Of a stretch of 64,000 bases of DNA, positions 1-64,000 are shown piece after piece. The first letter of the stretch is position 1. Each line of letters begins with the position of its first letter. Source of the DNA: Vibrio ziniensis. Lineage in GTDB: Bacteria; Pseudomonadota; Gammaproteobacteria; Enterobacterales; Vibrionaceae. The translations under genes and the position numbers were made by a program. The stretch spans positions 620,001 through 684,000 of the forward strand of contig NZ_CP049331.1 of assembly GCF_011064285.1 (NCBI RefSeq). The letters are read 5' to 3'. The notes below the pieces were generated by a model, which ran no database searches, had not been told where the DNA came from, and was given only the letters and a program-made list of their open reading frames with translations.

Positions 1-2
1 AA

Positions 3-842
3 AGTCAGTCTTTAATTGATGAGCAAAGTCGTTCTCTTTTAAATGAGCACTATATTCGCAGTCTGTCACCCATCGATCAAAAATTGGTGAGTTTTTCGGC
101 TTTTTCTAATATGAAAAAGAGCTTAGAGCTCGCTGGGATTAGTACATCATTAACTCAAGTTGTGGCGCTGACTTCACTGAGTCAGATTGTCTTATTTATC
201 GCTTCATTTATGTTGGGTGCAAGGTTCTATATCGCCTTTTTATTCAGCTTCTTTGTGTGGCTAGTTTTGTATTTCATTATTTCTAGCAAAATGTCAAAGC
301 GGCTAAATAAGTTTGAAGAGCTTTTTCCTGATGCACTTGATGTTATGAAGCGGATGTTGTCTGCAGGGCATCCTATTACTTACGCTTTTAGTGAGGTAGG
401 AAAAGAGTTACCTGATCCCCTTGGTTGTGAATTTAAAAATACCTTCAACTTACTAAACTATGGCTACGATATTCGTTTAGCTATGATGCAGATGGTTGAG
501 CGCAATCCAACGGTTTCAATGTTTGCGTTTTCAAGTGCTGTATTGTTGCAAAAAGAGACGGGGGGGGATCTTTCTGAAAACTTGGACAAAGTATCGAAAG
601 TATTACGTGCCCGCTTTAAACTGCAGCGAAAAATTAAAACCTTGTCGGCTGAAAGTAAGCTATCGGCTTGGATTCTTGTGCTAGCACCGTTTGCCATCTT
701 TGTGATGCTTAGTTTTATTAGCCCTGGCTATCTTGATCCTTTATATACGGACCCAAGAGGAACAAAGTTAGTAATGATAGGTGGTGTCGGTCTGTTTATA
801 GGTGCTATGTGGATCCGAAAGATCATTAACTTTGAGGTTTAA
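3..842 (+). CDS. tadB: TadB, Flp/Tad pilus inner-membrane platform protein (5' partial)
   Basis: The frame is open from the window edge and about 279 residues are visible, so the true start lies upstream. Hydrophobic segments near the start of the visible part (VLFIASFMLG, FLFSFFVWLVLYFI) precede a type II secretion system F-type domain (around FPDALDVMKRMLSAGHPITYAF, shown here only as a landmark region), and two more membrane segments close the protein. TadB and TadC form the inner-membrane platform on which the TadA ATPase assembles Flp pilin. It is followed 2 nt later by tadC and then tadD, so this is the distal part of a tad operon that begins outside the window. The family call is firm; the N-terminus cannot be judged. 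Confidence 0.9.
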   Translation, partial: SQSLIDEQSRSLLNEHYIRSLSPIDQKLVSFSAFSNMKKSLELAGISTSLTQVVALTSLSQIVLFIASFMLGARFYIAFLFSFFVWLVLYFIISSKMSKRLNKFEELFPDALDVMKRMLSAGHPITYAFSEVGKELPDPLGCEFKNTFNLLNYGYDIRLAMMQMVERNPTVSMFAFSSAVLLQKETGGDLSENLDKVSKVLRARFKLQRKIKTLSAESKLSAWILVLAPFAIFVMLSFISPGYLDPLYTDPRGTKLVMIGGVGLFIGAMWIRKIINFEV

Positions 843-844
843 TC

Positions 845-1792
845 ATGGATTCGATTTTAGCTTACTTTGACAACTTTCAACTGACACAAGAAAACCTAGT
901 TTTAATCATGGTTATGTTTTCGAGTGTCTTGATTGTTATTACGATTTTTTTGGTCGTAACAGGCAGCAAGTCAGTGGTACGCACTCGTTTACAAAGTTAT
1001 AAAGCAGAGAATTCTGTCGATCATCCAAGAAGAGCGACGAAAATTGATAACGCTTTGGAATCATTGACCCCAATATTTGCCTCAGGTAATTCCAAAGAAA
1101 AAGAAACCATACGTCATCAACTTATGCATGCGGGTTTTCATAATGAAACAGCGCTGACCTTTTTTTATGTATTAAAAGCTTTATCAACACTGTTTGGGTT
1201 ATTCGGTGCACTGCTTTATTACATGTTTGCTGAAAGTAATACCAACCCACTAATGATCATTTTGTTTGGTGTTGGCGTAGGTTTATTTATTCCCAATATT
1301 TTGTTAGACCGCTTAGTTAAAAAAAGAAAATCGCGTATTAAAGGTGGCGTACCAGACATGCTGGATCTGTTGGTTGTGTGTACGGAATCAGGGCTTGGTT
1401 TAAATGCTGCGTTAATGCGCGTATCGAAAGAGATCGGTATGTCTCACCCTGATTTGGCCGATGAATTAGATACTGTGTGCTTAAAAATTAAAGCGGGTTA
1501 TGACATGTCTGAAGCTTTTCAGGGATTTGTCGAAAGAACGGGAGTTAATGAGCTTGCTGGTTTGATCAGTATGCTTTCGCATGCCGCTCGTATCGGCGGC
1601 AGTTTGTCGCAAACGCTAAGGGATTACACTGAAGATTTTCGAGATAAGCGTACTCAAGAAGTAGAAGAGATTGCTGCCAAAATACCGACAAAGATGATAT
1701 TTCCACTCTTGGTATGCATATGGCCGTGCTTTTTTATTGTCGTAATTGGGCCCGCTTTGATTAATTTGATGGATGTCTTTAGCAAACTGTAA
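845..1792 (+). CDS. tadC: TadC, Flp/Tad pilus inner-membrane platform protein
   Basis: A 315-residue protein starting 2 nt after the tadB stop. It has an N-terminal membrane segment (about residues 18-40), two adjacent segments around 105-155, a T2SS-F cytoplasmic domain with the typical VPDMLDLLVVCTESGLGLNAA stretch beginning near residue 175, and a C-terminal membrane segment (MIFPLLVCIWPCFFIVVIGP). Length and topology suit TadC, the second platform subunit of tight-adherence pili. The close spacing implies translational coupling with tadB. The alternative, a generic GspF protein of a type II secretion system, is unlikely because TadB and TadC occur side by side and a TadD lipoprotein follows. 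Confidence 0.9.
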   Translation: MDSILAYFDNFQLTQENLVLIMVMFSSVLIVITIFLVVTGSKSVVRTRLQSYKAENSVDHPRRATKIDNALESLTPIFASGNSKEKETIRHQLMHAGFHNETALTFFYVLKALSTLFGLFGALLYYMFAESNTNPLMIILFGVGVGLFIPNILLDRLVKKRKSRIKGGVPDMLDLLVVCTESGLGLNAALMRVSKEIGMSHPDLADELDTVCLKIKAGYDMSEAFQGFVERTGVNELAGLISMLSHAARIGGSLSQTLRDYTEDFRDKRTQEVEEIAAKIPTKMIFPLLVCIWPCFFIVVIGPALINLMDVFSKL

Positions 1793-1808
1793 AAGAGGAA
1801 AATTAACG

Positions 1809-2831
1809 ATGAGAAAACATGAGTATGTCACTCTTTTATTGATCGCTATGTTAACTGCGTGTGCCAGCGAGCCGGAGAATCAGGCAAAATCGTTTGATAG
1901 TGAACTCTATGACGGGCGTCCAGTAGAAACGTTTAACGCTGATGCTGCGCCTCTTACGGAAGTTGAAGCCATAAAACGTGGTGATTATGCGCTAAGACAA
2001 AATAACTCGGATTTAGCTTTATACGAATATATTCGTTCACTGGAGTTCCCTAATTCTAAATATAGCGATAAGACGCTTTACACCATTGGTCGAATTCATC
2101 AATCAAGAGGCAATTTTCAACTTGCTGAGCGTGCCTACTTACTGGCGTTAGAGAATAATCCGGATAATGTTAAGGTTCTTGAGCAACTGGGTTCGAATTA
2201 TAGTAAACAGAGGAAAGTTGATGAGGGCAGGAGCTACTTTCTTCGAGCGATTAATGCTGATCAAGTACGCCTAAGCTCTAGAAAAAGTTTAAATGATGAT
2301 TCGTCAGTGACGGATATCGACGCTTTGAGTAGTGATAATTCATCACCAGCATTGGCTTATATAGGACTAGGTGTTTTAGATGACGTAAAAGCACAGCATG
2401 ACACGGCTCAAGCCTTGTATGCGCAAGCGTTGAAAATCGATCCCAAGTCATTTAAAGCGCTAATGAACATGGGGTATTCATATTACATGAGCGGTAATTA
2501 CGGTGACGCTTCGCGATTCACTTTAGCTGCGTTAGAGCAAGATCCGAATAATGACAAAGCGCTAAATAATTTGGCGTTAATTCATTTAGCTAAAGGAGAA
2601 GCTCAGCGCGCACTTAATGTGTTTATGCGCAGAATGGATCCACCAGAAGCTCTAAATAATGTCGGGTATTTTCTAATGCTTCAAGGTAAGCCGGAAGAAG
2701 CCATACCATATTTGCAGCAAGCTATTGATAAAAAACCGTCTTACTACAAACTTGCTAATGAAAACCTAGAGAGAGCGCTAGCAGAAGTTCGCGCGAAAGC
2801 GCCTTTGGATCAAGAGACTTCCTCTCAGTGA
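1809..2831 (+). CDS. tadD: TadD-like TPR lipoprotein of the Flp pilus locus
   Basis: A 340-residue lipoprotein. The chosen ATG at 1809 follows an AGAGGAAA ribosome-binding site and gives a clean signal peptide ending in the lipobox LTAC (Cys about residue 18); a longer in-frame start at 1773 would lie inside tadC and spoil the signal. The rest is tetratricopeptide repeats, for example ALAYIGLGVLDDVKAQHDTA and KALMNMGYSYYMSGNYGDA. TadD proteins are outer-membrane-associated TPR lipoproteins thought to help secretin or pilus assembly. A low-complexity Ser/Asp stretch (about 165-180) interrupts the repeats. It is the last tad gene seen here; its 3' end overlaps the convergent HD-GYP gene by 7 nt. 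Confidence 0.85.
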   Translation: MRKHEYVTLLLIAMLTACASEPENQAKSFDSELYDGRPVETFNADAAPLTEVEAIKRGDYALRQNNSDLALYEYIRSLEFPNSKYSDKTLYTIGRIHQSRGNFQLAERAYLLALENNPDNVKVLEQLGSNYSKQRKVDEGRSYFLRAINADQVRLSSRKSLNDDSSVTDIDALSSDNSSPALAYIGLGVLDDVKAQHDTAQALYAQALKIDPKSFKALMNMGYSYYMSGNYGDASRFTLAALEQDPNNDKALNNLALIHLAKGEAQRALNVFMRRMDPPEALNNVGYFLMLQGKPEEAIPYLQQAIDKKPSYYKLANENLERALAEVRAKAPLDQETSSQ

Positions 2832-3979
2832 TGTTCAGGCCTATCCTTAGGATCTGGTTCGGGATAGGCTTCAATCACTCTCTTCAAGTACTCTTGGTGA
2901 TATCTAAGCCCGTTGACACAGTGCTTGTCGAGTTTGCCGTTAGCGACCATCTTTTCCAATTCCAGCAAGGCGAAAGGAACTGACCAAGCTTGCTTATATG
3001 GCCGATGACTGGTTAATGCATCGAATACATTCGCAACCGTAATGATGCGTGCAGATATTGGAATGTCTTCTTGAGTTAAGCCGTAAGGATAGCCGCTGCC
3101 ATCGAGAAACTCGTGGTGATAAGCGACGATTTCTTTTAACACGGAGACGCAAGGATGATCAGGAGAACCTATCTCTTCAATTATTTGATTGATCATCTCA
3201 ACGCCTTTTTCCACATGATCTTTCAACTGATCGCGCTCTTCATTGCCTAGTGAGCTGGATTTAGTTAATAAACTCGCAGGAACAGATAACTTGCCTATGT
3301 CGTGGCATTTAGAAAACAGAGCGATATTTTCGATAATTTCGTCATCCAGCTCATAAACATGAGCAACTTCAAGCGCGATAACTTTCGCGTAGCGACTAAT
3401 TCTCTCTTTGTGCTCTGAAGACTCTTGCCAATGCTCTCTTGATTGGGAGTGAACTAGGCTAGCTGAGTCAATTAATGAATGAACTAAGTCATATTCCGAA
3501 GTCACAATAAAACGAATGATATCTAAGAATGGTTTGAGCGATTCAGTAATGGATTCATTAAACAAATGTTGTTTACATGAGTTTAAGAAAATAAAACCGA
3601 TAAACCTTTTATTTTGAAAAACAGGAACCGCGAGAGATGAGTGATAGCCTTGCTCTATTAGCCATTTGGTGTGTGGATATTTGGCATTTAGTTGATTAGG
3701 AATATCACCTAAATAACGACATTCACCAGTTTCGGAGCAAATTTTTAGCGTAGGCAATTCTGATAGAGGGAACTCGTAATGCATAAGTTCAAAACCATGA
3801 AAGGTACTGTCAGCATAGGTTTTTAGATGATCATTTTCATCGTCATAAAGTGCGAATGAAATACGGTCAATTTCTGGAGCGGCAACACGCAAGCGTTGAT
3901 GAATATCAGCAAGCTGATTATTCAGCGTTCCTGTTGAAGCGAAATAGCTGTGATTGCTATTTTTGCTGTGCGTGTCCAT
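2825..3979 (-). CDS. GAF-HD-GYP domain protein, probable c-di-GMP phosphodiesterase
   Basis: A 384-residue protein. The ATG at 3979 has a GGGGGATAAA ribosome-binding site just upstream; a TTG four codons earlier is less likely. The N-terminal half (about 20-170) resembles a GAF sensor domain, and the C-terminal half is an HD-GYP domain with the metal-binding HDIGK (about residue 228) and the HHE...GSGYP signature (about 290), both intact. HD-GYP enzymes hydrolyse c-di-GMP to pGpG or GMP. There is no signal peptide or membrane segment, so it is cytosolic. It is convergent with the tad genes, overlapping tadD by 7 nt, and could link c-di-GMP to Tad pili, but that link is inference. Catalytic activity is likely; the GAF ligand is unknown. 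Confidence 0.88.
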   Translation of the reverse strand: MDTHSKNSNHSYFASTGTLNNQLADIHQRLRVAAPEIDRISFALYDDENDHLKTYADSTFHGFELMHYEFPLSELPTLKICSETGECRYLGDIPNQLNAKYPHTKWLIEQGYHSSLAVPVFQNKRFIGFIFLNSCKQHLFNESITESLKPFLDIIRFIVTSEYDLVHSLIDSASLVHSQSREHWQESSEHKERISRYAKVIALEVAHVYELDDEIIENIALFSKCHDIGKLSVPASLLTKSSSLGNEERDQLKDHVEKGVEMINQIIEEIGSPDHPCVSVLKEIVAYHHEFLDGSGYPYGLTQEDIPISARIITVANVFDALTSHRPYKQAWSVPFALLELEKMVANGKLDKHCVNGLRYHQEYLKRVIEAYPEPDPKDRPEHH

Positions 3980-4131
3980 TTTATCCCCCAACTTTATCTC
4001 TCAATAGCAACTAGATTTATTCGCTCATAGTTACTTAATAAGTTTAGTTGAGGTTGTCATTTGCTGTTCAATTTATGTTCAATAAAAGTGCTTAAAAATA
4101 TTAGCGTGAAATCGTTTACCACCTGTAGTTT

Positions 4132-4190
4132 CGGGGCTTTCTAGGCACTCCTTCAGTTACTGATAGACATTTGCTGTCTAAACTGCCCCG
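4132..4190 (+). other. Nested inverted repeat in the gal upstream region
   Basis: CGGGGC at 4132-4137 is complementary to GCCCCG at 4185-4190, and inside lies a perfect 5-bp hairpin AGACA-TTTGC-TGTCT (4165-4179). The 337-base gap between the HD-GYP gene and galE holds this structure and the GalR operator just downstream. It could be part of an untranslated RNA, a weak terminator or chance; no U-tract follows. Confidence 0.3.
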
Positions 4191-4216
4191 TTGTTTATGA
4201 CAATTTAGTGTAATTG

Positions 4217-4232
4217 GTGTAAACGTTTTCAC
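4217..4232. promoter_or_regulatory. GalR/GalS-type operator upstream of galE
   Basis: GTGTAAACGTTTTCAC fits the 16-bp GalR/GalS operator consensus GTGKAANCGNTTNCAC at every defined position. It lies 85 bp upstream of the galE GTG start. A GalR-like repressor is encoded immediately after the gal operon, so control by it is the obvious reading. Confidence 0.75.
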
Positions 4233-4316
4233 ATTGCCGTAATGATCACAGAATACGGTCGATATACCCTGATACACTCTTGCGCATTAAACGAGATGTT
4301 GTTTGAGGTAAGTGAA

Positions 4317-5327
4317 GTGAAAGTATTGGTCACTGGCGGTATGGGATACATAGGTAGCCATACTTGTGTGCAAATGATTGAGGCGGGAATAGAACCCATC
4401 ATTATCGATAACTTGTGTAATGCCAAAGAAATGGTATTAGACCGAATTGAGATGATTTCAGGCGTTGCACCGGCTTTCTATCATGGTGATATTCGTGATG
4501 AATCTGTACTTGACTCTATTTTTACAGAGCACGATATCAAAGCTGTGATTCATTTTGCTGGTTTAAAAGCTGTGGGTGAATCGGTGGCTAAGCCACTGGA
4601 ATACTACGATAACAACGTCAATGGTTCTTTGGTTCTGGCTCGCTCAATGCGCAAGGCTGGAGTGAAAAATATTATTTTCAGCTCATCCGCGACAGTGTAT
4701 GGCGACCCTGCATCTGTACCAATTACTGAATCATTCCCGACTGGCGCAACGACCAACCCATATGGTCGCAGTAAATATATGGTGGAAGAGTGTTTATCGG
4801 ACCTTTTTACCTCGGATCCAAGTTGGAGTATTACCTTGCTACGCTATTTTAACCCTGTCGGTGCACACCCGACTGGATTGATGGGGGAAGATCCACAAGG
4901 TATCCCTAACAACCTGATGCCGTATATTGCACAAGTTGCAGTTGGGCGCAGAGAAAAGCTTTCTGTGTATGGTAATGACTACCCAACTCCTGATGGTACG
5001 GGTGTTCGTGACTATATTCATGTGATGGACTTAGCTGATGGTCACTTAGCGGCATTAACACATGTTGGCCTAAAGAGTGGATTGCACATCTACAATTTAG
5101 GTACTGGCAAAGGCTCTAGTGTACTCGACATGGTTGAGGCATTTAGTCAAGCATGCGGTAAAGGGGTTGCTTATGAGATCTGTCCTCGCCGTGCTGGCGA
5201 TATTGCTGAATGTTGGGCTAATACTGAAAAGGCTGAGCGTGAACTTGGTTGGAAAGCGACTCGCAGCGTAAAAGAAATGACAGAAGATACTTGGCGTTGG
5301 CAGGTTGCTAACCCGCAAGGCTATTAG
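4317..5327 (+). CDS. galE: UDP-glucose 4-epimerase GalE
   Basis: A 336-residue protein (E. coli GalE has 338). The GTG at 4317 is chosen because it gives the canonical N-terminus VKVLVTGGMGYIGSH with the Rossmann GxxGxxG motif and a GAGGT ribosome-binding site; the longer reading frame upstream adds 25 non-family residues. SDR-type catalytic residues are visible: Ser in FSSSATVYG and the YxxxK of NPYGRSKYMVEE. It interconverts UDP-galactose and UDP-glucose in the cytosol (Leloir pathway). It is the first gene of galETKM, with galT 23 nt downstream, under the GalR-type operator at 4217. Confidence 0.97.
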   Translation: MKVLVTGGMGYIGSHTCVQMIEAGIEPIIIDNLCNAKEMVLDRIEMISGVAPAFYHGDIRDESVLDSIFTEHDIKAVIHFAGLKAVGESVAKPLEYYDNNVNGSLVLARSMRKAGVKNIIFSSSATVYGDPASVPITESFPTGATTNPYGRSKYMVEECLSDLFTSDPSWSITLLRYFNPVGAHPTGLMGEDPQGIPNNLMPYIAQVAVGRREKLSVYGNDYPTPDGTGVRDYIHVMDLADGHLAALTHVGLKSGLHIYNLGTGKGSSVLDMVEAFSQACGKGVAYEICPRRAGDIAECWANTEKAERELGWKATRSVKEMTEDTWRWQVANPQGY

Positions 5328-5350
5328 TTTTTAGAGAAGAATGAACTGCT

Positions 5351-6403
5351 ATGTCGAATACTGAATTTAACCCTGTAGATCATCCACATCGTCGCTATAA
5401 CCCGTTAACAGGGCAGTGGGTATTGGTTTCTCCTCACCGAGCTAAACGTCCGTGGAGTGGGCAAGATGAGAAGCCATCGGTTGCGGATCTACCGTCTTAT
5501 GACGCTAAATGCTTTTTGTGTCCAACTAACGAACGTATTTCTGGAGATAAAAACCCAGACTATAAAGGCACTTACGTATTTAATAACGATTTTGCTGCGC
5601 TAATGCCTGATTCTCCTGATGCACCTGAAAATGCACATCCGCTATTCAAGGTGCAGGGTGTTCGCGGTTTAAGTCGTGTTATTTGCTTTTCACCAGATCA
5701 CAGTAAGACTTTGCCTGAGCTGGCTCCGCAAGCGATACGCGGCGTGATTGATACATGGAATGATCAGATTGAAGAGCTCGGTAAAGACTATCTTTGGGTT
5801 CAAGCTTTTGAAAACAAAGGTGAAACTATGGGGTGTTCTCAACCGCATCCACACGGCCAGATTTGGGCAAATAGCTTTTTACCTAATGAAATAGAACGTA
5901 AAGACAATAACTTACGCGCTTATTATCAAGAAAATGGTTCAAATCTGTTGGTGGATTATGTGCAAGCAGAACTGAAAGATGGTTCAAGAATTGTCGTTGA
6001 AACGGAACATTGGGTCGCCGTGGTTCCTTACTGGGCAGCTTGGCCATTTGAAACCATGCTGTTACCTAAAATGCACATCCGTCGCATCAGCGAGCTGAGC
6101 GATGAAATGCGTGATGATCTCTCGATTGCGATTAAGAAGTTAACCAGTCGTTATGACAACCTGTTCCAGTGTTCATTCCCATACTCTATGGGGTGGCATT
6201 ATGCGCCGTTTTTTATTGATGGTCAGAGCATAGAGCATTGGCAACTGCATGCACTGTTTTATCCGCCATTGCTGCGTAGCGCGAGTATTCGCAAGTTTAT
6301 GGTTGGCTATGAAATGCTGGCTGAAACACAGCGAGATCTCACCGCTGAACAAGCCGCAGAGCGACTACGCTCGTTATCAGACGTACATTATAAAGAACAA
6401 TAA
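5351..6403 (+). CDS. galT: Galactose-1-phosphate uridylyltransferase GalT
   Basis: A 350-residue GalT with the histidine-triad-like active site HPHGQIW (about residues 165-170), whose central His carries the UMP intermediate, and the zinc-site motif [16 protein letters not shown] near residue 55. It transfers UMP from UDP-glucose to galactose-1-phosphate. Its length matches the E. coli enzyme (348). It is the second gene of the gal operon; galK begins 13 nt after the stop. Nothing odd is seen. Confidence 0.97.
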
Positions 6404-6416
6404 GTGGAACAAAATT

Positions 6417-7568
6417 ATGAGCTTAATTACAAGTGTTGAATCTGCATTTCAAGCAGTACTGGGTTATAAGGCAAGCCACCTAATTCAGGCGCCAGGTCGT
6501 GTAAACCTAATTGGTGAACATACCGATTATAACGATGGTTTCGTTTTGCCTTGTGCCATTAACTATCAAACCGTAGTTGCCGCTTCTCCTCGTTCTGATT
6601 CCAAGGTAAAAGTTGTTGCTGTGGATTATGGCAATGCTACGGACGAGTTCGATTTAACTCAGCCGATTGAGTTTGTTGAAAACAAAATGTGGGCGAACTA
6701 CATTCGCGGCGTAGTGAAATACTTGATGGAACGCGGCTACTCTTTTAACGGTGCGGATATCGCAGTGAGCGGTAACGTGCCTCAAGGCGCGGGTTTAAGT
6801 TCATCTGCGGCTCTAGAAGTGGTTATTGGTCAAACATTTAAAGAGCTTTACAACTTACCTATTAGCCAAGCGGAAATCGCCTTAAATGGTCAACAAGCTG
6901 AAAACCAGTTTGTCGGTTGTAACTGCGGCATTATGGATCAACTGATCTCTGCTGAAGGGCAAGCGAACTCTGCGCTTCTTATCGACTGTCGCAGCCTAGA
7001 AACCAAAGCGGTTTCAATGCCAGAAGATATGTCTGTTGTCATCATCAACTCAAACAAGCAACGCGGCTTAGTCGACAGTGAATACAACACTCGCCGCCAA
7101 CAATGCGAAGAAGCGGCACAAATCTTTGGTGTGAAAGCCCTTCGTGATGTTTCTCTTGAAATGTTTAACGACAAAGTGGAACAACTGGATCCTGTTGTCG
7201 CTAAACGTGCTCGTCACGTAATCACAGAAAATGAACGTACTTTGCAAGCTGCTGACGCGTTAAGCGCAGGGGATTTGAAACGTATGGCGGAGTTGATGGA
7301 GCAATCTCATGCATCTATGCGTGACGATTTTGAAATCACAGTGAAAGAAATCGATGCCTTAGTAGACATCGTGAAAGATGTGATTGGTGAGCAGGGCGGT
7401 GTTCGTATGACGGGCGGCGGCTTTGGTGGCTGTATTGTCGCTTTAGTTCCGCCATCATTGGTTGATGATGTGGAAAAAGCGGTTGAAACCCTTTACCCAC
7501 AACAAAGTGGTCTTACTGCAACTTTCTACGTGTGTCAGGCAAAAGCTGGTGCTGGTTTGATTCAATAA
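6417..7568 (+). CDS. galK: Galactokinase GalK
   Basis: A 383-residue GHMP kinase (E. coli 382). The start at 6417 ([11 protein letters not shown]) is preferred over an upstream in-frame start inside galT because it gives the family length and N-terminus. The galactokinase signature [19 protein letters not shown], the GHMP ATP loop [15 protein letters not shown] and the C-terminal glycine-rich [10 protein letters not shown] are all present. It phosphorylates galactose at C1 with ATP. Third gene of galETKM. Confidence 0.97.
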
Positions 7569-7579
7569 GGGCTCTATTG

Positions 7580-8662
7580 ATGATGAATTCTTTATTTGAA
7601 ACCATGCCACAGTCACCGGCTTACGATGGTCAATCTGCGAAGTTAGTAGAGCTAAGCAACGCTGCCGGTATGCAAGTGGTGTTTATGGATATCGGCGCAA
7701 CATGGTTAAGTTGTGTTGTTCCTGTTGCAGGCGAAATGCGCGAAGTTTTGCTTGGTTTAAGCACTATGGAAGATTTCAAGCAACACGGCAGCTATCTCGG
7801 TGTGACTGTTGGTCGTTATGCAAACCGTATCGCTAATTCGCAATACTCATGGCAAGGCGAAACCTACCATTTAAATGGTAATCAAGGTACGCATTGTTTG
7901 CATGGTGGTAAAGATGGCTGGAGCCATCGCCGCTGGGATATCGTGGCTCAAAGCAAACAGAAAGTAGAATTCTCTATCTTTTCTGCTGATGGTGACCAAG
8001 GATTTCCGGGTAACGCGACTGCATCGGTGACTTATGAGTTAACAGACGATAATCAGGTCGTGATTAGCTACAAAGCGTCGACAGATAAAGCGACTCCGTT
8101 GAACATGACTAACCATGCCTATTTCAATTTGCTCGGTGCAGAATCTGGCGCAGATATTCTCGACCATAAACTGCAAGTTAATGCTGACTACTATCTGCCA
8201 ACCACATCTGAAGGTATCCCTTTGGGAGAGCTGGCGAGTGTTGAAAACACCAGTTTTGATTTCCGTACAGCTAAGACAGTTAGAGAAGAGTTGTTGGCTG
8301 ATGAACAGCAGAAAAATTGTAAAGGTTATGATCATAGCTTTTTACTTGATGACCGCTATTTGCTCGATAACAGCAGAAAAACAGGTCAAAGCGTTGCTGC
8401 GGTTGAAGCACCTGATGCTTCCCTTTCTATGCAAGTTTTTACCGATAAACCCGCGATTCAGTTTTATGGTGGTAACTTCCTAGAAGGTACACCTAACAGA
8501 AAAGGCTCTACATACAAACAGTATCAAGGTCTTGCTCTGGAAACTCAGTTTTTGCCTGATTCACCGAATCATGCAGATTGGCCGCAGGAGAGTTGCATGA
8601 CTCTTCCCGGCGAAGAATACGCTTTTACCACTGTGTATAAGTTCAACGTTTTGGCGAGCTAA
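7580..8662 (+). CDS. galM: Galactose mutarotase (aldose 1-epimerase) GalM
   Basis: A 360-residue aldose 1-epimerase. The two catalytic His are in GTHCLHGGKDGW (about residue 110) and NMTNHAYFNL (about 180); the catalytic Glu lies in GLALETQFLPDSPNH near the C-terminus. It interconverts alpha- and beta-galactose so that GalK receives the alpha anomer. The ATG at 7580 lies 11 nt after galK, so it belongs to the operon. A rho-independent terminator follows at 8733. Confidence 0.95.
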   Translation: MMNSLFETMPQSPAYDGQSAKLVELSNAAGMQVVFMDIGATWLSCVVPVAGEMREVLLGLSTMEDFKQHGSYLGVTVGRYANRIANSQYSWQGETYHLNGNQGTHCLHGGKDGWSHRRWDIVAQSKQKVEFSIFSADGDQGFPGNATASVTYELTDDNQVVISYKASTDKATPLNMTNHAYFNLLGAESGADILDHKLQVNADYYLPTTSEGIPLGELASVENTSFDFRTAKTVREELLADEQQKNCKGYDHSFLLDDRYLLDNSRKTGQSVAAVEAPDASLSMQVFTDKPAIQFYGGNFLEGTPNRKGSTYKQYQGLALETQFLPDSPNHADWPQESCMTLPGEEYAFTTVYKFNVLAS

Positions 8663-8732
8663 CCCGTAGGGTGCATAGTGAACTTAAGGGCTGGGGGGAT
8701 AAGGTTTACAGTTCTTAGGAGAAAGCGAGTTT

Positions 8733-8765
8733 GCCCTCACTTATGAAGGAGTGGGGGCTTTTTTT
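8733..8765 (+). terminator. Rho-independent terminator of the gal operon
   Basis: GCCCTCACT (8733-8741) pairs with AGTGGGGGC (8750-8758), one G-U wobble, 8-nt loop, followed by a run of seven T. Confidence 0.88.
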
Positions 8766-8792
8766 ATTTATACTCTGCCTATTGTAAGCCGC

Positions 8793-8886
8793 ACCGTTGT
8801 TAGCTGCGTTCACTCACCCCAATCACATAGTTTACCTATGCTCATGGCGATTCACTTACTTGCCGCCTAGCTGCAACTTTAAATTA
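8793..8886. repeat. ERIC element (copy 1)
   Basis: The stretch matches my memory of the enterobacterial repetitive intergenic consensus: GTTAGCTGCGTTCACTCACC, then CCAATCACATAG facing CTATGCTCATGGCGATTCAC, then TTGCCGCCTAGCTGCAACTT. ERIC elements are palindromic, non-coding and also occur in Vibrio. This copy reaches the stop codon of the galR-like gene and may supply it. A second copy is at 10639. Confidence 0.8.
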
Positions 8887-9891
8887 ATGCGTAGGTGCTT
8901 TATCTACGGAGTCACGGCGTACCAGTGTTGGCGAGAAACACATTGGCTCTTGTTCCAACGGTTCATCTTTTGCCAGTTGCAACGCAAGTTTTGCCGCTTT
9001 TTCAGCCATCATTTGAATTGGGTAGCGAATCGTCGTGAGGCGAGGGCGTACATATCGTGCAATCAAGCCATCATCAAAGCCAATAACAGAGACGTCTTGC
9101 GGCGTTTTCACGCCATTTTCTTCCAATACAGAAAGCGCACCCGCTGCCATGTTGTCGTTATAGGCAACCACTCCTGTAATCTCCAACGATTTGGTCAACA
9201 AGTTAGTCATAGCTTCTTCACCTCCTTCACTGTCTGGAGAGGCAAGCTCTAAGTAGCTTGCTGGCAGTGAAATATTGTGCGCCGCCAAAGCATCTTTATA
9301 GCCTTCGATACGTTGATCTGCATCTTCAATGTGGTGGGAGGAGCTGATATATGCGATTTTTTGATGCCCATGGCGGATCAGAAATTCGGTGGCCAGATAA
9401 GCGCCTTTATAGTTATCCAGAGAAATACAGCGGTCTGCAAGCTCAGGTATATGGCGGTTAATTAACACCATGGTTTTTATCTCATGAGCATAAGAGATAA
9501 GCTCTTCATCTGAGAGTGCTTTTGAGTGAATGACCAGAGCGTCACAGCGGCTGTTGATAAGTAAATCAATGGCTCTGCGCTCTTCCTCTGCCTGATGGTA
9601 TCCATTACCGATCAGTAAGTGTTTACCTGCTTGATGAGCGATATTATCGACAGCTTTTACTAATGTACCAAAGAAAGGATCTGATACATCACCGACTAAT
9701 ACGCCAATAGTATTGGTACTTTGGTTTACCAAAGCTCTAGCTGCAGCATTCGGTCGGTAGCCAAGGTCTTTCATCGCTTTCGTTACTGAATCGATCGAAG
9801 CTTTACTTGCTTTAGGAGATTTATTTATCACGCGTGAAACCGTTGCCACTGAAACGCCAGCTTCACGTGCTACGTCTTTTATGGTTGCCAT
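8884..9891 (-). CDS. galR: LacI/GalR-family repressor, probable regulator of galETKM
   Basis: A 335-residue repressor. The ATG at 9891 is chosen because it gives MATIKDVAREAGVSVATVSR, the LacI-family helix-turn-helix, with an AGGT ribosome-binding site; an earlier start adds 12 unrelated residues. A hinge (RPNAAARAL) and a periplasmic-binding-like effector domain follow. It lies tail-to-tail with galM, and a perfect GalR-type operator precedes galE. A 14/16 match at 10013 upstream of this gene suggests autoregulation. GalR, rather than another sugar repressor, is inferred from context. Its 3' end runs into an ERIC element. Confidence 0.85.
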   Translation of the reverse strand: MATIKDVAREAGVSVATVSRVINKSPKASKASIDSVTKAMKDLGYRPNAAARALVNQSTNTIGVLVGDVSDPFFGTLVKAVDNIAHQAGKHLLIGNGYHQAEEERRAIDLLINSRCDALVIHSKALSDEELISYAHEIKTMVLINRHIPELADRCISLDNYKGAYLATEFLIRHGHQKIAYISSSHHIEDADQRIEGYKDALAAHNISLPASYLELASPDSEGGEEAMTNLLTKSLEITGVVAYNDNMAAGALSVLEENGVKTPQDVSVIGFDDGLIARYVRPRLTTIRYPIQMMAEKAAKLALQLAKDEPLEQEPMCFSPTLVRRDSVDKAPTH

Positions 9892-10012
9892 GAGAGACCT
9901 CGCTACATAAGAGTCTTTATTTAACAATGTGAGTGAAAATATGGCAATTATTCAGTTAAATAATGTACAGATTTGAGAAGCTAAGCTTAGATTTAAGAAG
10001 GGATGATTGTAG

Positions 10013-10028
10013 GTGTAAACGTTTTTAG
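10013..10028. promoter_or_regulatory. Imperfect GalR-type operator upstream of galR
   Basis: GTGTAAACGTTTTTAG matches 14 of 16 positions of GTGKAANCGNTTNCAC. It overlaps a second half-site, GTAAACGTTC, and lies about 120 bp upstream of the repressor start, a plausible autoregulatory site. Confidence 0.5.
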
Positions 10029-10073
10029 TAAACGTTCTCTCCTCCTATCCGAAAATAGAAGGAGAAAAGGTAT

Positions 10074-10625
10074 TTAACGAACGCTGGCAACCAGATTATC
10101 GATCAAAGCATGTTTAGATTGGCAAACGCCGGCAAGTCTCACATAGATCGGATTATGGCGGTCATTAATCAGTGGATAATGCCAACCTAAAGTATGTTCA
10201 ACAAAGTGTTTAGCAAAAGCTTCAGAGACTTCTAAACAGCCACAAATAACGGTATCGACATAGCTTTGGACTATAGGACTTTTTTCACATGGCTGAAGAT
10301 GTTGCTCGGTGACATAGACCCAGATAGGCTTGCTTGGGTCGAACTCATGTTCTGTTTCAATCTGATTGGGCTGAAGAGAAACACGTTGATAGCCACTCTC
10401 ACGGCGATCAAATTCAACCAGAGCGGAATCATCAATTTCTAATAGCACGCCGTTGACTTGACCTTCTCCTGAATTCACAACAAGAGGCGAGATGGTGTAG
10501 CTATCGTCAATTTTGCCCCACGAACGAACCAAACCGTGCGCAATCACCGGAATGGCTTTTCCTGTTTGCCCTGTCAGTTGTCTAGAGTGTGAATTCATCA
10601 GGCTTCCGTAGCCAAAAATATACAT
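10074..10625 (-). CDS. Gamma-glutamylcyclotransferase-family protein
   Basis: A 183-residue protein of the GGCT/AIG2-like fold. The N-terminal FGYGSLM motif forms the substrate-binding loop, and the Glu of FDRRESGY (about residue 82) is in the position of the catalytic acid. Family members release 5-oxoproline from gamma-glutamyl peptides, or cleave glutathione in the ChaC branch; the exact substrate cannot be read from sequence. It lies upstream of galR on the same strand but 180 bp away, so it is probably separate. Its 5' leader contains an ERIC element only about 15 bp from the start codon. Confidence 0.75.
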   Translation of the reverse strand: MYIFGYGSLMNSHSRQLTGQTGKAIPVIAHGLVRSWGKIDDSYTISPLVVNSGEGQVNGVLLEIDDSALVEFDRRESGYQRVSLQPNQIETEHEFDPSKPIWVYVTEQHLQPCEKSPIVQSYVDTVICGCLEVSEAFAKHFVEHTLGWHYPLINDRHNPIYVRLAGVCQSKHALIDNLVASVR

Positions 10626-10638
10626 GTACTCGTCCTAT

Positions 10639-10747
10639 TTGAATCTGTAACTGCGTTGACTGCATTCGTTCACCCTAATCACATAGTGTCCTATGCTCAT
10701 AGGGCTTCACTCATTTGTCGCCTTGCTACAAATCCAAATAGTTAGAG
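10639..10747. repeat. ERIC element (copy 2)
   Basis: Same architecture and orientation as the copy at 8793: TGCATTCGTTCACCCTAATC, ACATAG facing CTATG, then AGGGCTTCACTCATTTGTCG and CCTTGCTACAAATCC. It begins about 14 bp upstream of the GGCT gene start, so it would lie in that gene's 5' untranslated region or promoter. Confidence 0.75.
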
Positions 10748-10755
10748 TATCAATG

Positions 10756-10788
10756 GCTATTCGAATCTGTAGCGGTGTTAACTGCTTT
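10756..10788. repeat. Truncated ERIC end
   Basis: CTATTCGAATCTGTAGCGGT followed by GTTAACTGCTTT repeats the beginning of ERIC copy 2 (CTATTTGAATCTGTAACTGC, GTTGACTGCATT at 10636-10667) in direct orientation with few mismatches. It looks like a broken ERIC terminus next to the intact one. Confidence 0.5.
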
Positions 10789-10804
10789 CTTTGATTAATC
10801 CGTA

Positions 10805-11743
10805 TTAGTTTTTCGAGAAAAATTGCAAACGTTTTAGTATCCAAAATTCTACGGCGAATATCCCCACTAAGCCTACGCAGAACATTGCAAAGGCAATAGG
10901 GGATTCGGTTCCCGGAATACCGCCTACGTTAACACCTAATAGACCGGTTAAGAAGCTAGTCGGTAAAAATATGGCTGCGATTACAGAGAACAGATAGGTG
11001 TTCTGGTTCATCTTTTCAGCGTGGTATTGGCGTAGTTCACCTTTGATGATTTCTAACTCACTGAGGAAGAAGTCGAGAGTTTCATTAATACGAGTAATGG
11101 TGTTCACACTGTGGCGTAAGCGCATATTCTTGAAGTTTGCTAGCGGAACATCCGAAGACAAATAGTCATCAATCGCGTATTGCTGAGGTTTGATGAAACG
11201 TTTGATTTTGAGCAATGCTTTATGGGTGTCCATCAATTCATCACTCAGTTCTAACTCGTTGTCAAAGGCTTCTATTTTGTCTTCAACGGAATTGAGGTAA
11301 TTATCGATATTTTTGTTTAGCCCATCGATGATATTAAGTATGAGATCTGCAATGGTTTTTGGACCTTGACCGTCACGCAAAGATTCACGGATAGCATTGA
11401 TTGTTTTGGATGGGATCTTGCGAGTAGAGATCAACACGCCTTGATAATACAAAATGCGAACACTGAGCATATCTGCAGGATCAGCATTTTCATTAAGGTT
11501 GACGCCTCTGAGAATCAGCAAGAAATTCTGTTCGTCATATTGCTCAAATAAAGGGCGTGTATCTTCTGCCAACAAGCTATCGACAATCGATGCGGGAATA
11601 GTATTTTCGATAAGCCATTCACGAACGCCCGGCACATCTCGTTGGCAATGATACCAATGATGAGCTTCGAGTGAGCTTGGCTTATCCGTTGGTTGAGTTG
11701 CTTGCTGTCCTGAAAACTGCCAGTGATCGATTAAAAAATCCAT
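10805..11743 (-). CDS. zntB: CorA/ZntB-family metal ion transporter
   Basis: A 312-residue CorA-superfamily protein: a large cytoplasmic N-terminal domain, a long helical stalk (about 140-250) and two C-terminal membrane helices (FSVIAAIFLPTSFLTGLLGV and IAFAMFCVGLVGIFAVEFWI). The pore loop reads GVNVGGIPG, as in ZntB, rather than the GMN signature of CorA Mg2+ channels. ZntB is linked to proton-coupled Zn2+ movement. An AAGGAAC ribosome-binding site precedes the ATG. It is apparently monocistronic. The metal cannot be proved from sequence. Confidence 0.82.
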   Translation of the reverse strand: MDFLIDHWQFSGQQATQPTDKPSSLEAHHWYHCQRDVPGVREWLIENTIPASIVDSLLAEDTRPLFEQYDEQNFLLILRGVNLNENADPADMLSVRILYYQGVLISTRKIPSKTINAIRESLRDGQGPKTIADLILNIIDGLNKNIDNYLNSVEDKIEAFDNELELSDELMDTHKALLKIKRFIKPQQYAIDDYLSSDVPLANFKNMRLRHSVNTITRINETLDFFLSELEIIKGELRQYHAEKMNQNTYLFSVIAAIFLPTSFLTGLLGVNVGGIPGTESPIAFAMFCVGLVGIFAVEFWILKRLQFFSKN

Positions 11744-11851
11744 GTTGTTCCTTTTGAAGTACTTAACTTTTATAAATTGTGCTTTTTTGAAAGTTATCTT
11801 CCGAAACTAAATCGAAAGTCTGCTCTGTTAAAGCTTATGTTTCTTATACAA

Positions 11852-11878
11852 AATAGCCCAAGATGACCTTGGGCTATT
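11852..11878 (-). terminator. Terminator after the ATP-grasp gene
   Basis: AATAGCCCAAG and CTTGGGCTATT form a perfect 11-bp stem with a loop of about 5 nt, starting 12 bp after the stop codon of the gene ending at 11890. The U-tract on the minus strand is short (ATTTTG). Confidence 0.7.
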
Positions 11879-11889
11879 GACGAGTTTGG

Positions 11890-13341
11890 TTAGAAGCCGC
11901 GCATTTGGATTCGGCGCAGGAACTCTGTCATGACTCGGTCGTATAGCAAGTCTCCCAAGAAAGCATCCTCTACGTGATGGTCAATACTTGGGTTGTCGTT
12001 AACTTCAATAACATAAACTTGACCGTCAATCTCTTTTAAGTCAACACCGTACAAGCCGCTACCGATAAGGTTGGCTGCTTTAACCGCTACATCCACGACA
12101 TTTTTCGGTACTTGTTTTAAGTCTAGAGTTTCAAAACCACCAGAAGATACTCGTCCGCTATTGTGGTGTTGATAAATCTGCCAGTGACCGCGACTCATCA
12201 TGTATTTACAAGCGAAGATAGGTTGGCGGTTCATCACACCAATACGCCAGTCAAAATCAGTCGGCATAAAGGCTTGAGCCAAAATAAGCGCGCTCTTTTC
12301 AAACAGTGCTGAAGCTTCTTTTTGTAACTCTTCTTCAGTGCGAACTTTCACAACGCCACGAGAGAATGCACCATCTGGAATCTTCAGTACCATTGGCAGT
12401 TCAAGTTGAGAAAGCAGATTTTCTTTCCAGTCTACATCGAAGCTTTTCACAATCACCCCTTTCGGTGCTGGAACGTTGTTGCGTTGTAGAAGTTCTGTTA
12501 AAAAGACCTTATTGGTACATTTCATTATGGACTCAGAATCGTCCATGACTACCAAGCCCATCTTTTCTGCGGTTTTTGCAAAACGATAGGTGTAGTTGCT
12601 GATGTTGGTGGTTGCGCGAATGAACAAGCCATCAAATTCGCCTAAGCGTGATAAGTCATCCGGTGAAATCGTTTCTAAGTTCATCCCTAGACGGTTTGCT
12701 GCTCTTGCAAAACGTTTGAGGGCAGATGCATCTGAAGGTGGCATTTTTTCTTCAGCATCCACCAACATCGCCACATCGTAGCGGTATTTCTTCTCTTGCT
12801 TAGGTTTACGCCAAACCTTAGTTGAGAACATTTCCAGAGACTCAATGAAGAAGTCTTGTTCTTGATCTGCTAAGTCTTGGAATGGGAATGGTGCAATACG
12901 GCTAATTTGCCATTGTCCTTGGTACTTGTGCATTTTCAGCTCAATTACAGGCACCATAAATTGTTCGAACAGGCGACGAGCAAGCTTATCTAGCCCCGGC
13001 TCTGGTGTACGACCGAAGTAGATTTTACATTGAATAGAATCGGTATTTTTGCACAGTTTATTGAGTTTCAATAAGCCAGAAGAAAGCAGAAATGGCTGGT
13101 TGATATCGTTAATTGCCATTACGCGCGGAATAACGCGATGCCCACGAGCTTCTGCCATTAAAGAACAGTAATAGCCGTTGCTCATGTAATCATAATCACG
13201 ACACAAATTGACCACTTGAACGCTGCGGAAGTTGTTTTTCCAGTCTGCATCAAGGTATTGGGCGACGCTGACAACTTGTTCTGAAGGGAAGTATTGTTGC
13301 CAGTCACTTGCTTGGTCAGTCACGATTAAAAGATTTGCCAT
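11890..13341 (-). CDS. RimK-like ATP-grasp ligase with N-terminal RLAN domain
   Basis: A 483-residue protein. The first ~150 residues (NLLIVTDQASDWQQYFPSEQ; VVNLCRDYDYMSNGYYCSLM) fit the RLAN domain found before some RimK-like ATP-grasp domains. Residues ~190-480 are the ATP-grasp ligase, with LPMVLKIPDGAFSRGVVKV binding ATP and the metal-site VYVIEVNDNPSIDHHVED near the end. RimK-type enzymes ligate an amino acid, often glutamate, to a carboxylate on a peptide or small molecule; the substrate here is unknown. It is divergent from a GNAT/C39-peptidase fusion gene, a pairing that suggests a peptide-modification system. No classical rimK neighbours are seen. Confidence 0.82.
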   Translation of the reverse strand: MANLLIVTDQASDWQQYFPSEQVVSVAQYLDADWKNNFRSVQVVNLCRDYDYMSNGYYCSLMAEARGHRVIPRVMAINDINQPFLLSSGLLKLNKLCKNTDSIQCKIYFGRTPEPGLDKLARRLFEQFMVPVIELKMHKYQGQWQISRIAPFPFQDLADQEQDFFIESLEMFSTKVWRKPKQEKKYRYDVAMLVDAEEKMPPSDASALKRFARAANRLGMNLETISPDDLSRLGEFDGLFIRATTNISNYTYRFAKTAEKMGLVVMDDSESIMKCTNKVFLTELLQRNNVPAPKGVIVKSFDVDWKENLLSQLELPMVLKIPDGAFSRGVVKVRTEEELQKEASALFEKSALILAQAFMPTDFDWRIGVMNRQPIFACKYMMSRGHWQIYQHHNSGRVSSGGFETLDLKQVPKNVVDVAVKAANLIGSGLYGVDLKEIDGQVYVIEVNDNPSIDHHVEDAFLGDLLYDRVMTEFLRRIQMRGF

Positions 13342-13532
13342 ATTATTTTGATTCCTATTGCTAGAGTCTATATAAGCTAAAGTTAGATTCCCGCTTCACA
13401 GTAAACAGCTTTACTGCTCATCACTCCCAACGGTTCAATACGATTAAGTGTAGACAATCGATTGAAGGTTATTGTTCATTACCTAGCTGCATGCTTAGTT
13501 GCTTTGGGTGTATTATTGAGTTGCAATCTATT

Positions 13533-13797
13533 AGGGGCTGCTGGCCTTTCAATATTGCATTTTGTTCGAGTTAAAAACGTTTTAATCGAGGCGTAAGTTA
13601 GGAAGCTTAGTCATTCTAAGAGACTAACTTACAACGAAGAGTAAAGCGTTTTTAACCGAACCCTTTGGGCAGTTTTTGTAAGCCCTTTCTACTGCGTTAT
13701 CGCTTATTTATGTAGATGACTACATTGCATAAGCGCTGCCTTGTATAAAGAACGTACAAAATACTGCAAAAACAATCTTGAATGGCCAACAGCCCCT
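13533..13797. repeat. 265-bp palindromic MITE-like element
   Basis: Near-identical terminal inverted repeats of about 31 bp: AGGGGCTGCTGGCCTTTCAA at the left, and AGGGGCTGTTGGCCATTCAA read from the right. Further nested inverted repeats lie inside: GTAAGTTAG/CTAACTTAC, GTTCGAGTTAAAAACG/CGTTTTTAACCGAAC, and TAAGCG/CGCTTA pairs. No ORF is present and no target duplication is obvious. It fills most of the 474-base gap between the divergent ATP-grasp and GNAT-C39 genes; the remaining ~190 bp (13342-13532) should hold the ATP-grasp promoter. I have an impression of similar elements in other Vibrio genomes, from memory only. Confidence 0.75.
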
Positions 13798-13815
13798 ACA
13801 CCTTAAGGACATCGT

Positions 13816-14910
13816 ATGGACTTTCGTCTTGCGAAAAGTACTGATCTCTCTGCGCTTAATGCGTTAGAACAACAGCTATTTGACGGAGATAAGATCTCTC
13901 CACGTCAAATGAAGCGTTTTTTACACTCCAACCAAGCTGTCATTTTTGTGGCAGATTCGGGTGAGGAACTGGCTGGTTATGCATTGCTACTATTTCATCA
14001 AGGTACACAGCTATCAAGATTGTATTCAATTGCCGTTAAACCCGATTTCAGAGGACGGAGAATTGCTCAAAATTTGGTTGAGCAATGTGAGCGTGCAGCT
14101 CTTGATCAAGGCTCCACTACATTAAGGCTAGAAGTCCGTGAAGACAATACGGCAGCAATAAATTTATATGAAAAAATGGGTTATAAAACCCTGAAATTAT
14201 TGATCCATTATTACGATGATTTATGTAATGGTCGTCGTCTACAAAAGCGCCTTATGCCTCATGGTCCAAAAGTGCAGTTACCTATGCCGTTGTATGTTCA
14301 AACAACGCCTTTTACTTGCGGTGCTGCTTGCTTATTAATGAGCTTTTCCTACCTTGATAAAACCTTTGAACCTTCTCGAATTCAGGAGATGCAACTGTGG
14401 CGTGAAGCGACGACCATTTTCATGGCTGCTGGACATGGTGGTTGTAGCGGGCATGGGTTAGCACTTGCTGCGACTCGTCGAGGTTTCCATGTTGAACTAT
14501 GGAGCCAGTCTAAGAGCACCCCGTTCATTGATAGTGTTCGTGATGCCAATAAGAAAGCTGTGATTGAGTTGGTTCATCAGGATTTCTGTCAGCAACTGGA
14601 AACACAAGATGTGACGACTATTGATGCTCCACCAAGCCAAGAACAGTTGGAAGAGTGGGTAAGACAAGGCGCATGTGTACTGCTTCTTATCAGTACTTAT
14701 CGCTTTGATGGCAAGAAAGAACCACATTGGATTGTATTGAGCGGTATGAGTGAGAAGTTTTTCTTCTTCCATGACCCACATGCTGAAGGCGAAGAACACG
14801 CAATTGCGTCAGCGTTTGTGCCATTAGGTAAAAAGGCTCTCTGCCAGATCTTAGGTTTTGGTAAACAGAAACACACCGCTTGTGTGGTGATTACCCCTAA
14901 AGTGTCTTAA
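13816..14910 (+). CDS. GNAT acetyltransferase fused to a C39-like cysteine peptidase
   Basis: A 364-residue fusion. Residues 1-~140 are a GNAT domain with acetyl-CoA loop SIAVKPDFRGRRIAQNLVEQ and the RimI-like VREDNTAAINLYEKMGYK. Residues ~155-360 resemble a papain-fold C39 peptidase: Gln-Cys in VQTTPFTCGAACLL, the His in KEPHWIVLSG and the Asp in FFFHDPHAEG form a plausible catalytic set. It lies divergent to the RLAN/ATP-grasp gene. As I recall, comparative work on amidoligases noted this partnership and proposed peptide modification or processing, with no established substrate. It starts 19 bp after the 265-bp element. Confidence 0.8.
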   Translation: MDFRLAKSTDLSALNALEQQLFDGDKISPRQMKRFLHSNQAVIFVADSGEELAGYALLLFHQGTQLSRLYSIAVKPDFRGRRIAQNLVEQCERAALDQGSTTLRLEVREDNTAAINLYEKMGYKTLKLLIHYYDDLCNGRRLQKRLMPHGPKVQLPMPLYVQTTPFTCGAACLLMSFSYLDKTFEPSRIQEMQLWREATTIFMAAGHGGCSGHGLALAATRRGFHVELWSQSKSTPFIDSVRDANKKAVIELVHQDFCQQLETQDVTTIDAPPSQEQLEEWVRQGACVLLLISTYRFDGKKEPHWIVLSGMSEKFFFFHDPHAEGEEHAIASAFVPLGKKALCQILGFGKQKHTACVVITPKVS

Positions 14911-14920
14911 TTCATTAGTT

Positions 14921-14960
14921 TTTGCCTCTCACGATTCTTTTGGAATCAGAGAGGCAAATT
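14921..14960. terminator. Strong hairpin between convergent genes
   Basis: TTTGCCTCTC and GAGAGGCAAA are perfect 10-bp arms, with an inner GATTC/GAATC stem. It sits between the ends of the GNAT-C39 gene and the adenine deaminase gene. No U-tract follows on either strand, so terminator function is likely only from position. Confidence 0.5.
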
Positions 14961-14998
14961 GCCTTCGTAACTATACGTATGTAAGTAAATGTATGTAA

Positions 14999-16006
14999 CT
15001 AAACGTATTGAGCCAAGTATTCGTTCGTTTGTTCAGTCATACGCGCTTTTTCCTGATCAGAAATGAAACTTGCTTCAATCGCATTCAAGGTGAATTGCGC
15101 TAACTCTTGGTAAGACATCGGGTGAGCATCCGCAACCGCGTTGAAGTTATCAGTCATATACCCACCAAAATAAGCTGGGTCGTCAGAGTTGATGGTCACA
15201 CAAAGCCCCTGACGTAGCAGTTGCACGATATTGTGTTGCTCCATTTGCTGAAAAACTTTCAGTTTCAAGTTAGAAAGAGGGCATACTGTCAATGGCATAC
15301 GAGTTTGTTTAAGCTCTTCCACTAATGCGACATCTTCAACACAACGCACACCGTGGTCGATACGTTGTACACCCAAAAGGTCGATAGCATTACGAATATT
15401 GAGCGCCGGACCTTCTTCACCAGCGTGTGCGACAGTAATGAACCCCGCGTTTCTCGCTTCACGGAAAACATTCATAAATTTCTCTGGTGGATGACCTTGC
15501 TCTGATGAATCTAACCCGACACCAACGATTTTATCTTTAAATGGTAATGCTTGAAGCAAGGTTTCCATCGCTGCTGGTTCGCTAAGATGACGTAAGAAAC
15601 ACATAATGATTTGACTAGAAATCCCCAGTTCTTGCTGCGCTTTTTCCAAAGATTTGCTAATACCGTTAATCACTGTTTCAAACGCAATACCACGACCGGT
15701 ATGGGTTTGTGGATCAAAGAAAATCTCAGTATGGATAACGTTATCTTGCTTGCAACGAAGCATATATGCCCAAGTTAGGTCAAAGAAATCTTGCTCGTGA
15801 ATGAGGACGTTAGCACCCTGATAATAGATATCGAGAAATGACTGTAGGTTGGAAAACTGATAAGCGGCACGAACTTCTTCTGGCGAAGAGAAAGGAATAT
15901 CTATGTTGTTACGTTTTGCCAGTTCAAACATCAACTCAGGCTCAAGAGAACCTTCAATGTGCAAATGCAGCTCGACTTTTGGAAGTTTTTGGATAAATGG
16001 TTTCAT
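14999..16006 (-). CDS. add: Adenine deaminase (adenosine deaminase superfamily, type 2)
   Basis: A 335-residue member of the adenosine/adenine deaminase superfamily. Zn ligands are visible in KVELHLHIEGSLEPEL (HxH, about residues 12-14), TVAHAGEEGP (His and catalytic Glu, about 193-198) and TINSDDPAYF (Asp). The N-terminus and the DPQTHTGRGI stretch resemble bacterial adenine deaminases of the PA0148 type more than classical adenosine deaminase. An adenine-type riboswitch in its leader (16117-16183) supports adenine as substrate, giving hypoxanthine and ammonia. In V. vulnificus the gene carrying the well-studied adenine riboswitch is named add. It is monocistronic. Confidence 0.85.
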   Translation of the reverse strand: MKPFIQKLPKVELHLHIEGSLEPELMFELAKRNNIDIPFSSPEEVRAAYQFSNLQSFLDIYYQGANVLIHEQDFFDLTWAYMLRCKQDNVIHTEIFFDPQTHTGRGIAFETVINGISKSLEKAQQELGISSQIIMCFLRHLSEPAAMETLLQALPFKDKIVGVGLDSSEQGHPPEKFMNVFREARNAGFITVAHAGEEGPALNIRNAIDLLGVQRIDHGVRCVEDVALVEELKQTRMPLTVCPLSNLKLKVFQQMEQHNIVQLLRQGLCVTINSDDPAYFGGYMTDNFNAVADAHPMSYQELAQFTLNAIEASFISDQEKARMTEQTNEYLAQYV

Positions 16007-16116
16007 ATATGCTCTTAATCCTCATGTGATTAATCGCTTTTCATTTTGAGTGGTGTTTTACCGGAAAGGTAAATGGAGCCCATACAAAGAGAAAGCGACA
16101 ACCTATTCGCTTAACT

Positions 16117-16183
16117 CTTCGTAATCAGAATTTTACGGATTCTGGTAGAGACCCCCACACCGTATCAGTGGGGTTATACGAAG
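16117..16183 (-). ncRNA. Purine riboswitch aptamer, adenine type
   Basis: Read on the minus strand, CTTCGTA and TACGAAG form P1. The conserved core follows: TATAA, the first hairpin CCCCACTGATACGGTGTGGGG, TCTCTACC in J2/3, the second hairpin AGAATCCGTAAAATTCT, then GATTACGAAG. The first loop (TGATACGG) and second loop (CCGTAAA) can form the loop-loop contact. The specificity base in J3/1 is U (GAUUAC), as in the adenine class, where guanine riboswitches have C. It lies 110 nt upstream of the adenine deaminase start. The rest of the 373-base gap shows only the nptA terminator. The expression platform is not clear to me. Confidence 0.93.
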
Positions 16184-16339
16184 CAACTTATACTACATTT
16201 TTTAGTTAGCCTTGCTCATTGACAGCAATCACTATCGTTAAAAATGAAAATAACAAACTTTAAACAAATGATAACGTAATTATTGGTAATTGCCACTTTT
16301 AACAATAAACAGAGATGATGGTCGAACTTCAGATACAAC

Positions 16340-16364
16340 AAAGCTCCCCATCAAGGAGAGCTTT
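16340..16364 (-). terminator. Terminator after nptA
   Basis: AAAGCTC/GAGCTTT (7 bp) with partly paired TCC/GGG inside, starting 15 bp after the nptA stop. The U-tract is weak. Confidence 0.6.
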
Positions 16365-16379
16365 CTAAGGTCATTCTTA

Positions 16380-17525
16380 TTAAGACAGAGCAAGAATCAC
16401 GCTTGGGATCACTATGAATACTGAGAGTAAGTATCCAGCAACCACAGCTTTGCTTTTCACCGCCATGTCTGAAATGTAATCAGCACCTTTTAGCGGTATT
16501 TCACGTAAGAATGGAACACCATAAATTAAGATGGTCGCTAATACGTTGAATGATAGGTGTACTAGTGCAATCTGTAGTGCGAATACCGCAAACTCACCTG
16601 AAACCGCAGTTGCTGCCAATAGCGCTGTAATACAAGTACCGATGTTAGCGCCAAGCGTAAATGGATAAACATCTCGTACCTTCAATACGTCAGCACCGAC
16701 AAGTGGAACCATCAAGCTGGTTGTTGTCGATGAAGACTGAACCAATACTGTCACAATTGTACCTGACGCAATACCATGTAGTGGTCCACGACCAATTGCG
16801 TGTTTAAGAATGTCACGAGCTCGTCCCACCATTAGGCTCTTCATCAATTTGCCAATCACAGTAATCGCTACGAAGATTGTCGCTATACCTAGCACTACCA
16901 GAGCAATGCCACCAAACATATCACCCAAAACAGCAAGTTGGTGTTTCACTGCACCAACTACAGGGCTAGTGATTGGTTTGACAAAGTTTAAACCCTTCAT
17001 ACTCATATCACCGCCAGCAAGGAATGGTGATACTAACCAGTGAGAAATTTTCTCTAGTAGACCGAACATAATCTCTAAAGGAAGAAAGATACACACCGCA
17101 AGTAAATTGAAAAAGTCATGAATGGTGGCACTTGCGAACGCACGCTTGAATTCTTCTTTATTACGGATATGACCAAGGCTAACAATAGTATTAGTGACTG
17201 TGGTACCAATGTTTGCGCCCATTACCATAGGAATGGCAGTTTCGATAGGTAAACCACCAGCAACTAAACCTACGATGATAGAGGTAACTGTACTCGAAGA
17301 TTGGATCAGGGCCGTTGCGATCAAACCAATCATCAAGCCTGCGATAGGGTGTGAAGCGAACTCAAAAAGAACTTTTGCTTGTTCTGCTGCTGCCCATTTG
17401 AAGCCATCGCCTACCATTGTTACGGCAAGTAATAGCAAATAAATCATGAAAGCCAAGTTTGTCCAGCGAAGCGCGCGAGTCTTTGACGATATCGGCTCCA
17501 TTGTAGAAGCTGCTTGGGTGATCAT
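16380..17525 (-). CDS. nptA: Na+/phosphate cotransporter of the NptA family
   Basis: A 381-residue membrane protein with two Na/Pi-cotransporter repeats, each carrying the family QSSS motif (IQSSSTVTSIIVGLVAGG near residue 80 and VQSSSTTTSLMVPLVG near 265), and about eight hydrophobic segments. It resembles V. cholerae NptA (about 382 aa), a sodium-driven phosphate importer. The ATG at 17525 is chosen because GGAG lies 7 nt before it; an ATG 12 nt upstream is possible. It is divergent from nhaR. A PhoB-like site lies about 70 bp upstream. Confidence 0.92.
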   Translation of the reverse strand: MITQAASTMEPISSKTRALRWTNLAFMIYLLLLAVTMVGDGFKWAAAEQAKVLFEFASHPIAGLMIGLIATALIQSSSTVTSIIVGLVAGGLPIETAIPMVMGANIGTTVTNTIVSLGHIRNKEEFKRAFASATIHDFFNLLAVCIFLPLEIMFGLLEKISHWLVSPFLAGGDMSMKGLNFVKPITSPVVGAVKHQLAVLGDMFGGIALVVLGIATIFVAITVIGKLMKSLMVGRARDILKHAIGRGPLHGIASGTIVTVLVQSSSTTTSLMVPLVGADVLKVRDVYPFTLGANIGTCITALLAATAVSGEFAVFALQIALVHLSFNVLATILIYGVPFLREIPLKGADYISDMAVKSKAVVAGYLLSVFIVIPSVILALS

Positions 17526-17597
17526 TGTTTTCTCCATTGACCTTATTAACTACTTTGGGTCTGTTGTTGAATCTGTCGGCGATAGTAGAGATCGAAT

Positions 17598-17615
17598 ATT
17601 TCAGTAATATGACAG
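17598..17615 (-). promoter_or_regulatory. Candidate PhoB box upstream of nptA
   Basis: The minus strand reads CTGTCAT-ATTA-CTGAAAT: one perfect 7-bp Pho half-site, a 4-bp spacer and a 5/7 second half-site, 73 bp from the nptA start. The 397-base nptA-nhaR gap is otherwise AT-rich, with nothing else I can name. Confidence 0.45.
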
Positions 17616-17922
17616 TTCTGTAATGAATCTATATTTTTGTTAATTAGGTTCAATTATGAGATGTAATGTCTTATTTTGTGTTTGTATATATTTGATTTTT
17701 AAAATGAATTATTTGTTTTCGTGAGAGGGGAGGTAATGTTTGTGAAACATTTTTGCTTAAAGTTCACTAGTCAAATATGACGTTAGTGTCATAAATAAAA
17801 AGAGTGTTATCGTAAAAATTTTAAAAAAAATGAAAATTATTCGGTTTTTTCGAGTTTATTGATTGATGGCAGGCACTTGGTATAACCTTATTGATTATTT
17901 GGTTACTGAGTTCACTGGCACT

Positions 17923-18813
17923 ATGTCACATCTTAACTATAACCATCTCTATTATTTTTGGATGGTATGTAAACAAGGGTCTGTTACCAAAGCTGCAGAT
18001 GCTTTATTCCTAACACCACAGACGGTAACGGGGCAGATTAAAGCTTTTGAAGAACGTATGGATGGCAAGCTGACCAAACGAAACGGTAGAACGATTGAAC
18101 CTACCGAATTGGGGCAATTAGTCTTTAAGTATGCTGATCGTATGTTTGGCTTGAGTTACGAAATGTTGGATATCGTTAACTACAGTCAACGCTCGAATGT
18201 GCTGTTTGACGTAGGTGTTGCGGATGCGCTGTCCAAAAGATTGGTTAGCAAAATCTTGATGACTACCATTCCAGAAGATAACAGCATTCACCTGCGTTGC
18301 TTTGAATCCACTCACGAGCTTTTGTTAGAGCAGTTATCGCAACACAAATTGGACATGATTCTTTCTGACTGCCCTGTAGATTCCAGCCAAAGCCCTGGTT
18401 TGTATAGCAAAAAGTTAGGCGAAAGCCATATGGGTTTCTTTGCCCGTAATCATCTTGGTAAAGTGGCATTTCCTGCAGTTTTAGAAGAACGTAAGTTGCT
18501 GATGCCGGGAAGCCGAACATCAATGGGAAGAAAAGTGCGTCAGTGGTTCGATCATCAGGGCATACAGCCAAACATTTTGGGTGAGTTTGATGACTCGGCA
18601 CTAATGAAAGCTTTTGCTCGTTACCACCCTGAAGCAATTTTCCTTGCGCCGTTGCTATATGTCACGGAAGTGGCTGATGACTCTTCGTTGCAGCTTATTG
18701 CACCTATCGAAGAAGTAAAAGAAGAGTATTACGTTATCTTTGCTGAACGAATGATTCAGCATCCAGCAGTAAAAAATATTTGTGACGCAGATTTTACTAA
18801 ATTGTTTGAATGA
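17923..18813 (+). CDS. nhaR: LysR-family activator NhaR
   Basis: A 296-residue LysR regulator. The start at 17923 ([19 protein letters not shown]) matches E. coli NhaR at the N-terminus; the 20 extra upstream residues do not belong. The winged helix-turn-helix (about 20-60, [20 protein letters not shown]) is followed by [18 protein letters not shown], nearly identical to the E. coli protein. NhaR activates the Na+/H+ antiporter gene nhaA in response to Na+; nhaA is not beside it here. It is divergent from the sodium-driven phosphate transporter nptA. Confidence 0.93.
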
Positions 18814-19070
18814 GACCTAAGTCATTATTTACAGTTGGATTAACTTCACACAATTTGATAAAAAGAACAATTATTACACAGAGCTAATTAATTCGAGCAG
18901 TAATAAAGATGCCAGTTATGAATCGATAAGAATTCAGACGCGTCGCATAAATAACCTTAATTGATATTACCAAAACACTTTACCCCGCTAATATGCCGCA
19001 TAACTAGTTGAATTAGTTAATCATGTCGACTTAAAGAGCGTTTAGAAGTTGTTCCCAGGGGACTTAATTC

Positions 19071-19364
19071 ATGAATTTACAAGAAATGGAAAAGAATTCC
19101 GCTCAAGCTGTTGTTTTATTGAAAGCGATGGCGAATGAAAGGCGTTTACAAATTCTTTGCTTGCTGCACAACAATGAGTTGTCTGTTGGTGAGTTATGCG
19201 GAAAACTCGAACTAAGCCAATCAGCACTCTCGCAGCATTTAGCTTGGTTGAGACGTGACGGGTTAGTAAATACTCGCAAGTCTGCGCAAACGGTCTTTTA
19301 CACGCTAAGCAGCGATGAAGTGAAAAAGATGATCGAACTACTGCATGGTATTTACTGCAGCTGA
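19071..19364 (+). CDS. hlyU: HlyU, ArsR/SmtB-family virulence regulator
   Basis: A 97-residue winged-helix protein with the core AVVLLKAMANERRLQILCLL, recognition-helix region LELSQSALSQHLAWLRRDGL and beta-wing NTRKSAQTVFYTL. This is the HlyU sequence of vibrios, a metal-independent ArsR-type factor that relieves H-NS silencing of hemolysin or RTX genes. Two Cys (in QILCLL and GIYCS) correspond to the redox-sensitive pair reported in V. cholerae HlyU. It is monocistronic, ending before a bidirectional terminator shared with rpsT. Confidence 0.93.
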   Translation: MNLQEMEKNSAQAVVLLKAMANERRLQILCLLHNNELSVGELCGKLELSQSALSQHLAWLRRDGLVNTRKSAQTVFYTLSSDEVKKMIELLHGIYCS

Positions 19365-19409
19365 ACAGAAGTTTTAAAACTGTAACGTTTAGATATAAAA
19401 AGCAGATAT

Positions 19410-19437
19410 AAAAAAACCGGCAAAAGCCGGTTTTTTT
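19410..19437. terminator. Bidirectional terminator between hlyU and rpsT
   Basis: AAAAAAACCGGC-AAAA-GCCGGTTTTTTT: a GC-rich 5-bp core with A/T tracts on both sides, serving the convergent hlyU and rpsT. Confidence 0.92.
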
Positions 19438-19461
19438 CATCGCTGATAATTCAAGCCAGAA

Positions 19462-19722
19462 TTATAGAGCTTTGATAGCTGCAGCGAAGCGAGACTTATG
19501 ACGAGCTGCTTTATTCTTATGAATAAGGCCTTTAGTCGCCATGCGGTCTAGGATTGGTGTAACTACAGCGAAAGCAGCAGTTGCAGTTTCTTTGTCGCCT
19601 GCTTGGATAGCAGCAACAGTTTTCTTCATGTAAGTGCGCATCATAGAACGACGGCTAGCATTGTGCTGGCGACGTTTCTCAGCTTGGATAGCGCGCTTCT
19701 TAGCAGATTTACTATTTGCCAA
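19462..19722 (-). CDS. rpsT: 30S ribosomal protein S20
   Basis: An 86-residue S20 with [20 protein letters not shown] and [14 protein letters not shown], which bind 16S rRNA helices. The start is TTG at 19722, as in E. coli rpsT, which also starts with UUG; a GGGAG ribosome-binding site lies about 8 nt upstream. The weak start is tied to S20 autoregulation in E. coli. The promoter is recognisable at 19772-19800. It is monocistronic. Confidence 0.96.
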
Positions 19723-19771
19723 GGGTCTAACTCCCAAAAACTTTTCGTTAGGTAACATTTTAAGGGCGAGG

Positions 19772-19800
19772 AATATCCCCTATTTGCTCTAAAATGTCAA
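19772..19800 (-). promoter_or_regulatory. rpsT promoter
   Basis: On the minus strand, a perfect -35 TTGACA (19795-19800), a 17-bp spacer and a -10 GATATT (19772-19777), about 50 bp upstream of the TTG start. Confidence 0.6.
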
Positions 19801-19981
19801 ATGATTTGTGCAAAAACCCACCTGCACCAAACAAGTTTGGTATAAAAAGGCCTTCGCGGTTAAGATGGCGTGGATTCTAACAGTATTTTTTTTTCAATGC
19901 TAATACTTATCTACTCTCTGAATGACATTCTTTGCATTCAGTGGTCAACTATGTTGTTTTAGCTTGTTTTTCGAGGTTATC

Positions 19982-21544
19982 GTGAGCAAACGCTTACTCA
20001 AGTCTGGCATGATTGTCAGTGCTATGACACTTATCTCCCGCGTATTGGGATTAGTGCGTGATATTGTAGTTGCAAATCTTATGGGGGCTGGTGCAAGCGC
20101 AGACGTATTTTTCTTCGCTAACCGAATTCCTAACTTTTTGCGTCGCCTATTCGCTGAAGGGGCATTCTCTCAAGCCTTTGTTCCTGTCCTAACAGAATAT
20201 CATGCGTCAGGTGACATTAACAAAACTCGAGACTTAATTGCCAAAGCATCGGGTACTCTGGGAGTATTAGTCTCTATTGTTACTTTGCTAGGTATTGTGT
20301 TCTCCGGTGTTGTTACGGCTGTGTTTGGTGCTGGTTGGTTTATTGATTGGCTTGATGATGGTCCGGCGGCTCCAAAATTCGAATTGGCGAGTCTGCTGCT
20401 CAAAATCACCTTTCCTTATTTATGGTTCATTACTTTTGTCGCTCTATCTGGGGCTATATTAAATACCCTCGGAAAATTCGCGGTTTCTTCTTTTACGCCT
20501 GTGTTTCTTAACGTAATGATGATCCTTTCGGCTTGGTATATCTCACCAAACTTGGATCAGCCAGAGATCGGTTTAGCAATAGGTGTATTTTTGGGTGGTT
20601 TAGCTCAGTTTTTATTCCAACTGCCTTTTCTGATCAAAGCGGGAGCGCTAGTTAAGCCCAAATGGGGCTGGAAAGATCCTGGTGTGGTTAAAATTCGCAC
20701 TTTGATGATTCCTGCTCTGTTTGGTGTCTCTGTAAGCCAAATCAACTTATTATTTGACTCGTTTGTTGCAAGTTTCCTGCAAACTGGTTCTATCAGTTGG
20801 CTTTATTATTCAGACCGTTTATTAGAATTTCCACTGGGCTTGTTTGGTATTGCTATTGCAACTGTTATTCTGCCTGCGCTTTCACGCAAACATGTGGATG
20901 CACATAGTGAAGGGTTTGCTCATACCATGGATTGGGGGGTGCGCATGGTGACTTTATTAGGGGTCCCTGCCATGCTTGGCTTGATGGTATTAGCTAAGCC
21001 AATGTTGATGGTGCTTTTCATGCGAGGTGAGTTCTCTGCGAGTGATGTTGAGCAAGCGTCGATGTCGCTTTTGGCTTATGCTGCAGGGCTTCTGAACTTT
21101 ATGTTGATAAAGGTTCTCGCACCTGGCTATTACTCGCGCCAAGATACCAAAACTCCGGTTCGCTACGGCATCATAGCTATGGTGAGTAACATTGTCTTCA
21201 ACGCTATTTTCGCTTGGTTCTATGGTTTTGTTGGTTTAGCTGCTGCTACCGCGTTATCAGCCTTCATTAATATGGCTCTACTTTATAATGGTTTGCACAA
21301 GCAAGGCGTATATCAGCTTTCTCGTAAAACAGTATTGTTCTTTGCGCGATTGGTAGTTGCTGGTGGTGCTATGGTGGCTGCTATTTTGTGGCAACTGGAA
21401 GACATGTCGATTTGGCTAGAGTGGAGCTTCCATCAGCGTGCATTAATACTGGCTGCGCTTATTGGTTTAGGCGCAATTGTTTATTTGATCACCGCATGGG
21501 TTCTAGGCTTACGCCTAAAGGACTTAAAAGCGGCGACAGAATAA
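19982..21544 (+). CDS. murJ: MurJ, lipid II flippase
   Basis: A 520-residue polytopic membrane protein of the MVF/MviN family with about 14 hydrophobic segments. The GTG at 19982 is chosen because it begins the canonical SKRLLKSGMIVSAMTLISRV; 20 upstream residues look untranslated. Conserved residues are visible: RDIVVANLMGAGASADVFFF (about 27-45) and RRLFAEGAFSQAFVPV. MurJ flips the peptidoglycan precursor lipid II across the inner membrane. It sits just ahead of ribF-ileS-lspA, as commonly seen in gammaproteobacteria. Confidence 0.95.
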   Translation: MSKRLLKSGMIVSAMTLISRVLGLVRDIVVANLMGAGASADVFFFANRIPNFLRRLFAEGAFSQAFVPVLTEYHASGDINKTRDLIAKASGTLGVLVSIVTLLGIVFSGVVTAVFGAGWFIDWLDDGPAAPKFELASLLLKITFPYLWFITFVALSGAILNTLGKFAVSSFTPVFLNVMMILSAWYISPNLDQPEIGLAIGVFLGGLAQFLFQLPFLIKAGALVKPKWGWKDPGVVKIRTLMIPALFGVSVSQINLLFDSFVASFLQTGSISWLYYSDRLLEFPLGLFGIAIATVILPALSRKHVDAHSEGFAHTMDWGVRMVTLLGVPAMLGLMVLAKPMLMVLFMRGEFSASDVEQASMSLLAYAAGLLNFMLIKVLAPGYYSRQDTKTPVRYGIIAMVSNIVFNAIFAWFYGFVGLAAATALSAFINMALLYNGLHKQGVYQLSRKTVLFFARLVVAGGAMVAAILWQLEDMSIWLEWSFHQRALILAALIGLGAIVYLITAWVLGLRLKDLKAATE

Positions 21545-21615
21545 TGTTAATTAGGGTATAATCCGCCAGTTTCGCACCAATATAACTGAGAACTATAGGT
21601 TTTAAACGTATTCCA

Positions 21616-22551
21616 ATGGAATTAATACGCGGTATTCATAACATCAAAGCACAACATAATGGCTGTGTGTTGACGATTGGTAATTTTGACGGTGTTCATT
21701 TAGGACATCAGCGAGTTCTTCATAAAGTCTCTGAACAAGCAAAGTCGCTGAATTTACCTTCGGTCGTAATGACATTTGAACCGCAGCCTATGGAGCTTTT
21801 CCTAAAAGACAAAGCGCCAGCTCGGTTAACTCGTCTGAGAGATAAGTTTGTTCAGTTGAGTAAACTTGATATTGATCGACTATTGTGTGTGAATTTTAAC
21901 CATCATTTTGCCAGCTTAGATGCGGACACTTTTATCCGTGACTTGTTGGTAAAACGTTTGGGTGTTAAGTTTCTGGTTGTTGGCGACGATTTTTGTTTTG
22001 GCCGTGAGCGTAAAGGTAATTTTGCTATGCTCAAAGAGGCTGGAAAAAAATACGGTTTTGAAGTCGTCAGCACGGAAAGTTTCTGCTTAGAAGAGCTTCG
22101 CGTGAGTAGTACGGCGATTCGCGAATCGTTGGCCGAAAACGATCTGACGGGAACGTCAGAAATGCTAGGAAGAGATTATAGTATCAGCGGTCGAGTTTCC
22201 CATGGTCGAAAACTGGGTCGTACTATTGGTTTTCCTACGGCAAATATTCCACTAAAACGCTGTGTTTCACCTGTGTCTGGTGTGTATGTTGTCGAAGCTT
22301 ATGGACTAGGTGAACAACCTATTGGTGGCGTGGCAAATATCGGTCAGCGACCAACAGTAAACGGTGTTCGTCAGCAGCTAGAAGTGCACTTATTTGACTT
22401 CCAAGGCAATTTATATGGAAAGCAGCTAGAAGTTGCACTTTTACATAAGTTAAGAGATGAGAAGAAGTTTGAGTCATTTGATGCGCTTAAACAACAAATA
22501 GAATTGGATGCTGAAGCGGCTAGGGTGTGGTTGCTTCAGTTTAAGAATTAG
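21616..22551 (+). CDS. ribF: Bifunctional riboflavin kinase / FAD synthetase RibF
   Basis: A 311-residue enzyme. The N-terminal FMN adenylyltransferase domain has GNFDGVHLGHQRVL (nucleotidyltransferase HxGH) and VSSTAIRESL (about 160-170). The C-terminal flavokinase domain has GRKLGRTIGFPTANI and GVANIGQRPTVNG. It converts riboflavin to FMN and FAD in the cytosol. It starts 71 nt after murJ; a TATAAT at 21557-21562 in the gap may be a -10 element. It probably heads the ribF-ileS-lspA operon. Confidence 0.95.
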   Translation: MELIRGIHNIKAQHNGCVLTIGNFDGVHLGHQRVLHKVSEQAKSLNLPSVVMTFEPQPMELFLKDKAPARLTRLRDKFVQLSKLDIDRLLCVNFNHHFASLDADTFIRDLLVKRLGVKFLVVGDDFCFGRERKGNFAMLKEAGKKYGFEVVSTESFCLEELRVSSTAIRESLAENDLTGTSEMLGRDYSISGRVSHGRKLGRTIGFPTANIPLKRCVSPVSGVYVVEAYGLGEQPIGGVANIGQRPTVNGVRQQLEVHLFDFQGNLYGKQLEVALLHKLRDEKKFESFDALKQQIELDAEAARVWLLQFKN

Positions 22552-22615
22552 CCAGTTGATTCCACTGGTTAAAAATAATGTCTAACTTCGCCCAATACAA
22601 CGGAATTAAGAATCG

Positions 22616-25477
22616 ATGAGTGACTATAAAAATACCCTGAATTTACCAGAGACAGGGTTCCCAATGCGCGGTGATCTGGCTAATCGTGAGCCAGCAATGT
22701 TAGAGCGTTGGTACCAAGAAGATCTATACGGTGAAATCCGTAAAGCTAAAAAAGGCAAAAAATCTTTCATCCTGCATGATGGCCCTCCATATGCCAACGG
22801 TGATATTCATATTGGTCACGCACTAAATAAGATTCTTAAAGACATTATTATTAAATCTAAAACACTTTCTGGTTTTGATTCGCCATACATTCCAGGTTGG
22901 GACTGTCATGGTCTACCAATTGAATTGATGGTAGAAAAGAAAGTGGGTAAACCTGGACAAAAAGTGACAGCAGCTGAGTTCCGCGAAAAATGTCGTGAAT
23001 ACGCTGCGGGTCAAGTTGAAGGCCAAAAAGAGAGCTTCAAACGTCTTGGTATTCTTGGTGAGTGGGATAAACCGTACCGCACTATGGATTTTGCTACAGA
23101 AGCAAACATCATTCGTGCGCTAGGCAAAATTGCCGATAACGGTCACTTACTGAAAGGTTTCAAGCCTGTTCATTGGTGTACAGATTGTGGTTCAGCTCTT
23201 GCTGAAGCAGAAGTAGAGTACAAAAACAAAGTATCTCCATCTATCGACGTACGTTTCAAAGCGGCAGATGAATCTGCACTGCTTGCTAAGTTTGCTCTTC
23301 AATCTGACCATGCAGGTGAAGGTGACGTTTCAATCGTTATCTGGACAACTACACCATGGACGCTTCCAGCAAACCGTGCTGTGTGTCTTCGTGACGATTT
23401 AGAATATGTGCTAATTCAAGTTGAAGGCGCTCTTGAAAAAGGTCAGCATCCAGAGCGTATTATCGTTGCTTCTGAGCTTGCTAAGGAAGTGATGGATCGT
23501 GCTGGCATTGAGCAGTTCCACAATCTAGGCTTTGCTAAAGGCAGTGATCTAGAGTTGACTCAGTTCCAACACCCATTCTATGACTTCACTGTTCCTGCGA
23601 TCCTTGGTGATCACGTTACAACAGACTCTGGTACTGGTGTCGTTCACACAGCGCCTGGTCACGGTCAAGAAGACTTTGCAGTAGGTCAAAAATACGGTCT
23701 AGAAGTAGCAAACCCAGTAGGTTCAAACGGTGTATACCTGCCAGATACGGAGTTCTTTGCTGGTCAACATGTATTCAAAGCGAATGACAATGTAGTAGAA
23801 GTACTGAAAGAAAAAGGTGCTCTTCTTCATCATCACGCCTATGAGCACAGCTACCCACATTGCTGGCGTCATAAAACACCAATCATCTTCCGTGCAACGC
23901 CACAATGGTTCGTTTCTATGGACCAAGCGGGTCTTCGCGCCCAAGCTCTGAAATCGATCAAGAGCGTTCAATGGATGCCGGAATGGGGTCAAAGCCGTAT
24001 CGAAGGCATGATAGAAGGTCGCCCTGAATGGTGTGTTTCTCGTCAACGTACGTGGGGTGTACCAATTGCTCTGTTCGTTCACAAAGAAACATCTGAGCTT
24101 CATCCAAACAGCCCTGAACTGATTGAGAAAGTTGCGAAGCTTGTGGAAGAGAAAGGTATCCAGGCATGGTGGGATGTTGAATCTGCGGAGTTGCTTGGTG
24201 CAGATGCTGAGAAATACGAAAAAGTATTAGACACGCTAGACGTATGGTTTGACTCTGGTGTCACTCACTACGCGGTTGTTGATAATCGTGAAGAGTTCAA
24301 CGGCGCGGAAGCGGACATGTACCTAGAAGGTTCTGACCAACACCGTGGCTGGTTCCAATCTTCTCTGATTTCATCTATCGCGATGAAAGGTAAAGCACCT
24401 TACAAAGAAGTGTTAACTCACGGTTTCGTAGTTGATGGTCAAGGTCGTAAGATGTCTAAATCTATTGGTAACGTGGTTGCTCCTAAAGATGTCACCAACA
24501 AGCTAGGTGCAGATATCCTACGTCTATGGGTTGCTTCAACAGACTACACTGGTGAAGTCGCGGTTTCTGATGAGATCCTGAAACGCAGCGCCGATTCTTA
24601 CCGTCGTATCCGCAACACAGCTCGTTTCTTCCTAGCGAACTTAAATGGTTTCAACCCTGCAACTGATATGGTTGCGGCAGAAGACATGGTTGCTCTGGAT
24701 CGTTGGGCTGTCGCTCGCGCACTAGCTGCACAACAAGAAATTGTTAAGGCATACGATGAGTACAACACTCACGCAGTTGTTCAACGTCTAATGCACTTCT
24801 GTTCTGTGGAAATGGGTTCTTTCTACTTAGATGTAATTAAAGACCGTCAATATACAGCGAAGAAAGGTGGCCATGCTCAACGTAGTTGCCAAACGGCACT
24901 TTACTACATCGTAGAAGCTCTGGTTCGTTGGATGGCACCAATTATGTCGTTCACAGCAGATGAAATCTGGAACGAGATGCCAGCGAAACAAGAGAATGGT
25001 GAAGATCGTAGCAAGTTTGTATTCACCGGCGAGTGGTACCAAGGCCTGTTTGGCCTTGTAGAAGGTGAAGAATTTAACAATGAATTCTGGACTGAAATTC
25101 AAGAAATTCGCGGTGCTGTAAATAAACTAATTGAAAACGCTCGTAACGAGAAAACTATCGGTGGTTCACTACAAGCAGAAGTGACGCTGTTTGCTGAAGA
25201 CGGACTAGCGGCGAAAATCAACAAACTTGAAGATGAACTTCGCTTTGTACTGCTGACTTCTAAAGCTGCGGTTAAGCCAGTTTCTGAGAAGACAGACGCT
25301 GCGCATGAAACTGAAATTGAAGGTCTGTTTGTTCAAGTAAATAAAGCTGAAGCAGAGAAGTGTGACCGTTGTTGGCACCACACTGCAGATGTTGGCACTA
25401 TTGCTGGACACGAGAAAATCTGTGGTCGTTGTGTGTCTAACGTTGACGGCGAAGGCGAAGTTCGTAAGTTCGCATAA
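22616..25477 (+). CDS. ileS: Isoleucyl-tRNA synthetase
   Basis: A 953-residue class Ia synthetase. The HIGH motif is in [15 protein letters not shown] (about residue 65), the KMSKS signature in [11 protein letters not shown] (about 616), and the C-terminal zinc-binding Cys are in CDRCWHH and CGRCVSN. An editing (CP1) domain with [14 protein letters not shown] lies between. It charges tRNA-Ile. lspA follows 14 nt later, so they are cotranscribed, as in E. coli. Its codon use is cleaner than that of its neighbours, as expected for a highly expressed gene. Confidence 0.98.
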
Positions 25478-25491
25478 TCAAAGGCTTTTAG

Positions 25492-25998
25492 ATGACACAG
25501 CAAGCATTAACGCTAAAACAATCAGGAGTGCGCTGGCTATGGCTTGCACTCGTGATGTTCGTGGCGGACATTGGCATTAAACTCGTTGTTATGAATAGCA
25601 TGGGTTATGGGTGGGATAATCGCATTGAAATCCTTCCATTTTTTAACCTGCTTTATGTCCATAACTACGGCGCAGCTTTTAGCTTCTTAAGTGATCAAGC
25701 TGGTTGGCAACGTTGGTTTTTTACTGCAATCGCTTTTGTTGTAACTGGCTTACTCGCATTTTGGATGAGACGTCTACCTGCGAGTGATAAATGGAACAAC
25801 ATTGCGTATGCGCTGATTATTAGCGGCGCTGTGGGTAACGTGTTTGATCGCGTTGTACACGGATTTGTGGTTGATTACTTAGATTTTTATTGGGGTAATT
25901 ACCACTGGCCCGCATTTAATTTAGCGGATAGTGCAATTTGTATTGGTGCGGCGATGATTATTTTAGATAGTTTCCGCAATAATAAAAAAGCGGCGTAA
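25492..25998 (+). CDS. lspA: Lipoprotein signal peptidase LspA
   Basis: A 168-residue inner-membrane aspartyl peptidase with four membrane helices. The two catalytic Asp are in [18 protein letters not shown] (about residue 123) and [11 protein letters not shown] (about 142). It removes signal peptides from diacylglyceryl prolipoproteins; TadD and BamD in this window are candidate substrates. It lies 14 nt after ileS. A terminator at 26023 separates it from fkpB. Confidence 0.96.
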
Positions 25999-26022
25999 GT
26001 TCTAGCACCTCCTAATAACCCT

Positions 26023-26055
26023 AAGCGCTGTCCGTTGATTCGGAGAGCGCTTTTT
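26023..26055 (+). terminator. Terminator after lspA
   Basis: AAGCGCT/AGCGCTT outer stem and TCCG/CGGA inner stem around a 6-nt loop, followed by TTTT. Confidence 0.85.
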
Positions 26056-26132
26056 GTTAGAAAAAGACCTAATAAATTAAATATAAAGAAAACGAGACGT
26101 ATAGATCTCGATTAACCTGAAGGAAGCCCAAC

Positions 26133-26564
26133 GTGACAACAATTAATCAAGATTCTGCCGTGACCCTGCATTTCACTATTAAATTGAAAGATGGCTCTGT
26201 TGCTGACAGTACGCATAACTTAGGCAAACCAGCCAAGTTTGTGATTGGTGATGGCAGCTTAAGTGAAAATTTTGAACAGTGCCTTATCGGAATGACAGCA
26301 GGACAAAGCCAAGCTATCGAATTAGCCGCTGATGATGCTTTTGGACAGCCAAATCCAGATAATATCCACCATATGGACCGCGCGAAATTTATCGGTGAGT
26401 CTGAGGTGGAAGTCGGTACTATCATGGCATTTAGTGGCCCTGATGGTATGGAAATTCCGGGTATTATCACCGAGATTGTAGGCGACTCTGTGACGGTTGA
26501 TTTCAACCACCCTCTAGCCGGACAAGATGTTATCTTTGATGTCGAAATTTTGTCTGTTGAATAA
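26133..26564 (+). CDS. fkpB: FKBP-type peptidyl-prolyl isomerase FkpB (SlpA)
   Basis: A 143-residue SlyD-like FKBP: TLHFTIKLKDGSVADST at the N-terminus, the FENFEQCLIGM-type FKBP strand region, an insert-in-flap chaperone domain (about 70-125) and DFNHPLAGQ, typical of this branch. It lacks the His-rich tail of SlyD, so FkpB is the better name. It isomerises Xaa-Pro bonds in the cytosol. It starts 78 nt after the lspA terminator and lies 21 nt before ispH, with which it is probably cotranscribed. Confidence 0.92.
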   Translation: MTTINQDSAVTLHFTIKLKDGSVADSTHNLGKPAKFVIGDGSLSENFEQCLIGMTAGQSQAIELAADDAFGQPNPDNIHHMDRAKFIGESEVEVGTIMAFSGPDGMEIPGIITEIVGDSVTVDFNHPLAGQDVIFDVEILSVE

Positions 26565-26585
26565 CTGATTACTTAAAATACATCC

Positions 26586-27548
26586 ATGAGCAACAACATG
26601 AAAATACTGTTAGCTAACCCTCGCGGCTTCTGCGCTGGTGTTGATCGTGCCATCAGCATCGTAGAGCGTGCATTAGAAATGTATCAGCCACCTATCTATG
26701 TTCGTCACGAAGTGGTACACAACCGTTTTGTGGTTGAAGGGCTAAAACAGCGTGGAGCAGTTTTTGTCGAAGAGTTGCATGAAGTGCCGGACAACAACAT
26801 TGTGATTTTTTCTGCTCATGGTGTTTCTCAGGCCGTACGTATAGAAGCAAAAGAGCGTGACTTGACGGTGTTTGATGCGACATGTCCTTTAGTGACCAAA
26901 GTTCATATGGAGGTAGCGCGTGCAAGCCGTAAACATATGGAAGTGGTGTTAATCGGTCATGCTGGACATCCTGAAGTTGAAGGTACTATGGGGCAATATG
27001 CCAGCAATAAAGGTGGTATGTATTTGGTTGAAAAGCCAGACGATGTTATTGCTTTGGTTGAGAAAGTTAAAGATCCAAGTCATCTGCATTACGTAAGCCA
27101 AACAACGTTATCTGTGGATGAAACAGCGGATGTGATAGATAAACTGCGTGAAGTGTTCCCTGAAATTCAAGGTCCGCGCAAAGACGACATTTGTTACGCT
27201 ACTCAAAACCGTCAGGATGCCGTTCGTATTCTAGCAAGTGAAGTGGATGTGATGATTGTAGTAGGTTCTAAAAATTCATCGAATTCAACACGTCTAAAAG
27301 AGTTGGCAGAAAAGTTAGGTACGCCAGGATATCTGACTGACTGCCCTGAAGATGTGCGCCCGGAGTGGTTTGACGGTAAGAGTCAAGTAGGTGTAACTGC
27401 AGGTGCTTCAGCACCAGAAGAGTTGGTTAACCAAATTATCAATCGTATTAAAGAACTCGGGGCGACTTCAGTGGAAGAAGTGCTAGGTCGTGAAGAGAAT
27501 ATGTTTTTCGAAGTGCCAAAAGAGTTACAGATTAAGCAGATTGATTAA
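26586..27548 (+). CDS. ispH: 4-hydroxy-3-methylbut-2-enyl diphosphate reductase IspH
   Basis: A 320-residue Fe-S enzyme. The three cluster Cys are seen in [12 protein letters not shown] (about 16), [12 protein letters not shown] (about 100) and [11 protein letters not shown] (about 201), and the catalytic Glu region follows in QTTLSVDET (about 165-175). It makes IPP and DMAPP in the last step of the MEP isoprenoid pathway. A start four codons later (ATG at 26598) would also fit the family. It ends before a strong terminator shared with the convergent CstA-family gene. Confidence 0.96.
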
Positions 27549-27585
27549 TCTCTTTTCTCATAGTTTTCTCTTTCGTTGAACAAAA

Positions 27586-27613
27586 AAGAAGGGCTCCAAT
27601 CGGAGCCCTTCTT
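27586..27613. terminator. Bidirectional terminator between ispH and the cstA-like gene
   Basis: AAGAAGGGCTCC and GGAGCCCTTCTT are perfect 12-bp arms with a 4-nt loop; A-rich before and T-rich within the ends, serving both strands. Confidence 0.9.
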
Positions 27614-27642
27614 AATTTCTACAAAAACGTTGTTTATGAAAA

Positions 27643-29127
27643 CTAAACAGTTTCAGTCACGCCTGATGGTTTTTCTTCGTCAGCGTACTCTGTATCGCCT
27701 TTACCTTTAGAGATTTTGATTACGTAAGCAGTAATTGCTAGAGCCGCTACAACACCAATGATAGTTGATAGTTGCATTGATTGACCAAACCCTAGCGTAC
27801 CGTTGTTCAGGATAAAGGTAATACATACAGCAGTCATAAACGCTGCTGGAACTGTTGTGATCCAGTGGAACTTGTTATGGCGTAGTAGGTAAGCAGATGC
27901 TGTCCACAACATCATTACCGCTGTAGCTTGGTTTGCAAAACCGAAGTAGCGCCAGATGATACCAAAATCTACTTGAGTCAGTACACCACCGATAACGAAT
28001 AGTGGTAGCGCCATGAATAGACGGTTACGCAGCGTTTTTTGTTCCATGTTGAAGTATTCAGCAAGGATTAGACGGCTTGAACGGAACGCAGTGTCGCCAG
28101 AAGTGATTGGTAGGATAACAACGCCTAGGAATGCGATAATACCACCGAATACACCTAGTAGACCGAATGAGGCGCTATAAACAACATTACCTGGACCACC
28201 ATTAGCAATTGCAGCTTGTAGACCTTCTAGCGAATCGAAGAATGATAGAGCGATAGCACACCAGATTAGCGCGATGATACCTTCACCGATCATTGCTCCG
28301 TAGAAAACGAAACGACCGTTGGTTTCGTTCTCAATACAACGAGCCATTAGTGGTGATTGTGTTGCATGGAAACCAGAGATTGCACCACAAGCGATTGTGA
28401 TGAATAGTGCTGGCCATAAAGGCATATCTTTAGGGTTCAGGTTGCTGAACATGTCGCTTGGTTCAAAGCCAGCTAAAATTTGGTGTTCGCTTGAGAACGC
28501 AATAGCCGTAATCAGACCTACAGACATGAAAATTAGAAGCGCACCGAATAGTGGGTAGAAGCGGCCAATGATTTTATCTACAGGTACGATTGTAGCAAGA
28601 ATGTAGTAAGCAAAGATGATCACAACCATAGTGCTCATGCTTACTGTTAGGCTAGTTTGTTCATTGACTAGGTTAGTGATCATGCCCGCTGGAGCTGAAA
28701 CGAATACCACACCAACAAGAAGTAGTAGAACAATGGCAAAGATGTTCATAAAGTGTTTTGCGCCATTGCCCAAGTAACGACCTGTCATGGTTGGTACTGA
28801 TGCACCACCGTTACGAATTGAAAGCATGCCTGAGAAGTAATCGTGAACTGCACCAGCAAATACACAACCAACAACAATCCATAGCATTGCAGCAGGACCA
28901 TAAAGGGCACCCATGATTGGACCGAAGATTGGACCAACACCAGCAATATTTAGAAGTTGAACTAGGTAAACTTTAGGCGTTGACATACGAACATAGTCGA
29001 CACCGTCAGCTTTAGTATGGGCAGGCGTTTTACGTTTTTCGTTAATACCGAAGATTTTCTCTACGATAGCACCGTAGATGAAATATCCAGCTAGCAGTGC
29101 TGCTACACAGGTTAGGAACCACAACAT
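27643..29127 (-). CDS. cstA: CstA/BtsT-family peptide or pyruvate transporter
   Basis: A 494-residue polytopic protein of the carbon-starvation CstA family with NIAGVGPIFGPIMGALYGPA, VGCVFAGAVHDYFSGMLSIR and ITSGDTAFRSSRLILAE. It is the short form, ending soon after the conserved core; E. coli CstA and BtsT are about 700 residues. Family members import pyruvate and/or peptides. Upstream lie five direct repeats matching the binding motif of the LytTR regulator BtsR, and a BtsS/BtsR-like pair is encoded 5-7 kb away, so control by that system is the likely reading. Confidence 0.88.
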   Translation of the reverse strand: MLWFLTCVAALLAGYFIYGAIVEKIFGINEKRKTPAHTKADGVDYVRMSTPKVYLVQLLNIAGVGPIFGPIMGALYGPAAMLWIVVGCVFAGAVHDYFSGMLSIRNGGASVPTMTGRYLGNGAKHFMNIFAIVLLLLVGVVFVSAPAGMITNLVNEQTSLTVSMSTMVVIIFAYYILATIVPVDKIIGRFYPLFGALLIFMSVGLITAIAFSSEHQILAGFEPSDMFSNLNPKDMPLWPALFITIACGAISGFHATQSPLMARCIENETNGRFVFYGAMIGEGIIALIWCAIALSFFDSLEGLQAAIANGGPGNVVYSASFGLLGVFGGIIAFLGVVILPITSGDTAFRSSRLILAEYFNMEQKTLRNRLFMALPLFVIGGVLTQVDFGIIWRYFGFANQATAVMMLWTASAYLLRHNKFHWITTVPAAFMTAVCITFILNNGTLGFGQSMQLSTIIGVVAALAITAYVIKISKGKGDTEYADEEKPSGVTETV

Positions 29128-29213
29128 AGCGATTGTCCTTTGTTATTGGATTAATAAATAAGCTCAATTTGCATAGTAATCGGTTGCTACGCTAGTAACA
29201 TGCGCTTTCCTAG

Positions 29214-29302
29214 TGAGTGGTCAAATAGAGAATTAAGTGGTTTCTGATGTAAATAAGTGGTTTCTGATGTTGGATAGTGGTTCCTTGCAAAGGTTAAGTG
29301 GT
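29214..29302 (-). promoter_or_regulatory. Array of five LytTR (BtsR-type) direct repeats
   Basis: On the minus strand the 8-mers are ACCACTCA (29214-29221), ACCACTTA (29234-29241), ACCACTTA (29254-29261), ACCACTAT (29274-29281) and ACCACTTA (29295-29302). Starts are 20, 20, 20 and 21 bp apart, about two helical turns. Four of five fit the E. coli BtsR (YehT) motif ACC(G/A)CT(C/T)A, which I recall as paired repeats about 13 bp apart. The array begins 87 bp upstream of the CstA-family gene. Confidence 0.75.
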
Positions 29303-29388
29303 TCGGTAAGCGGATTTAGTAGGAAAGATTTAGCAATCAGTGGTATATCTAAAGGGCTGAAGATTTTTTGCTAAATAGAAGGTAAATA

Positions 29389-29730
29389 ATGAAAAAAGCA
29401 ATTGTTGCGTTGGCTGTGTTAGGGCTCTTTGGCTGCGTAGCCAGTGATAGCGATTTGGCAAAAGAAGGAAATTGGTATCAAATTGGTTATCAGGACGGTA
29501 TGGTTGGACATTCTCAACGTTCGCATAAGCGATTATCTGAACTGGGTGATGTTCAAGTATCGGATTATGAAAATGGCTATTCAGCAGGCATCGCTGAATA
29601 TTGCAATCCTAATTTTGCTTATCAAATCGGTGTCAGTGGTCAATATTACGAAGGTGTGTGTGAAGGAACAGAACAGGCACAGCAATTTCGTATGGAATGG
29701 CAACGTGGCTGGAATGAATACAATAACTAA
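29389..29730 (+). CDS. DUF2799-type small lipoprotein
   Basis: A 113-residue predicted lipoprotein: signal peptide MKKAIVALAVLGLFGC with the lipobox LFGC (Cys 16). The mature part repeats a YQxGYxDGxxG-like motif (YQIGYQDGMVGHSQ, YENGYSAGIAEYC, YQIGVSGQYYEGVC), which fits DUF2799; function unknown. Two Cys (in EYC and GVC) could form a disulfide. It is divergent from the cstA-like gene, so the repeat array also lies in its upstream region. Confidence 0.75.
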   Translation: MKKAIVALAVLGLFGCVASDSDLAKEGNWYQIGYQDGMVGHSQRSHKRLSELGDVQVSDYENGYSAGIAEYCNPNFAYQIGVSGQYYEGVCEGTEQAQQFRMEWQRGWNEYNN

Positions 29731-29791
29731 CTAAATTTTTATTTCATTGTCCTTTTCTTATTCGTTAGTTACAGGATGTTGAGGTGCAACG

Positions 29792-31576
29792 ATGCACGAC
29801 GAATCACTCGCGTTAGCTTTAGCCAGTGTTGGTGTTGTTGGTTTATTTTGTCAGTGGCTGGCTTGGCGTTTACGCTTGCCAGCCATTTTGTTTTTGCTGC
29901 TCGCAGGCATTATTGCCGGACCTCTAACCGGTGTTCTTGTGCCTCAACAATTGCTTGGCGAGTTATTATTTCCACTAATCTCATTAGCGGTTGCCGTCAT
30001 CTTGTTTGAAGGCAGCTTAACGCTCAATTTTAAAGAGATACGCGGTGTCAGTAACACCGTGTGGAGCATTGTCTCTTTTGGTGCCTTTATCTCATGGGCT
30101 ATCACTTCTTTTGCTGCTCACACTTTGCTTGGGTTTGATTGGACTCTCGCATTTCTATTTGGCAGTTTGACTGTAGTGACGGGACCGACCGTTATTGTCC
30201 CTCTATTACGAACGGTAAGACCAAATACTCGGCTGTCAAACATACTCCGTTGGGAAGGTATCCTTATCGACCCGTTAGGTGCGCTTTTCGTTGTAATGGT
30301 GTATGAGTTTATTGTTTCAAGTAGCGAAGCACATAGCCTACAAGTGTTTGGTCTCATCATCGTCGTTGGTTTAGTTCTTGGCGTATTATCCGGGGGGGCT
30401 GTCGCTTATGTACTGCGTAAAAGTCTTATTCCGGAATATCTTCAACCTTTTGGCGTTCTTAGTGTGGTGTTAGGCATCTTTGCTCTCTCAAACCACATCG
30501 AATCTGAATCTGGTTTGCTAACTGTGACTGTGATGGGGATGTGGCTTGCTAATGCCAAAGATGTGAATATCCGCCACATTCTGCATTTCAAAGAGAATCT
30601 CACCATCTTGTTGATTACCGGACTTTTTATTTTGCTAGCAGCACGTATTCAACTGAATGACTTCACCACATTGGGCTGGAGCGCGCTGTTACTGTTTGCT
30701 GTGATGCAGTTTGTTTCCCGCCCTGTTTCAATATTGCTTTCAACCTTGCGCAGCAGTTTAGCATTTAAAGAAAAACTCTTTCTCGCATGGGTAGCACCGC
30801 GAGGCATTGTTGCTGCGTCCATTTCGTCATTGTTTGCGATTAAGCTTAGTGCTGTAGGTATGACCGAAGCTGAGTTATTAGTTCCACTTACCTTTATGGT
30901 CATCATCGGTACTGTTGTTTTGCAAAGTGCGACGGCAAGGCCGATGGCATTAGCGCTCGAAGTGGCTGAGCCAGCACCGAAAGGTTTTCTTATCATTGGT
31001 GCTAATGATGTCGCTCGTCAGTTGGGCTTGGCGATTATGAAATACGATTGCCGAGTCGTGCTCACCGATTCGAACTGGGACTATATTCGCCAAGCTAGAA
31101 TGGCAGGGTTGGAGAACTATTATGGGAATCCGATTTCAAGTCATGCCGATGAGTATCTGAACTTAATTGGTATTGGGCATGTCGTGGCGTTAAGCCCGGA
31201 TAAACACTTCAACATAATGGCGTGTATGCAGTTTTTATCTGATTTTGGTGAGAGGCGGGTGTTTTGTCTGCATGATAAGGTAAATGGTAACACTAAAGAT
31301 AAACACGTAGTCGCGCAGGAATATCACGGTTTATCATTCCTAGGTGCTGATGTCAGTTACAAAAAACTGGCAAGCTTAATCAATCAGGGTGGTGAAATTA
31401 AACATACTAAGCTAAGTGAAAACTTCACTTATGATGATTATTTAAAGAAACATCAGGATAGCTACGTTTTGCCGCTGTTCTTGGTTGATTCTCGCAATCG
31501 TGTGCAAATATGTTCTGACCTAAATTCATTTGCACCAAAAGAAGGGGAGACAGTTGTCTCATTGATTAAAGCCTAG
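29792..31576 (+). CDS. Monovalent cation/proton antiporter with RCK/TrkA-N domain
   Basis: A 594-residue protein. Residues 1-~390 are a Na+/H+-exchanger membrane domain of about 12-13 helices, with LPAILFLLLAGIIAGPLTG, FLFGSLTVVTGPTVIVPLL and VAPRGIVAASISSLFAI. Residues ~400-510 are a nucleotide-binding RCK/TrkA-N domain (GFLIIGANDVARQLGLAIMK). It belongs to the CPA1/CPA2 exchangers; K+ versus Na+ preference is not decidable. It starts 61 nt after the small lipoprotein gene and may be cotranscribed with it. It ends at a bidirectional terminator. Confidence 0.85.
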   Translation: MHDESLALALASVGVVGLFCQWLAWRLRLPAILFLLLAGIIAGPLTGVLVPQQLLGELLFPLISLAVAVILFEGSLTLNFKEIRGVSNTVWSIVSFGAFISWAITSFAAHTLLGFDWTLAFLFGSLTVVTGPTVIVPLLRTVRPNTRLSNILRWEGILIDPLGALFVVMVYEFIVSSSEAHSLQVFGLIIVVGLVLGVLSGGAVAYVLRKSLIPEYLQPFGVLSVVLGIFALSNHIESESGLLTVTVMGMWLANAKDVNIRHILHFKENLTILLITGLFILLAARIQLNDFTTLGWSALLLFAVMQFVSRPVSILLSTLRSSLAFKEKLFLAWVAPRGIVAASISSLFAIKLSAVGMTEAELLVPLTFMVIIGTVVLQSATARPMALALEVAEPAPKGFLIIGANDVARQLGLAIMKYDCRVVLTDSNWDYIRQARMAGLENYYGNPISSHADEYLNLIGIGHVVALSPDKHFNIMACMQFLSDFGERRVFCLHDKVNGNTKDKHVVAQEYHGLSFLGADVSYKKLASLINQGGEIKHTKLSENFTYDDYLKKHQDSYVLPLFLVDSRNRVQICSDLNSFAPKEGETVVSLIKA

Positions 31577-31626
31577 TTGGGGTTTCAGTTTAGGTTGTAT
31601 GAATGTTTAATTGACGACTATGTAAC

Positions 31627-31653
31627 AAAAAGAGCCTCAAAAGAGGCTCTTTT
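31627..31653. terminator. Bidirectional terminator
   Basis: AAAAGAGCCTC-AAAA-GAGGCTCTTTT: perfect 11-bp stem between the convergent antiporter and the MurQ-C-like gene. Confidence 0.9.
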
Positions 31654-31675
31654 AGATAAGAATAAAGGGGAAGAG

Positions 31676-31999
31676 TTATTGCTCTTTAATCACCTTATGC
31701 AGTACACCGTCAGATTCAGACAGCTTCTCTTTTGCAAAATCTGCATCCACCCCCGTCAATAGCATCAAAATGGCGACTTTAGCGCTATAACCGCATTCAA
31801 TTAATAGCGATTCTGCTGTTTGGGAATTGCAATCTGTGGCTTGCATAACGATTCGAATTGCACGCTTCTTTAACTTTTCTTGGTCATTAACCGTTTTATG
31901 ATTAGGCTTTGGCGACTGAAAATGCTGCTCTAAATCATTCAGTTCCTGTTCTTTTGACACAATATGAGAAAGCGCGGATAAAAGTGCGTCGTTAGCCAT
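31676..31999 (-). CDS. Stand-alone MurQ-C-terminal-like small protein
   Basis: A 107-residue protein. Residues ~43-105 (KLKKRAIRIVMQATDCNSQT, AESLLIECG, KVAILMLLTGVDADFAKEKL) closely resemble the C-terminal helical domain of MurQ, the MurNAc-6-phosphate etherase, but the N-terminal SIS sugar-phosphate domain is absent; the first ~42 residues are unrelated and polar. No SIS remnant is seen nearby. It starts just downstream of anmK, whose product is the MurQ substrate. It may be a remnant of murQ or a small partner protein; function unknown. The coding frame is clean. Confidence 0.7.
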   Translation of the reverse strand: MANDALLSALSHIVSKEQELNDLEQHFQSPKPNHKTVNDQEKLKKRAIRIVMQATDCNSQTAESLLIECGYSAKVAILMLLTGVDADFAKEKLSESDGVLHKVIKEQ

Positions 32000-32042
32000 G
32001 AATTACCTCAATAACCTCTAAATTGTGATGCTTGTCGCTATA

Positions 32043-33155
32043 TTAATCCGAAAAATAGATAACGCCAAGACTTGCAAGGCGAGAGGCTCCAGTAACTGCA
32101 GGCAAATTACTTGGCAAATTATGCATTCTGCGCTGAGCAAGCCATGCAAACGCCATGGCTTCCATATAGTCGCTATCGACGCCTTTGCTGATGGTCGGAG
32201 CAACTGTCCAGTTTGGTAGAAGAGATTGGATTCTTGCCATCAGTAAGGGGTTTTGTGCGCCGCCACCACAGACCAACAGTTCTGGCTGTGGACCTATCGT
32301 AAATTTAGTCACTTCGTTACAGATAGTTACTGCGGTAAATTCGCACAAAGTGCGAACAACATCTTCCGATGAGTAATGGGTGCCCTCGAGATGTTTTTCT
32401 AACCAAGGTAAGTTAAACAGCTCTCGCCCAGTGCTCTTCGGTGCTGGCTCATATAGGTAAGATTCTTGGCAAAAATGCTCTAGCAATTCAGGTATAACTT
32501 TGCCTTGTTTGGCTCTAGAGGCATCTTTGTCATAACTCTCATTCCAGTTAAGTTGACACCACGAATCCATCAACATGTTGCCTGGACCTGTGTCATAGCC
32601 AACCACGTCACCTTTAGGTTTAAGTACAGAGATGTTCGAGATGCCACCGATATTGAGCACCACCACACTGGAGTCTTTTACTTTAAAAATGGTGTGGTGA
32701 AATGCAGGAACTAAAGGAGCACCTTGTCCTCCCAATGCCATGTCTTTTCGTCTGAAATCTGCAACAGTAGTAATACCTGTTTTTGCAGCGATGATGTTGC
32801 TGTCGCCCAATTGCATCGTAAACGGTTTTTCACTATTAGGCTGGTGGAAAACGGTTTGTCCATGGCTGCCAATAGCTCGAATCTGTTGTTTATCAATGTT
32901 CGATTTCTCAACCAGAGCCAATGCAGCTTCAGCAAACAGATGACCAAGCTCATGATCGATCTCGCCAATTTCCGGTAAGTGAGTTGCCTGACCAATACAA
33001 ATATTCAACACGCGAGATTTGAGATCTGCAGGAAATGAAAAGAAGTCGTGCTCAATAAGTTCGATTTCATCGTCTTGTATCGCCACCAAAGCGGTGTCGA
33101 CACCATCCAAACTCGTTCCAGACATAATTCCTATATACAGTTCACGTTCATTCAT
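32043..33155 (-). CDS. anmK: Anhydro-N-acetylmuramic acid kinase AnmK
   Basis: A 370-residue ASKHA-fold kinase with the signature GIMSGTSLDGVDTALV at the N-terminus, the ATP-site VVLNIGGISNISVL and the catalytic Asp in GYDTGPGNMLMDSW, and a C-terminal LLVCGGGAQNPLLM. It opens and phosphorylates 1,6-anhydro-MurNAc to MurNAc-6-phosphate in peptidoglycan recycling. It is divergent from nagZ, the glucosaminidase that supplies this pathway. The MurQ-C-like gene follows 43 nt downstream, probably in one transcript. Confidence 0.95.
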   Translation of the reverse strand: MNERELYIGIMSGTSLDGVDTALVAIQDDEIELIEHDFFSFPADLKSRVLNICIGQATHLPEIGEIDHELGHLFAEAALALVEKSNIDKQQIRAIGSHGQTVFHQPNSEKPFTMQLGDSNIIAAKTGITTVADFRRKDMALGGQGAPLVPAFHHTIFKVKDSSVVVLNIGGISNISVLKPKGDVVGYDTGPGNMLMDSWCQLNWNESYDKDASRAKQGKVIPELLEHFCQESYLYEPAPKSTGRELFNLPWLEKHLEGTHYSSEDVVRTLCEFTAVTICNEVTKFTIGPQPELLVCGGGAQNPLLMARIQSLLPNWTVAPTISKGVDSDYMEAMAFAWLAQRRMHNLPSNLPAVTGASRLASLGVIYFSD

Positions 33156-33254
33156 TATGTAATCTCGCCGTCATATCTAAACAAACTCATTGTAATTGAA
33201 AAATAAACTGAATAACCTCACTCGCAGTGACAAAATTTGAACTTAGGAGAAATA

Positions 33255-34244
33255 ATGGGACCGTTATGGCTTGATGTGGAAGGCTATGAATTGACCGCAG
33301 AAGATCGCGAAATTTTGCAACATCCTACGGTTGGTGGCGTCATATTGTTTGCTCGCAATTACCACGATAATCAACAGCTATTGGCGTTAAATAAAGCGAT
33401 TCGCCAAGCGGCAAAGCGTCCTATCTTAATCGGTGTCGATCAAGAGGGGGGCCGAGTTCAGCGTTTTCGTGAAGGTTTTAGTAAAATTCCAGCGGCTCAG
33501 TTATATGCGAAGTGTGAAAACGGCGCAGAGTTAGCAAAGCAAGGTGGCTGGTTAATGGCTGCGGAGCTGATTGCTCACGATGTCGATTTGAGTTTTGCAC
33601 CAGTGCTCGATAAAGGCTTTGAATGTCGTGCCATTGGCAACCGTGCGTTTGGTGAAGATGTCGCAACAGTACTCAAACACAGCAGTGCTTTTATGCAGGG
33701 AATGAAATCTGTAGGTATGGCGACAACAGGCAAGCACTTTCCTGGGCACGGTGCTGTGATTGCAGATTCTCATTTAGAAACGCCTTACGATGAGCGTGAA
33801 GCTATCAGCGATGATATCTCGATTTTTAAAGCTCAGATTGCAGCTGGAATTCTCGATGCCATGATGCCTGCTCACGTTATTTACCCGCATTTTGATGATC
33901 AGCCTGCTAGTGGCTCTCCTTATTGGTTGAAAAAGGTTTTGCGCCAAGAGATGGGATTCAAAGGCATTATCTTCTCTGATGATTTAAGTATGGAAGGTGC
34001 TGCAATCATGGGGTCGCCAGCAGAGCGTTCACAGCAAGCGCTTGATGCAGGCTGCGACATGATTTTAATGTGTAACAAGCGTGAAGCGGCTGTTGAAGTG
34101 TTGGATAACTTAGCGATTGTTGAGGTTGCTCAAGCTGATCAACTACTGAAGAAGCAAAACTTTAGTTATCAAGAATTAAAATCAGCGGAACAGTGGAAGC
34201 AAGCGGTGTCTGCGATGCAACGAATCATAGATCAGCACAGCTAA
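33255..34244 (+). CDS. nagZ: Beta-N-acetylglucosaminidase NagZ
   Basis: A 329-residue cytosolic GH3 enzyme. The ATG at 33255 ([14 protein letters not shown]) with an AGGAG ribosome-binding site matches the family N-terminus; six extra upstream residues are unlikely. Catalytic motifs are [14 protein letters not shown] (substrate), KHFPGHG (His-containing loop) and the nucleophile Asp in [10 protein letters not shown]. It removes GlcNAc from anhydro-muropeptides, generating AmpR/AmpC-inducing products in some bacteria. It is divergent from anmK. Confidence 0.96.
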
Positions 34245-34255
34245 TTTTGGCTTAA

Positions 34256-34343
34256 GCCGATATTGGACACAAACACGCACTTGTTCATCCTGAAGCTCCA
34301 ACGAGCCGTCCATGGTTCGTTGGGTTTGTTTATCAATATCGGC
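34256..34343. repeat. Short member of the 170-bp hairpin repeat family
   Basis: An 88-bp stem-loop closed by GCCGATATT and AATATCGGC. Its centre (TCCTGAAGCTCC, GAGCCGTCCATGG, GGGTTTG, TTATC) is homologous to the core of the 170-bp elements at 44250 and 57588, but the outer arms are missing and the closing stem differs in sequence while still pairing. It lies between the convergent nagZ and btsR and may act as a terminator. Confidence 0.65.
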
Positions 34344-34369
34344 ACACTACTACTGGTTAGTTAAACTGG

Positions 34370-35086
34370 TTAGTGAAATCCGAGTTTTTCTTTTAGCTCT
34401 TTTAAGTAGCGACGGCTGACTGGAACTTTGTGCTCCGAACGCGTAATAATTTCCGCTAATCCATTTTCAAGCAGCTTTATTTCTTTAATCGCTTTGAGAT
34501 TAATTAAATACTGGCGATGACAACGCAGAAGATGCGTTTTTTCTTCCAATATTTTCAACGTAAGCTGGCTGGTGGCTCTTTGATTATGGGTTTGAACATG
34601 TACGCCGCTAATATCAGTAAACGCATACTCAACCTCAGTTGTGGGAATAATAACGATTCGGTTCAGACCAATACACGGCACCTGATCCAAGGTGGTAGGT
34701 GCGATGGTTGAGTAGTCTTTCTTTTGCGTTGTGCTACGTTGCAGACGTTGAAGCGTTTTGTTCAACCGTGCTATTTCAATCGGTTTCAACAAGTAATCAA
34801 ATGCGTTGTCTTCAAACGCTTGCAAAGCATATTGGTCATAAGCGGTGACGAACACAACCTTAGGCATGGTTTCAGGGTCCAACATACTCAACATTTCAAT
34901 GCCTGTGATTTGAGGCATCTGAATATCAAGGAAGACTACATCTGGTTTTAGTTGGTTTATTTTCTTAAGACCTTCAATGGCGTTGTTCGCTTGTCCGATA
35001 ACATTAATTTCGCCACTCTCTTCAAGTAATTCTGTCAGTTCTTCACGGGCGAAAAGTTCGTCGTCAATGACCAGTGCTGAAAGCAT
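34370..35086 (-). CDS. btsR: LytTR-family response regulator, BtsR-like
   Basis: A 238-residue regulator: receiver domain (1-~120) with phospho-acceptor Asp in DVVFLDIQMPQITG (about residue 54) and Lys in YLLKPIEI (about 103), then a LytTR DNA-binding domain (about 135-238) with HLLRCHRQYLINLKAIKEI. It is encoded 9 nt after a LytS-type kinase and resembles the E. coli BtsS/BtsR pair. The five ACCACTTA-type repeats upstream of the CstA-family gene at 27643 are its likely target. In V. cholerae the equivalent genes are, from memory, VC0693/VC0694. Confidence 0.88.
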   Translation of the reverse strand: MLSALVIDDELFAREELTELLEESGEINVIGQANNAIEGLKKINQLKPDVVFLDIQMPQITGIEMLSMLDPETMPKVVFVTAYDQYALQAFEDNAFDYLLKPIEIARLNKTLQRLQRSTTQKKDYSTIAPTTLDQVPCIGLNRIVIIPTTEVEYAFTDISGVHVQTHNQRATSQLTLKILEEKTHLLRCHRQYLINLKAIKEIKLLENGLAEIITRSEHKVPVSRRYLKELKEKLGFH

Positions 35087-35095
35087 TCTAATCCC

Positions 35096-36772
35096 TTACT
35101 TGTTTTCTTGATTAGGAATGAGGAAGCTCATTCGTGTGTATTGTCCCGGTTCAACTTCGATTTTTAGTGCTGAGTCATCGCCGAATTTATTGGTCAGTCG
35201 TTTGGCAACAATCTGCATTCCCAGCCCATCATGATCTTCACTGGGAGCCTGATAGCTGCCTGCGTTGTCTTCAACTACTACTCGGTAGCCGTTATCTGCC
35301 AATTCGCTGTAAATGCGAACTTTACCATCTTCAAGTAAGTTGGACGTGCCGTGTTTTATCGCATTTTCCACCATAGGTTGTAAGGTGAAAGTAGGCACAT
35401 TACGTTCCAACAAAGAACTATCGATATCGATCTCGACATCTAGCCGGTCACTAAAACGGGCTTTCTCTATAGTTAGGTAGGCGTTGACGTGGGCTATTTC
35501 GTCTCGAAGTGTTACTGTTTCTATATTCTGTTTCAGGTTACTACGGAAAAACTGCGATAGATGCTGAATTAATTCGCGAGCTTTGGTGGGATCCCTACGA
35601 ATCACCGCGCTAATGGTATTGAGTGCATTAAATAGGAAGTGCGGGTTGATTTGCGCTTGTAACAGCTTAATTTCTGCCCTTGAAAGCAGAATTTGTTTCT
35701 GTTGGTATTCGCCATAAAGAATCTGGCTTGAAAGTAACTGGGCGATACCTTGTGCCATAGACATATTGATGGTGGAGAACAGCTTACGTTTTGGCTCATA
35801 AAGCTTAATAGTGCCAATAACTCTGTCACCTGCTCGAAGGGGAATGATAAGTGCTGAACCTAGTTTACAGGTCGGTGATAATGAGCATTGGTAAGGTTGT
35901 TCTTTACCGTCGAGGTAGATGATGGCATTGCCCGAAATCGCATCTAGAGTGCTTTGAGAAGATATCGGAGTATTCGGTTTATGGTGGTCGTCGCCGATAC
36001 CGACGAAAGCGAGAATCTTTTCTCTATCGGTAATCGATACTGCACCTACGTTCGTTAATTCGTAAACGATTCGGGCAATTTTATCTGCGTTTTTAGGGTT
36101 AAAACCTTGTGCGAGGATACCGACAGAGCGCTCTGCGATGTTTAATGCTCTGCGAGAAAAGGTGGCTGAATACTCTTCGAATATGGTTTTTCTGTCTTGT
36201 AGGATACTCATGAATAGTGCTGCACCGACAGAGTTTGCAATGATCATTGGTGCAGCAATGGTCGAAACCAGGTCATAGGCTTCATCAAACGGTTTGGCGA
36301 CGATAAGAATCAGCAGCATCTGAATAATTTCGGCAAACAGAGTTACGGCAAAGACAATGCTCGGGCTGAAAACGAGTCGTCCTTTACTATTTCTGAGCAA
36401 ATAGGTGTGTAACAGACCACCAATAAGACCTTCCGCTGTTGTGGAAATGGCACAGGCTAAATCGGTAAAACCACCTAGAGTGTAGCGGTGAATCCCGCCT
36501 GTTAGCCCAACGAAGAAACCAACCACAGGTCCACCGAACAGACCACCCATCACCGCACCAATGGCTCGGGTATTGGCTATGGCGTCATCAATTTGCAGAC
36601 CGAAGTACGTACCCATAATACAAAACAGAGAAAATAGGGCATAGACACTTAACTTATGATCAATGCGGCTGGAAATATTAAGCAGCGGCAGAAAGAGTGG
36701 CGTCTTACTTAACATGTAAGCTAAAACTAAGTAGACACACATCTGTTGTAGTAGAGAAAGGATCAAATCCAT
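35096..36772 (-). CDS. btsS: LytS-type sensor histidine kinase, BtsS-like
   Basis: A 558-residue membrane kinase: N-terminal 5TM-LYT sensor region (about 1-190, with RAIGAVMGGLFGGPVVGFFVGLTGGIHR), a GAF domain (about 215-350), and a LytS-type catalytic part with the phospho-His in QINPHFLFNALNTISAVIRR (about 378) and the N box VENAIKHGTSN with DNAGSYQAPSEDHDGLGM. In E. coli, BtsS is a high-affinity pyruvate sensor. It heads the btsSR operon. The pyruvate ligand here is inferred from family resemblance and the CstA-family gene nearby. Confidence 0.88.
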   Translation of the reverse strand: MDLILSLLQQMCVYLVLAYMLSKTPLFLPLLNISSRIDHKLSVYALFSLFCIMGTYFGLQIDDAIANTRAIGAVMGGLFGGPVVGFFVGLTGGIHRYTLGGFTDLACAISTTAEGLIGGLLHTYLLRNSKGRLVFSPSIVFAVTLFAEIIQMLLILIVAKPFDEAYDLVSTIAAPMIIANSVGAALFMSILQDRKTIFEEYSATFSRRALNIAERSVGILAQGFNPKNADKIARIVYELTNVGAVSITDREKILAFVGIGDDHHKPNTPISSQSTLDAISGNAIIYLDGKEQPYQCSLSPTCKLGSALIIPLRAGDRVIGTIKLYEPKRKLFSTINMSMAQGIAQLLSSQILYGEYQQKQILLSRAEIKLLQAQINPHFLFNALNTISAVIRRDPTKARELIQHLSQFFRSNLKQNIETVTLRDEIAHVNAYLTIEKARFSDRLDVEIDIDSSLLERNVPTFTLQPMVENAIKHGTSNLLEDGKVRIYSELADNGYRVVVEDNAGSYQAPSEDHDGLGMQIVAKRLTNKFGDDSALKIEVEPGQYTRMSFLIPNQENK

Positions 36773-36882
36773 AGTTCAGCCAGCAAAGCATAGGTTTGTG
36801 ATGAGGTGTATTTTATGAAAGTTATTAGCAATAAAACACGTTTTAATCTCATTCAGTGACTAAAAGCGCTTAATTGTGTTTG

Positions 36883-36900
36883 TGTAAATTTAATTTTACA
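36883..36900. promoter_or_regulatory. TyrR box 1 (perfect) upstream of aroF
   Basis: TGTAAATTTAATTTTACA is an exact match to the TyrR consensus TGTAAA-N6-TTTACA, a strong box. Confidence 0.88.
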
Positions 36901-36904
36901 TGTG

Positions 36905-36922
36905 TGTTTTTTTTAATTTACA
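36905..36922. promoter_or_regulatory. TyrR box 2 (weak) upstream of aroF
   Basis: TGTTTT-N6-TTTACA, with a perfect right half-site and a 3/6 left half-site, centred 22 bp from box 1; a strong-weak pair of this kind allows cooperative hexamer binding by TyrR. Confidence 0.65.
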
Positions 36923-36989
36923 CTTGAAATCTTTTTCTAGCCTGATAATTTGTGTTTTATTCAGTTTGTACTTAGGTACATAAATTCAG

Positions 36990-37007
36990 TGTAAAGATTT
37001 AAATACA
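36990..37007. promoter_or_regulatory. Candidate TyrR box 3 next to the aroF ribosome-binding site
   Basis: TGTAAA-GATTTA-AATACA has a perfect left half-site and 4/6 right half-site, ending 9 bp before the aroF ATG and abutting the AGGTGACG ribosome-binding region. Confidence 0.5.
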
Positions 37008-37016
37008 GGTGACGAG

Positions 37017-38090
37017 ATGAAAAAAAGTGAACTAAGTGATATCAATATAATTGATGAACAAATATTGATCACACCAGACGCGCTAAAAGCAAAATTACCT
37101 TTAAGTGATGATAGCCGTCGTTTTATCCGTGAGTCTCGTCAGACTGTGGCAGATATTATTCATAAACGCGATCACCGTTTGTTAGTAGTATGCGGTCCTT
37201 GTTCTATCCATGATGTTGAAGCGGCAAAAGAGTACGCGAAACGCCTAAAAGCATTGTCTGAGGAGTTGAAAGATCAGCTTTACATCGTTATGCGTGTTTA
37301 CTTTGAAAAACCGCGTACAACGGTAGGTTGGAAAGGGCTCATAAACGATCCGCATCTTGATGGCACTTTTGATATTGAGCATGGTTTGCATGTAGGTCGT
37401 AAATTGTTGGTGGATCTAGCTGCGATGAATATTCCATTAGCAACTGAAGCGCTTGATCCTATTAGTCCACAATACCTAGCGGATACTTTTAGCTGGGCTG
37501 CGATTGGCGCGCGTACCACGGAATCTCAAACTCACCGTGAAATGGCAAGTGGTTTATCAATGCCTATCGGTTTTAAAAATGGTACAGATGGTAGTCTTTC
37601 AACGGCGATCAACGCTATGCAGGCTGCATCATCAAGCCACCGTTTCATGGGTATCAACCGTGAAGGTAACGTGGCATTACTCACCACAAAAGGCAATGAG
37701 AATGGTCATGTGATCCTACGTGGTGGCAAGCAAACCAACTACGATTCAGTGTCTGTGGCTGAGTGTGAAGAAGATTTAGCAAAAGTAGGGCTAGATGCAG
37801 CGTTGATGATCGACTGTAGCCATGCAAACTCACGTAAAGATTACCGCCGTCAGCCTCTAGTGGCGGAAGATGCGATTCACCAAATTCGCGAAGGTAACCG
37901 TTCAATCATCGGTTTGATGATAGAAAGCCACATAAATGAAGGCAATCAGTCTTCAGATCTACCAATTGGTGAGATGAAGTACGGTGTATCAATCACCGAC
38001 GCATGTATTAATTGGGAAGCAACTGAGGCACTATTGCGTAAAGCTCACAGAGAGCTGACACCGTTTCTAGAAAACCGCCTGAAAGGATAA
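37017..38090 (+). CDS. aroF: DAHP synthase, tyrosine-sensitive type (AroF)
   Basis: A 357-residue class I 3-deoxy-D-arabino-heptulosonate-7-phosphate synthase with metal and substrate residues in [20 protein letters not shown] (about 60), [20 protein letters not shown] (about 165) and [16 protein letters not shown] (about 265). It condenses PEP and erythrose-4-phosphate at the entry to the shikimate pathway. The N-terminus resembles E. coli AroF, and it is coupled to tyrA 13 nt downstream, both arguing for the tyrosine-regulated isozyme. Three TyrR-like boxes precede it. Confidence 0.95.
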
Positions 38091-38103
38091 AAAAGGATTA
38101 ACC

Positions 38104-39240
38104 ATGGCTGTTGAATTGAATGAATTGCGTGACCAAATTGATGCGGTTGATAAGCAGATGGTGGAGCTGCTTGCTCGTCGCTTAGCATTAGTGGAAAAAG
38201 TGGGTGAAGTAAAAAGCCAGCACGGTCTTCCTATTTATGCGCCAGATCGTGAAGCGGCAATGTTGGCTTCACGTCGTGCAGAAGCTGAGAAACAAGGTGT
38301 ACCTCCGCAATTAATTGAAGATATTCTTCGCCGTACCATGCGTGAATCTTATGCCAGTGAAAAAGATTCAGGTTTTAAGTGTTTGAATCCTGAATTACGT
38401 TCAGTCGTCATCATTGGTGGTAATGGTCAGCTAGGTGGTCTGTTTGGGCGAATGTTCAAATTGTCTGGTTACCAAGTGAAAGTCCTAGGTAGCAAAGATT
38501 GGGACAGCGCGGACGAGCTATTGAAAGATGCTGGCCTCGTTGTGGTTACAGTACCTATTCATAAAACCCTTGGTGTTATCGAGAAGCTCAATAATCTGCC
38601 TGAAGATTGCATTTTGTGTGATTTAACTTCCATCAAATCCAAGCCTTTGAAAGCCATGATGGCGGTTCATAAAGGCCCTGTTGTTGGTTTGCACCCTATG
38701 TTTGGTCCAGATGTGCCGAGCTTGGCGAAACAGGTTATCGTTCATTGTGATGGTCGAGATAAAGAACAGTATCAATGGTTGTTAAAGCAGTTCTCTATTT
38801 GGGGAGCGAGTCTGTGCAATATCGATGCTGAAGAGCATGACCATGGTATGACGTTGATTCAGGCATTACGCCACTTTACTTCATTTGCATACGGTTACCA
38901 CTTATCTAAAGTGAAGCCAAATCTTGCTCAGTTACTGAAATTAAGCTCGCCAATTTACCGTCTTGAGTTGGCAATGGTTGGACGTTTGTTTGGCCAAGAT
39001 CCAAATCTTTACGGCGATATTATTCTATCGTCTGACGAAAACATCGAAATGATTCAGCGTTTCCAACGCAGTTTCGGTGAAGCCGTGAGTTTGATTGAAA
39101 GCCGAGATAAAGCTGGATTTGTTGAAAGCTTTGAGCAGGTAAGCCAGTGGTTTGGTGATTACTCTCAGCAGTTTATGACCGAGAGCCAGAATCTTCTAAA
39201 ACAAGCGAATGACTCTATTCACCGTCCTCATTCAAGCTAA
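38104..39240 (+). CDS. tyrA: Bifunctional chorismate mutase / prephenate dehydrogenase TyrA
   Basis: A 378-residue fusion: AroQ-type chorismate mutase (1-~90, [20 protein letters not shown]) followed by an NAD-binding prephenate dehydrogenase ([18 protein letters not shown], about 100-118; active-site His region [10 protein letters not shown], about 197). It converts chorismate through prephenate to 4-hydroxyphenylpyruvate for tyrosine. It is the second gene of aroF-tyrA, so both answer to TyrR. A terminator follows at 39265. Confidence 0.96.
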
Positions 39241-39264
39241 AGTGAATAACTAAAACAAACTAGA

Positions 39265-39293
39265 AAGCGCTGCCTATTAGTCAGCGCTTTTTT
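39265..39293 (+). terminator. Terminator of aroF-tyrA
   Basis: AAGCGCTG/CAGCGCTT, 8-bp perfect stem with a 9-nt loop, followed by TTTT. Confidence 0.88.
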
Positions 39294-39309
39294 GTTTTCT
39301 AACCCTAAA

Positions 39310-39398
39310 CCACCTTCTATGAAGGCTGTCTTTTATACAGAAGTCCCTCACATCATGTGAGGGACTTCTGTATAAAAGACAGCCTGCTATGCAGGTGG
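39310..39398. repeat. 89-bp near-perfect palindrome
   Basis: Two perfect 31-bp arms (39323-39353 and 39355-39385) around a single central C, with outer CCACCT/AGGTGG (39310-39315, 39393-39398) in register. The arms begin CTGTCTTTTATACAGAAGT, which differs from the 19-bp outer end of IS50/Tn5 (CTGACTCTTATACACAAGT) at only three positions, so it may be two IS50-like ends fused head to head. There is no clear target duplication. It lies between convergent tyrA and the PilZ gene. Confidence 0.7.
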
Positions 39399-39452
39399 AT
39401 TTTTACTCGTATTGATTAACCAAAAGTTTTTATTGCTCAGCGTAGTCTGCTC

Positions 39453-39827
39453 CTAATCAACATAGTCAGCTAAATCCACTAAGTGCTCAAGTTCGCGGTG
39501 TAGCAGTTCATCACTACCTACATTCAATTCAACTAAGCGGCGTAAGTGCCCAACACTTTCAATATCAATATGGTCGATTTTAAGATGCAAAATACGTTCA
39601 TTTTGCATGATGAGCGTTGCTGAGAGGTTAATAGAAATATCACTGTCAGGAAGAGTGAAAGTGACGTCTACAATGCTGTTGGTATCGAGTTCGGGTTCAT
39701 CGACCGCCCACAGTAATAGCCCTTTTAAGGATAAATCTTGAATGCAGGTGGTTAGCTGATAATTGCCTTGAGTCAGCGTAGCCGGTGCTTGATAGATGAT
39801 GCGTGAAAAACGTCGACGTTCGATCAT
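39453..39827 (-). CDS. PilZ-domain protein, probable c-di-GMP receptor
   Basis: A 124-residue single-domain PilZ protein. Both c-di-GMP-binding motifs are intact: the N-terminal RRRFSR (RxxxR) at residues 3-8 and D-L-S-L-K-G (DxSxxG) at about 32-37. It has no other domain, so it probably acts by binding a partner. It is monocistronic. An HD-GYP protein and MbaA are also in this window, but no direct link is shown. Confidence 0.88.
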   Translation of the reverse strand: MIERRRFSRIIYQAPATLTQGNYQLTTCIQDLSLKGLLLWAVDEPELDTNSIVDVTFTLPDSDISINLSATLIMQNERILHLKIDHIDIESVGHLRRLVELNVGSDELLHRELEHLVDLADYVD

Positions 39828-39954
39828 AAGTTTATCTCTCAGTAAGCCTACTCAAAAGCATAGCAAAGGATAGTCTATTGAACAGAAACCTGATTCACGA
39901 ATCCTCCTTTCTACTTGAAGCTATTACATTCAGAATGTGTTTATCTATCGAGAT

Positions 39955-39981
39955 AAAAAAGGCCGCTAAAAAAGCGGCCTT
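39955..39981 (-). terminator. Terminator after ettA
   Basis: On the minus strand, AAGGCCGCT/AGCGGCCTT (9 bp, 5-nt loop) followed by TTTT, 15 bp after the ettA stop. Confidence 0.85.
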
Positions 39982-39995
39982 GAATCTTTTTGGTA

Positions 39996-41663
39996 TTACT
40001 TTGAAATACGTTTGTATTTGATACGGTGTGGCTCAGCGGCTTGAGCACCAAGCGTTTGCTTCAGCCATTCCATGTATTCTGTGTAGTTACCTTCGTAGAA
40101 GTTTACTTGGCCTTCATCACGGTAATCCAGAATATGCGTAGCAATACGGTCTAGGAACCAACGGTCGTGCGAGATAACCATGGCACACCCAGGGAACTCT
40201 AGTAGTGCTTCTTCAAGAGCTCGTAGCGTTTCAACGTCTAGGTCGTTGGTTGGTTCGTCGAGTAACAGTACGTTACCACCCGCTTTTAGCAGTTTTGCTA
40301 AGTGAACACGGTTACGCTCACCACCAGATAATTCGCCAATTACTTTCTGTTGATCTACGCCTTTGAAGTTGAAGCGAGAACAGTAAGCTCGCGCTGGTAT
40401 CTCGAAGTTGTTGATCTTAATGATATCCGCACCTTCAGAAATCTCTTGGAAAACGGTGTTTTTGTCGTTCATGCTGTCGCGGAACTGATCAACAGACGCA
40501 AGTTTAACGGTTGCACCCAATTCGATTTCACCTGAATCTGGCTTTTCAACGCCGCTTAGCATCTTGAATAGTGTTGACTTACCCGCACCGTTAGCACCGA
40601 TGATACCGACGATTGCACCTTTAGGCATGCTAAACGATAAGTTGTCGATCAGTACGCGATCATCGAATGACTTAGTCAGGTTACGAACTTCAAGAACTTT
40701 GTCACCTAAACGCTCACCTGGCGGGATGAACAGTTCGTTAGTTTCGTTACGTTTTTGGTGATCGCCACTTTGTAGCTCTTCAAAGCGTGCCATACGAGCT
40801 TTAGATTTCGCTTGACGACCTTTAGGGTTCTTACGTACCCACTCAAGTTCTTTCTCGATCGTTTTTTGACGAGCACTCTCTTGTGCAGATTCTTGCTTCA
40901 AACGCTCATCTTTTTGTTCTAGCCAAGAGGTGTAGTTACCTTGCCATGGAATACCTTCACCACGGTCAAGTTCCAGAATCCAGCCAGCAGCATTATCTAG
41001 GAAGTAACGGTCGTGCGTGATAGCCACAACAGTACCTGAGTAATCAACTAGGAAGCGTTCTAGCCAAGCGACTGATTCTGCGTCCAAGTGGTTGGTTGGT
41101 TCGTCAAGTAATAGCATATCTGGTTTTTCAAGAAGCAAGCGGCAGATAGCAACACGGCGACGTTCACCACCAGACAGCACAGAAATTTTTGCGTTCCACT
41201 CAGGAAGACGAAGTGCGTTCGCTGCACGCTCCAGAGCGTTCTCTAAATTGTGGCCATCTTTCGCTTGAATCAGCGCTTCCAGCTCACCTTGCTCTTTGGC
41301 AAGTGCATCGAAGTCAGCATCTTCTTCAGCGTAAGCAGCATAAACTTGGTCTAGGCGCGTTAGCGCACCTGCGACATCCGCAACGGCTTCCTCAACCACT
41401 TCGCGAACCGTTTTTGATTCATCAAGAACTGGTTCCTGAGGTAGATAGCCTACTTTAAGGCCAGGTTGTGGACGTGCTTCACCATCGATGTCTTTATCGA
41501 TACCGGCCATGATACGTAGTAGGGTAGATTTACCCGCACCGTTTAGACCTAAAACACCAATTTTGGCACCTGGGAAAAAACTTAGAGAGATGTCTTTTAG
41601 AATTTGACGCTTAGGCGGGACGATCTTGCTCACCCGCGACATGGTATATACGTATTCAGCCAT
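39996..41663 (-). CDS. ettA: Energy-dependent translational throttle protein EttA (ABC-F)
   Basis: A 555-residue cytosolic ABC-F ATPase with two nucleotide-binding domains: Walker A GLNGAGKST (about 37) and GANGAGKST (about 355), signature LSGGERRRVA and LSGGERNRVHLA, and Walker B LLLLDEPTNHLDAE and LLLDEPTNDLDVE. The linker (about 240-300, RQKTIEKELEWVRKNPKGRQ) and the short arm fit EttA, which binds the ribosomal E site and gates initiation according to the ADP/ATP ratio. No membrane segments. It is monocistronic. Confidence 0.95.
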   Translation of the reverse strand: MAEYVYTMSRVSKIVPPKRQILKDISLSFFPGAKIGVLGLNGAGKSTLLRIMAGIDKDIDGEARPQPGLKVGYLPQEPVLDESKTVREVVEEAVADVAGALTRLDQVYAAYAEEDADFDALAKEQGELEALIQAKDGHNLENALERAANALRLPEWNAKISVLSGGERRRVAICRLLLEKPDMLLLDEPTNHLDAESVAWLERFLVDYSGTVVAITHDRYFLDNAAGWILELDRGEGIPWQGNYTSWLEQKDERLKQESAQESARQKTIEKELEWVRKNPKGRQAKSKARMARFEELQSGDHQKRNETNELFIPPGERLGDKVLEVRNLTKSFDDRVLIDNLSFSMPKGAIVGIIGANGAGKSTLFKMLSGVEKPDSGEIELGATVKLASVDQFRDSMNDKNTVFQEISEGADIIKINNFEIPARAYCSRFNFKGVDQQKVIGELSGGERNRVHLAKLLKAGGNVLLLDEPTNDLDVETLRALEEALLEFPGCAMVISHDRWFLDRIATHILDYRDEGQVNFYEGNYTEYMEWLKQTLGAQAAEPHRIKYKRISK

Positions 41664-41926
41664 TGCCGATTGTTCCTAATCTATCTTTCAGAATAAAGTC
41701 GCTATTCTATACCAAAGTTATGGCATTTGTTACTAGGGGCAGTAGCCCTTTATTATGCAATATCAAAGGTAATAAAAAGGCGATGATTTACCGCGTGAAT
41801 GTATATATTAGTTAATTATTATTTATGTCACATTATTCACATCAACTTTACATCTAACCCCTTTACATTTGTCACTAGAATTAGCGTAATGGATAGTAAG
41901 TAGTATTCAGTAAAGGAATAGAGTTC

Positions 41927-43870
41927 ATGGCGTCCCTGCATTCTTCAAAGCCGTCTCGTATTTTGTTATCAATGGTTGCTTTCAGCTCATTGTTTAGCGG
42001 CACAGCGTTTTCAGACTCTACCGAACTCGATGCTCAGCGAGATCTCTACGATCAAGCTCAAGAGTGGCTAGATGACAAAAATGTCACCCAGTTTGAAGAG
42101 GTTAGGCCGAAACTTACCAACTATCCGCTTACACCGTATTTGGACTATCGAGCATTTCTCATCGATATTGGTGATAAACCACCGATCACTGTTAGAGTCT
42201 TCATTGACGGACATAAAGATTATCCATTTTCTAGCCGCATTAGCGCCCCTTATATTGATGCTTTAGCCAAGCAAAATGCGTGGAGTAAGCTTTTGCAATT
42301 TCAGACTTCAGAACCGGGTGGAGAGACTTATCTGTGCCACTACTACAATGCTCATTTGCAAGTAGGTAAGCGTGCAAAGGCATTCGATGGCGCTAAAAAA
42401 CTTTGGATGAGTGGTGGAAGTATTGCGGATGCCTGTAACCCATTGTTTAGTGCTTGGGAGAAATCTGGTGGGCTTACTGATGAACTGATTTTTCAACGTA
42501 TGTTGCTAGCGTTTGACGGCAGAAACAGAGGGTTGTTGGTCTATTTATCTAAAAAGCTCAGTTCGAGCAAATATCAGGCGAAGGGCAAAGCAATGTTAGC
42601 GCTTTATGATAAGCCTGAAACAGTGATCAGTTTTGCCCAAAAATACAGTGATCCGCTATCTGTTCAACAAGCGCAATTGGCACTGGAAAAGTTAGCTCGT
42701 ACTGATAGCGAAAAAACGCAGCCTTTAATTTATAAAGTAGTAAAAAGACCTGCTTGGACTCCAGAGCAAAAGACGCAAATTGAACAGTTCATTGCTTTGC
42801 GATTAATGGACACCGAGGATGATAATCTTATCCGTTGGAGAGATAAAATTATCGCAATGGGTGATAACGTGCCTCTTATAGAATCTCGTATTCGAGTAGC
42901 ACTGCGTAGTGCAGATTGGCCTGATGTCCTATTTTGGATAAATCGCTTACCCGATGAAGAGATGAAGTCTCAGCGTTGGCAGTATTGGTTAGGGCGCAGT
43001 GAAATAGAGAATGGTCATACTGAACAAGGTATGCAGCGTTTGGTTTCTATTCTCGGCCAACGTAATTTTTATAGCGTTGCTGCTGCGAAGATCGTTAAGC
43101 AATCAGTTCAGTATTCCAAAAGTACGATTGAACTGGATTTCAGTAAGATAAAGCTTTATCAGAAAAGTTTAACTCGTATTCAAGAGTTGATTGAGAGAGA
43201 TAAAATCGCGGCTGCCAAAAGTGAATGGGATTGGCTACTTGATAAAGTCAATCAATCAGAGAAAGAGATGTTAGCTGCATACGCTTCTAGCCAACACTGG
43301 CATCACTTAACTGTTACAGCTTCAATATCAGCGAGTTTGTGGGATAACTTGCAGTTGCGTTTCCCTGTTGCTCACCAGTGGTGGTTTAACTTTTACGGCA
43401 ATAAACACGGAATTGACCCCATAATGTTGATGTCTCTAGCTCGTCAGGAGAGCGCGATGGATTCAGAGGCACAATCACCTGTGGGTGCTCGTGGTATAAT
43501 GCAAATCATGCCAGCAACGGCAAAATATACTGCCAAGAAATACCAGCTAACCTACAGCGGTGCAGATGATTTATACGAAGTTGGGAAGAACATTGAAATT
43601 GGTAGTCATTACTTAAATGGGCTGCTAGAGCAATATGATAACAACCGAATTTTTGCTTTTGCTGCCTATAATGCTGGACCGCAGAGAGTGGATAGATGGC
43701 GTAAACAAACACAAGGTAAGCTTGATGCTTATGCGTTCATTGAAGCGATTCCATTTAGGGAAACTCGTGGCTATGTGCAAAATATATTGATGTTTGAAAC
43801 CTACTACCGAGATCTGATGGGGTTGCAAGGCGATTTTCTTAATGAAAATGAGTTGAAGACAAAATATTGA
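41927..43870 (+). CDS. sltY: Soluble lytic murein transglycosylase Slt
   Basis: A 647-residue periplasmic protein. A signal peptide (about 1-30, ending GTAFS-D) is followed by a long alpha-superhelical U-domain and a C-terminal SLT/GH23 domain: catalytic Glu in LARQESAMDSEAQSPVGA (about residue 506), GIMQIMPATA, and FAAYNAGPQRVDRW. It cleaves peptidoglycan to anhydro-muropeptides, the substrates later handled by NagZ and AnmK in this window. trpR follows 55 nt later, the same slt-trpR order as E. coli. The 263-bp gap before it holds nothing I can name. Confidence 0.94.
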   Translation: MASLHSSKPSRILLSMVAFSSLFSGTAFSDSTELDAQRDLYDQAQEWLDDKNVTQFEEVRPKLTNYPLTPYLDYRAFLIDIGDKPPITVRVFIDGHKDYPFSSRISAPYIDALAKQNAWSKLLQFQTSEPGGETYLCHYYNAHLQVGKRAKAFDGAKKLWMSGGSIADACNPLFSAWEKSGGLTDELIFQRMLLAFDGRNRGLLVYLSKKLSSSKYQAKGKAMLALYDKPETVISFAQKYSDPLSVQQAQLALEKLARTDSEKTQPLIYKVVKRPAWTPEQKTQIEQFIALRLMDTEDDNLIRWRDKIIAMGDNVPLIESRIRVALRSADWPDVLFWINRLPDEEMKSQRWQYWLGRSEIENGHTEQGMQRLVSILGQRNFYSVAAAKIVKQSVQYSKSTIELDFSKIKLYQKSLTRIQELIERDKIAAAKSEWDWLLDKVNQSEKEMLAAYASSQHWHHLTVTASISASLWDNLQLRFPVAHQWWFNFYGNKHGIDPIMLMSLARQESAMDSEAQSPVGARGIMQIMPATAKYTAKKYQLTYSGADDLYEVGKNIEIGSHYLNGLLEQYDNNRIFAFAAYNAGPQRVDRWRKQTQGKLDAYAFIEAIPFRETRGYVQNILMFETYYRDLMGLQGDFLNENELKTKY

Positions 43871-43903
43871 TTATCTTCGAGGTATCACTAAAATAGCGAG
43901 AGT

Positions 43904-43921
43904 GTATCACTTAACGAGTAC
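43904..43921. promoter_or_regulatory. TrpR operator overlapping the trpR leader
   Basis: GTATCACTTAACGAGTAC matches the symmetric trp operator GNACTAGTTAACTAGTAC at 13 of 17 defined positions and closely resembles the E. coli trpR operator. It ends 4 bp before the chosen trpR ATG, so the repressor would cover the start region; a partial copy (GTATCACTAAAATAGCGAG) lies 22 bp upstream. Confidence 0.6.
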
Positions 43922-43925
43922 AGTT

Positions 43926-44219
43926 ATGTCTCAACAACCACAATACAGTGATTGGTCGCAATTAATTGATCTGGTTAAACAAGCTGCAGATAACGATCAA
44001 CATGAGATGCTATTGACCATGTTAATGACATCAGATGAAAGGGAAGCGCTTGTTGCTCGTGTAAATATATTTTGTGAATTGCTCAAAGGTGATATGTCAC
44101 AGCGTCAAGTGAGTCAGATGTTAGGCGTGGGTATTGCAACGATTACTCGAGGCTCGAATGAATTGAAGTCTCGTTCAGAACAAGAAAAAGAGATTCTCAG
44201 TCAATTGATTCTAAAATAG
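43926..44219 (+). CDS. trpR: Trp operon repressor TrpR
   Basis: A 97-residue all-helical repressor. The ATG at 43926 (MSQQPQYSDWSQLIDLV) fits the family; an upstream start inside the operator is unlikely. The helix-turn-helix reads GDMSQRQVSQMLGVGIATIT (about residues 60-80), nearly that of E. coli. TrpR binds L-tryptophan and represses the trp operon, aroH-type genes and itself. It follows sltY and lies upstream of yjjX, which here is on the opposite strand. Confidence 0.94.
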   Translation: MSQQPQYSDWSQLIDLVKQAADNDQHEMLLTMLMTSDEREALVARVNIFCELLKGDMSQRQVSQMLGVGIATITRGSNELKSRSEQEKEILSQLILK

Positions 44220-44249
44220 TCGTTCTTTAAATATTAAAAAGCCAGTTTT

Positions 44250-44419
44250 ATACCATTCTGGAACATTTCCTGATCAGTGAATGGGCGTCGATAAGCAAAC
44301 CCTCCGAGCCATGGATGGTTCGACGGAGCTTCAGGGACGAATGAATGCGCGTTTGCGTTTGGCGCCCATTCGCTGCTCGCCGATGCTCAGTCTGATCATA
44401 TTTTTATCTAGGATGGTAT
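44250..44419. repeat. 170-bp hairpin-forming repeat (copy 1)
   Basis: Bounded by ATACCATTCTGGA and, from the right, ATACCATCCTAGA. Inside are nested complementary blocks: GAATGGGCG/CGCCCATTC, CCGAGCCAT/ATGGTTCGA, and GATGCTC near the right end. A second copy of equal length lies inverted at 57588-57757, and a shorter relative at 34256. No ORF. The element sits between convergent trpR and yjjX and contributes all of that gap's structure. Confidence 0.85.
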
Positions 44420-44445
44420 TATGACTGGCTTTTTGTTTGCAGATG

Positions 44446-44985
44446 TCATGCGGTCTCATGCAAATTCGCAGGAAAGTGCTCAGGATTGGTAAACGGAATC
44501 AGAGCCAAAATTAAGGCTTGGTGGTAGACCGAGCTGCGAGTGAGTTGGTGTTGGGTTAAAAGCCCAATCGCACCGCCTTTTTGCTTAATGTTGTCAGTAC
44601 CGAAAACTTCATCCATAACATCCCCAAGTTCATTCGCTTGCTGGAGTTTATCTAGTACTTCTGGTGGTAGCATCAAGCTTGCTGAGCGAGACTCTCCTCG
44701 GTGAGTATATGACTCAATAATCATCCAAGCGAAAGTTACATTTCCTTCAATCCCCGCTTCTAATCCAACGTAGTAATCACCGTTAGTAATTTGTTGTTTG
44801 GCATTTCGCACACGATTTAATGCGCCTGCTTTGGTTTCTTCATTTGTCATGGGTTGATCCGCGACTTCACTCGGTACACTTATACCTTGGAAATTGAATT
44901 CTTGGTTGGGAAAAGCGGATTCAAAAGCACTCTTTACAGCATTGATTTTTGCTGGATTAAGAGAAGTGATAATTACATTCTTCAT
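44446..44985 (-). CDS. yjjX: Inosine/xanthosine triphosphatase YjjX
   Basis: A 179-residue NTPase of the YjjX/DUF84 family: [19 protein letters not shown] at the N-terminus, [20 protein letters not shown] (about 42-62), and [11 protein letters not shown] (about 72). It hydrolyses non-canonical ITP and XTP to keep them out of nucleic acids. Its start overlaps the end of mbaA by 29 nt, so it is the third gene of an nspS-mbaA-yjjX operon; in E. coli yjjX neighbours trpR instead, and here both neighbourhoods are present. Confidence 0.93.
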
Positions 44986-47302
44986 AACTTATTTCTGTAT
45001 TGTCATTATTCCAATATTGGATTTCACGTAGAGACATTGGCGGTGCTAAATAGAAGCCTTGCATATAGTCACAATGATAACGCGTTAACCATTGCTGCAT
45101 TTCTTTGCTTTCAATGCCTTCTGCCGTGACTTTCATCATCTGAGAATGACAGAGTTGGATAAGTGGCTCAAGTACAGACTGTTTGCCTGTTTCGATGATT
45201 GTCTCTAGAAATCCCTGATCGAACTTAATGCGTTTAATCGGATATTGGACCAACTGAACAATGGAAGTATAGCCAGAACCAAAGTCATCGATAGTCAGGC
45301 TGTAGCCTTGATCAACTAAGTCATACAGCAGTGGTATCGCTTTAGAGTCGGCGGCGAAAGTCTCAGTGATTTCGAAATCTATCCAGTGAGGTCGAATTTT
45401 GTGTTGGTTTGCCTGTTCACGTATGTAATCTGCTAGGTCAACGGAGTTGAGTTCCGCAGAAGAGAGATTGATCGAGATGTGAATTGGGTAGTCAAAACTT
45501 TTGCATAAGGTGGAAAATTCTGCAAAGGCATGACTAATGACCCAACGATCAATTTTACCGAATAAGCCTGTTTGCTCTGCAATTGGTATGAACTCATTTG
45601 GTGAGACTTCGCCAAGTAACTCGGAGTGCCATCTTAAAAGTACTTCGAATCCTGCAATATCCATGCTGTTGCATGAGTAATAGGGTTGATAAACCAGAGT
45701 GAACTCATTATCAAAATTCTCCATACGTAGGGCTCGTTCAATCGAATTTCTGCGTTGAACCTGCTGATCTAGTTCTTTGGAATAATGGGCAATCTGATTT
45801 TTTCCTGCACTCTTCGCTTGATACATAGCGGTATCGGCATTAATAAGCAGACTTTCAATATTGATACCATCCATTGGGTATGTGGCAATGCCGATACTGG
45901 CGGTAATTGGGAATCGTCCAAGCGGAGAATCGTGATGCTCTTGAATTGGCTGCAATAGGCGATGTGAAAACTCATCAGCAAAATCAGACAAACGGCTTGG
46001 TGCACAAATCAGAATAGCGAACTCGTCTCCAGATAGGCGTGACGCAAGACTATAGACATGCTTATTCTGGTTAAATTCTTCGGAAAGAGATTGCACATGA
46101 GTGGCAAAACTTATTAACAATGAATCGCCCACTTGATGACCATATTTATCATTGACGTATTTGAAGTTATCTAAGTCAATATAGAGCACCTGAATATGGC
46201 TATTTGTGGGAGATTCTCTAAGTGTTGTCTGTGCATGAAGTTGAAACTGATAGCGGTTAGATAGCTTGGTTAAATGGTCAAACTCCGCCAAGGTTTTGGT
46301 TTTTTGATAGGTATTATTAAGCTCATTGTACATATCGTAAAAACGTGAGGAAAGGCGTCCAATTTCATCGTTCGATCTGAGTTTTTCTATATTGTTTCTT
46401 TGCTTGTATTCAACTTCCTGAAGTTGTTTGTCCAAGCGAGATATTGGTGTGATCACGTGTCGGTATAGCAACGACAGCAACAGCAATAAGCTGAACAATG
46501 CAGAGCCGCCAAACGCCACAACTAAATTTTGTCTGATTTCATTGAGCTTATTTCGCATCAGCATGGGCGCTGGGGAAAGCGTCGCAAACATACCTGATTG
46601 AAGTTCAACGGTTTGAGTCAAACCTTCGGGGAAGGCTTGCTGTTTCTTACTAAAGAAAATAGGACTTTGATTATCAAACTCTAACTTGTTACGCAGAGCG
46701 TTAAACTCGTCTAAGACCACGTAAACCACGATGAAGAATATTCTGTCTCGGTTATAGCTTAGTGGTGTATCAAGAGTTCGAGTGTCTAATACATCGTAAC
46801 GAACTAATATGCCATCACCACTAGAGTTTTCGGTGTAACTGATGTCTGAAGTTCTTAACGTTTGGTTGAAGCGATTCTTCACAAACTTGAAAACTGTTGG
46901 GTCGATTTTGCTGAAAGGGTCGTCACTATTATCTGCGAAGTAAAGGATATCTTTGTTGCCGTCAAAGATTGAAACAGCGACGGAATCTCGTTCATTTGAC
47001 TTCATTACATTGAAAGTTTTTTCGATATTCTCAGCAAGTTCCAACTCTCGGTAGGGGTTGTTACTGTGTTCGAAATAGTGACGAATAATGTCGCTATTAG
47101 CGAGAGTAAAGGTATAGCTGCTGACCAGAGATTTGGTTTGCCGAAAGTGGCTAGCAAGCTTTTCCATATCAAGTTTTAAATAGCTGTCCATCCGCTTAAC
47201 AAGTGCGTCTTTTTGGCTATCGTAGATAAGATATCCAGAAACAGCTGAGCTGAGTATTATCACCGGAGCGATGAGTAAGAGAATTCTATGGTTTAGCTTC
47301 AT
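44957..47302 (-). CDS. mbaA: MbaA-like GGDEF/EAL c-di-GMP enzyme with periplasmic sensor
   Basis: A 781-residue inner-membrane protein: N-terminal helix ([20 protein letters not shown]), periplasmic sensor (about 30-250), second helix ([18 protein letters not shown]), HAMP, GGDEF (about 340-500, [10 protein letters not shown]) and EAL (about 515-765). The EAL signature reads EVL (GFEVLLRW), with [15 protein letters not shown] and QGFYLAPP intact; V. cholerae MbaA also has SGDEF and EVL. MbaA is controlled by the periplasmic polyamine sensor NspS, encoded immediately upstream with a 17-nt overlap. It sets biofilm-related c-di-GMP in response to norspermidine and spermidine. Confidence 0.93.
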
Positions 47303-48335
47303 GTTGTTTGATCAGGCTGTTTATGATTTTTGCCCGCTGACTCAAATTGGATGAAGAAAGCTGACTGTCAATGATGCTATGCGTAAGCAAATCATCGCTT
47401 AGGAAGATAGTTTTGTCTTTGATATAGCTATCCGGCATGAACACCATTGCACTGGCATTAGGCGTTGCAGCTTTGATGTCTTGTGCATTGATTGCGGCTA
47501 TCTCTGGTTGCATTAAGAATTCGAGAAATAATTTTGCTTGTTGTTTGTTGGGCGAATAATGGTTTACCGCTAAGCAATCGACCCAGATATAAGGTTCACC
47601 TTCGGGAAGTGCAAACGCCCAGTCGTCGTTATCAAAATATCGATTCAAAGAGAACTGGTCCCCGCTATAACTAAGCGACATATACAAGTTATCACTATTG
47701 CTATGACTACGGACGTAACTCAATGCGTATTCGTAGGTAAGAACATCTGGTGTTGCAGTTTCAAGCTTTTGGTAGGCTTGTTTTAGCTCCTCAACGGAAG
47801 CAGTCAAAGGTGAAAAGTTAAGGCTATAAAGTGCGGGCAAAAATGTTTCTACACTATCTTGAATTAAGCCCACATGACCTTTCATCGTCTCATCAATATC
47901 TACCAACTCTCGCCATTTGGTTGGCGGTTTAGTCACTTTACTTTTTCGGTAAGCAATCCCTACATATCCCCAAAAATATGGGACGCTGTGTGTGCCGCAG
48001 GCTTGTTGCCACATAGCGCCGTTATGTTGATTGGGAGTGAATGTTGAGAGGTTTTCAAAAGTTTCTTGGTGGGAAAAAATCTGTGCAGAAACATTGTCTA
48101 AAATCACCACATCGAATGGGATTTGTTCGCTACTTAGCATTAGCAAACTGCGTTCATCATCATTATCAAAATGATAAAAGTTAAGCTTAATGTCGTGAGT
48201 TTGATTCCATGCATCAATAATCCTTGGCGATATTGTGTCTTCCCAAAGATAAATGTTTAGCTCTGAAGCAATGACATGACTACTGAGACCAGTAGCACCG
48301 AGCATAAGGGATATGAGTCGTCCTATCTTCACCAC
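47286..48335 (-). CDS. nspS: NspS-like periplasmic polyamine sensor
   Basis: A 349-residue PotD-type solute-binding protein with a signal peptide (about 1-23, ending VIASE) and the start of a mature lobe ELNIYLWEDTISPRIIDAWN. No polyamine permease or ATPase genes adjoin; instead it is translationally overlapped with mbaA (17 nt). That is the V. cholerae nspS-mbaA arrangement, where NspS binds norspermidine or spermidine and signals through MbaA. The binding lobes show SVPYFWGYVGIAYRKSK and AFALPEGEPYIWVDCLAV, common in this family. Confidence 0.9.
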   Translation of the reverse strand: MVKIGRLISLMLGATGLSSHVIASELNIYLWEDTISPRIIDAWNQTHDIKLNFYHFDNDDERSLLMLSSEQIPFDVVILDNVSAQIFSHQETFENLSTFTPNQHNGAMWQQACGTHSVPYFWGYVGIAYRKSKVTKPPTKWRELVDIDETMKGHVGLIQDSVETFLPALYSLNFSPLTASVEELKQAYQKLETATPDVLTYEYALSYVRSHSNSDNLYMSLSYSGDQFSLNRYFDNDDWAFALPEGEPYIWVDCLAVNHYSPNKQQAKLFLEFLMQPEIAAINAQDIKAATPNASAMVFMPDSYIKDKTIFLSDDLLTHSIIDSQLSSSNLSQRAKIINSLIKQHEAKP

Positions 48336-48523
48336 AAATAATGCGCCTTATATGATATGAAGCAATTGTGTTTTCCCTGTGTTCACTTTTAAAACACTCG
48401 GTAGAACACTAATTGATCTGGACTAAATTGTATAACTATTTCTGTTTTATAAAGCTCTAATATGCAACTTTGGTCAAACTCGGCGCATTAGTTTGAAGTT
48501 GGTACGGTCAGATTGAGTTGTTG

Positions 48524-49699
48524 TTAGCTTAAACGTACTTGTGTTGGTTTAATGTTCTCACTCGGATAACAACCAAGAACTTTTAGATGCTTGGTCAATT
48601 TTGTTAGTTCGCTGAGTGCTTGCTGCATATTGTCGGAGTCTAGGTGGGCTTCTAAATCGACATAAAACATCTCTTCCCAAGGATTACCCATAATTGGGCG
48701 AGATTCGAGTTTGGTCATATTGATACCGAAGCGTTGAAGTACCAAGAGTGTTGCAACCAGTGAGCCTGCCTGTTGTGAAGTAGACATAATTAGCGTTGTT
48801 TTTGCTGGGATCTGGGTTGACACTTCCACTGGCTTACGAGCAACCACGATAAAACGTGTATGGTTTTCTGTTTGGTTGGCAATATTGCTCTGAATCGTTT
48901 GAAGCCCATACAGCTTACCACTAGAAGAGTTGCCAATAGCGGCCACATCATCTCGTTTTAACTCTTGTACTTTCTTCATGGCATCAGCTGTGCTCGCACA
49001 TGTTTCGAGTTGTACACCTTTTAAGCGACCTAAGAACTCACTGCATTGTTGATGAGGCTGAGGGTGCGAATAAAGCACTTTCAAGTCTTCTAAGCGAATG
49101 TCCTTTGTTGCCACGAGACAGTGCTCAATTGGTTGAGTGATCTCACCTACTATGTATAAGGTGGTGTGCTGAAGTAAGTCGTAAACCTCGTTGATTGAAC
49201 CAGAACTGGTATTTTCAATAGGAAGGACACCATAGTCAGCATGGCCTGATTCTACGGTTTTAGTCACTTCTTTAAATTGGTCGCAGTTAAGTTCAACTAA
49301 TTCTGTATTTCTGCGGCTAAAGTATTCACGTGTAGCAAGGTGGGAATAGGAACCTTTCGAACCAAGAAATGCTACGCGAGCGAGTGGTTTTATGCTTTGT
49401 GGGTTAGCTAAATTCTGCAGGTAAGCCTGTTGAAGTAGCACTGAGTCTTCAATGATGGTGTGGAAAAGTTTAGTGATGTATTGAGCATCAAGTTGGTACT
49501 TATCCTTACCAGAGTTGATCAGTTTTACTAGGAGTTGTTGTTCACGTACGGCGTCACGAACGGGTTTTGACGTCTCTACTTTACTTTTTGCCACTTCAAT
49601 ACTTAGTTTACGTCGTTCTGATAGTAGGCTTAATAATTGGTCATCAAGTTCGTTAAGTCTTAAACGAATCTCGTCGAGAGAGTACTGTCTGTCTGTCAT
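48524..49699 (-). CDS. pheA: Bifunctional chorismate mutase / prephenate dehydratase PheA
   Basis: A 391-residue fusion: AroQ chorismate mutase (1-~90, YSLDEIRLRLNELDDQLLSL), prephenate dehydratase (about 105-290, with the catalytic Thr region NHTRFIVV) and a regulatory ACT domain (about 300-385) carrying the phenylalanine-binding ESRPIMGNPW. It makes phenylpyruvate for Phe and is normally inhibited by Phe. A leader peptide rich in Phe and a terminator precede it (49789-49836, 49715-49738), so it is controlled by attenuation. Confidence 0.96.
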   Translation of the reverse strand: MTDRQYSLDEIRLRLNELDDQLLSLLSERRKLSIEVAKSKVETSKPVRDAVREQQLLVKLINSGKDKYQLDAQYITKLFHTIIEDSVLLQQAYLQNLANPQSIKPLARVAFLGSKGSYSHLATREYFSRRNTELVELNCDQFKEVTKTVESGHADYGVLPIENTSSGSINEVYDLLQHTTLYIVGEITQPIEHCLVATKDIRLEDLKVLYSHPQPHQQCSEFLGRLKGVQLETCASTADAMKKVQELKRDDVAAIGNSSSGKLYGLQTIQSNIANQTENHTRFIVVARKPVEVSTQIPAKTTLIMSTSQQAGSLVATLLVLQRFGINMTKLESRPIMGNPWEEMFYVDLEAHLDSDNMQQALSELTKLTKHLKVLGCYPSENIKPTQVRLS

Positions 49700-49714
49700 T
49701 GAAAATTATCCTTA

Positions 49715-49738
49715 TAAAAAAACCTCCCAGTGGGAGGC
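49715..49738 (-). terminator. pheA attenuator
   Basis: On the minus strand CCTCCC/GGGAGG with a 3-nt loop, followed by TTTTTTT, ending about 16 nt before the pheA ATG. Upstream, GGAGGCT is fully complementary to AGCCTCC of the terminator's 5' arm and would form the antiterminator. An A-rich block (AAAAAAAAGTCAAAAACGAAC) can pair with the Phe-codon stretch. Confidence 0.88.
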
Positions 49739-49788
49739 TTTCTGTTCGTTTTTGACTTTTTTTTCTTAAACGACTTAGCCTCCAAAGG

Positions 49789-49836
49789 TTATTGGAGAAA
49801 AAAGAAGTCAAAAAAGAACAGTTGAGTATTTTGCAT
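49789..49836 (-). CDS. pheL: PheL leader peptide
   Basis: A 15-residue ORF, MQNTQLFFFDFFFLQ, with six Phe codons in two runs of three, ending TAA. It lies about 50 nt before the attenuator stem and about 90 nt before pheA. When Phe-tRNA is scarce the ribosome should stall on these codons, free the downstream A-rich block and allow the antiterminator. E. coli PheL (15 residues) is likewise Phe-rich. It is too short to be found by usual gene calling. Confidence 0.88.
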   Translation of the reverse strand: MQNTQLFFFDFFFLQ

Positions 49837-49866
49837 TATGGTTATTCAAGTCGTTAAGATAGTCCC

Positions 49867-49895
49867 ACAATAAGCAAGGCAGCATAGAGCGTCAA
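49867..49895 (-). promoter_or_regulatory. pheL-pheA promoter
   Basis: On the minus strand -35 TTGACG (49890-49895), 17-bp spacer, -10 TATTGT (49867-49872). The -35 box lies 3 bp from the raiA terminator, so the promoter begins as the previous gene ends. Confidence 0.55.
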
Positions 49896-49897
49896 GC

Positions 49898-49927
49898 AAA
49901 AAAATAGCGCCCGAGGGCGCTATTTTT
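49898..49927 (-). terminator. Terminator after raiA
   Basis: On the minus strand AAATAGCGCCC/GGGCGCTATTT with a tiny loop, followed by TTTT, 12 bp after the raiA stop. Confidence 0.9.
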
Positions 49928-49938
49928 AAACCTGCTAA

Positions 49939-50268
49939 TTATTCAGTTTCTTCTTCTTCCAATTCTGGTTTTTCAGATCTTCTTGCTTCTGGTTTATGAC
50001 GAAGCTTGTTTAGTTGACGTTCGAGTTTCTGTTCAACTTCGTTTACGGCTGCGTAGAGATCTTCGTGAATCGCGGAAGCAACTAATTGTCCTTTTGGTAC
50101 CGTAACTGTTGCTTCAAACTTCATCTGTTTGTTTGGTTCTTCACTAAAGCTGCATTGACAACCTGTGATGTCGACTTGCCACTTCTCTAGTTTTTTTAAT
50201 TTGCTCTCAATGTGGTCGCGGATTGCAGAGGTAATTTCGATGTTTTTACCAGTGATATTCATTTTCAT
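49939..50268 (-). CDS. raiA: Ribosome-associated inhibitor RaiA / HPF family
   Basis: A 109-residue member of the short HPF/RaiA family: MKMNITGKNIEITSAIRDHI, the beta-strand block MKFEATVTVPKGQLVASAIH and the helix EDLYAAVNEVEQKLERQLNK. A Glu-rich tail (EKPELEEEETE) fits RaiA (YfiA), which stabilises inactive 70S ribosomes, more than short HPF. It lies directly upstream of pheL-pheA, as raiA does in E. coli. Confidence 0.9.
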   Translation of the reverse strand: MKMNITGKNIEITSAIRDHIESKLKKLEKWQVDITGCQCSFSEEPNKQMKFEATVTVPKGQLVASAIHEDLYAAVNEVEQKLERQLNKLRHKPEARRSEKPELEEEETE

Positions 50269-50327
50269 AATGCTTTTTCCTCTGTGTCATCCCTCATGGG
50301 TTAACTCCAGATTACCCATTCTTAAAT

Positions 50328-50357
50328 AAAAAATAGTGATCCTGATCACTATTTTTT
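50328..50357. terminator. Perfect-stem terminator between mltF and raiA
   Basis: AAAAAATAGTGATC and GATCACTATTTTTT are perfect 14-bp arms around CT, with oligo-A and oligo-T ends usable on both strands. It lies 60 bp upstream of raiA and 200 bp after mltF. The bases 50358-50557 hold nothing I can name. Confidence 0.75.
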
Positions 50358-50557
50358 GTGGGGTAATTCCGATCGCTTTTAAACGTGATCTTCCGCAAAA
50401 TGTTGTCTTGATAGTGGCAGAAAAAGCTTGTGATTTTGCAGTTTATGACTAAATTTAGAGAGGTGGCTTACTGAAAATTCATCCATTTTTAGGGATCTAG
50501 TTCGGCCCTTTAAACATATTTGTCTATTTCCTAAACAACAAAAAATTGCGATTCCAG

Positions 50558-52045
50558 TCACTCTGCTCTCGTTTCTACACGTTTTGTCCCCGAATCTATA
50601 CCTTCAATCTCATTTAACGTTGCTGCCAAACTCTCTTCTTTTGCTTGCTTTAGTTGTTCTAGTTGTTTGTAAACCACAAAATAGCGGCTGATGTTTGCGA
50701 CATAATTAACAGGTTCAGCACCGATGTTCCTTCTCGTAATTACTTCCACGTTTTTAAACCAGATATTTGGATTAAAACCGTGTTTCTTGGCTAGGCGGCG
50801 CATTCTGCTGATATTCGCAGGGCCTGCGTTGTAAGCTGCTAACGCGAAATAAACTTGGTCATCTTCGCTGATTTCTGGTTCTGAAAAATATCGATTTTTG
50901 ATGAAACGCATATACTTCACACCCGCATGAATATTGTTATCAACCCTATCTATGTGCGTAATATTGACGTTTCGGTCTCTGGCTGTGCTCGGTAATACTT
51001 GCATAATGCCAATGGCGCCTTTGTGTGACACTTTACGTTGATCAAAACCAGATTCTTGAAATCCTTGAGCTGCCATCATCAAGTATTCAAACTCATATTT
51101 TTGGGAATATTTAGTAAATATTTTTGCTAGTTCTTCAAGGCGTTTAAGGCTAGCTGGATTAAGTGCCTTATTTAGCCAACGAGTATCATCAATGTATTTG
51201 CTGAAGATAACATTGCCTAATAGCGTTCCTGATTTTGCGGTTCTCAAAAAGTCATTGACTATTTTTTTTAGCGCTGGCGAATTTTTACGCATCGCCCAAG
51301 CAATTTGACCATTTGTTCTTAGTGGTAATTGAGTATGCGCTTTTATGTCTTCCATCACGTGCAGCCACATTTCTGCTTTGTGGCTATCAAGCACTGTTGC
51401 GGTTATGTGACCTGAATTGACTAATTCCAGCAACTCGTAATCTTGTAGAGCTTCCTCTACGTAATGAATCTTAACAGGTTTTAGATTTTGCGACTTTAGT
51501 GACTTGTTTACTTTCCCCAAACTTTCCAGATAGCTAGAGCTAGCTCTGACCCAAATGTCTTTGCCCTCTAACTGAGTTAAGGTTGTAAGCTCAGGATAAT
51601 TTTTGTTGGTGACAATTAACTCCTGAATCTCTTTTGTTAGAGGGTCACTAAAATCGATTTGCTGTAAGCGAGTTGGTGTTATTGTGAGATTGGCTATAGC
51701 AAGATCTGCAAAACCAGTTTCAACGGATGCAATAAGGTCATCTCTGAGTACGGGGATAATTTGGATATGTACATAGGGCGCTTGCTTTTTGAGACTATTT
51801 TCGAAGTGATACAAAAGTTCTGCCCCAATCCCTTTTGGGCGACCTGCTTCAACGTAGTAAAAACCTAAATCGGCAGAGACAACAACTCGAATGACTCCTT
51901 TTTCCTTAAGGAGTGGCCAATCACCTATATATGGCTTATCACTAAGTGGTGATAGTTCAATGCTGCTCACTGGAAGGGTGAAAAGCAAAAAAAATAGACT
52001 TAATACCCAACTGTGTAACCAACGCAAAATGCGACTCCTTTGCAT
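50558..52045 (-). CDS. mltF: MltF-like membrane-bound lytic transglycosylase
   Basis: A 495-residue protein: N-terminal signal segment (about 1-28, WVLSLFFLLFTLPVSS), a periplasmic amino-acid-binding-type domain (about 45-290, GVIRVVVSADLGFYYVEAGR) and a GH23 domain (about 310-470) with catalytic Glu in AAQGFQESGFDQRKVSHKGA, then GIMQVLPSTA and LAAYNAGPANISRM. This domain order is MltF, whose binding domain senses cell-wall peptides and controls the lytic domain. No lipobox Cys is seen, so anchoring is by signal anchor or none. It is monocistronic. Confidence 0.9.
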   Translation of the reverse strand: MQRSRILRWLHSWVLSLFFLLFTLPVSSIELSPLSDKPYIGDWPLLKEKGVIRVVVSADLGFYYVEAGRPKGIGAELLYHFENSLKKQAPYVHIQIIPVLRDDLIASVETGFADLAIANLTITPTRLQQIDFSDPLTKEIQELIVTNKNYPELTTLTQLEGKDIWVRASSSYLESLGKVNKSLKSQNLKPVKIHYVEEALQDYELLELVNSGHITATVLDSHKAEMWLHVMEDIKAHTQLPLRTNGQIAWAMRKNSPALKKIVNDFLRTAKSGTLLGNVIFSKYIDDTRWLNKALNPASLKRLEELAKIFTKYSQKYEFEYLMMAAQGFQESGFDQRKVSHKGAIGIMQVLPSTARDRNVNITHIDRVDNNIHAGVKYMRFIKNRYFSEPEISEDDQVYFALAAYNAGPANISRMRRLAKKHGFNPNIWFKNVEVITRRNIGAEPVNYVANISRYFVVYKQLEQLKQAKEESLAATLNEIEGIDSGTKRVETRAE

Positions 52046-52110
52046 TCACTTCTATCGGTTTGAATACCGATAAGTTTATGAACAAATGAAGAAATCAGCA
52101 AATTGAAACG

Positions 52111-52137
52111 AAAAAAAGCCACTGTAAAACAGTGGCT
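52111..52137 (-). terminator. Terminator after bamD
   Basis: On the minus strand GCCACTG/CAGTGGC (7 bp) followed by TTTTTTT, about 20 bp after the bamD stop. Confidence 0.88.
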
Positions 52138-52156
52138 CATTCGGAGGTATTAGTAA

Positions 52157-52885
52157 TTATTTTTCTGGGTTTAACTCAATTAGCTTCTCGGTGCGAGCGA
52201 TTGAATCTGCCAATCCTAATTCTTTATATGCTGCTAGCTGAATTTGCAGCGATTTTCTTGCCGCTTCAGTGTCGGGGTAGGTTTTTTGCAGTTCCTGACA
52301 GCGTTTAATCGCTGCGATCCAAGCTTCTCTGCGTAAGTAAAAATCAGCAGTCGCTAGGTCATATTCAGCAAGACGGTTTTTCAGTGCAAACATTCGACGT
52401 TGCGAATCTTCTGCATATGGGCTGTCTGGGTAACGTTGCAGTAACTTTTTAAAGTCTGCAAAAGCGGCTTTCACTGGCTCTGGATCTCTGTCACTACGCT
52501 CAATATTGAACAAATCGTGCATAAAGTTACGATCTTGTGCCATATGAGTTAGGCCTCGCATGTAGAGTACCCAGTCCATTTTTTCATGCGTTGGATTTAA
52601 GCGACTAAAACGCTCAATGGTTGCCAAACCAAGGGCTAGATCGTCATTTTTGTAATAGACATAGATTAGGTCAAGCTGTACCTGTTCAGAGTATGCACCA
52701 AAGGGATAACGTGAATCCAAAGCTTCAAGTTTATCTATGGCAGTTAACCAGTTACCACTTTGCAATTCTGATTGAGCCTCAGTATACAGCTCAGAAGGTG
52801 GTACATCAGGGACGATGTTATCTTTGCTTGAACAGCCAAATAGCAGTGATAGTGCAAGCAAGCCTGATAAAGTTTGGTATTTCAT
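52157..52885 (-). CDS. bamD: Outer-membrane assembly lipoprotein BamD
   Basis: A 242-residue lipoprotein with signal peptide MKYQTLSGLLALSLLFGCSS (lipobox LFGC, Cys 18) and five TPR-like repeats (AIDKLEALDSRYPFGAYSEQ; LLQRYPDSPYAEDSQRR). BamD is the essential partner of BamA that recruits substrate outer-membrane proteins. It is divergent from rluD, with about 200 bp between. Confidence 0.95.
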   Translation of the reverse strand: MKYQTLSGLLALSLLFGCSSKDNIVPDVPPSELYTEAQSELQSGNWLTAIDKLEALDSRYPFGAYSEQVQLDLIYVYYKNDDLALGLATIERFSRLNPTHEKMDWVLYMRGLTHMAQDRNFMHDLFNIERSDRDPEPVKAAFADFKKLLQRYPDSPYAEDSQRRMFALKNRLAEYDLATADFYLRREAWIAAIKRCQELQKTYPDTEAARKSLQIQLAAYKELGLADSIARTEKLIELNPEK

Positions 52886-53088
52886 GTCAGGAGTGGGTTC
52901 CTTGAAAATAAAGCATCTTAAAGCTGGAGCAACTGTTTTAAGCCAGAAGAATAGTTTCTTGTTTTAGCACGAACAACAGGGCTCCTCAAATCGTTTGGTT
53001 ACTTTCTCTTTCGTTACAGATACAATAGCGGCCATTATTTTATCCATACTAGTGAGTATTAGTCTCACGGTTTTTAAAAAAGTTCGAT

Positions 53089-54063
53089 ATGGCTCAGCAG
53101 ATTGAATTAACTCAAACAGTAAAAGATAGCCAGCTTGGTCAACGTTTAGATCAAGCTGTGGCTGAATTGTTCGCCGATTTTTCTCGTTCACGTCTGAAAG
53201 AGTGGTTACTTGACGGCAAAATAACAGTAGATGGACAAGTTGTCACTAAACCGCGCACGAAAGTGATGGGCGGCGAAGAGATTACTGTGCAGGCTGAACT
53301 TGAAGATGAAGTTCGTTGGGAAGCGCAAGACATCCCATTAGATATCGTTTACGAAGATGACGACATTATCGTTATCAACAAACCTCGTAATTTTGTAGTT
53401 CACCCAGGTGCTGGTACTCCAGATGGTACAGTGCTTAATGCGCTGTTATTCCACTACCCACCAATCGCAGAAGTACCGCGTGCGGGTGTTGTGCACCGTC
53501 TAGACAAAGACACCACTGGTTTGATGGTGGTGGCGAAGAACGTTCCTGTTCAAACTCGTTTAGTACGTGAACTGCAAAAACGTAACATTACCCGTGAATA
53601 CGAAGCGATTGCGATTGGCAGAATGACGGCTGGTGGTATGATCGACAAACCTATTGGTCGCCATGCAACTAAACGTACACTGATGGCCGTATCACCAATG
53701 GGTAAACCTGCGGTAACGCATTATCGTGTCGCTGAGCATTTCCGCGAGCATACGCGTCTTCGTTTGCGTCTTGAAACTGGTCGTACACACCAGATTCGTG
53801 TTCACATGTCCTATTTGCAGCATCCTTTACTAGGAGACACTGCATACGGCGGTCGTGCACGTATTCCTAAAGGTGCTTCTCAAGAGTTAACGGATATGAT
53901 TCGTAACTTTGATCGCCAAGCTCTGCACGCGGCTATGTTGCGCTTCAATCACCCTGTGACTGGGGAAGAAATGGAATTCCACGCACCAGTGCCAGAAGAC
54001 ATGGTTATCATGACTGAAGCACTACGCGCAGATGCACAGCAGAACAAAACGGAAGAGTATTAA
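53089..54063 (+). CDS. rluD: 23S rRNA pseudouridine synthase RluD
   Basis: A 324-residue protein: S4 domain (about 20-75, LGQRLDQAVAELFADFSRSR) and RsuA/RluA catalytic domain with the active-site Asp in VHRLDKDTTGLMVVAK (about residue 139) and RTHQIRVHM. RluD makes pseudouridines 1911, 1915 and 1917 in 23S rRNA helix 69. It precedes pgeF by 17 nt, as in E. coli (rluD-yfiH-clpB). Confidence 0.95.
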   Translation: MAQQIELTQTVKDSQLGQRLDQAVAELFADFSRSRLKEWLLDGKITVDGQVVTKPRTKVMGGEEITVQAELEDEVRWEAQDIPLDIVYEDDDIIVINKPRNFVVHPGAGTPDGTVLNALLFHYPPIAEVPRAGVVHRLDKDTTGLMVVAKNVPVQTRLVRELQKRNITREYEAIAIGRMTAGGMIDKPIGRHATKRTLMAVSPMGKPAVTHYRVAEHFREHTRLRLRLETGRTHQIRVHMSYLQHPLLGDTAYGGRARIPKGASQELTDMIRNFDRQALHAAMLRFNHPVTGEEMEFHAPVPEDMVIMTEALRADAQQNKTEEY

Positions 54064-54080
54064 TCCTTAAGGGTTCTAAC

Positions 54081-54812
54081 ATGAATTGGATCACACCTAA
54101 CTGGAATGCGCCTAAACAAGTCAAAGCCCTAGCTTCAACTCGTATCGGTGGCTTATCAAAAGTGCCTTACGAAGGACTGAATTTAGGAATGCATGTCGGG
54201 GATGATCCTATTCTTGTGCTACGAAATCGTGAGTTATTGCAGCAACAAACTCAAATGCCGAGTTCGCCAGTATGGCTCAACCAGACTCACTCAACGGTTG
54301 TGTTGAACGTGTCTGAGCCAACAAATGATGTACTCGATGCCGATGGTGTGATTACCTCGTCGTCAAATGTGGTTTGTTCTGCAATGACAGCTGATTGTTT
54401 ACCTGTGTTGATCACCAACACATCGGGAACGCAAGTCGCTGCTGTTCATGCCGGCTGGCGTGGTTTAGCGGGTGGTATTGTTGAAAATGCGCTTAAGCAA
54501 TTTTCTAATGATGTAATGTTATGGTTAGGCCCTGCTATTGGCCCTCAAGCATTTGAAGTCGGCGAAGACGTTTTAAAAGCGTTTTTAGATTACGACTCAA
54601 AAGCAGAATCAGCATTTGTACCGGGTAAACAAAAAGGTAAGTGGTGGGCTAACATGGCTACCTTGACTCGTTTGCGTATGGAGAAACTCGGTATCGATCA
54701 AGTTTTCGATAGCGGATTATGCACTTACCAAGATTCACAGCGTTTTTATTCTTATCGCCGCGATGGCGTGACAGGCAGACAAGCTACCTTCATCTGGATT
54801 GAAGAAAAATAA
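54081..54812 (+). CDS. pgeF: Purine nucleoside phosphorylase / polyphenol-oxidase-like YfiH (PgeF)
   Basis: A 243-residue DUF152/laccase-domain protein. Metal-binding motifs are NQTHSTVVL (His, about 70), SAMTADCLPVLI (Cys, about 107), VHAGWRGLAGG (His, about 124) and CTYQDSQRFYSYRRDG. YfiH proteins are reported to hydrolyse muropeptide precursors that carry L-Ser in place of L-Ala and, in some lineages, to act on purine nucleosides; the name pgeF follows the former. It is cotranscribed with rluD. clpB follows with its own promoter. Confidence 0.88.
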   Translation: MNWITPNWNAPKQVKALASTRIGGLSKVPYEGLNLGMHVGDDPILVLRNRELLQQQTQMPSSPVWLNQTHSTVVLNVSEPTNDVLDADGVITSSSNVVCSAMTADCLPVLITNTSGTQVAAVHAGWRGLAGGIVENALKQFSNDVMLWLGPAIGPQAFEVGEDVLKAFLDYDSKAESAFVPGKQKGKWWANMATLTRLRMEKLGIDQVFDSGLCTYQDSQRFYSYRRDGVTGRQATFIWIEEK

Positions 54813-54836
54813 TCACCACAAAGTTTTCAGTGTTAC

Positions 54837-54865
54837 CTTGAAAATTGTCCCTATTGTAACCATCT
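54837..54865 (+). promoter_or_regulatory. Candidate sigma-32 heat-shock promoter of clpB
   Basis: CTTGAA (54837-54842), as in a sigma-32 -35 box, with downstream C-rich blocks CCCTATT (54849) and CCATCT (54860). The CCAT block gives a 17-bp spacer, longer than ideal. Assignment rests partly on clpB being a heat-shock gene. Confidence 0.45.
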
Positions 54866-54911
54866 TTCCTAACGTAATTAGTTCATCTCAGTTGAGGTTA
54901 GGAAGGTTGTT

Positions 54912-57485
54912 ATGCGTCTCGACAGATTTACCAGCAAATTTCAAATAGCGATTTCCGACGCCCAGTCACTCGCACTAGGGCGAGATCACCAATACATCGA
55001 ACCTGTGCACCTGATGGTTGCGCTGCTAGATCAAAATGGCAGCCCGATTCGTCCATTGCTGACCATGCTTGACGTCGATGTCATGCAGCTTCGCTCCAAA
55101 TTGGGGGAAACGTTAGATCGTTTACCAAAAGTGAGCGGGATCGGCGGTGATGTACAGCTTTCTAGCGGCTTAGGTACTTTGTTCAACCTGTGTGACAAAG
55201 TGGCTCAAAAGCGCCAAGACTCGTACATATCTTCTGAGATTTATCTTTTGGCTGCGATTGAAGATCGCGGTCCGCTTGGTCAAATTCTTAAAGAGTTTGG
55301 TTTAACTGAGAAAAAAATCTCAGATGCGATTGAAAAGATCCGCGGTGGTCAGAAAGTGAATGACCCGAATGCGGAGGAGCTGCGTCAGGCTCTCGAAAAA
55401 TTTACTATCGATCTTACTGAGCGAGCAGAGCAGGGTAAACTTGACCCTGTTATCGGTCGTGACGACGAGATCCGCCGAACCATTCAAGTATTGCAACGTC
55501 GTACCAAAAATAACCCTGTGATCATCGGTGAACCGGGCGTTGGTAAAACGGCAATTGTTGAAGGTTTGGCACAGCGCATTATCAATAACGAAGTGCCAGA
55601 AGGATTACGTGGACGCCGCGTTTTATCCCTTGATATGGGCGCACTCGTGGCGGGTGCAAAATACCGTGGTGAGTTCGAAGAGCGATTGAAATCGGTGTTG
55701 AATGAGTTAGCCAAAGAAGAAGGCAACATCATTCTGTTCATCGATGAGCTGCATACCATGGTGGGCGCGGGTAAAGGCGAAGGTTCAATGGACGCTGGCA
55801 ACATGCTCAAACCTGCACTTGCGCGCGGTGAGCTTCACTGTGTAGGGGCAACAACGCTTGATGAATATCGTCAATACATCGAGAAAGATCCTGCGCTTGA
55901 GCGCCGTTTCCAAAAAGTGCTGGTGGATGAGCCGAGCGTGGAAGACACCATAGCAATTTTGCGCGGCTTGAAAGAGCGTTATGAACTTCACCACCACGTA
56001 GAGATTACTGACCCTGCGATTGTTTCGGCAGCAACGCTGTCTCATCGATATGTGTCAGATCGCCAGTTACCAGATAAAGCGATTGACCTGATTGACGAAG
56101 CGGCTTCAAGCATTCGTATCCAAATCGACTCGAAACCAGAAGCGTTGGACAAACTGGAACGTCGTATCATTCAGTTGAAAATTGAGCAGCAAGCGCTGTC
56201 GAATGAAACGGATGAAGCCAGCGAAAAACGTTTAAGTATTCTCAACGAAGAGTTGGGGCTAAAAGAGCGTGAATACGCTGAACTAGAAGAAGTTTGGAAA
56301 ACAGAAAAAGCGGCATTATCAGGTACTCAGCACATTAAAACGGAACTTGAACAAGCTCGAATGGACTTAGAAGTTGCAAGACGTGCAGGTGATTTAAGCC
56401 GTATGTCTGAGCTGCAATACGGTCGTATTCCAGAGCTGGAAAAGCAACTTGATCTTGCTGCTCAAGCTGAAATGCAAGAGATGACTCTGCTACGCAACAA
56501 AGTGACAGATACCGAGATTGCCGAGGTGCTGTCTAAGCAAACGGGTATTCCTGTTTCGAAAATGCTGGAAGCAGAAAAAGAGAAATTGCTTCGCATGGAA
56601 GACGTTCTGCATAAACGTGTCATTGGGCAAGTTGAAGCGGTTGAAGTGGTCGCGAATGCGATTCGCCGTAGCCGTGCCGGTTTGTCTGACCCTAACAAAC
56701 CGATTGGTTCGTTCCTATTTTTAGGTCCAACCGGTGTGGGTAAAACTGAGCTTTGCAAAACGTTGGCTCACTTTATGTTTGACAGCGAAGACGCGATGGT
56801 TCGTATCGATATGTCCGAGTTTATGGAGAAACACTCTGTGGCTCGTTTAGTCGGTGCACCTCCGGGATATGTGGGTTATGAAGAAGGCGGTTATTTAACA
56901 GAAGCGGTTCGTCGTAAACCTTACTCTGTCATCTTGTTAGATGAAGTGGAAAAGGCGCATCCCGATGTGTTCAACATTTTGTTGCAAGTGCTTGATGATG
57001 GTCGTTTAACTGACGGTCAAGGTCGTACGGTTGATTTCCGTAACACGGTAGTGATCATGACGTCGAACTTAGGCTCTTCAAGCATTCAGGAAAACTTCGC
57101 AAAACTGGATTATCAGGGTATCAAAGAGCGAGTGATGGAAACCGTAACCAAACATTTCCGTCCTGAGTTCTTAAACCGTGTTGATGAATCGGTAGTGTTC
57201 CATCCGCTTGGCAGAGAACATATTAAATCTATTGCTTCTATTCAGTTGGAACGTTTACATAAGCGCTTAGCTGAAAAAGACTACGAGTTAGCGGTTAACG
57301 AAGAAGCATTGGAGCTAATTGCTCAAGTGGGCTTTGATCCTGTTTACGGTGCTCGTCCCTTGAAACGCGCTATTCAACAGAATATTGAGAACCCGTTAGC
57401 GAAGTCTATTCTGTCTGGAAAATTCTTACCGGGCAAACCGATCCAACTTGGTGTTCGAGATGGCAATATCATCGCCAGTCAATAA
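54912..57485 (+). CDS. clpB: ClpB disaggregase
   Basis: An 857-residue Hsp100 ATPase: Clp-N domain (1-~145), NBD1 with Walker [14 protein letters not shown] (about 208), coiled-coil middle domain (about 410-525, [15 protein letters not shown] onward), and NBD2 with Walker [15 protein letters not shown] (about 607). The substrate-gripping loops ([22 protein letters not shown]) are intact. ClpB resolves aggregates with DnaK. An alternative internal start that would give the short ClpB form is not resolved here. It ends before a terminator. Confidence 0.97.
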
Positions 57486-57505
57486 TTTTCGAAAGAGAAT
57501 CGTAG

Positions 57506-57533
57506 AAAAGCCATGCGAAAGCATGGCTTTTTT
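57506..57533 (+). terminator. Terminator of clpB
   Basis: AAAGCCATGC-GAAA-GCATGGCTTTTTT, a 10-bp stem with a GAAA tetraloop and T-run. Confidence 0.92.
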
Positions 57534-57587
57534 GTATTCCTATGTATTGAGTTTATAGGGCTCATCTATCGACTCAAATACTGAGTT

Positions 57588-57757
57588 ATACCACCCTAGA
57601 TAAAAATATGCTCAACTGAGCATCGGTAGAACAGCGAATAGGCGTCAAAAGTAAACGCGCATTAATTCGTCCCTGAAGCTCCGCCGAGCCATCCATGGCT
57701 CGGAGGGTTTGCTTATCGACGCCTATTCACTGATCAGGAAATTATCCAGAATGGTAT
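57588..57757. repeat. 170-bp hairpin-forming repeat (copy 2, inverted)
   Basis: Same length and order as the copy at 44250 but in the opposite orientation. Read on the minus strand it starts ATACCATTCTGGATAATTTC. Paired blocks differ from copy 1 in a compensatory way: GAATAGGCGTC/GACGCCTATTC here, GAATGGGCG/CGCCCATTC there, and CCGAGCCAT/ATGGCTCGG is perfect. It ends 5 bp from the oxygenase stop codon. Confidence 0.85.
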
Positions 57758-57762
57758 TAGGA

Positions 57763-58749
57763 TCATTTAGCAAAGTTGGCGTTAATGCGCATTTTTAAAT
57801 AGTCCTGCGCTGTGATTGGCTCGTAAACTTTCTTTGGTCCTTGAATGATTTGGTCACGGTTTGCTTGGCAGAAAAACGCCATACTGTAGCGCGAATCCTG
57901 GTTTTCTTCGGCGGTTGGCATGCGTACGCGGTGCAGAGTTGATTTGAGCAAATCATCACTCCAACGCATCAACATATCTCCAATGTTGCACGTAATCACT
58001 CCTGCTTTAGGTTCAACAGTGCTCCACACCAGATTCTCTTTTGCATCTTTACCTGCAGCTGCTTGTAATCCACCTTGGTTCTCTTGTTGGAATACCATAG
58101 TTAAACAGTCAAAGTCGGTATGTGCACCTGCACGCCAGAAAGTACCGGTTTGCGGAACTTCTTTCATTGGCAAGTAGTGAAGCATACGCAAGGTGCTAAG
58201 GTAATTTTCAGACTCTCTTTGATGCGCTTTAGTGAAAAAGTCGCGCTCAAATCCCAGCTTGTCAGCAAAGCAAGAGAGGATCTTCATGCCCAATTGCCAT
58301 GCTTGATGCTCAAATGAAAGCAGGTGCGATTCAAAACCTTCCACTAACGTATTGCTTGGCCATAGGTCACTCATGTGAGGAAGAGTGATTTGGTAAGACT
58401 CTTTTTGATCTGCTGTACCCGTTGACGGGCGAACTTGTTGTTTAAATTCCCAGCCCGCATTTAACCCTTCTTTTAAAGGGAACTGCTGTTTTTCTTCGAT
58501 AGGAAGTGCAAAGAATTGTTCGCTTAACTTAAAGGACTTTTCGATATCAGCTAAAGCAATACCGTGCTCAACCAGTTGGAAAAAGCCAACTTCTGTTGCG
58601 GCTTTCCAAAGCTGCTCGGTGATCTCTTCTCGGCGATGATCAAAGTCATGCAAGTTGATCATAGGGATCACGGTGTCGCTGGTCTCTAACCCTTTGCCAC
58701 CGATGGTTGTCTCAAAGTTAAGTTCGTCTAAAAGATATGATTGACTCAT
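57763..58749 (-). CDS. Isopenicillin-N-synthase-like 2OG/Fe(II) oxygenase
   Basis: A 328-residue protein with a DIOX-N domain (about 15-130) and the double-stranded beta-helix (about 170-300). Fe ligands fit HxD in GAHTDFDCLTMV plus a distal His in KSTLHRVRMP, with RYSMAFF as the co-substrate Arg motif. ATG 58749 has GGAG 7 nt upstream; a TTG four codons earlier is unlikely. Its leader carries a xanthine-type riboswitch (58782-58843) whose P1 strand can mask that GGAG, so the substrate may be an oxidised purine. It is the last of a minus-strand purine gene set. Confidence 0.82.
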   Translation of the reverse strand: MSQSYLLDELNFETTIGGKGLETSDTVIPMINLHDFDHRREEITEQLWKAATEVGFFQLVEHGIALADIEKSFKLSEQFFALPIEEKQQFPLKEGLNAGWEFKQQVRPSTGTADQKESYQITLPHMSDLWPSNTLVEGFESHLLSFEHQAWQLGMKILSCFADKLGFERDFFTKAHQRESENYLSTLRMLHYLPMKEVPQTGTFWRAGAHTDFDCLTMVFQQENQGGLQAAAGKDAKENLVWSTVEPKAGVITCNIGDMLMRWSDDLLKSTLHRVRMPTAEENQDSRYSMAFFCQANRDQIIQGPKKVYEPITAQDYLKMRINANFAK

Positions 58750-58781
58750 TGTTTTCTCCAATTAAGCATTTGCTTGTTATT

Positions 58782-58843
58782 GGAGCAATGTCCAGCAATA
58801 AGCCAAGAACCTTATTCTTGGTATTACAGACCGCTTCTACTCC
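58782..58843 (-). ncRNA. NMT1-motif (xanthine/urate) riboswitch A, before the oxygenase
   Basis: On the minus strand GGAG/CTCC closes P1 around the conserved UAGAAGCGG and GGACAUUG. The variable arm is long: GUAAUA/UAUUGC and CCAAGAA/UUCUUGG. The 3' P1 strand CTCCAAT is complementary to ATTGGAG, the oxygenase ribosome-binding site (perfect 7 bp), with an AAGC-AAAT-GCTT hairpin between. Ligand holding P1 closed would free the site: an ON switch, by inference. Motif identification is from memory of the NMT1 class. Confidence 0.88.
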
Positions 58844-58850
58844 GTTGTTT

Positions 58851-58889
58851 GCTCTTTCTAATCAAAGTGTTGCTTTAACCAGTTAGAGC
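58851..58889 (-). other. Hairpin between the deaminase gene and riboswitch A
   Basis: On the minus strand GCTCT/AGAGC and CTGGTTAAAG/CTTTGATTAG (wobbles allowed) form a 39-nt hairpin that ends 7 nt before riboswitch A. No U-tract follows. It could be processing, partial termination or a stabiliser between the importer operon and the oxygenase. Confidence 0.5.
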
Positions 58890-58925
58890 AAATTGAATAT
58901 TTGTAGGTTAATTCATCGAGAGTTA

Positions 58926-59402
58926 TTACCAAACCCCGTGTTGAACTTGTTCTGCCTCTTCTTCAAGTAGCGGACCGATGACTTCGACTTCGCGTTGACC
59001 TGATTCAAAAACCACTCGGCATGGAAGTGCCAAGGTTGGGTTCTCGGGATGATTGCCGGTTAACTCTTTGAGCTTGGCTTCGCTCAGACCGTAAACAACA
59101 CGTCCAACGCCTGCCCAGTAAATGGCACCCGAACACATCGCGCAAGGCTCTGCAGATACATACAGAGTGCAACGGTTAAGAAAATCTGGGCGATAAAGTT
59201 TGCTTGCGCGAGTCATAATGACGCGCTCCGCATGACCCGTCATATCGAAATCCGGTAGATAACCGTTGATCTCTTCCAACAGAATATCACCGTGTTCATC
59301 GACCAATACTGCTGAAAATGGGTGAATCCCCCTCGATTTTGCATCTTCTGCCAAAGAGAAGCTGTAGCGTAACAATTTGAAATCCGTTTCCTGGTTAAAC
59401 AT
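58926..59402 (-). CDS. Guanine-deaminase-like cytidine-deaminase-fold enzyme
   Basis: A 158-residue zinc deaminase. The ATG at 59402 has an AAGGA ribosome-binding site; a GTG eight codons upstream is possible. Zn ligands are in MTGHAERVIM (HAE) and AEPCAMCSGAIYWAGVGRVV (PCxxC). The EPCxMCxGAIYWA block and length (about 156) resemble B. subtilis guanine deaminase GuaD. If so it makes xanthine from guanine. It lies 24 nt after the permease gene as the last gene of the transporter operon. Other substrates such as cytosine or related bases cannot be excluded. Confidence 0.78.
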   Translation of the reverse strand: MFNQETDFKLLRYSFSLAEDAKSRGIHPFSAVLVDEHGDILLEEINGYLPDFDMTGHAERVIMTRASKLYRPDFLNRCTLYVSAEPCAMCSGAIYWAGVGRVVYGLSEAKLKELTGNHPENPTLALPCRVVFESGQREVEVIGPLLEEEAEQVQHGVW

Positions 59403-59426
59403 TTCTTGTCCTTGTTTGTTATGCAC

Positions 59427-60209
59427 TTAACGTTGTTTTTCTTCTTCAGTCAGGCTCCAAGAGAAGTAACCTTTTTGCACCCAACTAACGGCTTTGAACA
59501 GCAACATACTGACTAGAGATAGGAATACCAGTGCTGCAAAAGCTTGGGGGATTTTGAAATAAGACGTTGAAAACTGAACCAAGTAACCGAGACCTTTTTC
59601 AGCAGCAACAAATTCAGCGATAACTGAACCAATAACTGCCAACGTGATGGCAACTTTCACACCGCTGAAAATGTGAGGAATGGCGTAAGGTAGGCGAATT
59701 TGCCAAATGGTTTTACTGTTTTTCACACTGAGTGAACGAGACAACTCAATCAGTTCAGGTGGTGTAGCTAACATCCCTGTCGTTGCTGAAACCACGAGAG
59801 GGAAGAAGGTAATTAAGCAAGTGATGGTTAGACGTGGAGCATCACCCGTTCCTAAAATCACAATCAGTAGAGGAGCGATAGCAACCACAGGTGTGGATTG
59901 AATCACCACCAGAATGGGAAACAATGCGCGAGTTAGAAACTTCGAGTTCACCATCAAGATAGCAAGCGGAATACTAATCAAGAATGAGATAACAAAACCT
60001 AATAACGCAATACGTAACGTTGCCCATAGGTTATCAAGCCAACGTTCCATTGGTACCTGAGTGAAGGCAATAGCGATATCGCTAGGCGCTGGCAAGATAA
60101 ACGTTGGTACGGAGAAAATTTTACAAATGGCTTCCCAGATAGGAATGATCGCTAATATTGCAATCAGTGGCAGCCAGTTTTGTGACCATTGAGAAAACAA
60201 TCGTTTCAT
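59427..60209 (-). CDS. ABC transporter permease (NMT1-type nucleobase importer)
   Basis: A 260-residue inner-membrane permease with about six helices and the EAA-type loop EAxxx-like region (LSVKNSKTIWQIRLPYAIPH). The ATG at 60209 follows an AAAGGAAT ribosome-binding site; an upstream TTG adds six residues. Its fold is that of SsuC/TauC/ThiX-type permeases. It is the third gene of the operon sbp-ATPase-permease-deaminase. Ligand inferred from the riboswitch upstream and the deaminase next to it. Confidence 0.85.
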   Translation of the reverse strand: MKRLFSQWSQNWLPLIAILAIIPIWEAICKIFSVPTFILPAPSDIAIAFTQVPMERWLDNLWATLRIALLGFVISFLISIPLAILMVNSKFLTRALFPILVVIQSTPVVAIAPLLIVILGTGDAPRLTITCLITFFPLVVSATTGMLATPPELIELSRSLSVKNSKTIWQIRLPYAIPHIFSGVKVAITLAVIGSVIAEFVAAEKGLGYLVQFSTSYFKIPQAFAALVFLSLVSMLLFKAVSWVQKGYFSWSLTEEEKQR

Positions 60210-60233
60210 ATCTATTCCTTTAGACAAGTGCCG

Positions 60234-61076
60234 TTAAGCGACGGTTTTACGAATCGGCTCAACGTTGTCGTTATTCTTACTTTCCGTTTCTTCACTGCTT
60301 ACTGAGTCGCTCTTTTCTGAACGATAGAAATATTCGCGAATTTTGTTGGTGTAAGTACCAAACTTAGCGTCTTGAAGCGTATGTATGTTGCGTGGACGAG
60401 GCAGATCGATCTTGATCTCTTCCAACACGGTACTTGGACGAGGTCCCATAACCAGTACTTTATCCGCGAGCAATACTGCTTCTGAAATCGAGTGAGTGAT
60501 GAACAGAACCGTCTTTGGTTTCTCCATCCAGATTTTTTGCAGTTCAAAGCCCATCTCCTCGCGCGTTAATGCATCCAAAGCCGAGAAAGGTTCATCCATG
60601 ATCAAAATGTCTGGATTGAGCAGTAATGCACGTGCGATACCCACACGCTGTTGCATACCACCGGAAAGTTGGTCAGGCATACTGTTTTCAAAACCTGCTA
60701 GTCCAACCGTGTTCAATAGCTCTTGTGCATTTTGACGGTCTTTCTGGCTGACATAATTGAACTTATGTTTAAGTGGAAACAGAATGTTATCGAGGATGTT
60801 TTTCCATGGTAGTAATGTTGGTTTTTGGAAAACAATACCGATGTCTTCACGTGGTCCAGTTACTGGGTGTCCAAAAACGGAAATTTCACCCTGTGTTGGA
60901 ATGATTAACCCTGACAGTAGGCGCAGCAAGGTAGACTTGCCGCAACCTGAAGGACCAACGATGGCGACGAACTCATGTTTTTCCACATTGAAGTCGACAT
61001 CGTTGAGAACCGTAACCGAATGTTTGTCAGAGTTATAGGTATGACCTATACGCTTGAACGAAACAAATGGTTGCAT
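60234..61076 (-). CDS. ABC transporter ATP-binding protein (NMT1-type importer)
   Basis: A 280-residue ATPase: Walker A GPSGCGKST (about residue 45), Q-loop VFQKPTLLPWKNI, signature LSGGMQQRVGIARALL (about 140) and Walker B ILIMDEPFSALDALT. It has the short C-terminal extension of SsuB/TauB-type import ATPases, with an acidic Ser-rich tail. Its start overlaps the stop of the substrate-binding gene (TAATG), so the two are translationally coupled. Confidence 0.92.
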   Translation of the reverse strand: MQPFVSFKRIGHTYNSDKHSVTVLNDVDFNVEKHEFVAIVGPSGCGKSTLLRLLSGLIIPTQGEISVFGHPVTGPREDIGIVFQKPTLLPWKNILDNILFPLKHKFNYVSQKDRQNAQELLNTVGLAGFENSMPDQLSGGMQQRVGIARALLLNPDILIMDEPFSALDALTREEMGFELQKIWMEKPKTVLFITHSISEAVLLADKVLVMGPRPSTVLEEIKIDLPRPRNIHTLQDAKFGTYTNKIREYFYRSEKSDSVSSEETESKNNDNVEPIRKTVA

Positions 61077-62077
61077 TAGTTCACTCCCTCGTAAAACTGA
61101 CGATCAACTGCTGTTTCTGGGTCAAGTTTGCTGAGATCTAAACCTTGAGCTTCTGCTGTCCATTTCCATGTTTCGTTCAGACGAGATGGCGTAAACTGAC
61201 CAACACCGTCACGCTGTGAAACTTCGTTCAACACTAGACCATGGATAGACTTGATGGTGTCAGCTGCTTGTTTTGCATCGACTTCTGGAACCATTTTCGT
61301 TACGTCAGCGCCACTTTCTTCAGGATGCGCCCAAGTGTATTCCACTGCTTTGGCGTAAGCTTTCACAAAGCGTTTCACCACATCAGGGTTTTTAGCCATG
61401 AATTTTTCGCTAGCAATAATCGAAGATGAGTAGAACTCTAGACCAGCGTCATACCAAGGCAACACAGTAAGTTTTTTACCTGCTTCAGCGGCTTGCTGTT
61501 CGTTTTTAACACGGTCAGTCATCCAAGAAATCATCACATCAGATTGACCAGTGATCAGCATTGGGTTAAGCGCGCCTGGATCTGCTTTTAATACTTTGAC
61601 ACTTTGTTCTTCAATGCCGTTTTTCTTAAGCATTAAAGGAAGGAATACGTTCGCAGAAGTGAACGGAGAAGTAGCAATAGTTTTACCTGAAACGTCTTTT
61701 ACTGAATTGATACCGGAAGTATCCAAAACATAAAACGCGTAAGGAGCTTTACTAAATAGTGAGTAGATAGCTTTAACTGGCACGTTGTCATTTGCTTTCG
61801 CCACTAACAACGAAACAATGTCTGCTGAACCAATATCTGCTGTACCTGTAGCAATTTTAGTAATTGCGTCGGTCGAACCTTTACCACCAAGGATGGTAAC
61901 GTCTAGGTCCTGCTCTGCAAAAAATCCCTGCTGAACTGCTACGTAAACAGGTGCTTTATCGCCACCAGGAAGCCAGTCAAGTTGAAACGTGACTTTATCT
62001 GCTGCGAAGCTACTTGCTGATGTAAGTAGCAAAGATAGCGACAGGCTTAGTTTGTTGAATTTCGAAATAGTTTTCAT
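61076..62077 (-). CDS. NMT1/THI5-like periplasmic substrate-binding protein
   Basis: A 333-residue binding protein with a signal peptide ending SASSFAADKVTFQ (cleavage about residue 25) and the NMT1-family start of the mature part, LDWLPGGDKAPVYVAVQQGF. GGKGSTDAITKIATGTADIG marks the ligand cleft. NMT1-family importers carry pyrimidine or purine-like molecules. The gene is preceded by riboswitch B (62145-62191) and heads the importer operon, so xanthine, urate or a related purine is the best guess for ligand. Confidence 0.88.
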   Translation of the reverse strand: MKTISKFNKLSLSLSLLLTSASSFAADKVTFQLDWLPGGDKAPVYVAVQQGFFAEQDLDVTILGGKGSTDAITKIATGTADIGSADIVSLLVAKANDNVPVKAIYSLFSKAPYAFYVLDTSGINSVKDVSGKTIATSPFTSANVFLPLMLKKNGIEEQSVKVLKADPGALNPMLITGQSDVMISWMTDRVKNEQQAAEAGKKLTVLPWYDAGLEFYSSSIIASEKFMAKNPDVVKRFVKAYAKAVEYTWAHPEESGADVTKMVPEVDAKQAADTIKSIHGLVLNEVSQRDGVGQFTPSRLNETWKWTAEAQGLDLSKLDPETAVDRQFYEGVN

Positions 62078-62144
62078 AGTTACTCCGTGTCTTCCTTTTC
62101 ACTCTAAAGTGCAGCTTATGTGGGCTGCATCTTTTCGCTAACTA

Positions 62145-62191
62145 TGAGCAATGTCCCGACACCATCATTGGTATCTAACCGCTTCTACTCA
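62145..62191 (-). ncRNA. NMT1-motif (xanthine/urate) riboswitch B, before the importer
   Basis: On the minus strand UGAG/CUCA closes P1 around UAGAAGCGGUU and CGGGACAUUG, with arm GATACCA-ATGA-TGGTGTC. The 3' P1 end and next bases, TCATAGTTA, are exactly complementary to TAACTATGA, which spans the start codon (9 bp), and a GCAGC/GCTGC hairpin lies between. Same predicted ON logic as copy A. Confidence 0.9.
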
Positions 62192-62314
62192 CACTTCCGA
62201 TGATTACAGAGCAATCGGTGTGCCATAAATTTTAAATTGGCGATTTGGTTATTAACTGTACACTAACCAACCGTTAACAGATGGGCTTTGCAGAGGATTC
62301 GGTAATAGTCTTCT

Positions 62315-62474
62315 TTGTATACAATGTTTAACTGTGATTGGATAAATATTGTATGCAATTGCACCTTTGTAATGCATTGCAAGTAGGCTTGGCTCAATAA
62401 TGGTGCAAGAATGACGAGCAAAATTTGCAAGTACTGGGGGTAGGGGACTGGTCTGCAATTTGCATTGTATACAT
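62315..62474. promoter_or_regulatory. Three palindromic operator-like sites between the divergent transcripts
   Basis: TTGTATACAA (62315-62324), TTGTATGCAA (62349-62358) and TTGTATACAT (62465-62474) lie in the 327-base gap between riboswitches B and C. They look like binding sites for a dimeric regulator such as a GntR-family protein. No such regulator is encoded in the window, so this is only a candidate. The promoters for both directions must be here. Confidence 0.45.
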
Positions 62475-62518
62475 TAAAAATTAATGCTCAGAACAGATAA
62501 TGTTTTGTGTATGTTAAA

Positions 62519-62563
62519 TGAGTAGAAGCGGTTAAGAGTAATCAAACTCTGGGACATTGCTCA
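62519..62563 (+). ncRNA. NMT1-motif (xanthine/urate) riboswitch C, before the amidohydrolase
   Basis: UGAG/CUCA closes P1 around UAGAAGCGGUUA and GGGACAUUG, with short arm AGAGT-AATCA-AACTCT. The 3' end TCAAAAGC can pair with GCTTTGA just before and over the amidohydrolase ATG, with one bulged A. A TAAACCGAT/ATCGGTTTA hairpin (62573-62598) lies between and would bring them together. It is divergent from copy B. Confidence 0.9.
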
Positions 62564-62614
62564 AAAGCGAATAAACCGATGAAACAAAATCGGTTTACTT
62601 ATAAGGAAGCTTTG

Positions 62615-63979
62615 ATGAACTACTTAATTAAAAATGCCAACAGTGTCTTTTCGCCTAAGCAAGATATTAAAGATATACGTATCCACGATGGTCTGATTGT
62701 TGAACTAGGACAAAACTTATTGCCTCAGCAAGGCGAAGACGTTATCGATGCAAGTGATTGCGTTATCTATCCCGGCTTTGTCAACACACACCATCATATT
62801 GCACAGTCTATCTTGAAGGGCATACCCGCAGGACTTAATGACGGGTTGGGTGACTGGTTAGCCAGTGTCCCTTATCGTTACTGGCCACAGATTACGCCGG
62901 AGATTATGTATTCAGCGGCGAAGCTTGGGTTTTATGAGTTGTTACGCTCTGGAGCGACAACCTGTGCTGACCACCATTATCTCTACCACGCTAATTCTTC
63001 AATGGAATTAGAAGAGGCGGTTTGGCAAGCCGCAGATGAAATGGGTATTCGGCTGGTCTTATGTCGAGGTGGTGCGACAGTGAAAGGAACTCATAAGGGG
63101 TTAGCGAAAGCAGGCGTTGAACCTGAATCCGTTGAGTTGATGATAAACCGTTTGGAATCTACCCGTACTCGTTATCACCAAGAGGGGGATTTCGCCATGC
63201 GTAAGCTGGTGGTCGCCCCAACCACCGTTGCTCATTCAGCAACACCGAGTGACTTACGCTTATTGTCTGAATACGCAAGAAGCCACAAGTTACGTATGCA
63301 TTCACATATGTTAGAAGTAGATTTCGACAATGAGCAGTCGTTGGCTAAATATGGCAAGGGCATTGTTGAATTCGCACAAAGCTGTGATTGGCTAGGTGAA
63401 GATGTTTGGTTTGCACACTTAGTCAAAGCGACAGAGCAGGATATAAAGCTATTAGCGGAAACAAAAACAGGTATCGCGCACTGTCCGACGTCTAATTGTC
63501 GATTGGGTAGTGGTATCGCTCCAGTGATTAACATGGCTAAAGCCGGAATGCCAATTTCTATTGGTGTGGATGGCTCTGCATCGGCTGAATCGGGTTCTAT
63601 GCTTCAAGAACTGAACCTGACTTGGCTGATTCATCGAGCGCAAAACGGTCCTAAAGCTACAACGTTAGAACAAGTACTTACTTGGGCAAGTAAAGGTGGC
63701 GCAGATATTTTAGGTTTGAGAGGTGTAGGAACAATCGATGTAGGTCAAGCAGCGGATATTGTCTTATACGATATTAACCAACCGCGCTTGTCTGGTTGCC
63801 ACGATTTATCAATGTCTCCAATAATGGCGGGAGAGCCTTCTTATATTAAAGCGAGTTTCATCAACGGTAAGATTGCCTATCGCCATAGCGATGAAGCCAA
63901 ATATCTCAATTTAGTTGAAGAAGTACGTCACTCTATTGCCAAATTAAACCAGCGAGTGCAAAAGCTAGAGGCTCTATAA
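62615..63979 (+). CDS. 8-oxoguanine-deaminase-like amidohydrolase
   Basis: A 454-residue amidohydrolase of the Atz/Trz deaminase group. The ATG at 62615 has AAGGAAG 7 nt upstream; an ATG at 62579 lies inside a predicted leader hairpin. Metal-site residues are GFVNTHHHIAQS (HxH, about 62-66), RMHSHMLEVD (about 233), HCPTSNCRLGSG (about 290) and the Asp of GVDGSASAESG. It resembles PA0142-type 8-oxoguanine deaminases, which make urate; guanine or another aminated purine remains possible. Its leader has riboswitch C. The last ~25 bases of the window hold nothing. Confidence 0.83.
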   Translation: MNYLIKNANSVFSPKQDIKDIRIHDGLIVELGQNLLPQQGEDVIDASDCVIYPGFVNTHHHIAQSILKGIPAGLNDGLGDWLASVPYRYWPQITPEIMYSAAKLGFYELLRSGATTCADHHYLYHANSSMELEEAVWQAADEMGIRLVLCRGGATVKGTHKGLAKAGVEPESVELMINRLESTRTRYHQEGDFAMRKLVVAPTTVAHSATPSDLRLLSEYARSHKLRMHSHMLEVDFDNEQSLAKYGKGIVEFAQSCDWLGEDVWFAHLVKATEQDIKLLAETKTGIAHCPTSNCRLGSGIAPVINMAKAGMPISIGVDGSASAESGSMLQELNLTWLIHRAQNGPKATTLEQVLTWASKGGADILGLRGVGTIDVGQAADIVLYDINQPRLSGCHDLSMSPIMAGEPSYIKASFINGKIAYRHSDEAKYLNLVEEVRHSIAKLNQRVQKLEAL

Positions 63980-64000
63980 GCTTATTTGTGGTGAAATCGC

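Follow-up and report, generated by a model that had tools for sequence, protein, structure and literature searches.

The 64,000-nucleotide window of the Vibrio ziniensis genome analysed here (contig NZ_CP049331.1, positions 620,001–684,000) carries three xanthine riboswitch aptamers within one gene cluster; folding predicts that at least one of their leaders, and probably two, are ON switches, opposite to the published polarity. The overall model, to which we give slightly better than even credence, is of xanthine-class ON riboswitches (the deaminase leader aside) set over a peripheral scavenging module. All three riboswitches would act on translation, over the genes for the 2OG-Fe(II) oxygenase, the PRK12393 deaminase, the ABC importer and the small deaminase. 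The probable role of this module is to import some unusual purine or pteridine with a 2-amino group and to deaminate or oxidise it, in parallel with a core purine pathway encoded separately in the genome. In the ligand-free RNA the 3′ strand of P1 and its flank would pair with either the ribosome-binding site or the AUG and hide it; ligand binding would stabilise P1, free the site and turn expression on for the oxygenase and probably the importer. A GntR/FCD-type regulator may act at the level of transcription besides the riboswitches. The aptamers, the genes and their genomic setting, the complementarities and the predicted folds are direct results; we infer from them the polarity, the substrates and the GntR control of the cluster, as well as the ligand in vivo.

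A cmscan search over the entire window gave exactly three matches above the RF03054 gathering score of 36 bits. They lie directly 5′ of the oxygenase gene (58778–58847, minus strand; 42.9 bits), the NMT1 importer operon (62141–62195, minus strand; 51.1 bits) and the PRK12393 amidohydrolase gene (62515–62567, plus strand; 49.8 bits), and no fourth copy was listed in a search of the whole V. ziniensis genome. The original prediction had placed three NMT1/xanthine-class motifs within ~5 nt of these positions, each directly before a gene, and both points hold. The 5′ core GAGTAGAAGCGG has three exact occurrences, and six with up to one mismatch where 0.12 are expected. The 3′ core GGACATTGCTC also has three exact occurrences, although this count alone is weaker evidence because chance would give 1.22 matches at up to one mismatch, and three were reached in 12 of 100 shuffles. 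In the cmscan alignments all three aptamers have exact cores, with the conserved J1/J2 letters and the P1/P2a pairs present. The P2 arms are unequal in length and sequence yet paired in the folds, as had been proposed for variable arms of 13, 7 and 5 bp. Leaders of one gene are more alike across the Vibrionaceae than the three window copies are among themselves, which fits old copies and agrees with the earlier view that the core does not reflect recent duplication; the idea of a single regulon is also right.

The oxygenase gene (57763–58749, minus strand; PF14226 and PF03171) starts with ATG at 58749, and a longer open reading frame call begins with TTG at 58761. The importer operon is transcribed on the same strand and encodes an NMT1/THI5-like substrate-binding protein (61076–62077; PF09084, 162.7 bits), an ABC ATPase (60234–61076; PF00005), an ABC permease (59427–60227; PF00528) and, as its last gene, a small zinc deaminase of the dCMP_cyt_deam_1 type (58926–59426; PF00383). 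The amidohydrolase gene (62615–63979, plus strand) scores 598.4 bits on PRK12393 (cut-off 543); comparison of relatives places its probable ATG at 62615 after AAGGAAG, within a longer open reading frame from 62579.

The oxygenase leader clearly looks like an ON switch in the folding model. Its Shine-Dalgarno element AUUGGAG (58756–58762, minus strand) is present as ATTGGAG in 11/11 Vibrionaceae oxygenase leaders, and CTCCAAT is present in 10 of the 11. The 3′ strand of P1 contains CUCCAAU, able to pair with AUUGGAG, so aptamer folding should free the Shine-Dalgarno element and give an ON switch; the proposed anti-Shine-Dalgarno element, GCUCCAAU (58779–58786, minus strand), comprises this strand and its flank and pairs in the folds. 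The predicted unpaired probability of the Shine-Dalgarno element rises from 0.03 in the free RNA to 0.59 with the aptamer imposed, while the AUG remains paired in either case (0.09 and 0.10 unpaired). The opening-energy change is −2.0 kcal/mol, compared with −0.1 for spacer shuffles (rank 0.02), and ON is predicted for every one of the 11 distinct oxygenase leaders recovered from Vibrionaceae. Imposing the aptamer costs 8.4 kcal/mol (−31.1 vs −22.7), which ligand and tertiary contacts, outside the energy model, must pay.

The importer leader is probably also an ON switch, less strongly so than the oxygenase leader. The end of P1 and its flank form a proposed anti-start element, UCAUAGUUA (62139–62147, minus strand), opposite the region containing the start codon of the operon, UAACUAUGA (62074–62082, minus strand); among 22 importer leaders from Vibrionaceae, 11 contain CTCATAGTT. 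In folding, the importer AUG is unpaired with probability 0.00 when P1 is blocked, 0.54 in the free RNA and 0.92 with the aptamer, and 20 Vibrionaceae importer leaders are predicted as 13 ON, 7 neutral and none OFF. The opening-energy changes of the window importer and deaminase leaders are −0.3 kcal/mol each and not significant. For the amidohydrolase leader, folding favours neither ON nor OFF, and 7 of all 45 close deaminase leaders are predicted OFF, five of these seven being from Vibrionaceae.

Across lineages at least 153 aptamers were available (30 of the 153 with no assigned gene), the loci being a sample biased toward exact cores. Among the matches listed, 67 of 83 leaders with a start within 95 nt lie under the mean of their own shuffles; the lowest tenth holds 36 of the leaders and the highest tenth 4. 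This test merged identical leaders, was confined to starts up to 95 nt, and entered as 'other' eight gene-unassigned aptamers with a good start in that range. Swap controls used 143 leaders thinned to 93: exchanging ribosome-binding sites among the 51 non-redundant close leaders gave P = 0.0023, exchanging anti-elements had no significant effect (P = 0.11), and where the start was more than 95 nt away there was no signal (P = 0.6 and 0.72). A C follows GGAG in 16/27 short-spacer deaminase leaders, compared with 26/89 of the remaining genes at these loci (P = 0.006). A first pass gave 2 ON, 2 neutral and 5 OFF for deaminase leaders whose start lies at least 60 nt away (n = 9), and 14 ON, 24 neutral and 14 OFF for long importer leaders (n = 52). 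Folding at 25°C agreed in outline. The leaders are related, so these counts are not independent, and since the sets are restricted to aptamers fitting letter patterns, they may lack some of the weaker copies in Vibrionaceae.

Terminator-like sites are near chance in number (8 vs 5.8 in shuffles); one is within P2 of the oxygenase aptamer (58821–58803, minus strand) and another is close to the importer leader but on the other strand (62109–62130, plus strand). The six promoter-like sites are fewer than the 11.3 of the shuffles and prove nothing.

The riboswitch class and its associations with these genes are already known, Yu and Breaker (2020; PMC7373994) placing it before pcbC-, NMT1-, PRK12393- and tadA-like genes. 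The window copies keep the conserved core and P1/P2 layout of RF03054, but differ in that a P1 element of the oxygenase leader, and probably of the importer leader, can pair with the ribosome-binding site to give a predicted ON switch, and in that three copies share one cluster, the complete purine pathway being separate from it. The single reporter tested in that study, from H. intermedia, was OFF, with the wild type expressed below a J1 mutant. That result and the reasoning given with it favour conventional OFF switches, through which the pathway products xanthine and urate would shut off uptake and deamination, as do Pseudomonas leaders such as L109, L068, L051 and L103, predicted OFF by +3.0 to +4.1 kcal/mol, and the 5 of 18 Vibrionaceae deaminase leaders predicted OFF. 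We consider this a real but lesser possibility for the window, as the anti-Shine-Dalgarno helix in the oxygenase leader and its relatives excludes P1 and the importer AUG is freer with the aptamer formed. Were much of the class ON, its physiology would shift from avoidance of product build-up to an induced scavenging route, which would bear on the authors' remark that the use of these compounds by cells is 'currently not readily apparent' (PMC7373994).

The original prediction had also argued that the enzymes make the very ligands of the riboswitches, xanthine from guanine and urate from 8-oxoguanine. The ligand class stands, and PMC7373994 reports binding of both xanthine and urate, xanthine binding at roughly 3–4 µM, but the argument is weaker than stated because both deaminases fall short of the family cut-offs and members of those families are encoded elsewhere. 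The amidohydrolase had been called 8-oxoguanine-deaminase-like; it passes the PRK12393 cut-off and scores below those of PRK08203 (369.7 bits; cut-off 532) and guanine deaminase TIGR02967 (115.5 bits; cut-off 375.4). The name guanine-deaminase-like for the small deaminase is poorly supported, no NCBIfam cut-off being passed, although the protein remotely resembles guanine deaminases of solved structure (1wkq, 54 bits). A regulon of guanine and 8-oxoguanine deaminases directly yielding the ligands draws on that likeness and on membership of the same broad families; it is unlikely given the amidohydrolase scores and the presence elsewhere in the genome of a guanine deaminase (553 bits) and a PRK08203 member (673 bits), both above cut-off. 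In the whole-genome search neither of these genes has an RF03054 riboswitch. With both families encoded elsewhere, the window PRK12393 enzyme probably acts on a substrate other than guanine or 8-oxoguanine, which points the same way for the riboswitch-linked enzyme found across Proteobacteria. The separate core pathway includes guanine deaminase, xanthine dehydrogenase, urate oxidase and OHCU decarboxylase; core purine genes are present in 22/22 riboswitch-bearing Vibrionaceae genomes. PRK12393 is above cut-off in 21 of these 22 genomes vs 0/18 other Vibrionaceae genomes (18 of the 20 listed, from 274 with no match). The PRK08203 family name is no proof of substrate either, since one solved structure related to the genome's PRK08203 protein, 7WW2, bears the title of an isocytosine-specific deaminase.

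The nearest PDB sequence to the window amidohydrolase is 2PAJ (358 bits), from a Sargasso Sea sample and reportedly the isoxanthopterin deaminase that Hall et al. (2010) described. The two share 42% identity in a structural alignment and the motif APTT, but a 15-residue stretch of 2PAJ is absent from the window enzyme, a distant relative; the enzyme of a Rouxiella riboswitch locus scores 673 bits against 2PAJ. The fold is shared with the PRK08203 family (3HPA, 7WW2), from which structural Z gives no separation (50.7 to 51.0); nor does fold comparison tell 2PAJ apart from 8IS4, 7WW2 and 3HPA. The window enzyme differs from that family in scoring under its cut-off and in having APTT where PRK08203 has APCS, and the genome's own PRK08203 member lies outside the cluster. 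The active site of isoxanthopterin deaminase reportedly includes two threonines, a Gln and a Tyr. The window enzyme has APTT, but many of its relatives in riboswitch loci have APTS. Q76 and Y134 of the window enzyme are not discriminating, as both are also invariant in PRK08203 paralogues (12 loci fetched, 11 distinct proteins counted). A literature search found no pertinent paper for 2PAJ, none joining isoguanine, deaminase and Mycobacterium smegmatis, and none joining 8-oxoguanine deaminase and riboswitch.

A natural ligand of the lumazine type, a deaminated pteridine made by the regulated deaminase, is improbable; it would suit both the likeness to 2PAJ and an aptamer pocket that recognises the 2-oxo pyrimidine face, with C8 as the sole open position, but the N7 and N9 contacts may collide with the second ring of such a ligand. 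Isoxanthopterin-like pteridines are plentiful in crustaceans, and isoxanthopterin has a 2-amino rather than a 2-oxo group, so its rejection by the RNA would not exclude the deaminated product as ligand. Isoxanthopterine and 8-hydroxyguanine are among the compounds bought for the published survey (PMC7373994, Methods), and neither is described as binding in the main text, which for the former weighs against a pteridine ligand. It is similarly doubtful that the enzyme deaminates isoxanthopterin-like pteridines while the RNA also senses the 2,4-dioxo product (a lumazine, e.g. violapterin) as inducer; if it did, many "xanthine riboswitches" would be ON switches of pteridine and purine scavenging. 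Like xanthine, the 2,4-dioxo product presents an N-H, C=O, N-H, C=O face, and its larger second ring could be accommodated where the pocket is open to solvent, at C8.

That the window copies are decayed or non-functional is very improbable: 10/64 Vibrionaceae RF03054 copies are below cut-off and one riboswitch-linked deaminase gene has an in-frame stop, but all three window aptamers are above cut-off with intact cores and three copies are kept in 20 of 22 Vibrionaceae genomes.

Besides the proposed riboswitch control, transcription of the cluster may be under a regulator of the GntR/FCD type, the candidate being the GntR protein encoded at G000:C1:1380972-1381691. An exact palindrome, TTGTATACAA (62315–62324), is a possible GntR operator, with one-mismatch versions at 62349–62358 (TTGTATGCAA) and 62465–62474 (TTGTATACAT), and a GntR-type palindrome is common to the cluster and the genome's core purine operon.

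The Vibrio add adenine riboswitch is a translational ON switch that, like the elements described here, places a purine-deaminating gene under RNA control, but with another aptamer class and another ligand. The same window contains a purine riboswitch before an adenosine deaminase gene.

Scanning the whole window with cmscan against Rfam 15 identifies three matches above the gathering score to the xanthine riboswitch (NMT1 RNA, RF03054), at 58778–58847 (−), 62141–62195 (−) and 62515–62567 (+), and a whole-genome search of the 4.65 Mb, two-contig genome returns exactly the same three. The 5′ core GAGTAGAAGCGG is present in three exact copies and in six matches with no more than one mismatch (0.12 expected); the 3′ core also has three exact copies and is less remarkable alone (1.22 expected at up to one mismatch). 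The motif and coordinates of the original prediction are correct, and the set comprises genuine, rightly recognised, known riboswitches.

The riboswitches precede a 2OG-Fe(II) oxygenase gene (57763–58749, −; PF14226, PF03171), an importer operon (58926–62077, −) coding for an NMT1-type binding protein, an ABC ATPase, a permease and a small zinc deaminase, and an amidohydrolase gene (62615–63979, +), and such gene types are already linked to this class (Yu and Breaker 2020, PMC7373994). The amidohydrolase matches PRK12393 (598 bits, cut-off 543) and scores below the cut-offs of the 8-oxoguanine deaminase (370 bits, cut-off 532) and guanine deaminase (116 bits, cut-off 375) models. The gene functions were thus in part mislabelled in the original prediction.

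A core purine operon elsewhere in the V. ziniensis genome (G000:C1:1406856–1420264; locus L157) encodes a guanine deaminase (553 bits, cut-off 375), XdhA, XdhB and XdhC (each above its own cut-off), OHCU decarboxylase, urate oxidase (PF06181) and an ABC transporter of the sugar/nucleoside type, parts of which resemble B6/BMP families below their cut-offs; neither the locus nor the whole-genome search finds RF03054 there. A PRK08203 protein (‘8-oxoguanine deaminase’) is encoded at G000:C1:1513766–1515121 (673 bits, cut-off 532), although the family name is no proof of substrate because a solved relative, 7WW2 (387 bits), is titled an isocytosine-specific deaminase. Since these two are encoded elsewhere, guanine and 8-oxoguanine deamination are probably served there, and the riboswitch-linked amidohydrolase probably acts on another substrate. 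Riboswitch cluster and core operon are direct neighbours in a second genome, G163, where 113 nt separate the end of the oxygenase gene from the urate oxidase gene that follows.

The riboswitch is present in 22 of 296 Vibrionaceae genomes, with three copies in 20 and two in 2, and 54 of the 64 copies exceed the cut-off. When these 22 are compared with 18 riboswitch-free genomes, PRK12393 is above cut-off in 21 versus none; OHCU decarboxylase, PF02738 (xanthine dehydrogenase type), guanine deaminase and PF06181 occur in all 22 versus 12, 13, 14 and 12 of the 18, respectively. The exception, G232, has a linked deaminase gene (G232:C1:2183464–2184285) with an in-frame stop, and its score falls short of the cut-off. 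The module is a patchy add-on, in this sample only where urate-degrading genes exist. Among the matches listed for Proteobacteria there are 153 distinct aptamers at 150 loci, followed by genes whose products are related to the window's binding protein (57, some of them sharing no more than 20–26% identity), amidohydrolase (46) or oxygenase (20); 30 of the 153 are without an assigned gene.

In the predicted ligand-free fold of the oxygenase leader, CUCCAAU (P1 3′ strand and flank, within 58779–58786) pairs with AUUGGAG (58756–58762). Imposing the aptamer raises the mean unpaired probability of the Shine-Dalgarno element from 0.03 to 0.59; the AUG is mostly paired in either state (unpaired 0.09 and 0.10), and the aptamer-imposed fold is 8.4 kcal/mol less stable than the free one when neither ligand nor tertiary contacts are modelled. 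In the importer leader, UCAUAGUUA is predicted to be able to pair with UAACUAUGA across the start codon, and the unpaired probability of the AUG is 0.00 with P1 blocked, 0.54 free and 0.92 with the aptamer; that of the deaminase leader shifts slightly in the opposite direction (0.74 free, 0.52 with aptamer). Elsewhere in the Vibrionaceae the pairing elements are retained while the spacers vary, with CTCCAAT in 10/11 and ATTGGAG in 11/11 oxygenase leaders, and CTCATAGTT plus AACTATG in 11/22 importer leaders. The change in opening energy with the aptamer is −2.0 kcal/mol for the window's oxygenase leader (spacer shuffles −0.1, rank 0.02), −0.3 for the importer leader (shuffles −0.5, rank 0.52) and −0.3 for the deaminase leader (shuffles 0.1, rank 0.25).

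A first-pass fold survey of 120 leaders, split at a start distance of 60 nt, predicted the start region to be freer (ON), unchanged (neutral) or more hidden (OFF) with the aptamer imposed in 30, 4 and 2 deaminase (n=36), 6, 2 and 0 oxygenase (n=8) and 3, 1 and 0 importer leaders (n=4) below 60 nt; the counts were 2, 2 and 5 for deaminase leaders at 60 nt or more (n=9), and 8, 0 and 3 for oxygenase (n=11) and 14, 24 and 14 for importer leaders (n=52) beyond 60 nt. Among 83 leaders with a start within 95 nt, 67 fall below their own shuffle mean (deaminase 33/45, oxygenase 7/8, importer 19/22, other 8/8), 36 in the lowest tenth and 4 in the highest. A control in which RBS segments are exchanged between leaders yields P = 0.0023 for the 51 non-redundant close leaders, and exchange of their anti-segments yields P = 0.11; the corresponding values for the 42 distant leaders are 0.6 and 0.72. 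In an enlarged set of 92 with extra Vibrionaceae leaders, the predictions for the Vibrionaceae members are ON in 11/11 oxygenase leaders, 13 ON and 7 neutral with no OFF among importer leaders (n=20), and 10 ON, 3 neutral and 5 OFF among deaminase leaders (n=18). From these counts and controls polarity looks platform-specific, with ON predicted more commonly than OFF in close-spaced leaders. The predicted ON polarity runs counter to the OFF behaviour described in print on the basis of a single reporter (PMC7373994). Among the papers listed on this riboswitch, including those on Vibrio and those from 2020 on, no title or opening of an abstract reports an ON member of the class. The polarity of the window set is testable and partly surprising. 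Folding gives an OFF prediction (+3.0 to +4.1 kcal/mol) for four importer-type leaders from Pseudomonas (L109, L051, L068 and L103), in contrast to the importer leaders of Vibrionaceae.

The interval between the divergent leaders contains a GntR-type palindrome, TTGTATACAA, as an exact copy (62315) and two single-mismatch copies (62349, 62465). The corresponding region holds an exact copy in 11 of the 23 Vibrionaceae loci examined. The genome contains seven exact sites versus three for the pattern read backwards: one upstream of a transporter gene beside the core operon (L157:14496), two at a GntR/FCD regulator gene (L199:2356 and 2565), the copy at 62315 and a further three at other positions. 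The same palindrome therefore stands between the riboswitches, near the core purine operon and at the regulator gene, and this regulator may bind these sites as a second control layer. Relatives of the regulator are encoded by 20 of the 22 genomes with the riboswitch (12 sharing 61–100% identity, 8 sharing 36–40%) and by 12 of 18 riboswitch-free genomes (34–38%), 9 of these 12 within ~3 kb of a PF02738 gene.

In the crystal structure, G10 and U40 clamp the N3H–C2=O–N1H face of the ligand, with a metal on O6 and contacts at N7 and N9, C8 alone being solvent-open (PMC8266621). A lumazine could present the same face to the pocket, but the N7 and N9 contacts may not leave room for its six-membered second ring; the word ‘lumazine’ is absent from the main texts of PMC7373994 and PMC8266621.

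The riboswitch cluster lies between clpB (54912–57485) and an rRNA operon starting just past the window end (L159:8445), an interval that might be the insertion site of an acquired cassette. A second purine-sensing RNA within the same 64 kb, a purine riboswitch (RF00167, 79.2 bits; 16102–16201, −), precedes an adenosine deaminase gene (14999–16006, −; NCBIfam 550 bits, cut-off 419), and a phenylalanine leader attenuator (RF01859, 83.1 bits) is located at 49714–49833 (−).
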